From the IMG/VR virus record IMGVR_UViG_3300039106_000143, positions 1 through 32,051 of that record: a stretch of 32,051 nucleotides of DNA; one strand, 5' to 3'. The stretch is from a virus. Position numbers and translations under genes: made by a program. Shown piece after piece: positions 1-32,051 of this stretch. Positions within the stretch are counted from its first letter, which is position 1; every line of letters starts with the position of its first letter. The notes under the pieces are model-generated. The model was not told the DNA's origin and did not search any database. It saw nothing but the letters and a program-made list of their open reading frames with translations.

Positions 1-97
1 TCTATAGATAGCGGGAGCCTCCTAGGTTAGTGATACAGGTCGTTACATCGCATCTGATACACGCAATATTAGGTATTGCTATACGCTGTGTCATACG

Positions 98-535
98 TTA
101 TCGCTTAGTGTTCTTACGTTGCTTAGTTACTGTCGTATGTTTCTCTACTGTGGATTTCTTTGGCAGATCAATAGGCTTAACACCTATCGCATCAAGCTTG
201 CGTTGCACTGCTATTTCTTCGCCCCGTCTTAGTATGTCAGTAACCCTACCAATACCCACGCACAACAGCTTACCGATCTCACGGTAAGTCATCCCCTTCT
301 GTCTTAAGTTGTAAGCCTTTTCGCAGTCATACTTCTTGAGCCACTCGGTCAGGTCTTGTTCTTCAGGATCAACGTATGCGTTAGCAGGATATGAGATCCA
401 GCCAGCTTTGATCGCGTTGGTTACGATGGAAGGAGCTAGATTAAGAAGAGTGATGCGAGCTTGTATGTCTAACGTGTCCTCCTTCTTGATACCATCAACA
501 TCCATCTTCTTATGGAGATAACGCTTGTGATGCAT
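98..535 (-). CDS. HTH DNA-binding protein, hypothetical
   Basis: A 145-residue basic protein and the last gene of the minus-strand series. Residues 80-103 (GMTYREIGKLLCVGIGRVTD) have the pattern of a helix-turn-helix of the kind found in sigma-like or resolvase-like regulators. The C-terminal 40 residues are rich in Lys, Arg and Thr and are probably disordered or contact nucleic acid. The ATG follows the previous stop by one base. No catalytic motif is visible. A role in late regulation or replication control is inference from the HTH and its place after the replication genes. An internal start at residue 11 is possible. Confidence 0.75.
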   Translation of the reverse strand: MHHKRYLHKKMDVDGIKKEDTLDIQARITLLNLAPSIVTNAIKAGWISYPANAYVDPEEQDLTEWLKKYDCEKAYNLRQKGMTYREIGKLLCVGIGRVTDILRRGEEIAVQRKLDAIGVKPIDLPKKSTVEKHTTVTKQRKNTKR

Positions 536-536
536 A

Positions 537-743
537 TTACTCTAGAGTTAAACGCTCTAGCTCGTCCTCTAGATCATAGATGCGCCTTCGTTGTTCGTTA
601 ATCTCACGCTCTAAGCGTCGAGCAAAAGACATTGCTAAGGTAGTGAGATGCGGTGGGAACTGTCCTTCAATTCGCTTCTGCTCTAAGTCACAACGTGGAG
701 TGTCTGTGTCTGGATCTTCCCAGAAGCTTTCTGTGTTAGTCAT
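537..743 (-). CDS. Small coiled-coil protein, SDTPRTD-like family
   Basis: A 68-residue protein. The N-terminal part holds DTDTPR, and a FARRLEREINEQRRR stretch leads into a charged heptad-like helix ending DELERL. The same layout (DTPR, then FAR-x-LE, then coiled coil) occurs in the genes at 5342-5554 and 6158-6397, so the three look paralogous. I chose the ATG at 743 because the bases before it match the ACCATTAACA leader seen before the gene at 7658. A TTG at 761 overlaps the upstream stop as TTGA and would add six residues. The function of this common phage family is unknown. Confidence 0.7.
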   Translation of the reverse strand: MTNTESFWEDPDTDTPRCDLEQKRIEGQFPPHLTTLAMSFARRLEREINEQRRRIYDLEDELERLTLE

Positions 744-757
744 GGGTGTTAATGGTA

Positions 758-1042
758 TCAAAATGGAATGTCATCTTCAGGTCCAAGCGGATCATTGGCT
801 GCAACCTTCTTAACTGATGCTGGCTCACGCTTATCTAGGTCAGCATAGTTACCCAAGATGGGACCCTTCTTTCCTTCTTGTCGTGCTGCTTTGCTAATAG
901 ATTGCACGATCATCCCATCATTACCGTATTGGTCTCGGCCAGACTTGTTGGGGATGAGTGCAATATCCAAATATGTTCCAGCTTTGCCTTTGAATAGGAA
1001 TGCTTTGTCGATCTTTGTAACGTCAATCTTACCGGTTTGCAT
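758..1042 (-). CDS. Putative single-stranded DNA-binding protein
   Basis: A 94-residue protein that ends in the acidic tail GPEDDIPF. This is nearly the same as the C-terminal tip of bacterial SSB proteins, which docks replication and repair partners. The first 65 residues (VTKIDKAFLFKGKAGTYLDI onward) are predicted beta-rich and could form a reduced OB-like fold, but I cannot show homology to SSB. It is transcribed just after the DnaB-type helicase from a gap with its own promoter-like sequence, which fits a replication role. It is shorter than bacterial SSB (about 170 residues). The SSB assignment rests on the tail and the context. Confidence 0.6.
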   Translation of the reverse strand: MQTGKIDVTKIDKAFLFKGKAGTYLDIALIPNKSGRDQYGNDGMIVQSISKAARQEGKKGPILGNYADLDKREPASVKKVAANDPLGPEDDIPF

Positions 1043-1075
1043 GGTGTTTGTGGGTGTTTCTTGCTTTCGTTGGTG

Positions 1076-1104
1076 AGTTTACAGGAATAGTTTATGGCAG
1101 TCAA
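1076..1104 (-). promoter_or_regulatory. Candidate sigma70-like promoter before the SSB-like gene
   Basis: On the minus strand TTGACT (1099-1104) and TAAACT (1076-1081) are separated by 17 bases. That matches the consensus at five of six and four of six positions. It lies in the 75-base gap between the helicase stop and the SSB-like start at 1042, so it could drive the last three genes. An operator-like motif overlaps the -35 box. No transcript data are available. Confidence 0.55.
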
Positions 1105-1116
1105 CCTATCGTTGGG
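1103..1116. promoter_or_regulatory. Operator-like motif overlapping the -35 box
   Basis: Plus-strand AACCTATCGTTGGG matches AACCCATCGTTAGG at 8207-8220 at 12 of 14 positions. Both copies are intergenic and both lie at promoter-like sequences. Binding of a phage regulator is inference. Confidence 0.4.
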
Positions 1117-1117
1117 A

Positions 1118-2413
1118 TTAAGTATCGGGGGAGATTTCACCAAAGCGGCAATACTGACCGTCGTACCATAGCTTTACGGCTCCGCATTCACCGTCACGCT
1201 GCTTGGCGATTGCAATGATGGCTTCACCGCACTTCTGGGAGCGGTCGCGGTTAAGGAGCATTACTAAGTCAGCGTCACGCTCTATCTGACCCGAATCAGC
1301 AAGATCTGTAAGCTTAGGTGATCTTCCCTTCTCTTTCTCGTTCTCTCTGTTGAGTTGCGCTAATGAAACCACAGCAACCTTACACTCGGTTGCAATGCTC
1401 TTAAGTCGTCCGCTGACCTCTGCGATCTCATAGGTTCGCTTCTCGGCAGACTTGGAACCGTGGATCTTTTGAAGGTAGTCGATGATTACCAGCTTCACCC
1501 CCCACTTGCGAACCGCTCGACGGATGGTTGCAGTGATTGCCGCGATGTTGCTTACAGATGAACCAGACACAAAATGGAGCGGACTGGATGCGATCCGAGA
1601 GCAAGCGTGACTCATGGACTTCATCCCGCCTTCGGTCATGTTGCCGGTGCGGATATCCCCCATTGGGACTGACCCGATAGTCGAGACCATGCGACGGACG
1701 ATTGACTCGTCAGACATCTCCAGCGAGACGAACAGAGTGGGAACCTTACCAATGACGGAAGCCGCTTGAGCAAAGGCAATCGCCATTGCGGTCTTACCGA
1801 TGGATGGACGAGCGGCCAAGACGGCAAGTTCTCCAAGCTGGAACCCGTCAGTCATTTCATCCAGCCGATAGAACCCAGAAGTGATGCCAGAGAGTTGACC
1901 CTTTCGTTCAAATCTCTCTTGGGTTGCGTCGATGAATCGCCCAACAACAGACTTTGCGGGTTGAAGCGTCTCTTTGGAGGCATCAATGGCGAGTCCCTGT
2001 TCGGCATTAGAGACGATTTGATCGACTGCGAGGGTGGAGACAGCGGACTCCCTCAATAGACGGTCTCCAGCGATTCGTAGCTGGCGACGATGAGCGGCTT
2101 CAAGAACACCTTTGGCGAACATCGGATAGCTTGCCGGTGATGGGGAGGATTCCATCGCTTTGTTCCAGTCTTCGAACGGGACTGGATTTGAAGCGAAGGA
2201 TTTCTTCCATTCCCGCATGACTTCGGGGAGCGCGATTGGTTTGGACTCAGCGACCAACGACTTCAACACGTCGAAGGTCATCGCTAGAGTCTCAGTCTGA
2301 AACGCTGAGGTCTGGATCTCAGCGAACGCATCCGAGCAGGTATCAACCCCACCGTTGAGACAACAACCAATGACGGCAAATTCGTCGTCTACAGCGTAAA
2401 ACGGATCGTTCAT
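1118..2413 (-). CDS. DnaB-type replicative helicase
   Basis: A 431-residue hexameric-helicase family protein expected to unwind phage DNA at the fork. The N-terminal DnaB-like helical region covers about residues 5-110. The RecA-like core carries Walker A ARPSIGKT at 201-208, the SLEMS motif near 230-234, Walker B VIIDYLQ at 309-315, and later LAQLNRE and DSGQIERDAD. The length is close to bacterial DnaB (about 470). The ATG at 2413 gives a four-base ATGA overlap with the DUF1376 gene. A longer frame to 2500 exists but would overlap that gene much more. The partner upstream gene probably loads this helicase. Confidence 0.95.
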   Translation of the reverse strand: MNDPFYAVDDEFAVIGCCLNGGVDTCSDAFAEIQTSAFQTETLAMTFDVLKSLVAESKPIALPEVMREWKKSFASNPVPFEDWNKAMESSPSPASYPMFAKGVLEAAHRRQLRIAGDRLLRESAVSTLAVDQIVSNAEQGLAIDASKETLQPAKSVVGRFIDATQERFERKGQLSGITSGFYRLDEMTDGFQLGELAVLAARPSIGKTAMAIAFAQAASVIGKVPTLFVSLEMSDESIVRRMVSTIGSVPMGDIRTGNMTEGGMKSMSHACSRIASSPLHFVSGSSVSNIAAITATIRRAVRKWGVKLVIIDYLQKIHGSKSAEKRTYEIAEVSGRLKSIATECKVAVVSLAQLNRENEKEKGRSPKLTDLADSGQIERDADLVMLLNRDRSQKCGEAIIAIAKQRDGECGAVKLWYDGQYCRFGEISPDT

Positions 2414-3192
2414 TGGTAGTCCGCAATGTTGAGGCTGAGGTTGACGGATTTGGCTTGAGGTTGTTGTTGCTGCTTTCCGGTTGGGAATATCCCTTTCCAA
2501 CCGGAAGCGATTGAGTTCTCAACAGCAGACGGGAACTCAGCAGGAGAAAACTCGTTGGACCACTTAGTGAGTGATGCTGTGAGTCCAGTTTTCTTGTATC
2601 CCTCTTTACGCTCCGATTTGTACTGAAGCCAGAGCTTGACGGCTTGAAGACAGTTCTCTGTCTGAAAGCTGTTTGGTAACTCAACACCGAAGCCAACATC
2701 CCACGGCGACTTCGGAGACGCTGTATCTTTCTTATTAGGAGTAGGAGATGGAGATGGAGAGTTGGATTTCGGTTGGGTGTCCGGTTGATCGTCCGGTTGC
2801 AACACCGGTTCAACCGCGGTTGAATTTTGGTTGGATTCACTTTTACGCTCCAGAGCCTCCAATCTGCGTTTTTCTGCGGATAACTTGCCTTTTGCCGATT
2901 GGCTCTGCAAAAACTTGCCCTTTTCGGTCCTTACAGATTCGAGCCTCTTGTTTCTTAGCAGACCATCATCGCAGTGATCGAACTTGGCCAGCACGTCAAC
3001 CGAGACGCAACCGCCAGCCAACCGCTGTTGCTTTTCGGTTTCAACCGGAATTGAACCGCGGTTCCATTGGTGGCAAAGAAGTCGGATAAATTGACCAACT
3101 TCTTCTTGGGACATTTCGATGGTTCCAGCTAGGAAGTCATCGGTGTATAACTGAAAGGCTGGAGCCTTACGGGTCTTCTTGTCTTCGTTCAT
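2410..3192 (-). CDS. DUF1376-type replication protein, likely helicase loader or initiator
   Basis: A 260-residue protein. Residues about 10-70 (AFQLYTDDFLAGT, then EEVGQFIRLLCHQWNRGSIP) are typical of the DUF1376/YdaU domain of phage replication proteins. A low-complexity linker rich in Pro, Ser, Asn and Gln covers about 115-165. The C-terminal part has LTKWSNEF and IASGWKGIFP, a pattern like the short C-terminal domain of DnaT or phage primosomal proteins. It is joined by ATGA to the DnaB-type helicase, so a loader role is a reasonable inference. Biochemical function is not shown by sequence alone. Confidence 0.85.
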   Translation of the reverse strand: MNEDKKTRKAPAFQLYTDDFLAGTIEMSQEEVGQFIRLLCHQWNRGSIPVETEKQQRLAGGCVSVDVLAKFDHCDDGLLRNKRLESVRTEKGKFLQSQSAKGKLSAEKRRLEALERKSESNQNSTAVEPVLQPDDQPDTQPKSNSPSPSPTPNKKDTASPKSPWDVGFGVELPNSFQTENCLQAVKLWLQYKSERKEGYKKTGLTASLTKWSNEFSPAEFPSAVENSIASGWKGIFPTGKQQQQPQAKSVNLSLNIADYQ

Positions 3193-3222
3193 GTAACAAA
3201 CAGAAACCCCACCCAGACCGTG

Positions 3223-3323
3223 CTAGGAACTCCCGCTGAAGCGACGGGACGTGTCACGGAAAGGGTGGGGAAAAGTTGGTTGAACATGGCTTCAGGTATG
3301 GTGCGTCAACGCTCGCTTCCTAG
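3223..3323. repeat. Intergenic region with a widely spaced inverted repeat
   Basis: The 153-base gap 3193-3345 before the replication operon holds CTAGGAA at 3223-3229 and TTCCTAG at 3317-3323, a perfect seven-base inverted pair 87 bases apart. A TTGACG lies at 3304-3309 on the minus strand, but no good -10 follows at 16-18 bases. I see no gene here. It may hold regulatory sites or the replication origin, but nothing decides this. Confidence 0.3.
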
Positions 3324-3345
3324 GGCTTGCGCTGACTCCTTACTC

Positions 3346-3528
3346 CTAACTCGGCTTTGGACCTTCGTCCAGAGAAAACTTGTCGTAGAACTCGGCTTTC
3401 GGTCGAACGTAGAAGTAACCCTCACGCTCGTAGACTACGCACAACCGCTTGGTCTCACCGATACGCAATTGAGCTTCGGAGATGTACTCAACGGTGAGAT
3501 TCTGATTGGTCTTGGATCTGTATTTCAT
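3346..3528 (-). CDS. Small hypothetical protein
   Basis: A 60-residue protein with alternating hydrophobic and charged residues (RLCVVYEREGYFYVRP), suggesting a small beta-rich fold. It starts with an ATGA overlap on the upstream gene, which supports its reality. There is no recognised family. It is the last gene before the gap that precedes the replication operon. Confidence 0.65.
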   Translation of the reverse strand: MKYRSKTNQNLTVEYISEAQLRIGETKRLCVVYEREGYFYVRPKAEFYDKFSLDEGPKPS

Positions 3529-3764
3529 TGTTTTAGACGGTAATGCACGACGGGATAAACACCGCGAGATCCAGACATTACGCGAAACTTTTTGGACTCT
3601 ATCAATCCGTTTTTGACTGATTTACAGAGGACAATTCCCGCAGCGTTATTGGTAATTTTCCACTCATCAGCCCACTGTGCGGAGGTCTTAAACCCTTCTG
3701 GGACTGGTTCTGGCTGGTTGGCTATTGCGAGCCTAAGCTGTCTTAAAAGCTCGGCAGAGTCCAT
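3525..3764 (-). CDS. Putative winged-helix-like DNA-binding protein
   Basis: A 79-residue protein from the ATG at 3764; the ATG at 3785 would add seven residues. After a short helical N-terminus, the stretch FKTSAQWADEWKIT then LCKSVKNGLIESKKFRV then GVYPVVHYRL resembles a compact winged helix, with an HTH followed by a wing. Similar small proteins occur in phage early regions. It overlaps the phosphoesterase gene end by 22 bases. Start choice is uncertain because no strong ribosome site is visible before either ATG. Confidence 0.6.
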   Translation of the reverse strand: MDSAELLRQLRLAIANQPEPVPEGFKTSAQWADEWKITNNAAGIVLCKSVKNGLIESKKFRVMSGSRGVYPVVHYRLKQ

Positions 3765-4492
3765 TTCTGTTCGTTTTGAGGCCATTGGTGGAGGTAGAGT
3801 TGCGCTGAGTTGTCTGTGTATTCCCCAAAAACAATCCCGTGGGACCATGCTAGGGTTGATCGTCGTTTGCTCGCGTAATCCATCGCTGGAATGTCTGCAA
3901 GAGTTCCAACACAATAGCCAATCGGATTTGATTGAGTGCGACCAGTCGCTTGACCTGCTCTGTGAGCATGAGCCACAACGCAGTTACCAAATGTTTCAGC
4001 GGAATCACGCAAGAAGTTTTCACCGAATAAGACTCCATGTCCCCACCGAAATCCACCCAACTTGTAAAAGGATCTGTAGTGACAATCATTGTATTTGATA
4101 AACGTATGACAGTGTTTCTCAATTGGTTTTAGCATTCGTTCCCATACAGCTTCAGCAAAACCTCTTACAACAGCGTTATGATGATTGAGATACTTCTTAG
4201 CTCGTTCGTCATGGTTGCCCATTGTGAAGACTGTTGGTCTCAATTCATCCAAGAACTTTGCTCCCTCTTGAATGTCGTCGAGATAGTCATCGGCTTGATC
4301 CGAGTCTTGAGGGTCTCGGAGTGAACCAGACCGCAACGATGCAAGATCGTACGCGTCTCCGAGGTGAATTACTTCGTGCGGTTTGAACTTCTCGCGAAAC
4401 AAAAGCACCGCAGCGAGTGCGTCTCGATTGGCTCTGTTTCCATGACTGCAACCAATCGCCATCACTCGGCGTTGGTGCTGTGTAATGTTCAC
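3743..4492 (-). CDS. Calcineurin-like metallophosphoesterase
   Basis: A 249-residue member of the dimetal phosphoesterase superfamily. Motifs in order are GCSHGN (14-19), HLGDAYD (43-49), GNHDE (92-96), WGHG (150-153) and AHAH (174-177). The first motif is normally D-x-H; here the Asp position holds Cys15, so one metal ligand is altered. The substrate is unknown. The start is GTG at 4492; an ATG at 4462 just before the first motif is possible. A 67-base gap lies upstream. Phages carry such enzymes in DNA metabolism or against host defences, but nothing here picks a role. Confidence 0.85.
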   Translation of the reverse strand: MNITQHQRRVMAIGCSHGNRANRDALAAVLLFREKFKPHEVIHLGDAYDLASLRSGSLRDPQDSDQADDYLDDIQEGAKFLDELRPTVFTMGNHDERAKKYLNHHNAVVRGFAEAVWERMLKPIEKHCHTFIKYNDCHYRSFYKLGGFRWGHGVLFGENFLRDSAETFGNCVVAHAHRAGQATGRTQSNPIGYCVGTLADIPAMDYASKRRSTLAWSHGIVFGEYTDNSAQLYLHQWPQNEQKWTLPSF

Positions 4493-4559
4493 AATGCTGA
4501 AGAATCATAGAATTAGAGCTTAATCAAGACACACTCGCGTTGATTATCGTTATATTTGG

Positions 4560-4835
4560 TTACTTTCTGAACTTGTTGTTGCGTATAGCCCAGACCCAAT
4601 AGTCAGAGACTCCATACTTTGTGGAGAGTTCCTTTGCAGTGAAGCTCTTATGAGAGTTCCTGACCGCTTCAACTACCCATTGCGGTATCTTCTGACCTTT
4701 GGGTCGTCCACGACCGCGCTTGGTCTTCTTGCTGAGTGGTTTCCACTGCGGTTCCTCAACTGCAACCGTCTTGTGGACTCCTAACAGTCTTGCGATTGCT
4801 TCTTTAGTAATTCCGATTTTGGTTAGTATGCTCAT
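4560..4835 (-). CDS. AT-hook and HTH protein
   Basis: A 91-residue basic protein. KRGRGRPKGQ in the middle carries an AT-hook core (RGRP), which binds the minor groove of AT-rich DNA. The C-terminal part (FTAKELSTKYGVSDYWVWAI then RNNKFRK) looks like a helix-turn-helix. Residues 7-22 (ITKEAIARLLGVHKT) may form a second small HTH. The C-terminus is similar to that of the adjacent upstream gene (VRHNKIRK). It starts with an ATGA overlap. A regulatory or nucleoid-like role is inferred from these motifs. Confidence 0.7.
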   Translation of the reverse strand: MSILTKIGITKEAIARLLGVHKTVAVEEPQWKPLSKKTKRGRGRPKGQKIPQWVVEAVRNSHKSFTAKELSTKYGVSDYWVWAIRNNKFRK

Positions 4836-4999
4836 TTTCTAATCTTGTTATGTCTGACTTTGTGTATCCAACCCAAGCTAACCGAGTAATCTTCTTTGAT
4901 CTGTCTGTATGTTTTGTTTTTGCTAATGTCTTCAAGCACTTCTAATACAACTGCTTGTGGTATGTGTCCTCTAAGTGGTATGTATGTTGATTGTCTCAT
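4832..4999 (-). CDS. Small HTH protein
   Basis: A 55-residue protein. Residues about 25-55 (ISKNKTYRQIKEDYSVSLGW then IHKVRHNKIRK) have an HTH pattern and share the ending with the next gene (AIRNNKFRK). The two may be paralogues, or share a common DNA-binding end. ATGA junctions at both ends strongly support the frame. The base composition is more AT-rich than the structural genes, as in the neighbouring gene. Confidence 0.65.
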   Translation of the reverse strand: MRQSTYIPLRGHIPQAVVLEVLEDISKNKTYRQIKEDYSVSLGWIHKVRHNKIRK

Positions 5000-5145
5000 T
5001 TTGTTGCTTTGCCTCTTTTTCTGGTCCAGAAGCTAGTGAACTCTGTTTTCTTAGCTTTGGCTGCTCTGACCGCTTCTCCAACGTCTTTGCGGCTTAGGAC
5101 TTTGATGCCGGTCCCTTCTCGCATGATCTCTTGAACTGATCTCAT
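4996..5145 (-). CDS. Small basic hypothetical protein
   Basis: A 49-residue protein (MRSVQEIMREGTGIKVLSRK then mostly Ala, Lys and Arg). It is strongly basic, and the central segment AVRAAKAKKTEF is probably helical. The frame continues upstream, but the ATG at 5145 gives an ATGA overlap with the previous gene, which fits the pattern of the operon. No family is recognised. Nucleic-acid binding is possible from its charge only. Confidence 0.55.
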   Translation of the reverse strand: MRSVQEIMREGTGIKVLSRKDVGEAVRAAKAKKTEFTSFWTRKRGKATK

Positions 5146-5345
5146 GGATTTTCCGTAAGTGACTTGATGTATCGGTTTCTTTGCCGTGGTGTCAGTCCTA
5201 TGATGTAGTTCAGCACCTCGACCGAATTGATTGAGTGGAGTAGTTTCCAGTGCGGTCTTGCCGGTTCCAATTCTTTCGCTCGCTTCATGTCCGCCACCAC
5301 AATTTCGCCAGTCATGGTGTGTCGGTAGATGAATGCGGGGTTCAT
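5142..5345 (-). CDS. Small hypothetical protein
   Basis: A 67-residue protein starting MNPAFIYRHTMTGEIVVADM, with a mixed N-terminal part and a helical C-terminal part (LNYIIGLTPRQRNRYIKSL). The ATG at 5345 overlaps the upstream stop as ATGA. No known family or motif is visible. Confidence 0.6.
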   Translation of the reverse strand: MNPAFIYRHTMTGEIVVADMKRAKELEPARPHWKLLHSINSVEVLNYIIGLTPRQRNRYIKSLTENP

Positions 5346-5554
5346 CTTCCCTCCAACCATTTTTCGAGGTCATGGAGTTCATCCACTTTGGCTTCGAGTT
5401 CTTTGATCCGCTTGTTCGCTCCAGCCAGTTGCCTCTCTAGCTGACGGGCGAAGCCAGCCTTCACGAAGTGCTGGAACGCCACGGTGACAACCGGCTGTCG
5501 GTCTGTGCGCGGGGTATCGCTGACCATTTTGTTGGCGTTAACAACATGGCTCAC
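5342..5554 (-). CDS. Coiled-coil protein, SDTPRTD family
   Basis: A 70-residue protein. VSDTPRTD at 11-18 and GFARQLERQL lead into the heptad-like helix IKELEAKVDELHDLEKWLEG. This is the family pattern shared with the genes at 537-743 and 6158-6397. The family is common in phages and of unknown function. The start at 5554 overlaps the upstream stop as ATGA; M10 is a possible alternative start that would match the usual family N-terminus better. Confidence 0.65.
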   Translation of the reverse strand: MSHVVNANKMVSDTPRTDRQPVVTVAFQHFVKAGFARQLERQLAGANKRIKELEAKVDELHDLEKWLEGR

Positions 5555-5967
5555 GGCTTCACCTCCTTCCCAATCTTAGCGTCGTCCCATCCTTGCAACA
5601 GGTTGTCCATTCGGATGGTCCTCATGCTCGGAGATGGAGGGTTGACGAATGCGTACATTGCGTTGCCAGCTATTTCGATTTCTCGGATGCGTTGATCGTA
5701 GAACTTCCTCTCACCTTCTAGCTTGTCCCACAGAGCGCGGAGACGGTTTTCAAGTTGGGTGACACAGGATTGAAGCTCGCGGATCTTTGTGGCCTGTGGG
5801 TCGGCAAACCATTGCTCCTTCATAATCCGAAGCACTTCTTTGGCTGCATCAGTAGCGGGTATGGATTCATTGACCGTGAATCCACCATCCAGATCGACCC
5901 GCATGATCTGCGTCGTTGGGTTGGATATCGGGTGGCTGTTGGTTGAAAAGTAGCTTGGTTCGCTCAT
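5551..5967 (-). CDS. Coiled-coil hypothetical protein
   Basis: A 138-residue protein from the ATG at 5967, which makes an ATGA overlap. The N-terminal 45 residues are Ser-, Asn- and Pro-rich and probably flexible. Residues about 50-110 (EVLRIMKEQW through RELQSCVTQLENRLRALWDK to YDQRIREIEI) form a predicted coiled coil. It lies between two SDTPRTD-type coiled-coil genes and may be a distant relative without the signature. Function unknown. Confidence 0.65.
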   Translation of the reverse strand: MSEPSYFSTNSHPISNPTTQIMRVDLDGGFTVNESIPATDAAKEVLRIMKEQWFADPQATKIRELQSCVTQLENRLRALWDKLEGERKFYDQRIREIEIAGNAMYAFVNPPSPSMRTIRMDNLLQGWDDAKIGKEVKP

Positions 5968-6161
5968 TTGCACTCCTTCCATTTGAACTGAGGTTTCCCG
6001 CTCTTGTCGGCCACCCACTCTGCATGGCCTGCTAAAACTGCCTGTTGCTGCATTTCATTAGTCCCTCTATCAAACCCCTTGATCAGCCCCATCGTAGCCA
6101 AAAACACGAACAACAGAGTACATGGAATCACTAGCGAGTATTGCCAGCATTTGTCGTTCAC
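5964..6161 (-). CDS. Small single-pass membrane protein
   Basis: A 65-residue protein. Residues about 9-27 (SLVIPCTLLFVFLATMGLI) form one membrane segment, followed by a polar tail AEWVADKSGKPQFKWKEC, an ending often seen in small phage proteins. The GTG at 6161 is preferred: it overlaps the upstream stop as GTGA and has GGAGG nine bases before it. Another GTG at 6185 adds eight residues. The topology suggests a short cytoplasmic start and an outside tail, or the reverse. Function unknown. Confidence 0.6.
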   Translation of the reverse strand: MNDKCWQYSLVIPCTLLFVFLATMGLIKGFDRGTNEMQQQAVLAGHAEWVADKSGKPQFKWKECK

Positions 6162-6397
6162 GGCAACGGCCCTCCATTCTCCCACAGCAGCAGATCCGCT
6201 CGCATGGCATCGTTCTCCTGCTCTAGTTGGGCGATGCGCATGTGCTGTTCCGCTAGTCGCTCCGCTGCTTCAGCGACTGCCGCGTTGGCCGCGTTGAGTT
6301 CGCCTTCGAGTTGGCGAGCGAATACAGCATCGCAGACCTTCTCTTTTGAATCATGCGGCCAAAATGCTTCGGCATCTGTTCTAGGGGTGTCGCTCAT
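6158..6397 (-). CDS. Coiled-coil protein, SDTPRTD family
   Basis: A 79-residue protein beginning MSDTPRTDAEAFW, then FARQLEGELNAANAAVAEAA and a long helix to the C-terminus. It is the clearest copy of the family also present at 5342-5554 and 537-743. The ATG at 6397 overlaps the upstream stop as ATGA. The family is widespread in tailed phages without a known role; the coiled coil suggests it makes oligomers. Confidence 0.7.
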   Translation of the reverse strand: MSDTPRTDAEAFWPHDSKEKVCDAVFARQLEGELNAANAAVAEAAERLAEQHMRIAQLEQENDAMRADLLLWENGGPLP

Positions 6398-6768
6398 TTC
6401 GTTTCCTCCATCACCCCGCACGGGAGCCATGTTTTGCCGTTGTCGATGCTGTGTTCGTAGTTCACGAACCAATCTTTGCGTGTGTCATCGTTTCCCGATG
6501 TTTGAATCAACCATCGGTAGTCTTGTTTTGAAAAATCCCTCATCCACGCACCCAGCGGCACCTCATCCGCAGTCCACGGGCGGAATGTTGGGGTGGGTTT
6601 GATGCGGTAGTAACAGTTATCAAAATCCCAACACGGCTCATCTATATCGGACCAATCTGGCTTCAAAGACTCTTTTGGATTCCAATGCTTGCCATGCCGT
6701 TGGACCTCCTTCCCATCCACAAATGCCTGCATCACGCGGATGGCTTCTTTGGTTTGTTCGATGTTCAT
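6394..6768 (-). CDS. Hypothetical protein, Trp-rich phage family
   Basis: A 124-residue protein. Residues 1-22 are helical (MNIEQTKEAIRVMQAFVDGK). The middle has W-D-x-D-N-C-Y-Y-R-I-K-P and TFRPWTADEVPLGAWM, a pattern I have seen in hypothetical phage proteins with a YRI-KP core. The ATG at 6768 overlaps the RHH gene by ATGA. No catalytic motif is visible, and the role is unknown. Confidence 0.65.
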   Translation of the reverse strand: MNIEQTKEAIRVMQAFVDGKEVQRHGKHWNPKESLKPDWSDIDEPCWDFDNCYYRIKPTPTFRPWTADEVPLGAWMRDFSKQDYRWLIQTSGNDDTRKDWFVNYEHSIDNGKTWLPCGVMEETK

Positions 6769-6902
6769 TTCGATTCCTTCTTCTTCTCCAGCCACTCGCG
6801 GATGATTCTATCCGCTAGATGTTGGGTTTTGATGCCTTCGCTCTGGCAGTATTCTTTGAGTAGTTTGTGAGTGTCTTCCGATATGATGACTGATTTGTTC
6901 AT
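6765..6902 (-). CDS. Ribbon-helix-helix (CopG/Arc-like) protein
   Basis: A 45-residue protein. The N-terminal strand NKSVIISED followed by helix THKLLKEYCQSEG and helix TQHLADRIIREWLEKK fits a ribbon-helix-helix DNA-binding fold, where the strand pairs in a dimer and enters the major groove. Such proteins often repress their own operon or act as phage repressors or antitoxins. No toxin-like partner is adjacent. The ATG at 6902 lies 11 bases after the upstream stop, and the downstream junction is ATGA. Confidence 0.65.
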   Translation of the reverse strand: MNKSVIISEDTHKLLKEYCQSEGIKTQHLADRIIREWLEKKKESK

Positions 6903-6913
6903 AAATTTTTCTA

Positions 6914-7138
6914 TTACTCGCACATCTTTATAACAAAGTTTACCGATGTTTTAATTCTAGACCATTGTATCTGATCCATAATTGGAAACATCCATTCTGG
7001 ATTGTGCATATCCTTTATTTGAACATATCTCTCTCCGTATTCTTCAATAACCTCAACTATCATTGTGCCTCCTTCTTCAACGACTCCGTTTTCAGGAGCA
7101 ATCTTAATTTCCAAAACAACTCTTTGAGAAGAATTCAT
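6914..7138 (-). CDS. Small hypothetical protein
   Basis: A 74-residue acidic protein with beta-strand-like segments (RVVLEIKIAPENG, GTMIVEVIEEYGERYVQIKD) that could form a small barrel. It overlaps the endolysin candidate by ATGA. Co-transcription with the lytic enzyme is clear from the overlap, but that does not show a lysis role. No family recognised. Confidence 0.6.
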   Translation of the reverse strand: MNSSQRVVLEIKIAPENGVVEEGGTMIVEVIEEYGERYVQIKDMHNPEWMFPIMDQIQWSRIKTSVNFVIKMCE

Positions 7139-7467
7139 TTGAGATTGCGTTTAACTTTGTTCCAGTAGGGAATTGTGGCTGTTTTCTTATCACCAGCGGG
7201 ACCGCCTCCATTCCATTTGCGAGCCAATTGCTCGGTCGTGCAGCCTTTGCCGTAGTGCGTCAGATAGATCTCGCAGACCTTACGAGCCGCAACTCGGTTG
7301 GTCATTTGCTGGTGAGTGTAGCTGGTTCCAGCGATCCGGTTAACGTCCACCACAACCGCTTTGTGGATCTGGAGTGCACCGATAGCCAGACCACCGTCGC
7401 CAATGGCATTGTCGCGTCCGTTAGACTCCACGGTGATGAGAGCCGCAATCAAAGGTCCGAGATTCAT
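7135..7467 (-). CDS. Lytic transglycosylase-like endolysin candidate
   Basis: A 110-residue protein. The N-terminal ITVESNGRDNAIGDGGLAIG followed by ALQIH is the pattern of the lysozyme/SLT fold, with Glu14 as the predicted catalytic acid. Later ARKWNGGG matches the motif found in transglycosylase-like phage proteins. Such an enzyme cuts the glycan strands of peptidoglycan. No signal peptide or membrane segment is visible, so export would need a holin. The ATG at 7467 overlaps the upstream stop as ATGA. It lies about 13 kb from the holin candidates, which is unusual. A virion-associated role is also possible. Confidence 0.75.
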   Translation of the reverse strand: MNLGPLIAALITVESNGRDNAIGDGGLAIGALQIHKAVVVDVNRIAGTSYTHQQMTNRVAARKVCEIYLTHYGKGCTTEQLARKWNGGGPAGDKKTATIPYWNKVKRNLK

Positions 7468-7658
7468 CGGAGACCTTTCATCCAAGTGGCGGCTTTGTGT
7501 TGAATGATCTCCTGAGCTTCCAGCAACCGTCCGCTTTCGTCGGAGATCCCGATTAGCTCAATGGTATGGTTCCAAACGTCTCTAGCGCGGAGAGCTTCTT
7601 CAATGCTGCGGTGAATGCTTAGGACTTTGTTGTCTTTGTTTCTGCAATGGTACTTCAT
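7464..7658 (-). CDS. Small hypothetical protein
   Basis: A 64-residue protein. The strand MKYHCRNKDNKVLSIHRSIE and helix EEALRARDVWNHTIEL are followed by a second helix. No family recognised. It has no Shine-Dalgarno sequence; the leader before ATG is CCATCAAATACC, identical to that before the gene at 7923. It overlaps the endolysin candidate by ATGA. Confidence 0.6.
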   Translation of the reverse strand: MKYHCRNKDNKVLSIHRSIEEALRARDVWNHTIELIGISDESGRLLEAQEIIQHKAATWMKGLR

Positions 7659-7670
7659 GGTATTTGATGG
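7656..7670 (-). promoter_or_regulatory. Non-SD leader element, copy 1
   Basis: The minus strand reads CCATCAAATACCATG, ending in the start codon of the gene at 7658. The same 15 bases occur at 7921-7935. Related leaders precede starts at 743 and 1042. The lack of a Shine-Dalgarno sequence and the low G content suggest an unstructured initiation leader used by this phage. Confidence 0.45.
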
Positions 7671-7719
7671 ATGTTAATGGTTCTGAGCGTTTAACGTATG
7701 CGCTCCCCACGTTGGCAAT

Positions 7720-7923
7720 TCAATTGGCTAGAAGCTCGCGGTCTTCCTCGCGAAGCTCTCGTTGTCGAACGCTATGAATATCACCCGAGTTGAGGTACAG
7801 AAACTCGACAGCAACCGTTCTGTCTCCAACGTCGATGAACTGTGTCTTGTAGATCCGCAGACCGGAGGCAAATCGGGCCTGATGCATATGCTCAACGGTC
7901 TTGATAACTTTTGGAAAAGTCAT
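7720..7923 (-). CDS. Small hypothetical protein
   Basis: A 67-residue protein. It begins MTFPKVIKTVEHMHQARF and has beta-rich segments (RIYKTQFIDVGDRTVAVEFL) then a charged helical end. No family is recognised. The start follows the same CCATCAAATACC leader as the next gene, with no Shine-Dalgarno sequence. A 61-base gap lies downstream, with a weak GAGCG/CGCTC inverted pair at 7685-7705. Confidence 0.6.
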   Translation of the reverse strand: MTFPKVIKTVEHMHQARFASGLRIYKTQFIDVGDRTVAVEFLYLNSGDIHSVRQRELREEDRELLAN

Positions 7924-7935
7924 GGTATTTGATGG
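7921..7935 (-). promoter_or_regulatory. Non-SD leader element, copy 2
   Basis: CCATCAAATACCATG on the minus strand, identical to the copy at 7656-7670, ending in the start codon of the gene at 7923. The flanking bases differ, so the shared block looks selected or recently copied. Confidence 0.45.
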
Positions 7936-7965
7936 TATGAGTTATTGTTTGTTGCGCGTTGGTGA

Positions 7966-8154
7966 TTACTTGTTGTAGCTGCCGTCTAAATCACCACCAA
8001 GAAACAGGATCGTGGAGTTCTTAAGGTCCGCAGAAGATTCGACTCCGTACCAACCTTTACCGTCTTCGCTCCACCATCCGGTTGCCTCAACAACGTAGGC
8101 TCCAGAAGTTACGCAAGCATTGTCATCCCAAACAGCGGTCATCAATTTGTTCAT
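7966..8154 (-). CDS. Small hypothetical protein, first gene after the regulatory gap
   Basis: A 62-residue protein with a small beta-rich pattern (SGAYVVEATGWWSEDGKGWY then STILFLGGDLDG). It is the first gene after the 214-base intergenic region with operator-like sites, as expected for the promoter-proximal gene of an early operon. GGAAAG lies about eight bases before the ATG. No family recognised. Confidence 0.6.
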   Translation of the reverse strand: MNKLMTAVWDDNACVTSGAYVVEATGWWSEDGKGWYGVESSADLKNSTILFLGGDLDGSYNK

Positions 8155-8200
8155 CGTATTCTTTCCGTTTTTCTTCGGCTTGATTGCCGTCGATGGAGAT

Positions 8201-8230
8201 ACCCTAAACCCATCGTTAGGTTACCGTCAA
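8201..8230 (-). promoter_or_regulatory. Weak promoter-like sequence before the small-gene operon
   Basis: On the minus strand TTGACG (8225-8230) is followed 18 bases later by TAGGGT (8201-8206). The -35 is good and the -10 is poor, so it may need an activator. It lies 47 bases before the start codon at 8154. An operator-like palindrome fills the spacer. Confidence 0.35.
8203..8220. promoter_or_regulatory. Operator-like palindrome, copy 1
   Basis: CCTAAACCCATCGTTAGG has five-base arms CCTAA/TTAGG around an eight-base centre. A variant lies at 8319-8334, and its right 14 bases recur at 1103-1116 with two changes. Its position between promoter-like hexamers is typical of a repressor site. The binding protein is not identified. 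Confidence 0.45.
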
Positions 8231-8318
8231 CAGGAGATTGCATTTTTTTTCAACTTTCTTCAAGAGGGTCAAAAACCGGCTAAAACCTTAGGAAAATGCG
8301 GTGTTTCTATGGGTGAAA

Positions 8319-8334
8319 CCTAACCCGTCGTAGG
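8319..8334. promoter_or_regulatory. Operator-like palindrome, copy 2
   Basis: CCTAACCCGTCGTAGG is a shortened version of the site at 8203-8220, with arms CCTA/TAGG and the same CCCRTCG core. It lies about 100 bases from copy 1, a spacing that could allow looping. Confidence 0.4.
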
Positions 8335-8345
8335 ATCTCCCTACG
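8329..8345. repeat. Short perfect hairpin in the intergenic region
   Basis: CGTAGG and CCTACG are separated by five bases, making a perfect six-base stem 24 bases beyond the resolvase stop. No T run follows on either strand, so a standard terminator is not supported. It overlaps operator-like copy 2 and may be part of a larger site. Confidence 0.4.
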
Positions 8346-8368
8346 CACCATGCCGCACTTTCCAAGAG

Positions 8369-8791
8369 TCAGTCAGCGTTGATCCTTACGCTGCATCCCG
8401 AAGCGTACAGAGCGTAGGTTTTCACCGCTGTAATCTGGTAAATCTGGCTGTCGTCCAACCAGACTCGTTGAGTGTCGGTGATTGCATCCGTCACCGCTTT
8501 GATGAGGTTGTCCAGATCTGGCTTTTTGCAATGCCAGACTGGTGATTTTGCTTTCGGGACTCCGTGCTTGTCCAGATGCGCTTTGGGTCGTGGAAGGAAG
8601 AAGTCGAGCTGCAACCTAATCGGACCCGTCAGAAGGCAACGTGGAGCGTTTGCGATAGCTTCCTGACGCACCGCTTGCTTCCAAGACTCGGCTGAGTCTG
8701 GAGTGTAGACCCCCGCATGACCACCGCGCACAAACGCTTTGACTCGCGGTTGAGCTTTTGGGATTCCGCTGACATGGAAATCAAGATGCAT
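8369..8791 (-). CDS. rusA: RusA-type Holliday junction resolvase
   Basis: A 140-residue protein. PDLDNLIKAVTDAITDTQ at 91-108 and VWLDDSQI at 110-117 match the RusA core, with Asp92, Asp94 and Asp113/114 as likely metal ligands. The N-terminal HVSGIPKAQPR is also typical. RusA cuts four-way DNA junctions formed during recombination or replication, and can clear branches before packaging. Length matches the family (about 120-140). The ATG at 8791 overlaps the previous gene by 11 bases. It ends the recombination operon before the regulatory gap. Confidence 0.93.
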   Translation of the reverse strand: MHLDFHVSGIPKAQPRVKAFVRGGHAGVYTPDSAESWKQAVRQEAIANAPRCLLTGPIRLQLDFFLPRPKAHLDKHGVPKAKSPVWHCKKPDLDNLIKAVTDAITDTQRVWLDDSQIYQITAVKTYALYASGCSVRINAD

Positions 8792-9110
8792 CGTGAGGCG
8801 GGATGATCTCATGGATTCGTCCGGTGATGCGCGGATTAGCGTACCACCAGCCCGTTGACGACTTTTCAGCGAGCGCATCGCAATCGCCGTCGAACATGAT
8901 ATGCGTCCCCTCAGTGAGCATCCTCACGCAGTCCATGTCCTCTGGGTCAAACGACCGGAACGTGACCCGCTGTGCGTACGGTTTTCCGTTCGCAAGAGTG
9001 CGCTTCTCAAACTCAACGACAGCGAGCAAAAACCGCTTGCCGTCGTCAGTCGTGATAACTTCAGCGTCAGAATGGAGCCGTCCGAATCCTCGGGACCATA
9101 GATGTCTCAT
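8781..9110 (-). CDS. Hypothetical, possible small OB-like protein
   Basis: A 109-residue protein with many predicted strands: AEVITTDDGKRFLLAVVEFE, QRVTFRSFDPED, HIMFDGDCDAL and STGWWYANPRITGRI. A barrel of this size near RecT and RusA genes suggests a single-strand DNA or accessory recombination protein, but I see no diagnostic motif. It overlaps its neighbours by ATGA and by 11 bases. It lacks the DDIPF tail seen on the protein at 758-1042. Confidence 0.65.
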   Translation of the reverse strand: MRHLWSRGFGRLHSDAEVITTDDGKRFLLAVVEFEKRTLANGKPYAQRVTFRSFDPEDMDCVRMLTEGTHIMFDGDCDALAEKSSTGWWYANPRITGRIHEIIPPHDAS

Positions 9111-9541
9111 CGAGTGTACCCCTCCAGTCGAGCCGGTGAATAACTCGGTGACTTCACGATCTTACCGTCAGTCCGTCTCACAATGTGGCGGTTGTCCCCA
9201 ACTCGGTGAGACCGGCAGTCAGCGGGGATGGAATGAATCTCATCGTCAGTCCAGACTTTCGACATATTGGAGCGGTGAATTTCAGTGAAAGCAGCGTCCA
9301 CTTGATGCGGGGAGAATCCAGCGGCTAGAGCGGCTCCATAAACGACGTAGAGCAGGTCTCCGATTGCATCGAGATACTCGACAGCGGAAGTTGATTCGGC
9401 GAGTTCTTGGGCCTCTTCGTCGATAAGCCGATACCGCAGATTCTGCGTCACCGGATCGGGCATAAACGGACGCTCTGGGATGCATTGCTGATACGTCCGC
9501 ATGAACTCGCGGACCAATTCCATTGGGTGGGTCTGGTTCAT
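9107..9541 (-). CDS. MazG-like nucleotide pyrophosphohydrolase
   Basis: A 144-residue all-alpha NTP-PPase superfamily protein. EEAQE at 42-46 and DAIGD at 58-62 give the ExxE and DxxxD metal-binding pairs. The stretch LLYVVYGAALAAG and the later RSNMSK are typical of phage PRA-PH/MazG-like enzymes. Members hydrolyse nucleoside triphosphates to monophosphate and pyrophosphate, and phage forms may adjust nucleotide pools or alarmones. The substrate is not readable here. It overlaps both neighbours by ATGA in the recombination operon. The tail after residue 105 is extra to the core. Confidence 0.88.
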   Translation of the reverse strand: MNQTHPMELVREFMRTYQQCIPERPFMPDPVTQNLRYRLIDEEAQELAESTSAVEYLDAIGDLLYVVYGAALAAGFSPHQVDAAFTEIHRSNMSKVWTDDEIHSIPADCRSHRVGDNRHIVRRTDGKIVKSPSYSPARLEGYTR

Positions 9542-10641
9542 TTGATCTTCGTAAGTGTGGGTTGTCCGGTCTTGGTTTCAGTGCAGCCAGCAAGCAGTTG
9601 ATCCAGCTTTGATTCTAGTTCTTTTCCTTTGGTCTCGGTTGCTACTTTCAACGCATCTTTGAGCTTCGTCTTGTTGATCGTTATGGCTGGCATGATGTCT
9701 TCGTAAGTCCCGCCACTTTCGATAAATCGGAGGTAAACGGTCTCCGTGTCTTTGATGGTTTCGCGCACTGCACCTTCCTTCAGCGTCCAACCTTCGATTG
9801 AGTCTCCCTCGCTCAACCTCCGTCGAGCTTCTGCACGACAAGCTTCAATAACGGCTTCGGCTTGCGATGCACGGTCCAAGAACGCTGCAAGCGTCTGGTT
9901 GGTCAACGTCGCAGCTATAGCGTCTGGTGTTATACCTTCTGGCGCATTGTTCAACGGAGGAGCAACGGCCAACTCTCGCGCTTCGGGACAGAACGGTTTC
10001 CCTTTGCAGTACCGGCAAGCGGACTCTGAAGGAGTGCGCGGTTGTCCGAGTTTCTGGATCTGCTCCATCAGGTCAGCAGACTCAGCGATTGCATTGCGGA
10101 TATCCGCTGACTCGTAGACCGCGACACTCGGCAGTCCTGCAAGAGGCTGCACAATTGCCACAGTGATGCGGTCGAATGTGAAACCAAAGTTCTCGTCGAG
10201 CAGAGCAACCAAGCACCGCAACTGGAGGTTCTCGGCAGCGTCCTCGACTGCACCGCGACCGCTCTTGTAGTCGATAATCAGACCAGCGGAGCCGACAACG
10301 TAGATAACGTCTGGCTTACCGCTCCAGAGTTTGACCCCACGGTCATCGATGGACCGCAAACGCTTCTCGCGCCACACACTCGGCTCTTCGATGGTTTCTG
10401 GAAACGTCGCTTTCACCAATTCCAGTTCTTGCTCGCGGCAACGGTCAATTATCCAAGTCTCATCAGTTGTGAGGTTGGTCACCGGCTCCAGCGCAAGTGC
10501 AGCGTGAATGCGATTTCCGATTGCTGCGTCTCCAGTTGATTCGACTTCGGCAACTTGACGCTCCAAGTCCCAACTCCCGAGACAAGCAGCGTATCGGCTC
10601 GCTGCGGACGCTGACGGTAATCCACTGCGTTCGTCACTCAT
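9538..10641 (-). CDS. Cas4/RecB-like PD-(D/E)XK exonuclease with iron-sulphur cysteines
   Basis: A 367-residue nuclease. Core motifs are GNRIHAAL (His46), GKPDVIYVV (Asp111) and IIDYKSG (Asp124, Lys126), with Gln140 in NLQLRC. Cys20 and the cluster Cys209-x2-Cys212-x5-Cys218 form the one-plus-three pattern of the 4Fe-4S site of Cas4 and AddB nucleases. It is followed directly by the RecT-type gene's downstream end (eight-base overlap), so the pair probably resects DNA ends and anneals strands, like lambda Exo/Bet. It resembles the DUF2800 phage nucleases. The last 120 residues are helical and not assigned. Confidence 0.88.
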   Translation of the reverse strand: MSDERSGLPSASAASRYAACLGSWDLERQVAEVESTGDAAIGNRIHAALALEPVTNLTTDETWIIDRCREQELELVKATFPETIEEPSVWREKRLRSIDDRGVKLWSGKPDVIYVVGSAGLIIDYKSGRGAVEDAAENLQLRCLVALLDENFGFTFDRITVAIVQPLAGLPSVAVYESADIRNAIAESADLMEQIQKLGQPRTPSESACRYCKGKPFCPEARELAVAPPLNNAPEGITPDAIAATLTNQTLAAFLDRASQAEAVIEACRAEARRRLSEGDSIEGWTLKEGAVRETIKDTETVYLRFIESGGTYEDIMPAITINKTKLKDALKVATETKGKELESKLDQLLAGCTETKTGQPTLTKIK

Positions 10642-11296
10642 TGGATTTCCCTTCGTTAAGAGTTAGCTCGGTGGGTTGAACAACCACAGACGGAGTGGGT
10701 TCAATTTCCGGTTCAACCTTCGGCTCCAGCTTGCTGCGGAAGATCGGACGCGATGGAGTTACATTGACCGGAGCTTGCGGAATGGCCTCCTCTTCGTCGC
10801 TGATGCCGCTGAACCCAAAGGCAACGCGAGCGCATTGGATCAACGCTTTGTGTCGCAACATACGGCGAGGGTTGACCTTCCACGGCTCAGTATTCCGCGA
10901 GCATTCCGAGAAATACTCAGTCACTTCCACCGGATGGGTCCGGTCTTTGAGATGGATCGTAGCAGTCACCGAGAACGGTTTCCCATCTTTGTCTTCGGTC
11001 GTGAATTGGATGCCGTCAAACTGAGGATGCGAGTTCATCATTTTGATCCATCCATCAACGCTGACCACCGGCTGAATTCCACCGTTGCGAGCGGGGAAAG
11101 CGTAGATCTCTCGCGTGAACGGATTGAGTCCGTACTGGTTAGCGGTGACAACGAAGCTCAGAAGCTCTTCGTTCGTTGCTTTGGGCATCAACGTAGCCTT
11201 CAGGGTCTCCAGCAAACGAGCGGGTTCAACGCTGAATTTGCTCGCCATTATCGCGAGCGCGGACTGTTTCTGACTTGGAATAATTTCTTGTTTCAT
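10634..11296 (-). CDS. bet: RecT/Bet family single-strand annealing protein
   Basis: A 220-residue protein. LSFVVTANQYGLNPFTREIY then AFPARNGGIQPVVSVDGWIK is the Bet core, close to lambda Bet (NQYGLNPWTKEIYAFP). RRMLRHKALIQCARVAFGF also matches the Bet signature. It anneals complementary strands made by the partner nuclease encoded immediately downstream. The last 45 residues are Pro/Glu-rich and flexible. The ATG at 11296 is chosen with AAGAAG before it. It overlaps the upstream zinc-ribbon-like gene by 71 bases; an ATG at 11248 would reduce the overlap. Confidence 0.93.
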   Translation of the reverse strand: MKQEIIPSQKQSALAIMASKFSVEPARLLETLKATLMPKATNEELLSFVVTANQYGLNPFTREIYAFPARNGGIQPVVSVDGWIKMMNSHPQFDGIQFTTEDKDGKPFSVTATIHLKDRTHPVEVTEYFSECSRNTEPWKVNPRRMLRHKALIQCARVAFGFSGISDEEEAIPQAPVNVTPSRPIFRSKLEPKVEPEIEPTPSVVVQPTELTLNEGKSNE

Positions 11297-11483
11297 TGGT
11301 CTTCTTTGGCCTACCTCCGCGCTTTCCGTTTGCGCGAGAAGCTTCGGCCTTTGCAGATGATTTGACCCCACCCAACTCCTTCGCGAGATCGCGGAGGCTT
11401 GCGGCAAAAATGCAGTTGCATGACGGACATTTCATCGGCTGAAGAGACCAATAACCCAACGGTGGGTTTCTGTCAAGCGACAT
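11226..11483 (-). CDS. Small zinc-ribbon-like basic protein
   Basis: An 85-residue protein. KCPSCNCIF supplies a CxxCxC cluster. The following SLRDLAKELGGVKSSAKAEA leads to RANGKRGGRPKK, a basic end with an RGGRP element seen in small phage DNA-binding proteins. Only three cysteines are visible, so a full four-ligand zinc site is not complete within one chain. The ATG at 11483 overlaps the end of the 896-residue gene by 11 bases; M17 (11435) is an alternative start. It could regulate the recombination operon, which is inference. Confidence 0.6.
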   Translation of the reverse strand: MSLDRNPPLGYWSLQPMKCPSCNCIFAASLRDLAKELGGVKSSAKAEASRANGKRGGRPKKTNETRNYSKSETVRARDNGEQIQR

Positions 11484-14163
11484 CAAGATCAACGTACCGG
11501 ATGAAGCGGTAAAATTGGTCTCCGGTAACGTCCTCAAAGTTCGCAGATTGGGTCGTCTCACCGAAGCCATACGACCGCATTGGCTCCCAAGCCGTTGCAG
11601 GAGTCAAGATGCCCCCAGACGCATCAATGACCTGATTGGAGCAATCAAAATTGAAAGAGGTAAATCCCTTTGATCTGCTGTAAGTTGCCAGATCCATTTG
11701 CGTAACTATCCAATAGTATTGAGACAAGCTAACGTCATACAACTCCTTTGCTTGTATTCCATTAGCAATCAAAGAATCGTATTGGCTCTGTGTAATAAAG
11801 AAAGACGGTCCCCACATTGTGTCTAAGCAAGTGACCGTTGTATCCTTCGGAATCAAATCTCCAAGCGTATCCGCAACCAATGCACCGCCAGCATCAAAGC
11901 TGTAAATTGGACACCAGACTTCACCATGAGCTAACGGGACGGACCGATTCCATCCAGAAACGTGAGCCTCCAACAGATTCCACAGAAACGCTGACTTTGG
12001 AATTTTGTGATAGAAATTGCCTATGTTGTTATAAACGTTAGCCCCTGAGTTATAAGGAAGATCAAAATAAGTGGATGAAGTCCATCTGATGTCCGCAATG
12101 TAAGCTTGCTCTGTAGTGGTTACAGAAACTTGAGTATACCACGGAGCCAAACAAGCCATTGCGGCATTGTTTTGGTCTTTGAATACATCATCAGCAACAC
12201 CATTGCTTTGTACTGTCTTATTTGGTTGCCCAAGTATTCTAACAGACGCATCAACACCGCCTTTTCCTCCCCATTTATTAATCCAGAAATCAGATCCAAA
12301 GACGTTGGTTGTAACTGGAGTCAGCGGATCGGTTGTGAAAACCCTCTCAAGATTGTAGTCGTAAACGCTGCTTGAAAAAGCCCAAGGACCACCAGAAGCA
12401 ATGTAAGCACAATTGACAGCAGGATACGATGCTCCAGCACCAATTGAAGTGCTTATCTGTGGAAACACATATCCATACATTCCGCTTTGGTTACTTGGCT
12501 GTGCTATAATGTATGTTTTAGTTGCAGAGATGTATTTGTTGTTAGAATAACCAATTGCCGGTGAGAATCCTTTTGGCCTTAACTCAGTTCGCAATTCTAT
12601 TACGTTTGCGCTGCGTTCGTAGTTAGGAATCTCGCTTAAAGCGTTGGCGTCAAATGCCTCAATGCCAACTGCGGTTGATGCTGTTACTGTTAATCCAATT
12701 GAGCTTAACCTGACGATCCCAACTTTCTCCTCAGAGATATCCATTTCATCGTCAAAGCTGTTAAGGAAACCCTCTTCCACAGCAACCCGTCTCCGAAGCG
12801 TCCGCATGGTTTCCATCCATGTTGGGACGTTACCGGATTGCCATTGGGTTGCCGTGTTTGGTGTTGCTACGTTCTGGGTGTAGTAGTAGGACGGGTAACC
12901 AATTGAAATGTAAGTTGTAGTAGGATTGATCTGCCAATATGGATCGGCTGAACCAAAGAAGACATTGCAGTCAATCGGATAGATTCTGACAATCGCATTT
13001 GGCCTCTTGCTGGTCATCACCAAGACATCACCAGAAACCTCAGCGTTGATACCTATGCGTTGAAGCTTAGGCATGAAGTCGGTCACTCCGGTGAATACCG
13101 TGATGTAATCCTCAAAGACAACGCCAGAGAGGCTGCTGTAGATCTGAACTCTAGCTCGTCCCCAAGTGAAGATTGCGTCCCCGATTGCGGTATTCGCATC
13201 CGTTGGGTCTGAGTATTCTGGATACAGTGCGCGGATGTCATAAGCAAAACGAGCGTCAACCCATGCGCCCATTGCTCGCATCCATTGCAGCAACAAAAAC
13301 GGGTTTGCAATGTTGTTGGCTTTTGCTGACCTCTCCATGCATACGGAAAGAGAGTCCGGTTGTCCATACATTGGCGGACCACCGGCAAAGTAGGGAACAT
13401 CTCCGGTGAAGTATGGGAAGAAATAGGTGCAAGCAGTGCCATCCCTCCACGTTGTTGCCCAAGTCCCGTCAGCGTGTCGCCTAAACGATCTACAGCCCAT
13501 TGCAGGGACTGTCTTGGTCTCCGCTGAGCCGTCTGGCAATTGGAGCAAGACCCTCATGTCTTTGCTGCCGCAATTGTGAATTCTCCAGCAATCGAACCGC
13601 TTGTAACTGTTAAGAATTTTGAAAGTCAAAAGACCTTCAACCCGTATCTCAGCAACAGCGTTCTTGTGGTTGTGAATTCTACCGGGGGGCAGTGAAGGCG
13701 CAGATCCAACTGAAGAAAAGTAAGACCTAACGTAAGAATCGAAACCAGAATCCCAATCGTCCCAACCTAAATGGACATCGTAGTCAATACCATCAACATT
13801 GCGCTTGTGTAGCTCAAAAGACTTTTGAATTGAGCCAACGTTGCAATATGAAGAGTTGAAAGAAGTGACGTAGTGATCAACGTAAACCTGACCACCAGAA
13901 ACGTCTAAGTGTTTGCTCTCAAGCTTTGAAAGCTCAATCGCAATCTGCGTCTGTGTTGGAGTGCTTCCGGTGACATAGAAGCTTGTGGCTGGATCAATAC
14001 AATAGTCGTATTGAACCCCAAAAGGTATCTTGGAACTGAGACCAACAACGAACGGGGTCTTGCCGTCTAACGCTCTTGCACACTTATTGTCGAACCGTGC
14101 GTACAGATCGTTCAAGTTCCGCGCATTGAACATCCGCTGACGCTTGTCTGTAGCAACGGGCAT
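11473..14163 (-). CDS. Large tail-tip or receptor-binding protein, unrecognised
   Basis: An 896-residue protein rich in Tyr, Trp, Ser, Thr, Asn and Gly. It has many short strand-like segments and no membrane helices, like phage tail-surface proteins. I recognise no domain. Its size and its place at the end of the tail operon, after the tape measure and small tail proteins, suggest it is the central tip, baseplate or host-binding protein in place of a lambda J-type hub. The start is three bases after the previous stop. About fifteen cysteines are scattered without a clear motif. Function is inference from position. Confidence 0.7.
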   Translation of the reverse strand: MPVATDKRQRMFNARNLNDLYARFDNKCARALDGKTPFVVGLSSKIPFGVQYDYCIDPATSFYVTGSTPTQTQIAIELSKLESKHLDVSGGQVYVDHYVTSFNSSYCNVGSIQKSFELHKRNVDGIDYDVHLGWDDWDSGFDSYVRSYFSSVGSAPSLPPGRIHNHKNAVAEIRVEGLLTFKILNSYKRFDCWRIHNCGSKDMRVLLQLPDGSAETKTVPAMGCRSFRRHADGTWATTWRDGTACTYFFPYFTGDVPYFAGGPPMYGQPDSLSVCMERSAKANNIANPFLLLQWMRAMGAWVDARFAYDIRALYPEYSDPTDANTAIGDAIFTWGRARVQIYSSLSGVVFEDYITVFTGVTDFMPKLQRIGINAEVSGDVLVMTSKRPNAIVRIYPIDCNVFFGSADPYWQINPTTTYISIGYPSYYYTQNVATPNTATQWQSGNVPTWMETMRTLRRRVAVEEGFLNSFDDEMDISEEKVGIVRLSSIGLTVTASTAVGIEAFDANALSEIPNYERSANVIELRTELRPKGFSPAIGYSNNKYISATKTYIIAQPSNQSGMYGYVFPQISTSIGAGASYPAVNCAYIASGGPWAFSSSVYDYNLERVFTTDPLTPVTTNVFGSDFWINKWGGKGGVDASVRILGQPNKTVQSNGVADDVFKDQNNAAMACLAPWYTQVSVTTTEQAYIADIRWTSSTYFDLPYNSGANVYNNIGNFYHKIPKSAFLWNLLEAHVSGWNRSVPLAHGEVWCPIYSFDAGGALVADTLGDLIPKDTTVTCLDTMWGPSFFITQSQYDSLIANGIQAKELYDVSLSQYYWIVTQMDLATYSRSKGFTSFNFDCSNQVIDASGGILTPATAWEPMRSYGFGETTQSANFEDVTGDQFYRFIRYVDLDVA

Positions 14164-14166
14164 ACA

Positions 14167-14379
14167 TCAATAGAAGAAGTCGTCAGGAGTGCCACCAACG
14201 ATTGTGGCTGGAGGTTGTTTGATCTTGATGGTCGTCCCGTTCGGAGTCTGTTCAATCGCTTGATCCGGTCCAGCTACAAGCTGGATCTTGCGAACTGCGT
14301 CGATCAGTTGATTGATTGCGCGAGCATGGTCTGCTTTCATGCCGCGCTCTGCCACCTTAGATGGAAGCGTTACAGCCAT
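14167..14379 (-). CDS. Small tail-operon protein
   Basis: A 70-residue protein. The helix ERGMKADHARAINQLIDAVR followed by QTPNGTTIKIKQPP resembles short stretches found in phage structural proteins, where a helix precedes a beta segment. It ends in PDDFFY. The start overlaps the upstream stop as TAATG, and the stop is three bases before the 896-residue gene. It is probably a minor tail-tip component or chaperone. Confidence 0.6.
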   Translation of the reverse strand: MAVTLPSKVAERGMKADHARAINQLIDAVRKIQLVAGPDQAIEQTPNGTTIKIKQPPATIVGGTPDDFFY

Positions 14380-14744
14380 TAGATCTCGCAGTATTGAGCG
14401 AACACCTTAACGACTGAACCGCTGATAACTGCTCGCAGATACAAGTTAGAATCCACTCGCGGAATCAGCATGAACTCACCGGCGGGAATCTGGAACTGGT
14501 AAGGAATCGAAACTCCAACATACACCGCATTTTGGAGGTCCAAATTCTTAATCAGCACCTTATACGGGAGCGAAAGATCCGCAGCAATCTCAAGCAGTTC
14601 GTCAGAACCGGAACCGATATCTTGGGTATTTTGACCCATGTCGCTTCCGGTCATGTTTGCCGTAGCGGTGAACGTCTGAGGGTTGATTGATGCGCCGTTT
14701 TTGGACGCATACAACCGCGCTGTCATTTCGATTTCGTTTGCCAT
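14379..14744 (-). CDS. Tail-tip small protein, paralogue B
   Basis: A 121-residue protein starting MANEIEMTARLYASKNGASI and ending in YCEI. It aligns along its full length with the next gene upstream (MADEIQMTARLYASKGGAYL to FCEI), with shared GSDMG/GTDMG, SLPYKVLI/SSPYKLLI and RIPAGE-like elements. It is beta-rich and probably a virion protein. The two look like a tandem duplication. Its stop overlaps the next start as TAATG. No family is recognised. Confidence 0.7.
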   Translation of the reverse strand: MANEIEMTARLYASKNGASINPQTFTATANMTGSDMGQNTQDIGSGSDELLEIAADLSLPYKVLIKNLDLQNAVYVGVSIPYQFQIPAGEFMLIPRVDSNLYLRAVISGSVVKVFAQYCEI

Positions 14745-14755
14745 AGGTCAAACGG

Positions 14756-15115
14756 TTAGATCTCGCAGAAAGTCGCTTGGATCGTCACGTTGCTGGTATC
14801 TGCTTTGAGATACAACGTCGCGCTAACGTAAGGCAGCAAGAGCGTCTCTCCAGCGGGAATCCGCATGGTGTAGGTTCCAGAAACAAAACCCAACTCAACG
14901 AAGTTGGTGCTGTCGAGGTTGGAAATCAACAGCTTGTACGGGCTGGAGACATCAACCGGAACGTCCAAAGCTTCAACGGTAGTTCCGATCAATTGGGTCT
15001 GAGAACCCATGTCGGTTCCAACCATCGTTGCGGATTTGGTGTAAGTCACGCTCGGGAGATACGCACCACCTTTGGAAGCGTACAAGCGAGCGGTCATCTG
15101 AATTTCGTCTGCCAT
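14756..15115 (-). CDS. Tail-tip small protein, paralogue A
   Basis: A 119-residue beta-rich protein, paralogous to the adjacent downstream gene. Shared blocks are MTARLYAS at 7-14, M-x-GTDMG, SSPYKLLISNLD, RIPAGE and the CEI end. The copies have diverged in their loops, so the duplication is not recent. It may form a ring or a decoration on the tail tip as homo- or hetero-oligomers with its partner, which is inference. The leader CACTTACACACT before ATG has no Shine-Dalgarno sequence. Confidence 0.7.
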   Translation of the reverse strand: MADEIQMTARLYASKGGAYLPSVTYTKSATMVGTDMGSQTQLIGTTVEALDVPVDVSSPYKLLISNLDSTNFVELGFVSGTYTMRIPAGETLLLPYVSATLYLKADTSNVTIQATFCEI

Positions 15116-15127
15116 AGTGTGTAAGTG

Positions 15128-15970
15128 TTAGAATGCTGGGTTGTATGGATACGCGAAAAGGTCCCAAGCTGCAAAGGTCCAAGTCTCGTTTCTTTCGACT
15201 TGGTTGGTCTTGATCATCAAGCTGGTTGAATCGTTGGTTTTCAACCAAGCCCAAGCGGTTTCATCTGGAGTCAGCAACGGGTCCAACGGTGCTTGCGGCA
15301 TCACGTTACGCACAACTTGCGGAAAGCCATTCCGGTTTGCGAGCGTGATTGAATCGTAGATTGCCGAGATGATCGGAGGAGTGGCGGGAAGACCGTTGCG
15401 AGCCGAGTAAGTAGAGATCCGAGTTAGAGACACTCTGGAAGTCTGAAAGCTGTCCTGACCGCGAGCCAGACGAACAACAAGCTTTGCGGCCAAAGGAAAT
15501 TGAACGTCTGAAAAGGTCAGCTTGTTATTCTTCGGATCGTCTCCAGCAGATTTGATTGCAGCAAAGTAATCGGCAACTGTTGACCCAGAACCAAACGTTG
15601 TAACAAATCGCTTAGCTTCAGCGCGAACCGCTGGAAGATCAAAAAGGCGAGCATCCAAGTATTCAGTTCGGAATTCGTACCTTTGAGAAGGATCGTCTTC
15701 GTCTAGCGGACCCTGAACGGTTGGACTGTTTGGGTTAAAATTGGTTCCAGCAAAAGTAACTGTTGCCTCAGAATAGGGTCCGTCCTCAGTTATCTGATAC
15801 TTACCACCAGCAGCAACCCAATCAGCAGACGCAAGCCGCAAAGCGTCTTTGCTACCACGATACTTGTAAGTGATGAAACGACCAGTGCCATCACCATTGT
15901 TGTATTGGCGTGAAACCTCAATGTATCCAGTTGCAACTGGCGTTATGACATTGGTTTTGATCGTTGCCAT
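15128..15970 (-). CDS. Putative distal tail or tail-tip protein
   Basis: A 280-residue protein immediately after the tape measure, where siphophages usually encode the distal tail protein. It is rich in beta-like segments (YIEVSRQYNNGDGTGRFITY, AATVTF-type repeats, RNETWTFAAWDLF) with a helical middle near ARLFDLPAVRAEAKRF. I recognise no named domain. Position, size and operon membership support a structural tail role. Confidence 0.6.
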   Translation of the reverse strand: MATIKTNVITPVATGYIEVSRQYNNGDGTGRFITYKYRGSKDALRLASADWVAAGGKYQITEDGPYSEATVTFAGTNFNPNSPTVQGPLDEDDPSQRYEFRTEYLDARLFDLPAVRAEAKRFVTTFGSGSTVADYFAAIKSAGDDPKNNKLTFSDVQFPLAAKLVVRLARGQDSFQTSRVSLTRISTYSARNGLPATPPIISAIYDSITLANRNGFPQVVRNVMPQAPLDPLLTPDETAWAWLKTNDSTSLMIKTNQVERNETWTFAAWDLFAYPYNPAF

Positions 15971-15971
15971 A

Positions 15972-17045
15972 TTATTCTCGGGAAATTACTTGAGCCGTTT
16001 GCGCTGTACTCTTTGCAATCTGCTTTAGTTGCAATGTCTGCTCAACAGCTTGTTTGATTGCGATATCCTGACCAGTTTGAAATCCAGTGAATCCACCAAT
16101 GCGAGCAAGAGAGTCTTGCGCTCCACCTAGACCAAACTTCTCGCTTTTCATGGCAGCTAAAAGCATTTGAGGGGGAACAAATCTGTCTTCGTCTTTTCCT
16201 GCAAGTCCGGTTGAAGCCGCTGGCGCAGCAGCACCACCGCCCAATAACTGCGAAGATCCAGAAGCTAAATCTAAAGCTGTCGCTGCTGGTGCTATTGATA
16301 GCTTTGATGCAAACGCAACAGCTTTTCCAGTTTGCGTAAGATTGAACAAATCAAACGCAAGTTTTACCGCATTGTATGAAGACTTAGCAGCAGCGACAGA
16401 TTGAACCTGAGTCTTTTTAATCAGAATATCCATCTGATCGTTGAATTTCTCAATGTTCTTGATGTCCTCCGCTTTGAACATATCAATTGGACCCAAGTCT
16501 TTGATTGTTCCAGCAGCCATCGCAGCCTTTGTAAGCTTCAAACCAAGCAAGTCAGCAGCCGCAGCCATCATCTCAGCGTTATTGCGATTGGCGTTGAGCT
16601 TCTCACCAAGAGCAACAAGCACTTGCTCGCTTCCAAGAGATCTGTCTGAGAGTTGCTGAACACTCAAGCCGAGACGCTCAAACGCTGCTCTCTGCGGTCC
16701 ATCATTTGCGATTGCAGCGGTTCTTGCGTCGTTTACGCGAGCAATGGCCGCAGCAACAGCCTCAAACTTTACTCCGTAGAGTTGCGCTGCCATTTGGAAC
16801 TTTTGGACATCATCGGTTGAGATGTTCAACTGTTCGGCAAGCTCTCCAACACGGTCGGCGGCTTGAGCAACCGAGTTTGCGAATCCGGTGACAGCAGCCA
16901 CAGACAAAGCACCGGCAAGTCTGCTTGTGACGGCGTTTTTGAAGCTATTCCCAAACTTTTCACCAACGCTCTGAGCGCGTTTCACGCCCATCTCAAACGC
17001 TGTGGAATCAAGACCAAGCTTAACAAGTAGAGAAAGTACACCCAT
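15972..17045 (-). CDS. Tape measure protein (short)
   Basis: A 357-residue mostly helical, Ala-rich protein. The N-terminus VKLGLDSTAFEMGVKRAQSV with the later FGNSFKNAVTSRLAGALSVA is typical of phage tape measure proteins, which set tail length and pass down the tube. At about 0.15 nm per residue it would give a tail of roughly 50 nm, short for a siphophage. No transglycosylase or peptidase domain is visible. It starts one base after the chaperone-position gene. Confidence 0.8.
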   Translation of the reverse strand: MGVLSLLVKLGLDSTAFEMGVKRAQSVGEKFGNSFKNAVTSRLAGALSVAAVTGFANSVAQAADRVGELAEQLNISTDDVQKFQMAAQLYGVKFEAVAAAIARVNDARTAAIANDGPQRAAFERLGLSVQQLSDRSLGSEQVLVALGEKLNANRNNAEMMAAAADLLGLKLTKAAMAAGTIKDLGPIDMFKAEDIKNIEKFNDQMDILIKKTQVQSVAAAKSSYNAVKLAFDLFNLTQTGKAVAFASKLSIAPAATALDLASGSSQLLGGGAAAPAASTGLAGKDEDRFVPPQMLLAAMKSEKFGLGGAQDSLARIGGFTGFQTGQDIAIKQAVEQTLQLKQIAKSTAQTAQVISRE

Positions 17046-17046
17046 A

Positions 17047-17598
17047 TCAGTTCGCTTGTTGATTCTGCCAAATGGCTTCGCTCTGGTCGTCCCACAACTG
17101 AACCTGCCCCATCATCTCTGCGTGCGCTAGAATCAGCCTTTCTGCGTCACCAAGAGGCATCTGGATCGCATCGTCAGGAGCAATCCCAATATTCAGACAT
17201 CCAACAAGAACCCGTTCGGGCCACGGCATCGCGGGAGTCTTTGGCTTGCTTCCGCTTTCCATCAGCACTTCGGGAGCGGTTGACTGCTCTTTGAGCCACA
17301 ACTGAAACTTGTCGGACTCAACGACCAAATTCATCCGCTCAATCCGCTTTCCCCACAACCACAGAATGAGGTCACGCCAGATTGATTTGATGGACCTGAT
17401 GGATTCAAGCGGAGACTGTGAGCAAACAAGCACAGCCTCTGCTAAATCGCTCGGTGTAATTTCTCCACCCAAAACGTAGGGGGAGCGCAAACGCTGCAAG
17501 ACAATCGCATGACCTACGGTGTAGGGAACGAGTCGAACCCCAAGCACAATTGGTGCTTGAGGTCCGGTCTCTGCGAGTATCTTTGCAAGATCTGCCAC
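17047..17598 (-). CDS. Putative tail assembly chaperone
   Basis: A 183-residue protein encoded between the tail tube and tape measure genes, the standard place of tail chaperones (lambda G/GT). It is mainly helical, with VGHAIVLQRLRSP near the start and RLILAHAEMMGQVQLWDDQS near the end. I see no clear slippery site that would extend it by frameshift, and it stops one base before the tape measure start. The start is GTG at 17598. Assignment is by position. Confidence 0.65.
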   Translation of the reverse strand: MADLAKILAETGPQAPIVLGVRLVPYTVGHAIVLQRLRSPYVLGGEITPSDLAEAVLVCSQSPLESIRSIKSIWRDLILWLWGKRIERMNLVVESDKFQLWLKEQSTAPEVLMESGSKPKTPAMPWPERVLVGCLNIGIAPDDAIQMPLGDAERLILAHAEMMGQVQLWDDQSEAIWQNQQAN

Positions 17599-17600
17599 AA

Positions 17601-18068
17601 TTACAGCGTGAAGACAGCGGCAGTGCCAGCAAGAGACGGATACTTGGTCACAGTGATGGTAACCATAGCTTTTCCGCTGCTGGTGAATTTGACGCTTCCA
17701 CCACCGGAATAAACGTAATCACCATCAATGGAAACACCACCAACAGTCACGCCATCGCTACCAGCAATAGCTGCATATCCGTTGACTGTAGGAAGACCGG
17801 CAGCAAGTTTGGCTTGAGCAAAGGTAGCAGCACTTGGGATGAAAGTGACATTGAGCGAAATCCGCTCGTTAGCCGAGACTTGAGCGACAACCTCACCGGC
17901 AGAGTTCTTAATCTGCTCAACATCGGCCTCATGGGTCGCGTCGTAGCTCTCAATGGTGGTGATTGTTCCGCTCGTTAGCGCAGTAAGAGCATTTGAGACT
18001 CCAACCGTATAAAGCTGAATCGTCCCCTTTGCTCCGTAGACTAGTGCTAGACCTTTTGAAAGTGCCAT
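17601..18068 (-). CDS. Major tail (tube) protein candidate
   Basis: A 155-residue beta-rich protein full of Thr, Ser, Val, Gly and Ala, with strand pairs such as GTIQLYTVGVSNALTAL, ISLNVTFIPSAATF and GKAMVTITVTKYPSL. This is the pattern of tail tube subunits that stack as hexameric rings. The gene lies after the terminator-like gene and before the chaperone, as in other siphophages. The leader ACACACTAACAAC before ATG lacks a Shine-Dalgarno sequence, surprising for an abundant protein. Confidence 0.75.
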   Translation of the reverse strand: MALSKGLALVYGAKGTIQLYTVGVSNALTALTSGTITTIESYDATHEADVEQIKNSAGEVVAQVSANERISLNVTFIPSAATFAQAKLAAGLPTVNGYAAIAGSDGVTVGGVSIDGDYVYSGGGSVKFTSSGKAMVTITVTKYPSLAGTAAVFTL

Positions 18069-18080
18069 GTTGTTAGTGTG

Positions 18081-18563
18081 TTATGAGTTTGCTGCTGCAA
18101 AAATTGTCATTGAACGCGAGAAAGTTCTAGCTCTTTCGCTAGTGTCATTTACTCCAAAGTCTGTTGAGGTAGCAAAGAATGCAGTAAATCCGCCAGACGG
18201 ATCGGAATCTCCAACGTTCAAATCTGAAATGTTGTCGTCAACGAATAGCGGTTGCAGGATGTCTTCAAACGCTGCAACGGTAGCCAGCACGTTGTATTCG
18301 GGAGTATCGTCAGCGGAAAGCTGAAGCGTAGCGGTTACATCTACTTCACAAGTCCGGTCAATAGGATGCACCGGAACCGCAGTCGATGAGCGCACAACGA
18401 TGCGCGGAAAGTCTGGCATCCGATCTTCAAGATCTGGATCGGCAAACGCTCCATGACCGTAGCTGGTGAGACAAGCAGGAGTCCCAAGCGGAGACGCAGA
18501 CCAGTCTTGAGCGGCAAGCCAATCGACAAGAGCGCGTTCGGTTCTGAGAGCAACGGCGTTCAT
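18081..18563 (-). CDS. Tail terminator-like protein
   Basis: A 160-residue protein. The helix RTERALVDWLAAQDWS, the strands FPRIVVRSST and TCEVDVTATLQLSADD, and the helix VLATVAAFEDILQPL give the alpha-beta layout of gpU-like tail terminators, which cap the tail tube before joining to the head. Its position between the gp10-like and tail tube genes matches. ATGA overlap with the upstream gene. No diagnostic motif, so the family call is by layout. Confidence 0.65.
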   Translation of the reverse strand: MNAVALRTERALVDWLAAQDWSASPLGTPACLTSYGHGAFADPDLEDRMPDFPRIVVRSSTAVPVHPIDRTCEVDVTATLQLSADDTPEYNVLATVAAFEDILQPLFVDDNISDLNVGDSDPSGGFTAFFATSTDFGVNDTSERARTFSRSMTIFAAANS

Positions 18564-19342
18564 TGAACAACGATACCTTTCGATTCAGAACCATCAAAAG
18601 CCGCTTGAAACGCAGCGGTAATGTGACCCTCAAGTTCTTTGGCTTCGTCGTTGTAGGCTTGTTGCATCGCTTTTGAGTAGATTGCCTCAACTTTTCCGAT
18701 CTGGTTGTCAGCAAGACCGATGTTCAACCGGACATGACTAGAAGGAGAAAAACCAGCCTTTGCATTGTATGCATACGCTGAAGACCCGCGATGCATTGAA
18801 ACGTTCTCTTGGGGCAACCCGTATTGGTTCGCAAGATTGATGAGAGCTTGATTTCCAGCGACAATCCGCACTTGAGCGAAACCCTTCTTTGCCCGTCGAG
18901 TTCCACCAAATTGTTGAAACGACGGAGACAGCTTCTTGATCGCTTTGGTTACAGCAGACTTGAGGTAACCAACTGAACCAGCAGCGCGACGACGAAGCTT
19001 GCCAGCAGCGTCACGCATATCTTGACCGTAGAGACCTGCTTTTCCAGCTTTTGCGTTCTTTGATTGAGCGATCAAGTGAACCAAGCGCAATTCACGCGAA
19101 CGACCGAGAAACTTGCCGGTCTTCTTGTCAATCCTTCTCGCTCCAATCGGGCGGTTGAAGTAGTCGAGGATCTTATTTCGAGCCGCTTGTGGGGACTTTG
19201 GCGGAAGCAGAATGTACAACCGCAGCATCAAGAAAAACGTGCGGGAATTAACAGCATCAGCCAAAGACCGCCGAGTCTTGGGCAGATACTCCTTCCAAGC
19301 AGCGTCAAAGCGGGACGTATCGACTGTGACGGTTGGCGTCAT
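18560..19342 (-). CDS. gp10/Z-like tail completion or connector protein
   Basis: A 260-residue basic protein. The start TVDTSRFDAAWKEYLPKTRR, followed by helices and a Lys/Arg-rich middle (RRIDKKTGKFLGRSRELR, AAGKLRRRAAGSVGYLKSAV), is typical of the HK97 gp10 or lambda Z-like group, which joins the tail to the connector. Its place just before the tail terminator supports this. The high positive charge may help contact DNA at the connector. ATGA overlaps at both ends. Confidence 0.65.
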   Translation of the reverse strand: MTPTVTVDTSRFDAAWKEYLPKTRRSLADAVNSRTFFLMLRLYILLPPKSPQAARNKILDYFNRPIGARRIDKKTGKFLGRSRELRLVHLIAQSKNAKAGKAGLYGQDMRDAAGKLRRRAAGSVGYLKSAVTKAIKKLSPSFQQFGGTRRAKKGFAQVRIVAGNQALINLANQYGLPQENVSMHRGSSAYAYNAKAGFSPSSHVRLNIGLADNQIGKVEAIYSKAMQQAYNDEAKELEGHITAAFQAAFDGSESKGIVVQ

Positions 19343-19794
19343 TTGGTTTTAGCTCCAAGCTCAAGAGCGTAGTAAGCACCGGAGCCGTCACGCTTTGCGG
19401 ACATGATCCGCATTTGTCTTCCATCGTAGGTCACAAGACGACCCACCACCGGAATCATTTTGCCAAAAGTCAAAAGCAAGCGGTCAGTGTTCTCTTGGAG
19501 GAGCAGACTTCCGCTCTCCTGCAAAAGTCGGTCAGCGGTAAAACCAACGTCACAAGACCAGACCGAAGCATCAACGGTTACAAGCGTTGAGTCTGCCAAT
19601 CTCCAGTCAGAGAACTTAACCAAGATCCGCGCTTGGACGTTATCTTGGAAACCACCGGCAATAACCGAGTTTGCGTCAGTGATTGCAGCGGGAAGACAAC
19701 GAACCAGCACTCCCTGCCAGAGAAAAGATGGGTTTCCCATCGCGCTCTGTAGCACAGACATCCCCAACTGGAGACTGGTTGCAATCAGGTTCAC
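19339..19794 (-). CDS. Head-tail joining (stopper-position) protein
   Basis: A 151-residue protein with beta-rich segments (ARILVKFSDWRLADSTLVTV, GKMIPVVGRLVTYDGRQM). The stretch RLLQESGSLLLQENTDRLLL is an internal repeat of the LLxESG/LLxENT type seen in several phage structural proteins. By position it may be a head-tail stopper. ATGA overlaps on both sides show tight coupling to the gp10-like gene. Confidence 0.6.
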   Translation of the reverse strand: MNLIATSLQLGMSVLQSAMGNPSFLWQGVLVRCLPAAITDANSVIAGGFQDNVQARILVKFSDWRLADSTLVTVDASVWSCDVGFTADRLLQESGSLLLQENTDRLLLTFGKMIPVVGRLVTYDGRQMRIMSAKRDGSGAYYALELGAKTK

Positions 19795-20291
19795 GCTGTG
19801 AAGTAGACGCCAGAAACAAGAATGCGTGAAGTAGCTTGGAGCTGGCTTGCGAGACTTGTGATGTCTCCATTTTCGTAATGGCTCAACTCGCAGTAAGAAG
19901 TGCCTCCGACAATCTTACCAATGACAGAAGTCTTCGCTTGATTCGTCGCATTGTCCAACCAGATGGACACAGCCGCATCGTAAGTAACTGGATCTGGAAG
20001 ACCCAACCGCAGGTTTCCGGTCGCAGAACCGCTCACCGAGTTGATGGTCAAATCAACTGTAAAGGTGGACACAAAACCGATAGACGTATGCCGAGCAGTA
20101 TTGACCGTGAAAGCAAAAGTTCTACCACCACCGGAGTCAATCAGCGTAGGAACCCACGTTGACGGAGCGGTCAGCGGTAGCGCAGCATAGATCTCATCGA
20201 AGTTGGCATTGGCTTTGATCCATGACCCACGGAGCGTATCTCCGTTGTTGTCGTTTGCGGTTGAACCAACGTTGATGACTTGTTGAGACAT
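19791..20291 (-). CDS. Fibre- or tail-associated protein with INVGSTAND motif
   Basis: A 166-residue protein. Residues 6-20 (INVGSTANDNNGDTL) then IKANANFDEIYAAL match a short N-terminal module present in many phage tail fibre and baseplate proteins. The rest is beta-rich (HTSIGFVSTFTVDLTINSVS) and ends near VSGVYFTA. It starts with AAGGA ten bases before the ATG, one of the few clear ribosome sites here. It is probably a virion protein linking fibres, but its exact place is unknown. Confidence 0.65.
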   Translation of the reverse strand: MSQQVINVGSTANDNNGDTLRGSWIKANANFDEIYAALPLTAPSTWVPTLIDSGGGRTFAFTVNTARHTSIGFVSTFTVDLTINSVSGSATGNLRLGLPDPVTYDAAVSIWLDNATNQAKTSVIGKIVGGTSYCELSHYENGDITSLASQLQATSRILVSGVYFTA

Positions 20292-20292
20292 A

Positions 20293-20523
20293 CTATTCCT
20301 TCGGCAATGCGTACCAACCTTCTGACAGCGTTATACGACCCGTGGAGCGCACAGAAACACCGTCCGCTCCTTTGACCCAAACTCGCGCTTTGACGCTCTC
20401 AGCAAGCCTTACCGGCTCACCATAGGGGACGTAGACAACGCGAGTCCCACAGCCACAGCTACCTACCAGCACGGTCAATGCGATCCAGAAGCTTTTGCTT
20501 AAGCTCTTTATCTGGTTTTGCAT
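20293..20523 (-). CDS. Small lipoprotein, possible outer-membrane spanin
   Basis: A 76-residue protein. The hydrophobic stretch FWIALTVLVG ends in VGSC at 20-23, a plausible lipobox with Cys23 as the lipidated residue. Downstream is VYVPYGEPVRLAESVKARVW and an end EGWYALP, a pattern seen in small phage lipoproteins near lysis genes. Its start lies inside the preceding 47-residue gene in another frame (65-base overlap), recalling Rz/Rz1 nesting. However, the partner lacks a clear membrane anchor, so the spanin call is uncertain. Confidence 0.65.
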   Translation of the reverse strand: MQNQIKSLSKSFWIALTVLVGSCGCGTRVVYVPYGEPVRLAESVKARVWVKGADGVSVRSTGRITLSEGWYALPKE

Positions 20524-20602
20524 CTTCGGCAGTGGGTTCAGTTTTAGCCAGACCAGTCAGCCACTTTAAGAGAGCGGTGACAATCTGCTCAATGACGTTC
20601 AC
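20459..20602 (-). CDS. Small hypothetical protein overlapping the lipoprotein gene
   Basis: A 47-residue protein read from GTG at 20602, which overlaps the previous stop as GTGA. The N-terminal NVIEQIVTALLKWLTGLAKT could be an amphipathic or membrane-active helix, followed by a charged tail (DAKPDKELKQKLLDRIDRAG). It overlaps the lipoprotein start by 65 bases in another frame. It may act with the holin candidates, but no family is recognised. Confidence 0.5.
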   Translation of the reverse strand: MNVIEQIVTALLKWLTGLAKTEPTAEDAKPDKELKQKLLDRIDRAGR

Positions 20603-20778
20603 TTTGGTTTCTTGTCTGCGTCTTTGGCAGCGATCAAGCCAAATCCAACGGTCACAGCGGCAATGGTAGCAGCAAGATCAATGTTGGTGGAGGGGTCTCC
20701 ATCGAAGAGTGCTTTGAGTGCGCCTCCGATTGCGACCATGATTGCACCAACACCAGCGAGAGTCGTTTTCCAGTTCAT
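20599..20778 (-). CDS. Small two-helix membrane protein, holin candidate
   Basis: A 59-residue protein. Residues about 7-24 (LAGVGAIMVAIGGALKAL) and 36-51 (AATIAAVTVGFGLIAA) are two membrane segments joined by a DGDPSTN turn, ending in the charged tail KDADKKPK. This is the layout of class II holins, which open the inner membrane to release endolysin. It overlaps the previous gene as ATGA and the next as GTGA. Neighbouring lipoprotein and second membrane genes support a lysis block; direct evidence is missing. Confidence 0.6.
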   Translation of the reverse strand: MNWKTTLAGVGAIMVAIGGALKALFDGDPSTNIDLAATIAAVTVGFGLIAAKDADKKPK

Positions 20779-20945
20779 TTCTTGAGGGCTTTGTAGAGTC
20801 CAATTGCAGCAGCTATAAAAGCCAACACAGCGGCTCCGAGTTGGAACCACTGTGTCAGTTGCGGGATGAATGAAACCGCACCAGCAGCGGCAGCAGTTGC
20901 TAGAGATACTCCAACTCCATTGCTGCTGTTGGTATCGGTTTGCAT
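20775..20945 (-). CDS. Small membrane protein, possible holin or antiholin
   Basis: A 56-residue protein. An Ala/Val-rich segment at about 13-26 and a stronger segment at 36-52 (LGAAVLAFIAAAIGLYK) suggest one or two membrane passes, ending in KALKK. It is joined by ATGA to the next small membrane gene, so the pair may be holin and antiholin. The start overlaps the upstream stop as TAATG. Confidence 0.55.
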   Translation of the reverse strand: MQTDTNSSNGVGVSLATAAAAGAVSFIPQLTQWFQLGAAVLAFIAAAIGLYKALKK

Positions 20946-21097
20946 TACTCGGGTTTGTGTTGCGCGGCTGCGGTTTCGAGGATTTCAACGAGCGGCAGTC
21001 CGACCTTCATGTTTTGGACGTTGCCGGCCTTCATACCAATGACCAGCAGTTCATAGAGCTGGTTGAATTGCTGCGGAGTGAGTTCGATCTTGATCAT
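20945..21097 (-). CDS. Small hypothetical protein
   Basis: A 50-residue protein starting MIKIELTPQQFNQLYELLVI, with a strand then helices (LPLVEILETAAAQHKPE). It resembles small proteins found between fibre and lysis genes in other phages, but the role is unknown. It starts one base after the upstream stop (TGATATG) and ends in a TAATG overlap. Confidence 0.6.
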   Translation of the reverse strand: MIKIELTPQQFNQLYELLVIGMKAGNVQNMKVGLPLVEILETAAAQHKPE

Positions 21098-21098
21098 A

Positions 21099-21500
21099 TC
21101 AGGCGGCAGTGTCGGAAACGACAGGCTCCTCCGCAATCAAAACCGGCACAGCCTGCTCAACGAGCGGCGGGACGATTTCAACCGGAGGTAACCACGGCAG
21201 CGGAGGAGCGATGACCGGCGGATTGATCTGGTCGTTGATCTGCGCGGTGACGTTCGCCTCAATCGCGGTCTTATCGACTCCGTTTGCGAAGCACCAATCC
21301 AGCACCTGCTGCTCGGTCAACTGGTCGTAAGGAGTGAAATCACCAGACGGAGGCTGGAACGACGCGCTGCCGTAGCAAGTGCCGCTGTAGTTATCCTGAG
21401 TGCCGTTGCATCGCCAGTCGGCGGTGATAACGACATCGGTGTTTGGACCTTCGGTGGGTTTAACGAGAAGGCGTTCGATGATCCAAGAGAGGGTAATCAT
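21099..21500 (-). CDS. Small fibre-associated protein (DUF7936-like)
   Basis: A 133-residue protein from the ATG at 21500. The pattern TDVVITADWRCNGT, then FTPYDQLTEQQVLDWCF, then INPPVIAPPLPW is one I recognise from a small protein found beside tail fibre genes in many phages (I believe DUF7936). The C-terminal third is Pro/Val-rich and probably extended. It lies four bases after the fibre gene, which supports an assembly or fibre-tip role. The exact family name should be checked. Confidence 0.7.
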   Translation of the reverse strand: MITLSWIIERLLVKPTEGPNTDVVITADWRCNGTQDNYSGTCYGSASFQPPSGDFTPYDQLTEQQVLDWCFANGVDKTAIEANVTAQINDQINPPVIAPPLPWLPPVEIVPPLVEQAVPVLIAEEPVVSDTAA

Positions 21501-21504
21501 GGGA

Positions 21505-22782
21505 TTAGGCAGCAGAAGTTGTGGCGAGAAGATAGTAGATCGTTCCATTAACCTTTATGGCAATCTTGTTGGTCACAGTGGTGTTTGTGATTGCTGCGTT
21601 GGTTACACCAGAACCCTCGGTAAAAATAGCAGGAATAGTGTTACTTGCAGAACGAGTGGAAGTGAACAACTGTACAGTTCCAGCGGGTCCGGTTGTCGGC
21701 TCTGTTCCGGTTCCAATAGCCAATACTTTAGCGGCAGAAGTTCCGAATGTGCTAACCCCCACGCCGACGTTTCCAAGGGTATCAATAGTGGCCTTTACCG
21801 ATCCATTGGTGTATAATCCGAGATTGTGGTTTGTCGTTGTTCCAAGCAAACCGAAACCACCAGTCTCACCCATAACTGATGAGACACTGTTTCCTGTAAA
21901 ACGAATTCCACTGCCAGCAGAACCGGAAACATCAATTTTGAACGCCGGACTCGCAGTCCCCACGCCGACGTTGCCACCGTTGGGCTGGAGAACGAGGTCG
22001 TAGTTGACTGAATAATCCGACCGAGTGCGACTTTGCAACCATGCGTAGAATCCGCCGCTAGTCGAAATACCAAAATCTAAACACAAATTGGTTCCAGCAC
22101 CCTGCGCACCGATACGGAAAGCACCGTTTGTGGTCGATGACCCGCTGGTAGCTGGAGCCGCAGTAGGTCCGTCAACTCGGAGCTTGAGTTCAGGACTAAC
22201 CCCCACGCCCAGCCCCGTGGAGTTCAGGGTCATTCGAGTGCCGCCTGCGCCGTCGTACCAAGTGAATACACCAGATGGAGCAATCCTGTATTGTTCTGCA
22301 TTAGCTGCACCAAAACAAATTGAATTGGAATCAATCGTTCCGATGTTAAGAGAGTATGCAGAACCTCCAACAGCCCAAATACTCGCTGCTGAACCATCAA
22401 TTCCAACAAGTGAGCGGTTTGAAACAAAGTTATCGCTGGAAAATGCAAGGAATGTGTTAGCCGTAGATGCTGCCGGTTGGAACTGCATCACGCGGCCTGA
22501 TCCGTAAAAATGTGACGGGCTGTTTGGTGTAGCCGTCCCAATACCCACACCAGTACTCGTAACCACCAACTTATTCGTCCGCACCGTCAGATCGCCGGTG
22601 ATGGTGGCGGAGGCGAGGGTGGCGGTGGGAGAACAAGCCAGCAGGTTGTTCAGCGTGACCTTCTTGGTCGTTCCAGTCGCTGCCATCGACGTATCGGAAA
22701 CGTCAACGATGACCAGCGGATCGTTTGCCGGATCGGTTCCGGTTCCAGTGCTGGCAAGTGCTGTAATCTTTGAGTCTGGCAT
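21505..22782 (-). CDS. Tail fibre protein with VGIGT-type repeats
   Basis: A 425-residue Ser/Thr/Gly/Asn-rich protein. The element GVGIGTATP recurs in variants at 78-86, 190-198 (GLGVGVSPE), 271-280 (NVGVGTASPA) and 338-346, spaced 65-110 residues apart. These repeats are common in phage fibres and bacterial surface proteins and probably form beta-helical or trimeric shafts. The N-terminus MPDSKITALASTGTGTDPAN resembles a virion-attachment module. No intramolecular chaperone domain is seen at the C-terminus (KIAIKVNGTIYYLLATTSA). Receptor binding is inferred. Confidence 0.8.
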   Translation of the reverse strand: MPDSKITALASTGTGTDPANDPLVIVDVSDTSMAATGTTKKVTLNNLLACSPTATLASATITGDLTVRTNKLVVTSTGVGIGTATPNSPSHFYGSGRVMQFQPAASTANTFLAFSSDNFVSNRSLVGIDGSAASIWAVGGSAYSLNIGTIDSNSICFGAANAEQYRIAPSGVFTWYDGAGGTRMTLNSTGLGVGVSPELKLRVDGPTAAPATSGSSTTNGAFRIGAQGAGTNLCLDFGISTSGGFYAWLQSRTRSDYSVNYDLVLQPNGGNVGVGTASPAFKIDVSGSAGSGIRFTGNSVSSVMGETGGFGLLGTTTNHNLGLYTNGSVKATIDTLGNVGVGVSTFGTSAAKVLAIGTGTEPTTGPAGTVQLFTSTRSASNTIPAIFTEGSGVTNAAITNTTVTNKIAIKVNGTIYYLLATTSAA

Positions 22783-22794
22783 AATGTGAAAGCG

Positions 22795-22950
22795 TTAGTC
22801 GGTAATCAGTGAGAAAACAATTTTAGAGGTCCCGTCCTCTTGAAAGACAAGAAACTCATCCTCTTGCAGCATATTGCGCGCTGCGGGAGGGTATGGATCA
22901 ATCGCTGAATCTCCTTCAGCGGCTAGATCTAATGACAGGTCCAATGTCAT
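22795..22950 (-). CDS. Small acidic hypothetical protein
   Basis: A 51-residue acidic protein (MTLDLSLDLAAEGDSAIDPY; later DEFLVFQEDGTSKIVFSL). The ATG at 22950 overlaps the upstream stop as TAATG, which fixes the start; the frame extends further upstream but would overlap that whole gene. It lies between a capsid-associated gene and the tail fibre. No family is recognised. Confidence 0.55.
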   Translation of the reverse strand: MTLDLSLDLAAEGDSAIDPYPPAARNMLQEDEFLVFQEDGTSKIVFSLITD

Positions 22951-23213
22951 TAAGCACGAGCGAGATACGCGACAACTTTGCCGGAAGCGAGTTGAAAGCT
23001 GGTGATACGTCCACGGATAATGAATCCAGCAGGGAACGTGATACCAGTCCAAGTGCCAGAGAATCCAAGACCAGCGATACTGGTCAGAGTCCCGCTCTCG
23101 GCAAACTGGATTGCAGTATAACCAGCAGAATTTAATGCGGTTGTGGTGATAGGGACTGCTCCCTGAAAACCCATCGAATCCTGCGTTGCAATATCGGTTT
23201 GAACTCCAGCCAT
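22950..23213 (-). CDS. Small beta-rich head protein, decoration candidate
   Basis: An 87-residue protein with Gly/Thr/Ala-rich strand-like segments (GAVPITTTALNSAGYTAIQF, FPAGFIIRGRITSFQLASGK). Its size and place just after the capsid gene fit a head decoration or fibre-base protein. The sequence GTLTSIAGLGFSGTW has no motif I can name. It follows a 62-base gap holding a strong hairpin, and has GAAAG eight bases before ATG. Confidence 0.6.
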   Translation of the reverse strand: MAGVQTDIATQDSMGFQGAVPITTTALNSAGYTAIQFAESGTLTSIAGLGFSGTWTGITFPAGFIIRGRITSFQLASGKVVAYLARA

Positions 23214-23230
23214 TTTGTCTTTCGGTTAGA

Positions 23231-23264
23231 GGGGAGGTCACCGGAACTTTCCAGCGACCTCCCC
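23231..23264. terminator. Strong hairpin after the capsid region
   Basis: GGGGAGGTC and GACCTCCCC pair perfectly over nine bases around a 16-base centre that can extend the stem with GGAA/TTCC pairs and wobbles. On the minus strand no T run follows, while on the plus strand AATTTT follows. It could reduce transcription downstream of the capsid gene, protect the 3' end of an abundant capsid message, or stop antisense transcripts. A full terminator for the minus-strand operon is uncertain. Confidence 0.5.
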
Positions 23265-23275
23265 AATTTTAACGG

Positions 23276-23452
23276 TTAACCTTTACGAACTTTCGGTGCT
23301 AAGGCTCCCTGAATGAACAGGACAAGCTTGCCTCCTTCGGGAACGTTTGCAGTGTTGAAATTGTCGCGTTGGAGAGACGCATCAATATCGGGACCAGCAA
23401 CGAGCTTGGATTTGCCGTTCTTGTCCACCGCAATGGTAGTAGCGAGACGCAT
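23276..23452 (-). CDS. Small hypothetical protein after the capsid gene
   Basis: A 58-residue protein: MRLATTIAVDKNGKSKLVAG, then DASLQRDNFNTANVPEGGKL, then VLFIQGALAPKVRKG. It is the first gene after the protease-capsid fusion (11-base gap). AAGGAT sits directly before the ATG, too close for a normal ribosome site. It may be a small head protein. No family is recognised; the clean frame and packing support it. Confidence 0.6.
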   Translation of the reverse strand: MRLATTIAVDKNGKSKLVAGPDIDASLQRDNFNTANVPEGGKLVLFIQGALAPKVRKG

Positions 23453-23463
23453 ATCCTTAAGGA

Positions 23464-25626
23464 TTAAGCGGTAACCAGAACTTCAGCTTGCGTAGTGTCC
23501 GCAGCGGCAGCACCAAACATGATGTCGTACGAAGCCATATGAGCGCGGCTGGCTCGGCTGTACCACACAGAGAGCAACACAGACAGACCGTTGCTCAGTT
23601 CGACAGTGCGCTGCTCGACGAACTCACCAGCGATCATTCCAACCGGCAGACCGCTCGCAACCGCGATAGCGTCCTGACCGCAAACAAAACCAGCGGTGTT
23701 AGCAACGGCTCCGGTCCAATCATTCTGCTCCAAGATGTTCGCGAATCCGAAATATCCGTTGTTCAACGGACCATAACGGGAATCGGGGAACGGATTGGTT
23801 CCAGCGGCAGCAGTCAACTGACCGGAGAACATCAAACGAGCCATGTGGCTACCATCCAACAGCAACAGCTTCTGTCGGTAATTTTTAGCCAGAGCCAAGA
23901 TCGCGGGGAGATCGCTACTATCGAAGTTGGCAGCAGTACCGATGGTGGTCGCAGTACCATAATTACCAGCAGTCATCACAGCGGTGATCTTCTTGCTAAT
24001 AGCAAGAGCGAAGATCTCAGCGGAACCCTGAGCGAGATCCGACAGAGCGAAACCCTGATTCAACTCCTGCTGAGTGACAGTGAAGGTCTTGGTGATCTGG
24101 TTAACAGTCACCGAGGTAGCAGCAAGAGTGGACTCGTTGTTGGAGTTGTTCTCGAAGTCGGTCAGGTTGTCCTGAGCGTCATCACCACCAGTGAACTTCT
24201 TCACCTGAACCGTAGCGCGGGGACGCAAGTTATCCAGACCAACGTTGCGCGTGAAATTGGCAACCATAGCCAACTTCGAAGTCGCAACAGTGATAACCGA
24301 GTCAGCGAGATAATCGACAACCAAACCAGCAGCGAAAGTGTTCGCGTTCTGGGGAGCGATCAAGCGGGACTGACGCAGCAACTCGCTGTGGTTCTGAATC
24401 AAGAAACCCTTACGCTCCGCACCAGCGCGGAGAGACTTGTGCTTCTCCAGCAGCGGGTTGCCGAGATTCTCAATAACGGGACGCACCGGCTCAGGAGCAG
24501 GAGCGGCGGCGGGAGACTTCATGGAAGCCTCAAGAGCGGAGAGCTTAGCCATGATGGACGCGAGATCAACGGAAGCGGCAGGAGCAGCCGCAGCCGTCAC
24601 AGTAGTGCTATCGGACATATCTTTTGTGTCGGGTTGTTGTGTTGGTTGCGGCAAAGAAACTTTGCCATTTTCGCTGATAGCGTTATTGCCATCCGCAGAA
24701 ACTTTGTCGTCTGGAGAATCATCTTCCTCCAGTTCTTCACGCTCCAATTGAGCGTAAAGAGCGCGGAACCAATCGCGTCCAGCAGCACCACCCCAAAGGT
24801 TGGCAGCGACATCGGCGGGACTATTAGGTTCAGCCTCAAGAAAGCGTTCATTGCGACCCCACCAAGCGTTAGCCTTCTCAACCTTATCTTCGGTGGGGAT
24901 TTCTCCAGCAACGAGGGACTCAGCCTCAAGAACGGTTTGCTTCTCAAGACCTTCACCGGCAAGACCTTCAGCGTATTGCTCAAGACCTCGACGGAGGTTG
25001 TTCTTGACCGTCTCGGGAGCGGTCTTGGTAACAGCGCGGGGATGCCATTTAGCAGCCATCGCAAGCTGTTTGATCGGCTTGTCCACTAATCCAAACTGAA
25101 TCGCTTCAGCGGTGGTGAACCAAGTCTCCGCCTTCATTGCAGCGCGGATGGATTCGGTAGAGCGTCCGGTCTTCTTAGCGTACACTCCAACCAAAACTTC
25201 AGCGTGTTGATCAAGAGCGTCAGCCATTTTCCGCATATCCTCCGAAGTACCAGAAGCCATTCCAGAAGGATCGTGGATCATCATTAGAGCGGCATCAGCC
25301 ATCTCTACTTTATCTCCAGCCAGAGCAATGATCGAAGCAATCGAAGCCGCAATGCCAACCACTCGGGTAGTCACCGGAGCTTTGCGACCGCGCAACTGAT
25401 TGTAGATACTCAGACCGTCCCAGACATTACCACCGGGAGAGTTGATCTCTACCAAGAGCGGACCATTGCCCACTTCGTTGAGAACGTCAGAGAACTGCTT
25501 ACCAGATAGACCGTTACCACCAAACCAATCTTCGCCAATCTGATCGAAGATCTGAATGGTCGCAGTCTCACCAGCGGAAGCCGCAGGAGCGTAATAAAGC
25601 CAATCTGATTTCTTAGTGAAGCTCAT
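23464..25626 (-). CDS. ClpP-like prohead protease fused to major capsid protein
   Basis: A 720-residue fusion. Residues about 20-190 are a ClpP/S49-like head maturation protease, with INSPGG (61-66), predicted nucleophile Ser95 in GIAASIAS, and His118 in MMIHDPSG; the usual third residue aligns with Glu167. Residues about 205-295 (LRRGLEQYAE, then NLWGGAAGRDWF) are a small helical domain that I have seen in phage head proteins. A Pro/Ala-rich segment at 340-390 may act as a scaffold. Residues about 395-720 are the capsid (DNLRPRATVQVKKFTGG, QELNQGFALSDLAQGSAEIF). Met337 (MSDSTT, 24618) could be an internal start giving a 384-residue scaffold-capsid product. Confidence 0.88.
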   Translation of the reverse strand: MSFTKKSDWLYYAPAASAGETATIQIFDQIGEDWFGGNGLSGKQFSDVLNEVGNGPLLVEINSPGGNVWDGLSIYNQLRGRKAPVTTRVVGIAASIASIIALAGDKVEMADAALMMIHDPSGMASGTSEDMRKMADALDQHAEVLVGVYAKKTGRSTESIRAAMKAETWFTTAEAIQFGLVDKPIKQLAMAAKWHPRAVTKTAPETVKNNLRRGLEQYAEGLAGEGLEKQTVLEAESLVAGEIPTEDKVEKANAWWGRNERFLEAEPNSPADVAANLWGGAAGRDWFRALYAQLEREELEEDDSPDDKVSADGNNAISENGKVSLPQPTQQPDTKDMSDSTTVTAAAAPAASVDLASIMAKLSALEASMKSPAAAPAPEPVRPVIENLGNPLLEKHKSLRAGAERKGFLIQNHSELLRQSRLIAPQNANTFAAGLVVDYLADSVITVATSKLAMVANFTRNVGLDNLRPRATVQVKKFTGGDDAQDNLTDFENNSNNESTLAATSVTVNQITKTFTVTQQELNQGFALSDLAQGSAEIFALAISKKITAVMTAGNYGTATTIGTAANFDSSDLPAILALAKNYRQKLLLLDGSHMARLMFSGQLTAAAGTNPFPDSRYGPLNNGYFGFANILEQNDWTGAVANTAGFVCGQDAIAVASGLPVGMIAGEFVEQRTVELSNGLSVLLSVWYSRASRAHMASYDIMFGAAAADTTQAEVLVTA

Positions 25627-27191
25627 TCTGTTTTCTTGGCTCGCGGCTTACGTTGCTTTTTGACTGAAGCGGTCACTTCGGTTTGTTCTACAACAAGCGG
25701 TTGTGATCCACCTTCTGACGGAGCAACTGGAGACGGAGATTCAGAAGAATCATCTTCAATGTCAATAGCCGGTGCAGCACTAGCCGCAGGACGTTCTTTC
25801 TGAATCACCGAAATCTCAGAGACATCAACCCCATATTTGTCAGCGAGTTGACGCACAAACAAAGCTTGCTGTGCTTTTGCTTCTAAAGCAGAACGCCAAT
25901 CAAGTCCACGCGCACCGTAAACTTCATCGTAAGTCAGAATACCAGCTTCCAACTCAGCCAACTGAGCAGCGGAATTGCGGCCAACATCAACATTCGGGGA
26001 GCGGGGAGCGGTGATCGCTACTTCATACCAGTCAGACGGAGCATCATTGAGAGCGGGATCGCTCTTGATAGCGTACTCCATGACATATTCATAAATACGT
26101 CGAGCCGCTGACGACATCACTTGATGCCGAGACTTAAACCACACGGCAGACATATCTAGCGCACCGCGATAGACAGTTCCCTGCATGGACTCGGGATAAA
26201 CAAGAACGTAAGGAATACCAACGCCAGCACAGACCTTTTCTGTCAGTTGACGCCAGTACTCGCGCATATTCACACCGGGACGCTCCGTTGCGAACTGTTC
26301 AAATGAATCACCGTTCTTGAGTACTTTAACAGACGATCCAAAGACCTGCTCGTAATAGTTTTCAGCGGTGTTTTGAGTCGTTCCAGCAGTGCCAGCGCGG
26401 AGGTTGCTTGCTTGAACCTCACCGGAGACGGTTTTGACGATTTGAGCGACGGAAGCACCTAACTTACAAGCTTCCATCTCAAGCTTTTGCAAGTCGTCGA
26501 GATCATGAAGATCATTGATAACCGCAGAGACAAACGGAAGACCTCTAAGCTGACCGGGACGATTCGGCTCGTAAATGTGAACCACCGAGTCAGAGCCAAT
26601 TGAGCGAACGTCAGTAAGATTACCCTGAGTCTTCTCTGACCCGATAAAATACGAGATTGCGCGTCCAGTCTTAGGATCAAATCGGATACCGTCAAACACG
26701 GTCTGGTCTGCCTCCATTCCAGCAGGAGTCGCAATCGACTGAGCTTCGATGAGCTGCAATCTCGGCTTTCCGCTCTCACCTTTGGTCAAAAGGATAAAGC
26801 TCTCGCCATCAAAGAACCAACCGCGAGCCGCTTGGCTCATCAGCGTTGCAAAAGACTGACGCGAACCAATATCGGGATAACGGCTCCAAACATCGAACCA
26901 TTTCTTGGCTTTAAGGTTCCAAGCAGGATCGCTGGAAGCCGGTTGAACCGAGAAGCTAGAGCCAACGGTGTAGCTCTCAAACAAGTCGCCAAGCCTATTC
27001 AGAACAGCATTGTTCTGCTCAAAGAAACGGGACTTACGGACAATGGCTTGTCGAGTTGAACTCGTTACATCAAAGCGAGCCGAAGTGTAAGACGTATCAA
27101 GATACGAACGACGCAACGACTGACCGGCTCCCTCGTATTTGTTAACGGGAGCGGGAAACAGCTTATTAGCAATGGTTTGAAGGATTCCCAT
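25623..27191 (-). CDS. Portal protein, lambda gpB family
   Basis: A 522-residue portal. The N-terminal YEGAGQSLRRSYLDTSYTSA, then FEQNNAVLNRLGDLFESYTV and WFFDGESFILLTKGESGKPR, match lambda B-like portals (PF05136), which form the dodecameric ring for DNA entry at one vertex. RGLPFVSAVINDLHDLDDLQ then KLEMEACKLGASVA is also typical. The C-terminal 60 residues are Pro/Ser/Glu-rich and end in basic KKQRKPRAKKTE, probably flexible. The start overlaps the upstream stop as TAATG, and the stop overlaps the protease-capsid start as ATGA. Confidence 0.94.
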   Translation of the reverse strand: MGILQTIANKLFPAPVNKYEGAGQSLRRSYLDTSYTSARFDVTSSTRQAIVRKSRFFEQNNAVLNRLGDLFESYTVGSSFSVQPASSDPAWNLKAKKWFDVWSRYPDIGSRQSFATLMSQAARGWFFDGESFILLTKGESGKPRLQLIEAQSIATPAGMEADQTVFDGIRFDPKTGRAISYFIGSEKTQGNLTDVRSIGSDSVVHIYEPNRPGQLRGLPFVSAVINDLHDLDDLQKLEMEACKLGASVAQIVKTVSGEVQASNLRAGTAGTTQNTAENYYEQVFGSSVKVLKNGDSFEQFATERPGVNMREYWRQLTEKVCAGVGIPYVLVYPESMQGTVYRGALDMSAVWFKSRHQVMSSAARRIYEYVMEYAIKSDPALNDAPSDWYEVAITAPRSPNVDVGRNSAAQLAELEAGILTYDEVYGARGLDWRSALEAKAQQALFVRQLADKYGVDVSEISVIQKERPAASAAPAIDIEDDSSESPSPVAPSEGGSQPLVVEQTEVTASVKKQRKPRAKKTE

Positions 27192-27592
27192 TAGCTCATT
27201 CGGGTTGTGGCTTCACGACGGAACTGTGTGAAATCACCGTAATAGCGAGTGACTGCAACCAGAATGGTCCCAAGCATCTTGTTATAGATCTGGAGGTCTG
27301 ACGGATTGGTGATTCCGTCTCCAGCCAACAGGGTCACGGCAAGATCGTAGTCTGAGAGCAGTGATTCCCACATTTCCAACATTTCACCAGCGGAAGCGGA
27401 ACCCTTACCGGGTTCAGCGAACTCAACGGAAACGTCAGAACTAGAAGTTGAGCGGACAACTTGACCAGACTCTATAGCGTTTGCGGCAACCGTTAGCTTT
27501 GCCGTCAAAGCCTCAAGCAATGTCAAAGCGGCTTTGCTTGCGTAGGTGGTACGCAAATAACTCCGCTTAGTTGCTACGGTGTAGGTCAACAC
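27191..27592 (-). CDS. Connector-position hypothetical protein
   Basis: A 133-residue protein between the large terminase and the portal, where lambda encodes gpW. It is helical at both ends (ALTLLEALTAKLTVAANAIE; LQIYNKMLGTILVAVTRYYG) with a Ser/Glu-rich middle, and is twice the size of gpW. The start is GTG at 27592 with no visible ribosome site; TTG directly after it is an alternative. A gpW-like role is position-based only. Confidence 0.6.
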   Translation of the reverse strand: MLTYTVATKRSYLRTTYASKAALTLLEALTAKLTVAANAIESGQVVRSTSSSDVSVEFAEPGKGSASAGEMLEMWESLLSDYDLAVTLLAGDGITNPSDLQIYNKMLGTILVAVTRYYGDFTQFRREATTRMS

Positions 27593-27624
27593 TTGGGCGG
27601 ACTATTCACAGACCAACTGTGAAG

Positions 27625-29475
27625 TCAACTACTAGAATTGTCAGAACTAGTAGATGCGAGATCGTTCCACAACATCACCATCGCCAATTGCATCAATTCG
27701 CAGTCATGCAAATGATCGGGCCAGCGAGTGTTTCGCTTGAACCACAAGTGTTTGATTCTTCCCGCTCGATTAGCAGTTGGCTTTAGAACGTGAGAGTCCA
27801 AATGCTTCCAGTATGTATCAGAATCAGCCGCAAATGCCCCCTCAGCCTCAAGTGGTGCAGGGAGACTGCAAACAGTCCATTGATGATTCTCGGACCCTTT
27901 ACGGAGCCGCTGAAGCACTTCCCGCATATGCTCAGTGTCAAATACCAGAAGAGGCTGGACCGCATCAGTCCGCATTGACGTTGATGTCGTAATGCCGAAG
28001 GGATGGATTGCGCCAGTCTTACTGGTGAATCGCGCTCCGGTTTCTCGGCCTTTCATTGGCATCCAACCAATAAGCATTGGCTTTCTCAATCCTCCTTCTG
28101 GTGGATACCGGAGACCGCAGGGATAAGTGATCGGGTTTCCGCTGCTTTGTGAGAACTCAGCACAAGCATCATAAACGGCTTGTGTGTTGAAACCGGAGTC
28201 AATCCCAACGTCCATGTCATGCACGTTGTATTGAAGTTGAATCCGTCGAAGTGCAGCGAAATCGTCTGCATGACCAGCAGCGACAAGACGCGAATTGCCT
28301 TTGCTCCACTCTCGACAAACCCACCAGACAAACGGAGCGGCGGCTTGAACGTCTGCGGTTAGGTAGCGTCTGGCTTCGGGGAGTCCAGCATCAGACACGA
28401 TCTCAACTCGCTCCTGTTGAGATTCTTGGTTTTCCCACGGTTCCGACAACATTCCGTTAATGAATCCCTGCAACCCCATCATTGAAGCTTTGGCTTCCAA
28501 GAACGAGACGGCCAAGTGTCCCCAAGTGCATTTACGATCCGGTGAGTAAAGAGACGACAAGTGGTAAGATCGGACACTCGGCAAGCTCGCTTGATTCTCG
28601 GCAATCCACTTTCCATGGCGCAACGCTGCGACTTTGTGGGAATCCGAAATCTTACCCTGACAAAGCTGGCAAACGTAGTGCGCTGACGACCGGATGCGCT
28701 GCCAGTCTGGTTTTCCGTCTTCGGTCTTCGCGTTGTCCCAAGTGACTTGCTTCCACTCCAACTTGATGTATTCCGCGCAATGCGGACACGGGATGTAATA
28801 CCGTCGCTGGTCTCCCCTTAAATAACGCTGCCAGATTCTGCCTTCGGAGGTTGTCGGAGTGCTGGTGAAGAAGGCTTTGGAACTGCTGAACGCTTTAAGC
28901 CGCTGTTCTGCGAGGTCCAAAGCGTCAGCTTCCTTAGCGGTTGCTTCAGCGAATTTGTCCACCTCATCTGCGACCAAGATTCGCACCGGTCGGGACGCTA
29001 GATTTGCCGGTGAGTTTGACCCCACAAAGGTCAACGTGCAGCGGTCGAATTGCTGCTCCAGATTAGTCATCTGGTCTTTGTCTGAAGGGAACCGCTTCAC
29101 CAATGCGGGACAGTCTTCCAGAAGCGGCATCCAGCGGGATTTGCTGAACGAGCGAGCCAGATTCTCGGATGGCATCAACCACAGTGCGGGACTCGGTTCT
29201 GTGTCGATAGCCCAAGCCAATCCAGCCATGAGCGTCGTCGTCTTGGAGGTTTGAGACCCCCAACACAAAGTCACCTCAGAGACTGACGGGTCTTTCCAGC
29301 ACTCAAGCGGCTCTCGGCAATATGGACGAACAGCGGTGGAGAATGGACCGGGATGTTCAGTCTGTCGTTGAGTCAGCGTCAGGTTGGCTTCGCTCCACTC
29401 GACAACCGTTTGCCGTGGAGACGGACGGTAGATCTGTCTTCTGAACTCTAGGATTTCGCGCTGTAGATCAAGCAT
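27625..29475 (-). CDS. Terminase large subunit, lambda GpA type
   Basis: A 616-residue packaging motor protein. The ATPase carries WGSQTSKTT at 72-80 (Walker A-like) and ILVADEVDKF at 166-175 (Walker B), then TSTPTT. CPHC at 230-233, followed by YVCQLCQGK, forms a zinc-ribbon-like insertion seen in GpA terminases. The nuclease region has YLTADVQ and MDVGIDSGFNTQAVYDAC, with Asp residues for metal binding. GpA enzymes often cut at cos sites, though headful cutting cannot be excluded here. The start overlaps the upstream stop as TGATG. Confidence 0.95.
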   Translation of the reverse strand: MLDLQREILEFRRQIYRPSPRQTVVEWSEANLTLTQRQTEHPGPFSTAVRPYCREPLECWKDPSVSEVTLCWGSQTSKTTTLMAGLAWAIDTEPSPALWLMPSENLARSFSKSRWMPLLEDCPALVKRFPSDKDQMTNLEQQFDRCTLTFVGSNSPANLASRPVRILVADEVDKFAEATAKEADALDLAEQRLKAFSSSKAFFTSTPTTSEGRIWQRYLRGDQRRYYIPCPHCAEYIKLEWKQVTWDNAKTEDGKPDWQRIRSSAHYVCQLCQGKISDSHKVAALRHGKWIAENQASLPSVRSYHLSSLYSPDRKCTWGHLAVSFLEAKASMMGLQGFINGMLSEPWENQESQQERVEIVSDAGLPEARRYLTADVQAAAPFVWWVCREWSKGNSRLVAAGHADDFAALRRIQLQYNVHDMDVGIDSGFNTQAVYDACAEFSQSSGNPITYPCGLRYPPEGGLRKPMLIGWMPMKGRETGARFTSKTGAIHPFGITTSTSMRTDAVQPLLVFDTEHMREVLQRLRKGSENHQWTVCSLPAPLEAEGAFAADSDTYWKHLDSHVLKPTANRAGRIKHLWFKRNTRWPDHLHDCELMQLAMVMLWNDLASTSSDNSSS

Positions 29476-29969
29476 CAGAACAACTCCGTATTTGATTCTT
29501 CGATCCGGTGCTTTCGAGCTTCACTCATATTCAAGAACGCCATTCGCTCGTTGACCCCATCCATGAGCTTGTCCCGCAACTGCACGTTGCAACCCCAAGT
29601 TGCGTTCTCATTGAAGATCTCAACCATCAGCACCAGACCGTCTGGCTCCAAGTGCAGGATTCCCCAGAACGGAATCTTGCAATGCTTGGTAATCTCAAGA
29701 GCGGCTTGGAGCTTAGACCATGAAATCATCCATTGGTTGCCGAAGGTTGATTCCAGTTTCGCCAGTCCGTAATTCCGAGATTTCACCTCATAACTTCCGG
29801 TAATTACGCCAGAGTTTTGGTTCCAGATGAATCCGTCGATGCGGGAAGGCTTATCGTCTGCGATTGGCAAAAACCGGAGAACCGTGTCGCGTTCAATGGC
29901 TTTGAGCGCGATCTTGTTCTGACGGAGTGCTTCTAGCCCTCGCGGCTTCTGGCAGTTCAGGATTTCCAT
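29475..29969 (-). CDS. PD-(D/E)XK nuclease-like protein
   Basis: A 164-residue protein from the ATG at 29969, one-base overlap (TAATG) with the methyltransferase. RIDGFIWNQ (Asp45) followed by TGSYEVKSRN (Glu61, Lys63) gives the D-x(n)-E-x-K core of PD-(D/E)XK nucleases, and SWSKLQAALEI follows as the expected helix. It could be a resolvase-like, VRR-like or restriction-type nuclease. Its place between a DNA methyltransferase and the terminase suggests it works with one of them. A longer frame exists to 30035 but is less likely. The fold call is by motif only. Confidence 0.7.
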   Translation of the reverse strand: MEILNCQKPRGLEALRQNKIALKAIERDTVLRFLPIADDKPSRIDGFIWNQNSGVITGSYEVKSRNYGLAKLESTFGNQWMISWSKLQAALEITKHCKIPFWGILHLEPDGLVLMVEIFNENATWGCNVQLRDKLMDGVNERMAFLNMSEARKHRIEESNTELF

Positions 29970-31195
29970 TAAACCTTTTCTAGAACCGCCTTTTTGCCGG
30001 TGAAGTCCTCCCAACGCTTTACGATCACGTCGCAATACTTGGGATCAAGCTCCATCAGACGGGCTTTGCGACTAAGACGCTCACAAGCGATTGCGGTGGT
30101 TCCAGAGCCTCCAAAGAGATCAAGAATAACATCATTTGCTTTGCTGCTATTTCCAATCTGGTATTCAAATAGCTCAACCGGCTTCATCGTTGGGTGAAGC
30201 TCGCTTTTCGCTGGTTTTTTGAAATCTAGGACAGTCGTTTGGCTTCTGTCTGAACCCCAATAATGAGACGCACCGTCTTTCCACCCATACAGGCACGGTT
30301 CGTGTTTCCAATGGTAATCGCTTCTGCCGATTGCAAACACCGATTTTACCCAAACCAAACACTGTCTTATTTTCCATTCTACATCAATGCAAGCTCCTCT
30401 GAAGTTGTATCCTTCTGAGTCTGCATGCCAAATGTAGAAAACAGCACCGTCCCGCATCACTGAGTTTGCTGTTGAATAAACATCTCTAAGGAATTGGCGG
30501 AAATCGCCATCAGACATCTTGTCGTTCTGGATTCCAAAAGTTGACTCGTCTTTTCTAGCCTTACCTGCCTTCTGGAGCATTTCATTCTTAGCTGTCATGT
30601 CCACGTTGTAAGGTGGATCAGTTATTAACAGATCAGCCAAGTCATCGCCCATTAAACGCTTTGCGCTTTCAATACTTGTAGAATCTCCACACATCAGCCG
30701 GTGATTCCCAAGAATCCAAACATCTCCAAGCTTGGTGATTGGCTCGACCGGAACTTCTGGAGTCTGGTCTGGATCGGTTTCTCCTTCGACAACTTCTGGT
30801 TCGAGCAACTCGGCAAGTTCATCGTCCGAGAATCCGGTGAGGTCCATGCTAAAACCGTCTTCCTGCAAAGACTCTAGTTCAGACCGTAACATTTGATCGT
30901 CCCATCCAGCATTGAGAGCCAGCTTGTTATCCGCGATGACGTAGGCTCGGACTTGGGATGAAGTTAGGTGTCCGAGTCGGATGCATGGAACGGTTTCAAG
31001 CCCAAGCTTTCTTGCCGCCATCACTCGACCGTGACCGGCAATGATTGTTCCATCCGCATCAATCAAGACTGGATTGGTGAATCCAAACTCTCGGATGGAA
31101 CCCGCGATCTGCGAGACCTGCTCGTCAGAGTGTGTTCGGGAATTGCGAGCGTAAGGGATAAGGCTGGAGACCAGCAGGTGTTCAATTTGATTCAT
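29969..31195 (-). CDS. ParB-like domain fused to DNA methyltransferase
   Basis: A 408-residue protein. Residues 1-115 are a ParB/Srx-like domain (SIREFGFTNPVLIDADGT, AGHGRVMAARKLGLETVPCI, ADNKLALNAGWD). Residues about 155-400 are an N6-adenine or N4-cytosine methyltransferase of the beta order, with TDPPYN at 192-197 before FGGSGTT at 361-367 and a target region between. The D-P-P-Y motif is usual for adenine or N4-cytosine targets. The ATG at 31195 gives an ATGA overlap with the small terminase candidate. Phages use such enzymes to mask their DNA from restriction or to mark packaging or replication. Confidence 0.92.
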   Translation of the reverse strand: MNQIEHLLVSSLIPYARNSRTHSDEQVSQIAGSIREFGFTNPVLIDADGTIIAGHGRVMAARKLGLETVPCIRLGHLTSSQVRAYVIADNKLALNAGWDDQMLRSELESLQEDGFSMDLTGFSDDELAELLEPEVVEGETDPDQTPEVPVEPITKLGDVWILGNHRLMCGDSTSIESAKRLMGDDLADLLITDPPYNVDMTAKNEMLQKAGKARKDESTFGIQNDKMSDGDFRQFLRDVYSTANSVMRDGAVFYIWHADSEGYNFRGACIDVEWKIRQCLVWVKSVFAIGRSDYHWKHEPCLYGWKDGASHYWGSDRSQTTVLDFKKPAKSELHPTMKPVELFEYQIGNSSKANDVILDLFGGSGTTAIACERLSRKARLMELDPKYCDVIVKRWEDFTGKKAVLEKV

Positions 31196-31806
31196 TTCCA
31201 AGGATCGGTTGAGTGCAGAGTTTTCAGACATACTTCTTGAACCCAACGCTCTAGTTCGCGTTCAGCGTGTTCTGGGTCGTGAGGAGCAATTCTACCGGCA
31301 AGCTGTTTTGGCATCGACTTAAGCAGTTGAGCTACGGACCCGTCATGGTCTTGCATTACCTTTTTGACCCAATCACCGGAGACTAGTCGCTTCTCTCGTT
31401 CTGCGAGGTCGAGAACGTCTTTGCGAGCGTTGATCAGGTTCTTTGCCGCAGTTGCGTGAACTGAGACCATACGAGCAGCGTCGAGAGACTTTGAGCGTAG
31501 GGATTGAACCGCCAGACCGTAAGACGCTCGCTCAATCTGCTTCTGGCGTTCGTATGCTCCCTGCGGAGTACTTTCAGCAACAATGGAAGGATTAACCGGA
31601 GCTTCGGATTCTGGTGGCCGATATGGACCCTCAGAAGGCTCTGATCGAATGTGGCTCGCTTCGATAGCAGCCTTTCTCCTTTGCGCTCCAGATCCACGCC
31701 AAGCGTCAGCGGCTTCGGCTGAGTCCAACGGCATTCCTTTGGAGACCAACTGAGAGACTCGACCTTTGGTTAGACCGGAATGTTTGACGTACTCGCTCTG
31801 TGTCAT
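31192..31806 (-). CDS. Putative terminase small subunit
   Basis: A 204-residue protein. The N-terminus MTQSEYVKHSGLTKGRVSQL followed by VSKGMPL is an HTH of the Nu1/MerR-like type used to recognise the packaging site. A Pro/Ser/Glu-rich linker (55-80) is followed by helical oligomerisation-like segments (AYERQKQIERASYGL, KNLINARKDVLDLAEREKRL). The place upstream of the large terminase supports the call, although two other genes lie between. ATGA overlaps on both sides. Confidence 0.75.
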   Translation of the reverse strand: MTQSEYVKHSGLTKGRVSQLVSKGMPLDSAEAADAWRGSGAQRRKAAIEASHIRSEPSEGPYRPPESEAPVNPSIVAESTPQGAYERQKQIERASYGLAVQSLRSKSLDAARMVSVHATAAKNLINARKDVLDLAEREKRLVSGDWVKKVMQDHDGSVAQLLKSMPKQLAGRIAPHDPEHAERELERWVQEVCLKTLHSTDPWK

Positions 31807-32015
31807 CGCAGACTTTCGGGAAGATCTTCGGATTTCGCTTTGAGCAGGTCAGCCAACCCTTTGCAGATTGTGCGCTGCTCTGGGTCTTTTGGATTCGGCT
31901 GGTAGTAACCCGCAATCTGCTCAGCCGTAGAACGTCCAGCGCGGATCTGAGCGAGATGCCAGCGCAGTGTGTGATGCCCAAAATTAAGCATGACGTATTG
32001 TGCAGCGTTTGTCAT
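31803..32015 (-). CDS. Small hypothetical protein, first gene at the right end
   Basis: A 70-residue basic protein (LRWHLAQIRAGRSTAEQIAG; KGLADLLKAKSEDLPESL) with helical pattern and no recognised family. It overlaps the terminase small subunit candidate by ATGA. It has no Shine-Dalgarno sequence; M9 (31991) is an alternative start. Being first in this series, it follows a -10-like sequence at the window edge. Confidence 0.55.
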   Translation of the reverse strand: MTNAAQYVMLNFGHHTLRWHLAQIRAGRSTAEQIAGYYQPNPKDPEQRTICKGLADLLKAKSEDLPESLR

Positions 32016-32028
32016 TAGTGGTGCGTTT

Positions 32029-32034
32029 ATAATA
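32029..32034 (-). promoter_or_regulatory. Possible -10 box of a late promoter at the window edge
   Basis: TATTAT on the minus strand, 13 bases before the first start codon, in an AT-rich stretch (TTGTATTATAAACG). The matching -35 would lie outside the window, so the promoter cannot be confirmed. The short distance to the ATG would give a very short or absent leader. Confidence 0.3.
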
Positions 32035-32051
32035 CAATAGCGAGTTTGATC

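Follow-up and report, generated by a model that had tools for sequence, protein, structure and literature searches.

A protease-coat fusion gene of a tailed phage and evidence for a nested start at its junction

Protease-coat fusions raise a dosage puzzle: a head is built from hundreds of coat subunits, and little protease is needed. Fused protease-scaffold-coat genes are already known (Gifsy-2; NCBIfam NF045540). Effantin et al. 2010 (Virology 402:355) reportedly described a 'tripartite capsid gene' in the Salmonella phage Gifsy-2. In this study, we analyzed a gene of this kind in a 32,051-nt stretch of viral DNA, hereafter the window (IMG/VR virus record IMGVR_UViG_3300039106_000143, positions 1 to 32,051), and asked how one fused frame could supply protease and coat in such different amounts.

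The fused gene and its neighborhood

The gene lies at 23464-25626 on the minus strand, stop codon included. It is a single 720-aa ORF that opens with the ATG at 25626 and contains no internal stop; the plus-strand frame over the same interval contains stops. The first-pass annotation had given the correct limits and left the strand unstated. It had also read a protease, a helical module, a scaffold-like segment and a coat in one frame, which is borne out by the intact ORF. The upstream gene order of this 32-kb virus record is lambda-like, with a GpA-type terminase large subunit (27625-29475, minus strand; Pfam PF05876, 1.2e-66), a small gene, a lambda-family portal protein (25623-27191, minus strand; Pfam PF05136, 7.3e-45) that overlaps its downstream neighbor by 4 nt, and then the fused gene. 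Protease, scaffold-like segment and coat thus follow the portal gene in one uninterrupted frame, the arrangement that marks a fusion of the Gifsy-2 type. We read the fused gene as serving head assembly in a tailed phage whose head module is lambda-like.

The scan counted 479 relatives, and the tally of uninterrupted fusions was taken from the loci that were fetched. Protease and coat shared one uninterrupted frame in 187 fetched loci, 140 of them distinct. Exceptions were L048, in which an in-frame TAG at residue 307 (around 1060) precedes an intact junction hairpin and Met337, and L108, in which the frame changes after the protease (around 2100), between protease and module. A stop ahead of an intact Met337, as in L048, agrees with an internal start at this codon, but the TAG could be a sequencing error.

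Three other features of the window were observed. A 533-aa open frame with a TTG start runs antisense to the fused gene (23488-25089, plus strand) and is probably a by-product of codon use. The adjacent genes at 14379-14744 and 14756-15115 (minus strand) look like a tandem duplication, since their products (121 and 119 aa) resemble each other. Near the terminase gene, an ORF at 29969-31246 (minus strand) encodes a ParB-N-like domain fused to an N6/N4 DNA methylase.

Domains of the 720-residue protein

Residues 1-195 (25042-25626, minus strand) form a ClpP-type (S14-like) head maturation protease. This part matched Pfam PF00574 (CLP_protease; 3.6e-33, 115.4 bits with a cutoff of 20.2), PHROG phrog_94 (head maturation protease; 1.3e-62) and NCBIfam NF045542 (Clp_rel_HeadMat; 2e-53, 180.7 bits with a cutoff of 120). 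The Ser95 and His118 codons, on which the ClpP-like assignment of the first-pass annotation was based, are found at 25342-25344 and 25273-25275 (minus strand), and both residues are invariant in 36 aligned relatives, as is E167-T168-W169. The canonical ClpP Asp position was occupied by Thr168, after the invariant Glu167, in a hand alignment. The ETW motif is also present in Gifsy-2 and L231.

A separate helical domain had been expected at about residues 205-295. Residues 201-300 (24727-25026, minus strand) were modeled as six helices with a pLDDT of about 75-89, the sole part of the full-length model above 80. The domain matched columns about 160-270 of phrog_2859 at 2.6e-5, with the signature W..R...F / LWGG..G..W, and relatives matched the same columns at 2e-30, 5e-22, 4e-14 and 3.5e-12. 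No Pfam family covers this LWGG module. Relatives of the module were found in 89 phage records, and its recurrence was followed at 24727-25026 of the window, L082-L085 and L275-L279. It precedes an S78 protease in Pontimonas phiPsal1, fronts S78-protease/coat fusions in Roseobacter CRP-811 and kin, lies within a scaffold-like Vibrio phage protein, and forms a stand-alone 102-aa gene in S-CBS4. It also occurs outside head genes, with ParB-like and DNA methyltransferase neighbors. Because L229 and L205 keep protease and coat without it, the module is dispensable for the fusion. Common to head proteases of different families and to coat fusions, the LWGG module is a candidate head-assembly accessory domain.

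The Pro/Ala-rich segment noticed at first pass is present at residues 337-384 (24475-24618, minus strand), and its sequence is scaffold-like (delta-domain-like). One helix, at 355-369, was predicted in it by a low-confidence model.

The coat domain, residues 385-720 (23467-24474, minus strand), was assigned indirectly. Direct searches with this domain gave no match in Pfam or PHROG, in the PDB by sequence, or in cultured phages by tblastn. A scan of genome contigs with the coat alignment found none, and hhalign of this alignment (Neff 1.45) against the Pontimonas coat, Gifsy-2 and Moulinsart proteins gave no signal. The coat profile matched, at 1.4e-7, a separate 301-aa coat gene of L270, a genome of the phylum Verrucomicrobiota. 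This gene, which matched phrog_283 ('major head protein') at 2.9e-22, is preceded by an ORF that encodes a ClpP protease separately. Two structure predictions were run, and the coat was of low confidence in both; the coat model (pLDDT 46, pTM 0.32) has an HK97-like order of secondary structure elements. When this low-confidence model was searched with Foldseek, each of the 12 best PDB matches was a head or virion protein of a phage, with coat proteins in the majority, and the best had an E value of 2.3e-3 and a probability of 0.91. These results, transitive homology together with a low-confidence model, are good but indirect evidence that residues 385-720 are the coat protein, and they agree with the capsid domain proposed at first pass.

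Sequence evidence for internal initiation at Met337

One protease for every coat subunit would be costly, and an internal start at Met337 or self-cleavage had been suggested as a likely solution. The Met337 ATG is at 24616-24618 (minus strand), the position given by the first-pass annotation. Met was found there in 141/141 distinct relatives, flanked by residues that vary: N, D, H, T, K or I before it, and S, T, E or P after it. Initiation at this codon would open a nested 384-aa frame of scaffold-like stretch and coat (23464-24618, minus strand), which we propose as the main product.

The linker before Met337 (residues 301-336; 24619-24726, minus strand) is variable and also carries an RNA element. 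Nowhere else in the gene is amino-acid conservation or synonymous change as low. Among pairs sharing the amino acid, synonymous change at codons 317-329 was 11-17% of expectation, the minimum of the gene, compared with 64% in the lowest of the 10-codon windows away from the junction. Because amino-acid conservation is low at these codons, the constraint acts on nucleotides.

The RNA element contains a hairpin of 7 bp with a 3-nt loop, GGCAAAG-TTT-CTTTGCC (24650-24666, minus strand), which shows compensatory changes. In 24 distinct sequences, 93.5% of the cells were paired, compared with 29-49% when the hairpin was slid, and 27 cells carried double changes, compared with 7.6 in shuffles. Since the sequences are related, the shuffles overstate the significance of the double changes; the slid control is free of that weakness. 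The sole differences between GGCGTGGACTCCACGCC and GGCATGGACTCCATGCC are two paired bases, which form a compensatory pair. A 101-nt stretch with the hairpin had an unremarkable folding energy (z -0.67). Genome-wide, perfect 7-bp hairpins were not in excess (10 versus 8), so the hairpin is notable through its conservation and not through its existence. A terminator-like match on the opposite strand at 24650-24666 was rejected, as it is the same hairpin read backwards and relatives do not retain its T tract.

The hairpin is followed by a CA-rich, G-poor, unstructured leader (24619-24649, minus strand). G made up 8% of the 25 nt before Met337, against a family mean of 28%; between hairpin and ATG it made up 7% over the family, against 28% for all codons. 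Of 690 codon positions, only two had less structure than the region from -27 to +18 around Met337, and none of the 17 internal ATGs had less. No sigma-70-like promoter was found around the internal start. Because there is no Shine-Dalgarno site at Met337, its use depends on initiation that is independent of such a site. Most predicted genes of the phage likewise lack a Shine-Dalgarno site, and the leaders of several are CA-rich and G-poor (for example at the starts at 18068, 15115 and 1042), which suggests a host whose translation can begin in the absence of such pairing. The Met337 leader resembles the leaders of the phage's own genes and that of the separate coat gene of L270 (AACCCAAAACCTAACCCACCAAACCACCCACTCAAATG). 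The invariant Met, the synonymous constraint and the covarying hairpin provide strong comparative evidence that Met337 would act as a real internal start.

The MSDSTT sequence at this start had also been read as the N-terminus of an ancestral capsid gene. Verrucomicrobiota relatives do have a separate coat gene, which agrees with this idea in part. However, the protease ORF of L270 closes with a coil-like scaffold, and its coat gene begins further on. Met337 therefore resembles a nested start of the lambda Nu3 type and is not simply an old coat start.

The hairpin and leader may have a role other than guiding initiation directly. They could be a processing or stabilizing site for the coat mRNA, or a pausing or spacing element. 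A processing site would agree with the succession of a structured element and a CA-rich stretch that is single-stranded, and the hairpin stands 25-31 nt upstream of the Met337 ATG, outside the usual initiation footprint. However, the invariant ATG is left unexplained unless the ATG is also used, in which case this role is compatible with internal initiation, and no Rfam family matched. We consider such a role possible, if doubtful.

Internal initiation at Met337 was also weighed against a single polyprotein, in which the 720-aa form alone is made, every coat subunit carries a protease, and self-cleavage removes residues 1 to about 390. This would agree with a fused frame that is intact in nearly all fetched relatives, with the lack of a Shine-Dalgarno site at Met337, and with Gifsy-2 as a precedent, on one possible reading of its 'tripartite' gene. 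However, a polyprotein leaves unexplained the invariant Met amid variable residues, the synonymous constraint and the covarying hairpin, and it gives no reason for the internal ATGs with strong Shine-Dalgarno sites in the separate fusions described below. We regard it as quite unlikely. The low synonymous change could in principle reflect recombination that spread a few linker cassettes instead of constraint on the RNA, and the linker does occur as few allele types, common to otherwise different genomes. Yet pairing is kept across the alleles by double changes, including the pair that differs only at two paired bases, and G321 and P326 keep one codon in all types, so that recombination is a very improbable cause. 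An assembly or sequencing error that joined two frames, which the first-pass annotation had raised against its own reading and for which single broken copies (L048 and L108) were the only support found, is refuted by the 187 fetched relatives (140 distinct) with an intact fusion, and its probability is negligible.

Proposed products and comparison with known systems

The analysis shows the fused frame, the domains that it encodes, a start codon that never varies, a hairpin under constraint with covarying pairs, and equivalent sites in separate fusions; from these we infer the use of Met337, the ratio of products, their co-assembly and the cleavage site. The gene probably encodes two co-terminal proteins that are assembled together, a minor one of 720 aa and a major one of 384 aa started at Met337. 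Initiation at 25626 would give the minor protein. Initiation at Met337, from the unstructured CA-rich leader downstream of the hairpin, would give the major protein, which consists of the scaffold-like stretch and the coat. The long form would enter the procapsid wall through its coat domain and hold its ClpP-type protease and LWGG module in the interior, and after assembly the protease would remove the scaffold-like stretch. If this is true, a single gene delivers a small number of coat subunits that bear the protease and a large number that do not, and a shorter coat product is to be expected when such phages are annotated or studied by proteomics.

Other fusions, with other coats or proteases, were examined because they are fusions and not because they carry a signal. 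In CRP-811 (Met404, TAAGGAG), CRP-831/822 (Met537, AAGGAG), CRP-406 (Met356, GGAGG) and a Deltaproteobacteria MAG (Met261, AAGGAGG), the internal ATG whose Shine-Dalgarno match ranks first in the ORF, or first once the ORF's own start is set aside, falls at the protease/scaffold junction. In the cyanophages S-CBS1 and S-CBS3, the ATGs of Met408 and Met409, respectively, have a CA-rich leader and no Shine-Dalgarno site. As the Roseobacter set is related, the other fusions amount to about three to four separate cases. On balance, we lean towards the view that protease-coat fusions generally carry a nested start at the junction, equipped with a Shine-Dalgarno site or, in hosts poor in such sites, with a hairpin and a CA-rich leader, and that the hairpin is a new cis-acting translation element. 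A conserved internal start, seen in more than one fusion, would be a concrete and testable answer to the dosage puzzle, and the covarying hairpin would offer a compact model of how ribosomes initiate where no Shine-Dalgarno site is present. In the open literature searched, which did not include the Gifsy-2 tripartite-gene paper, we found no description of such a nested start in protease-coat fusions.

The first-pass annotation had considered the fusion unusual. It is of a kind already known, and less unusual than was thought; the evidence for the Met337 start is new. As in the window, a single frame of Gifsy-2 encodes a ClpP-type protease, a scaffold and a coat. This frame is 696 aa long and immediately follows the portal gene, and its Pfam matches are PF00574 (28-202) and a coat family (389-693). 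Unlike the window, Gifsy-2 is without the LWGG module and its coat belongs to PF25209; the proteases are about 36% identical. Its internal start signal is weaker, with AGGAG before Met221, which is not the best site in the ORF. NF045540 (ClpP-like prohead protease/major capsid protein fusion protein) has the same architecture by name. The window protein scored 188.8 bits against this family, short of the cutoff of 475, with the protease part (residues 22-211) aligned and the coat half unaligned.

The Roseobacter phages CRP-811, -822, -831 and -406 and the cyanophages S-CBS1 and S-CBS3 resemble the window in having an ORF with LWGG module and coat after the portal gene, and their junction has an internal start of the type proposed for the window. 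A protease domain of the S78 type was seen in the Roseobacter 'major capsid protein' ORFs, and none was detected by Pfam in S-CBS1. In contrast to the window, the module of these fusions is N-terminal and the coat is PF05065. Their fusion formed separately from that of the window.

The Akkermansia phage Moulinsart has the order terminase-portal-ClpP protease, as in the window. Unlike the window, both Moulinsart and L270 have protease and coat as separate genes and no LWGG module. The nearest genome-contig relative of the protease (53%) is L230, at the end of an Akkermansia muciniphila MAG contig. L230 continues past the protease with a linker, an internal Met and 'RRIENL', which resembles the start of the window coat, before the contig ends. 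This hints at a Verrucomicrobiota host range.

In lambda C/Nu3 and herpesvirus UL26/UL26.5, an in-frame nested start in a protease gene produces an abundant assembly protein without the protease. The nested product of these systems is scaffold only, whereas that of the window, by analogy, would include the coat.
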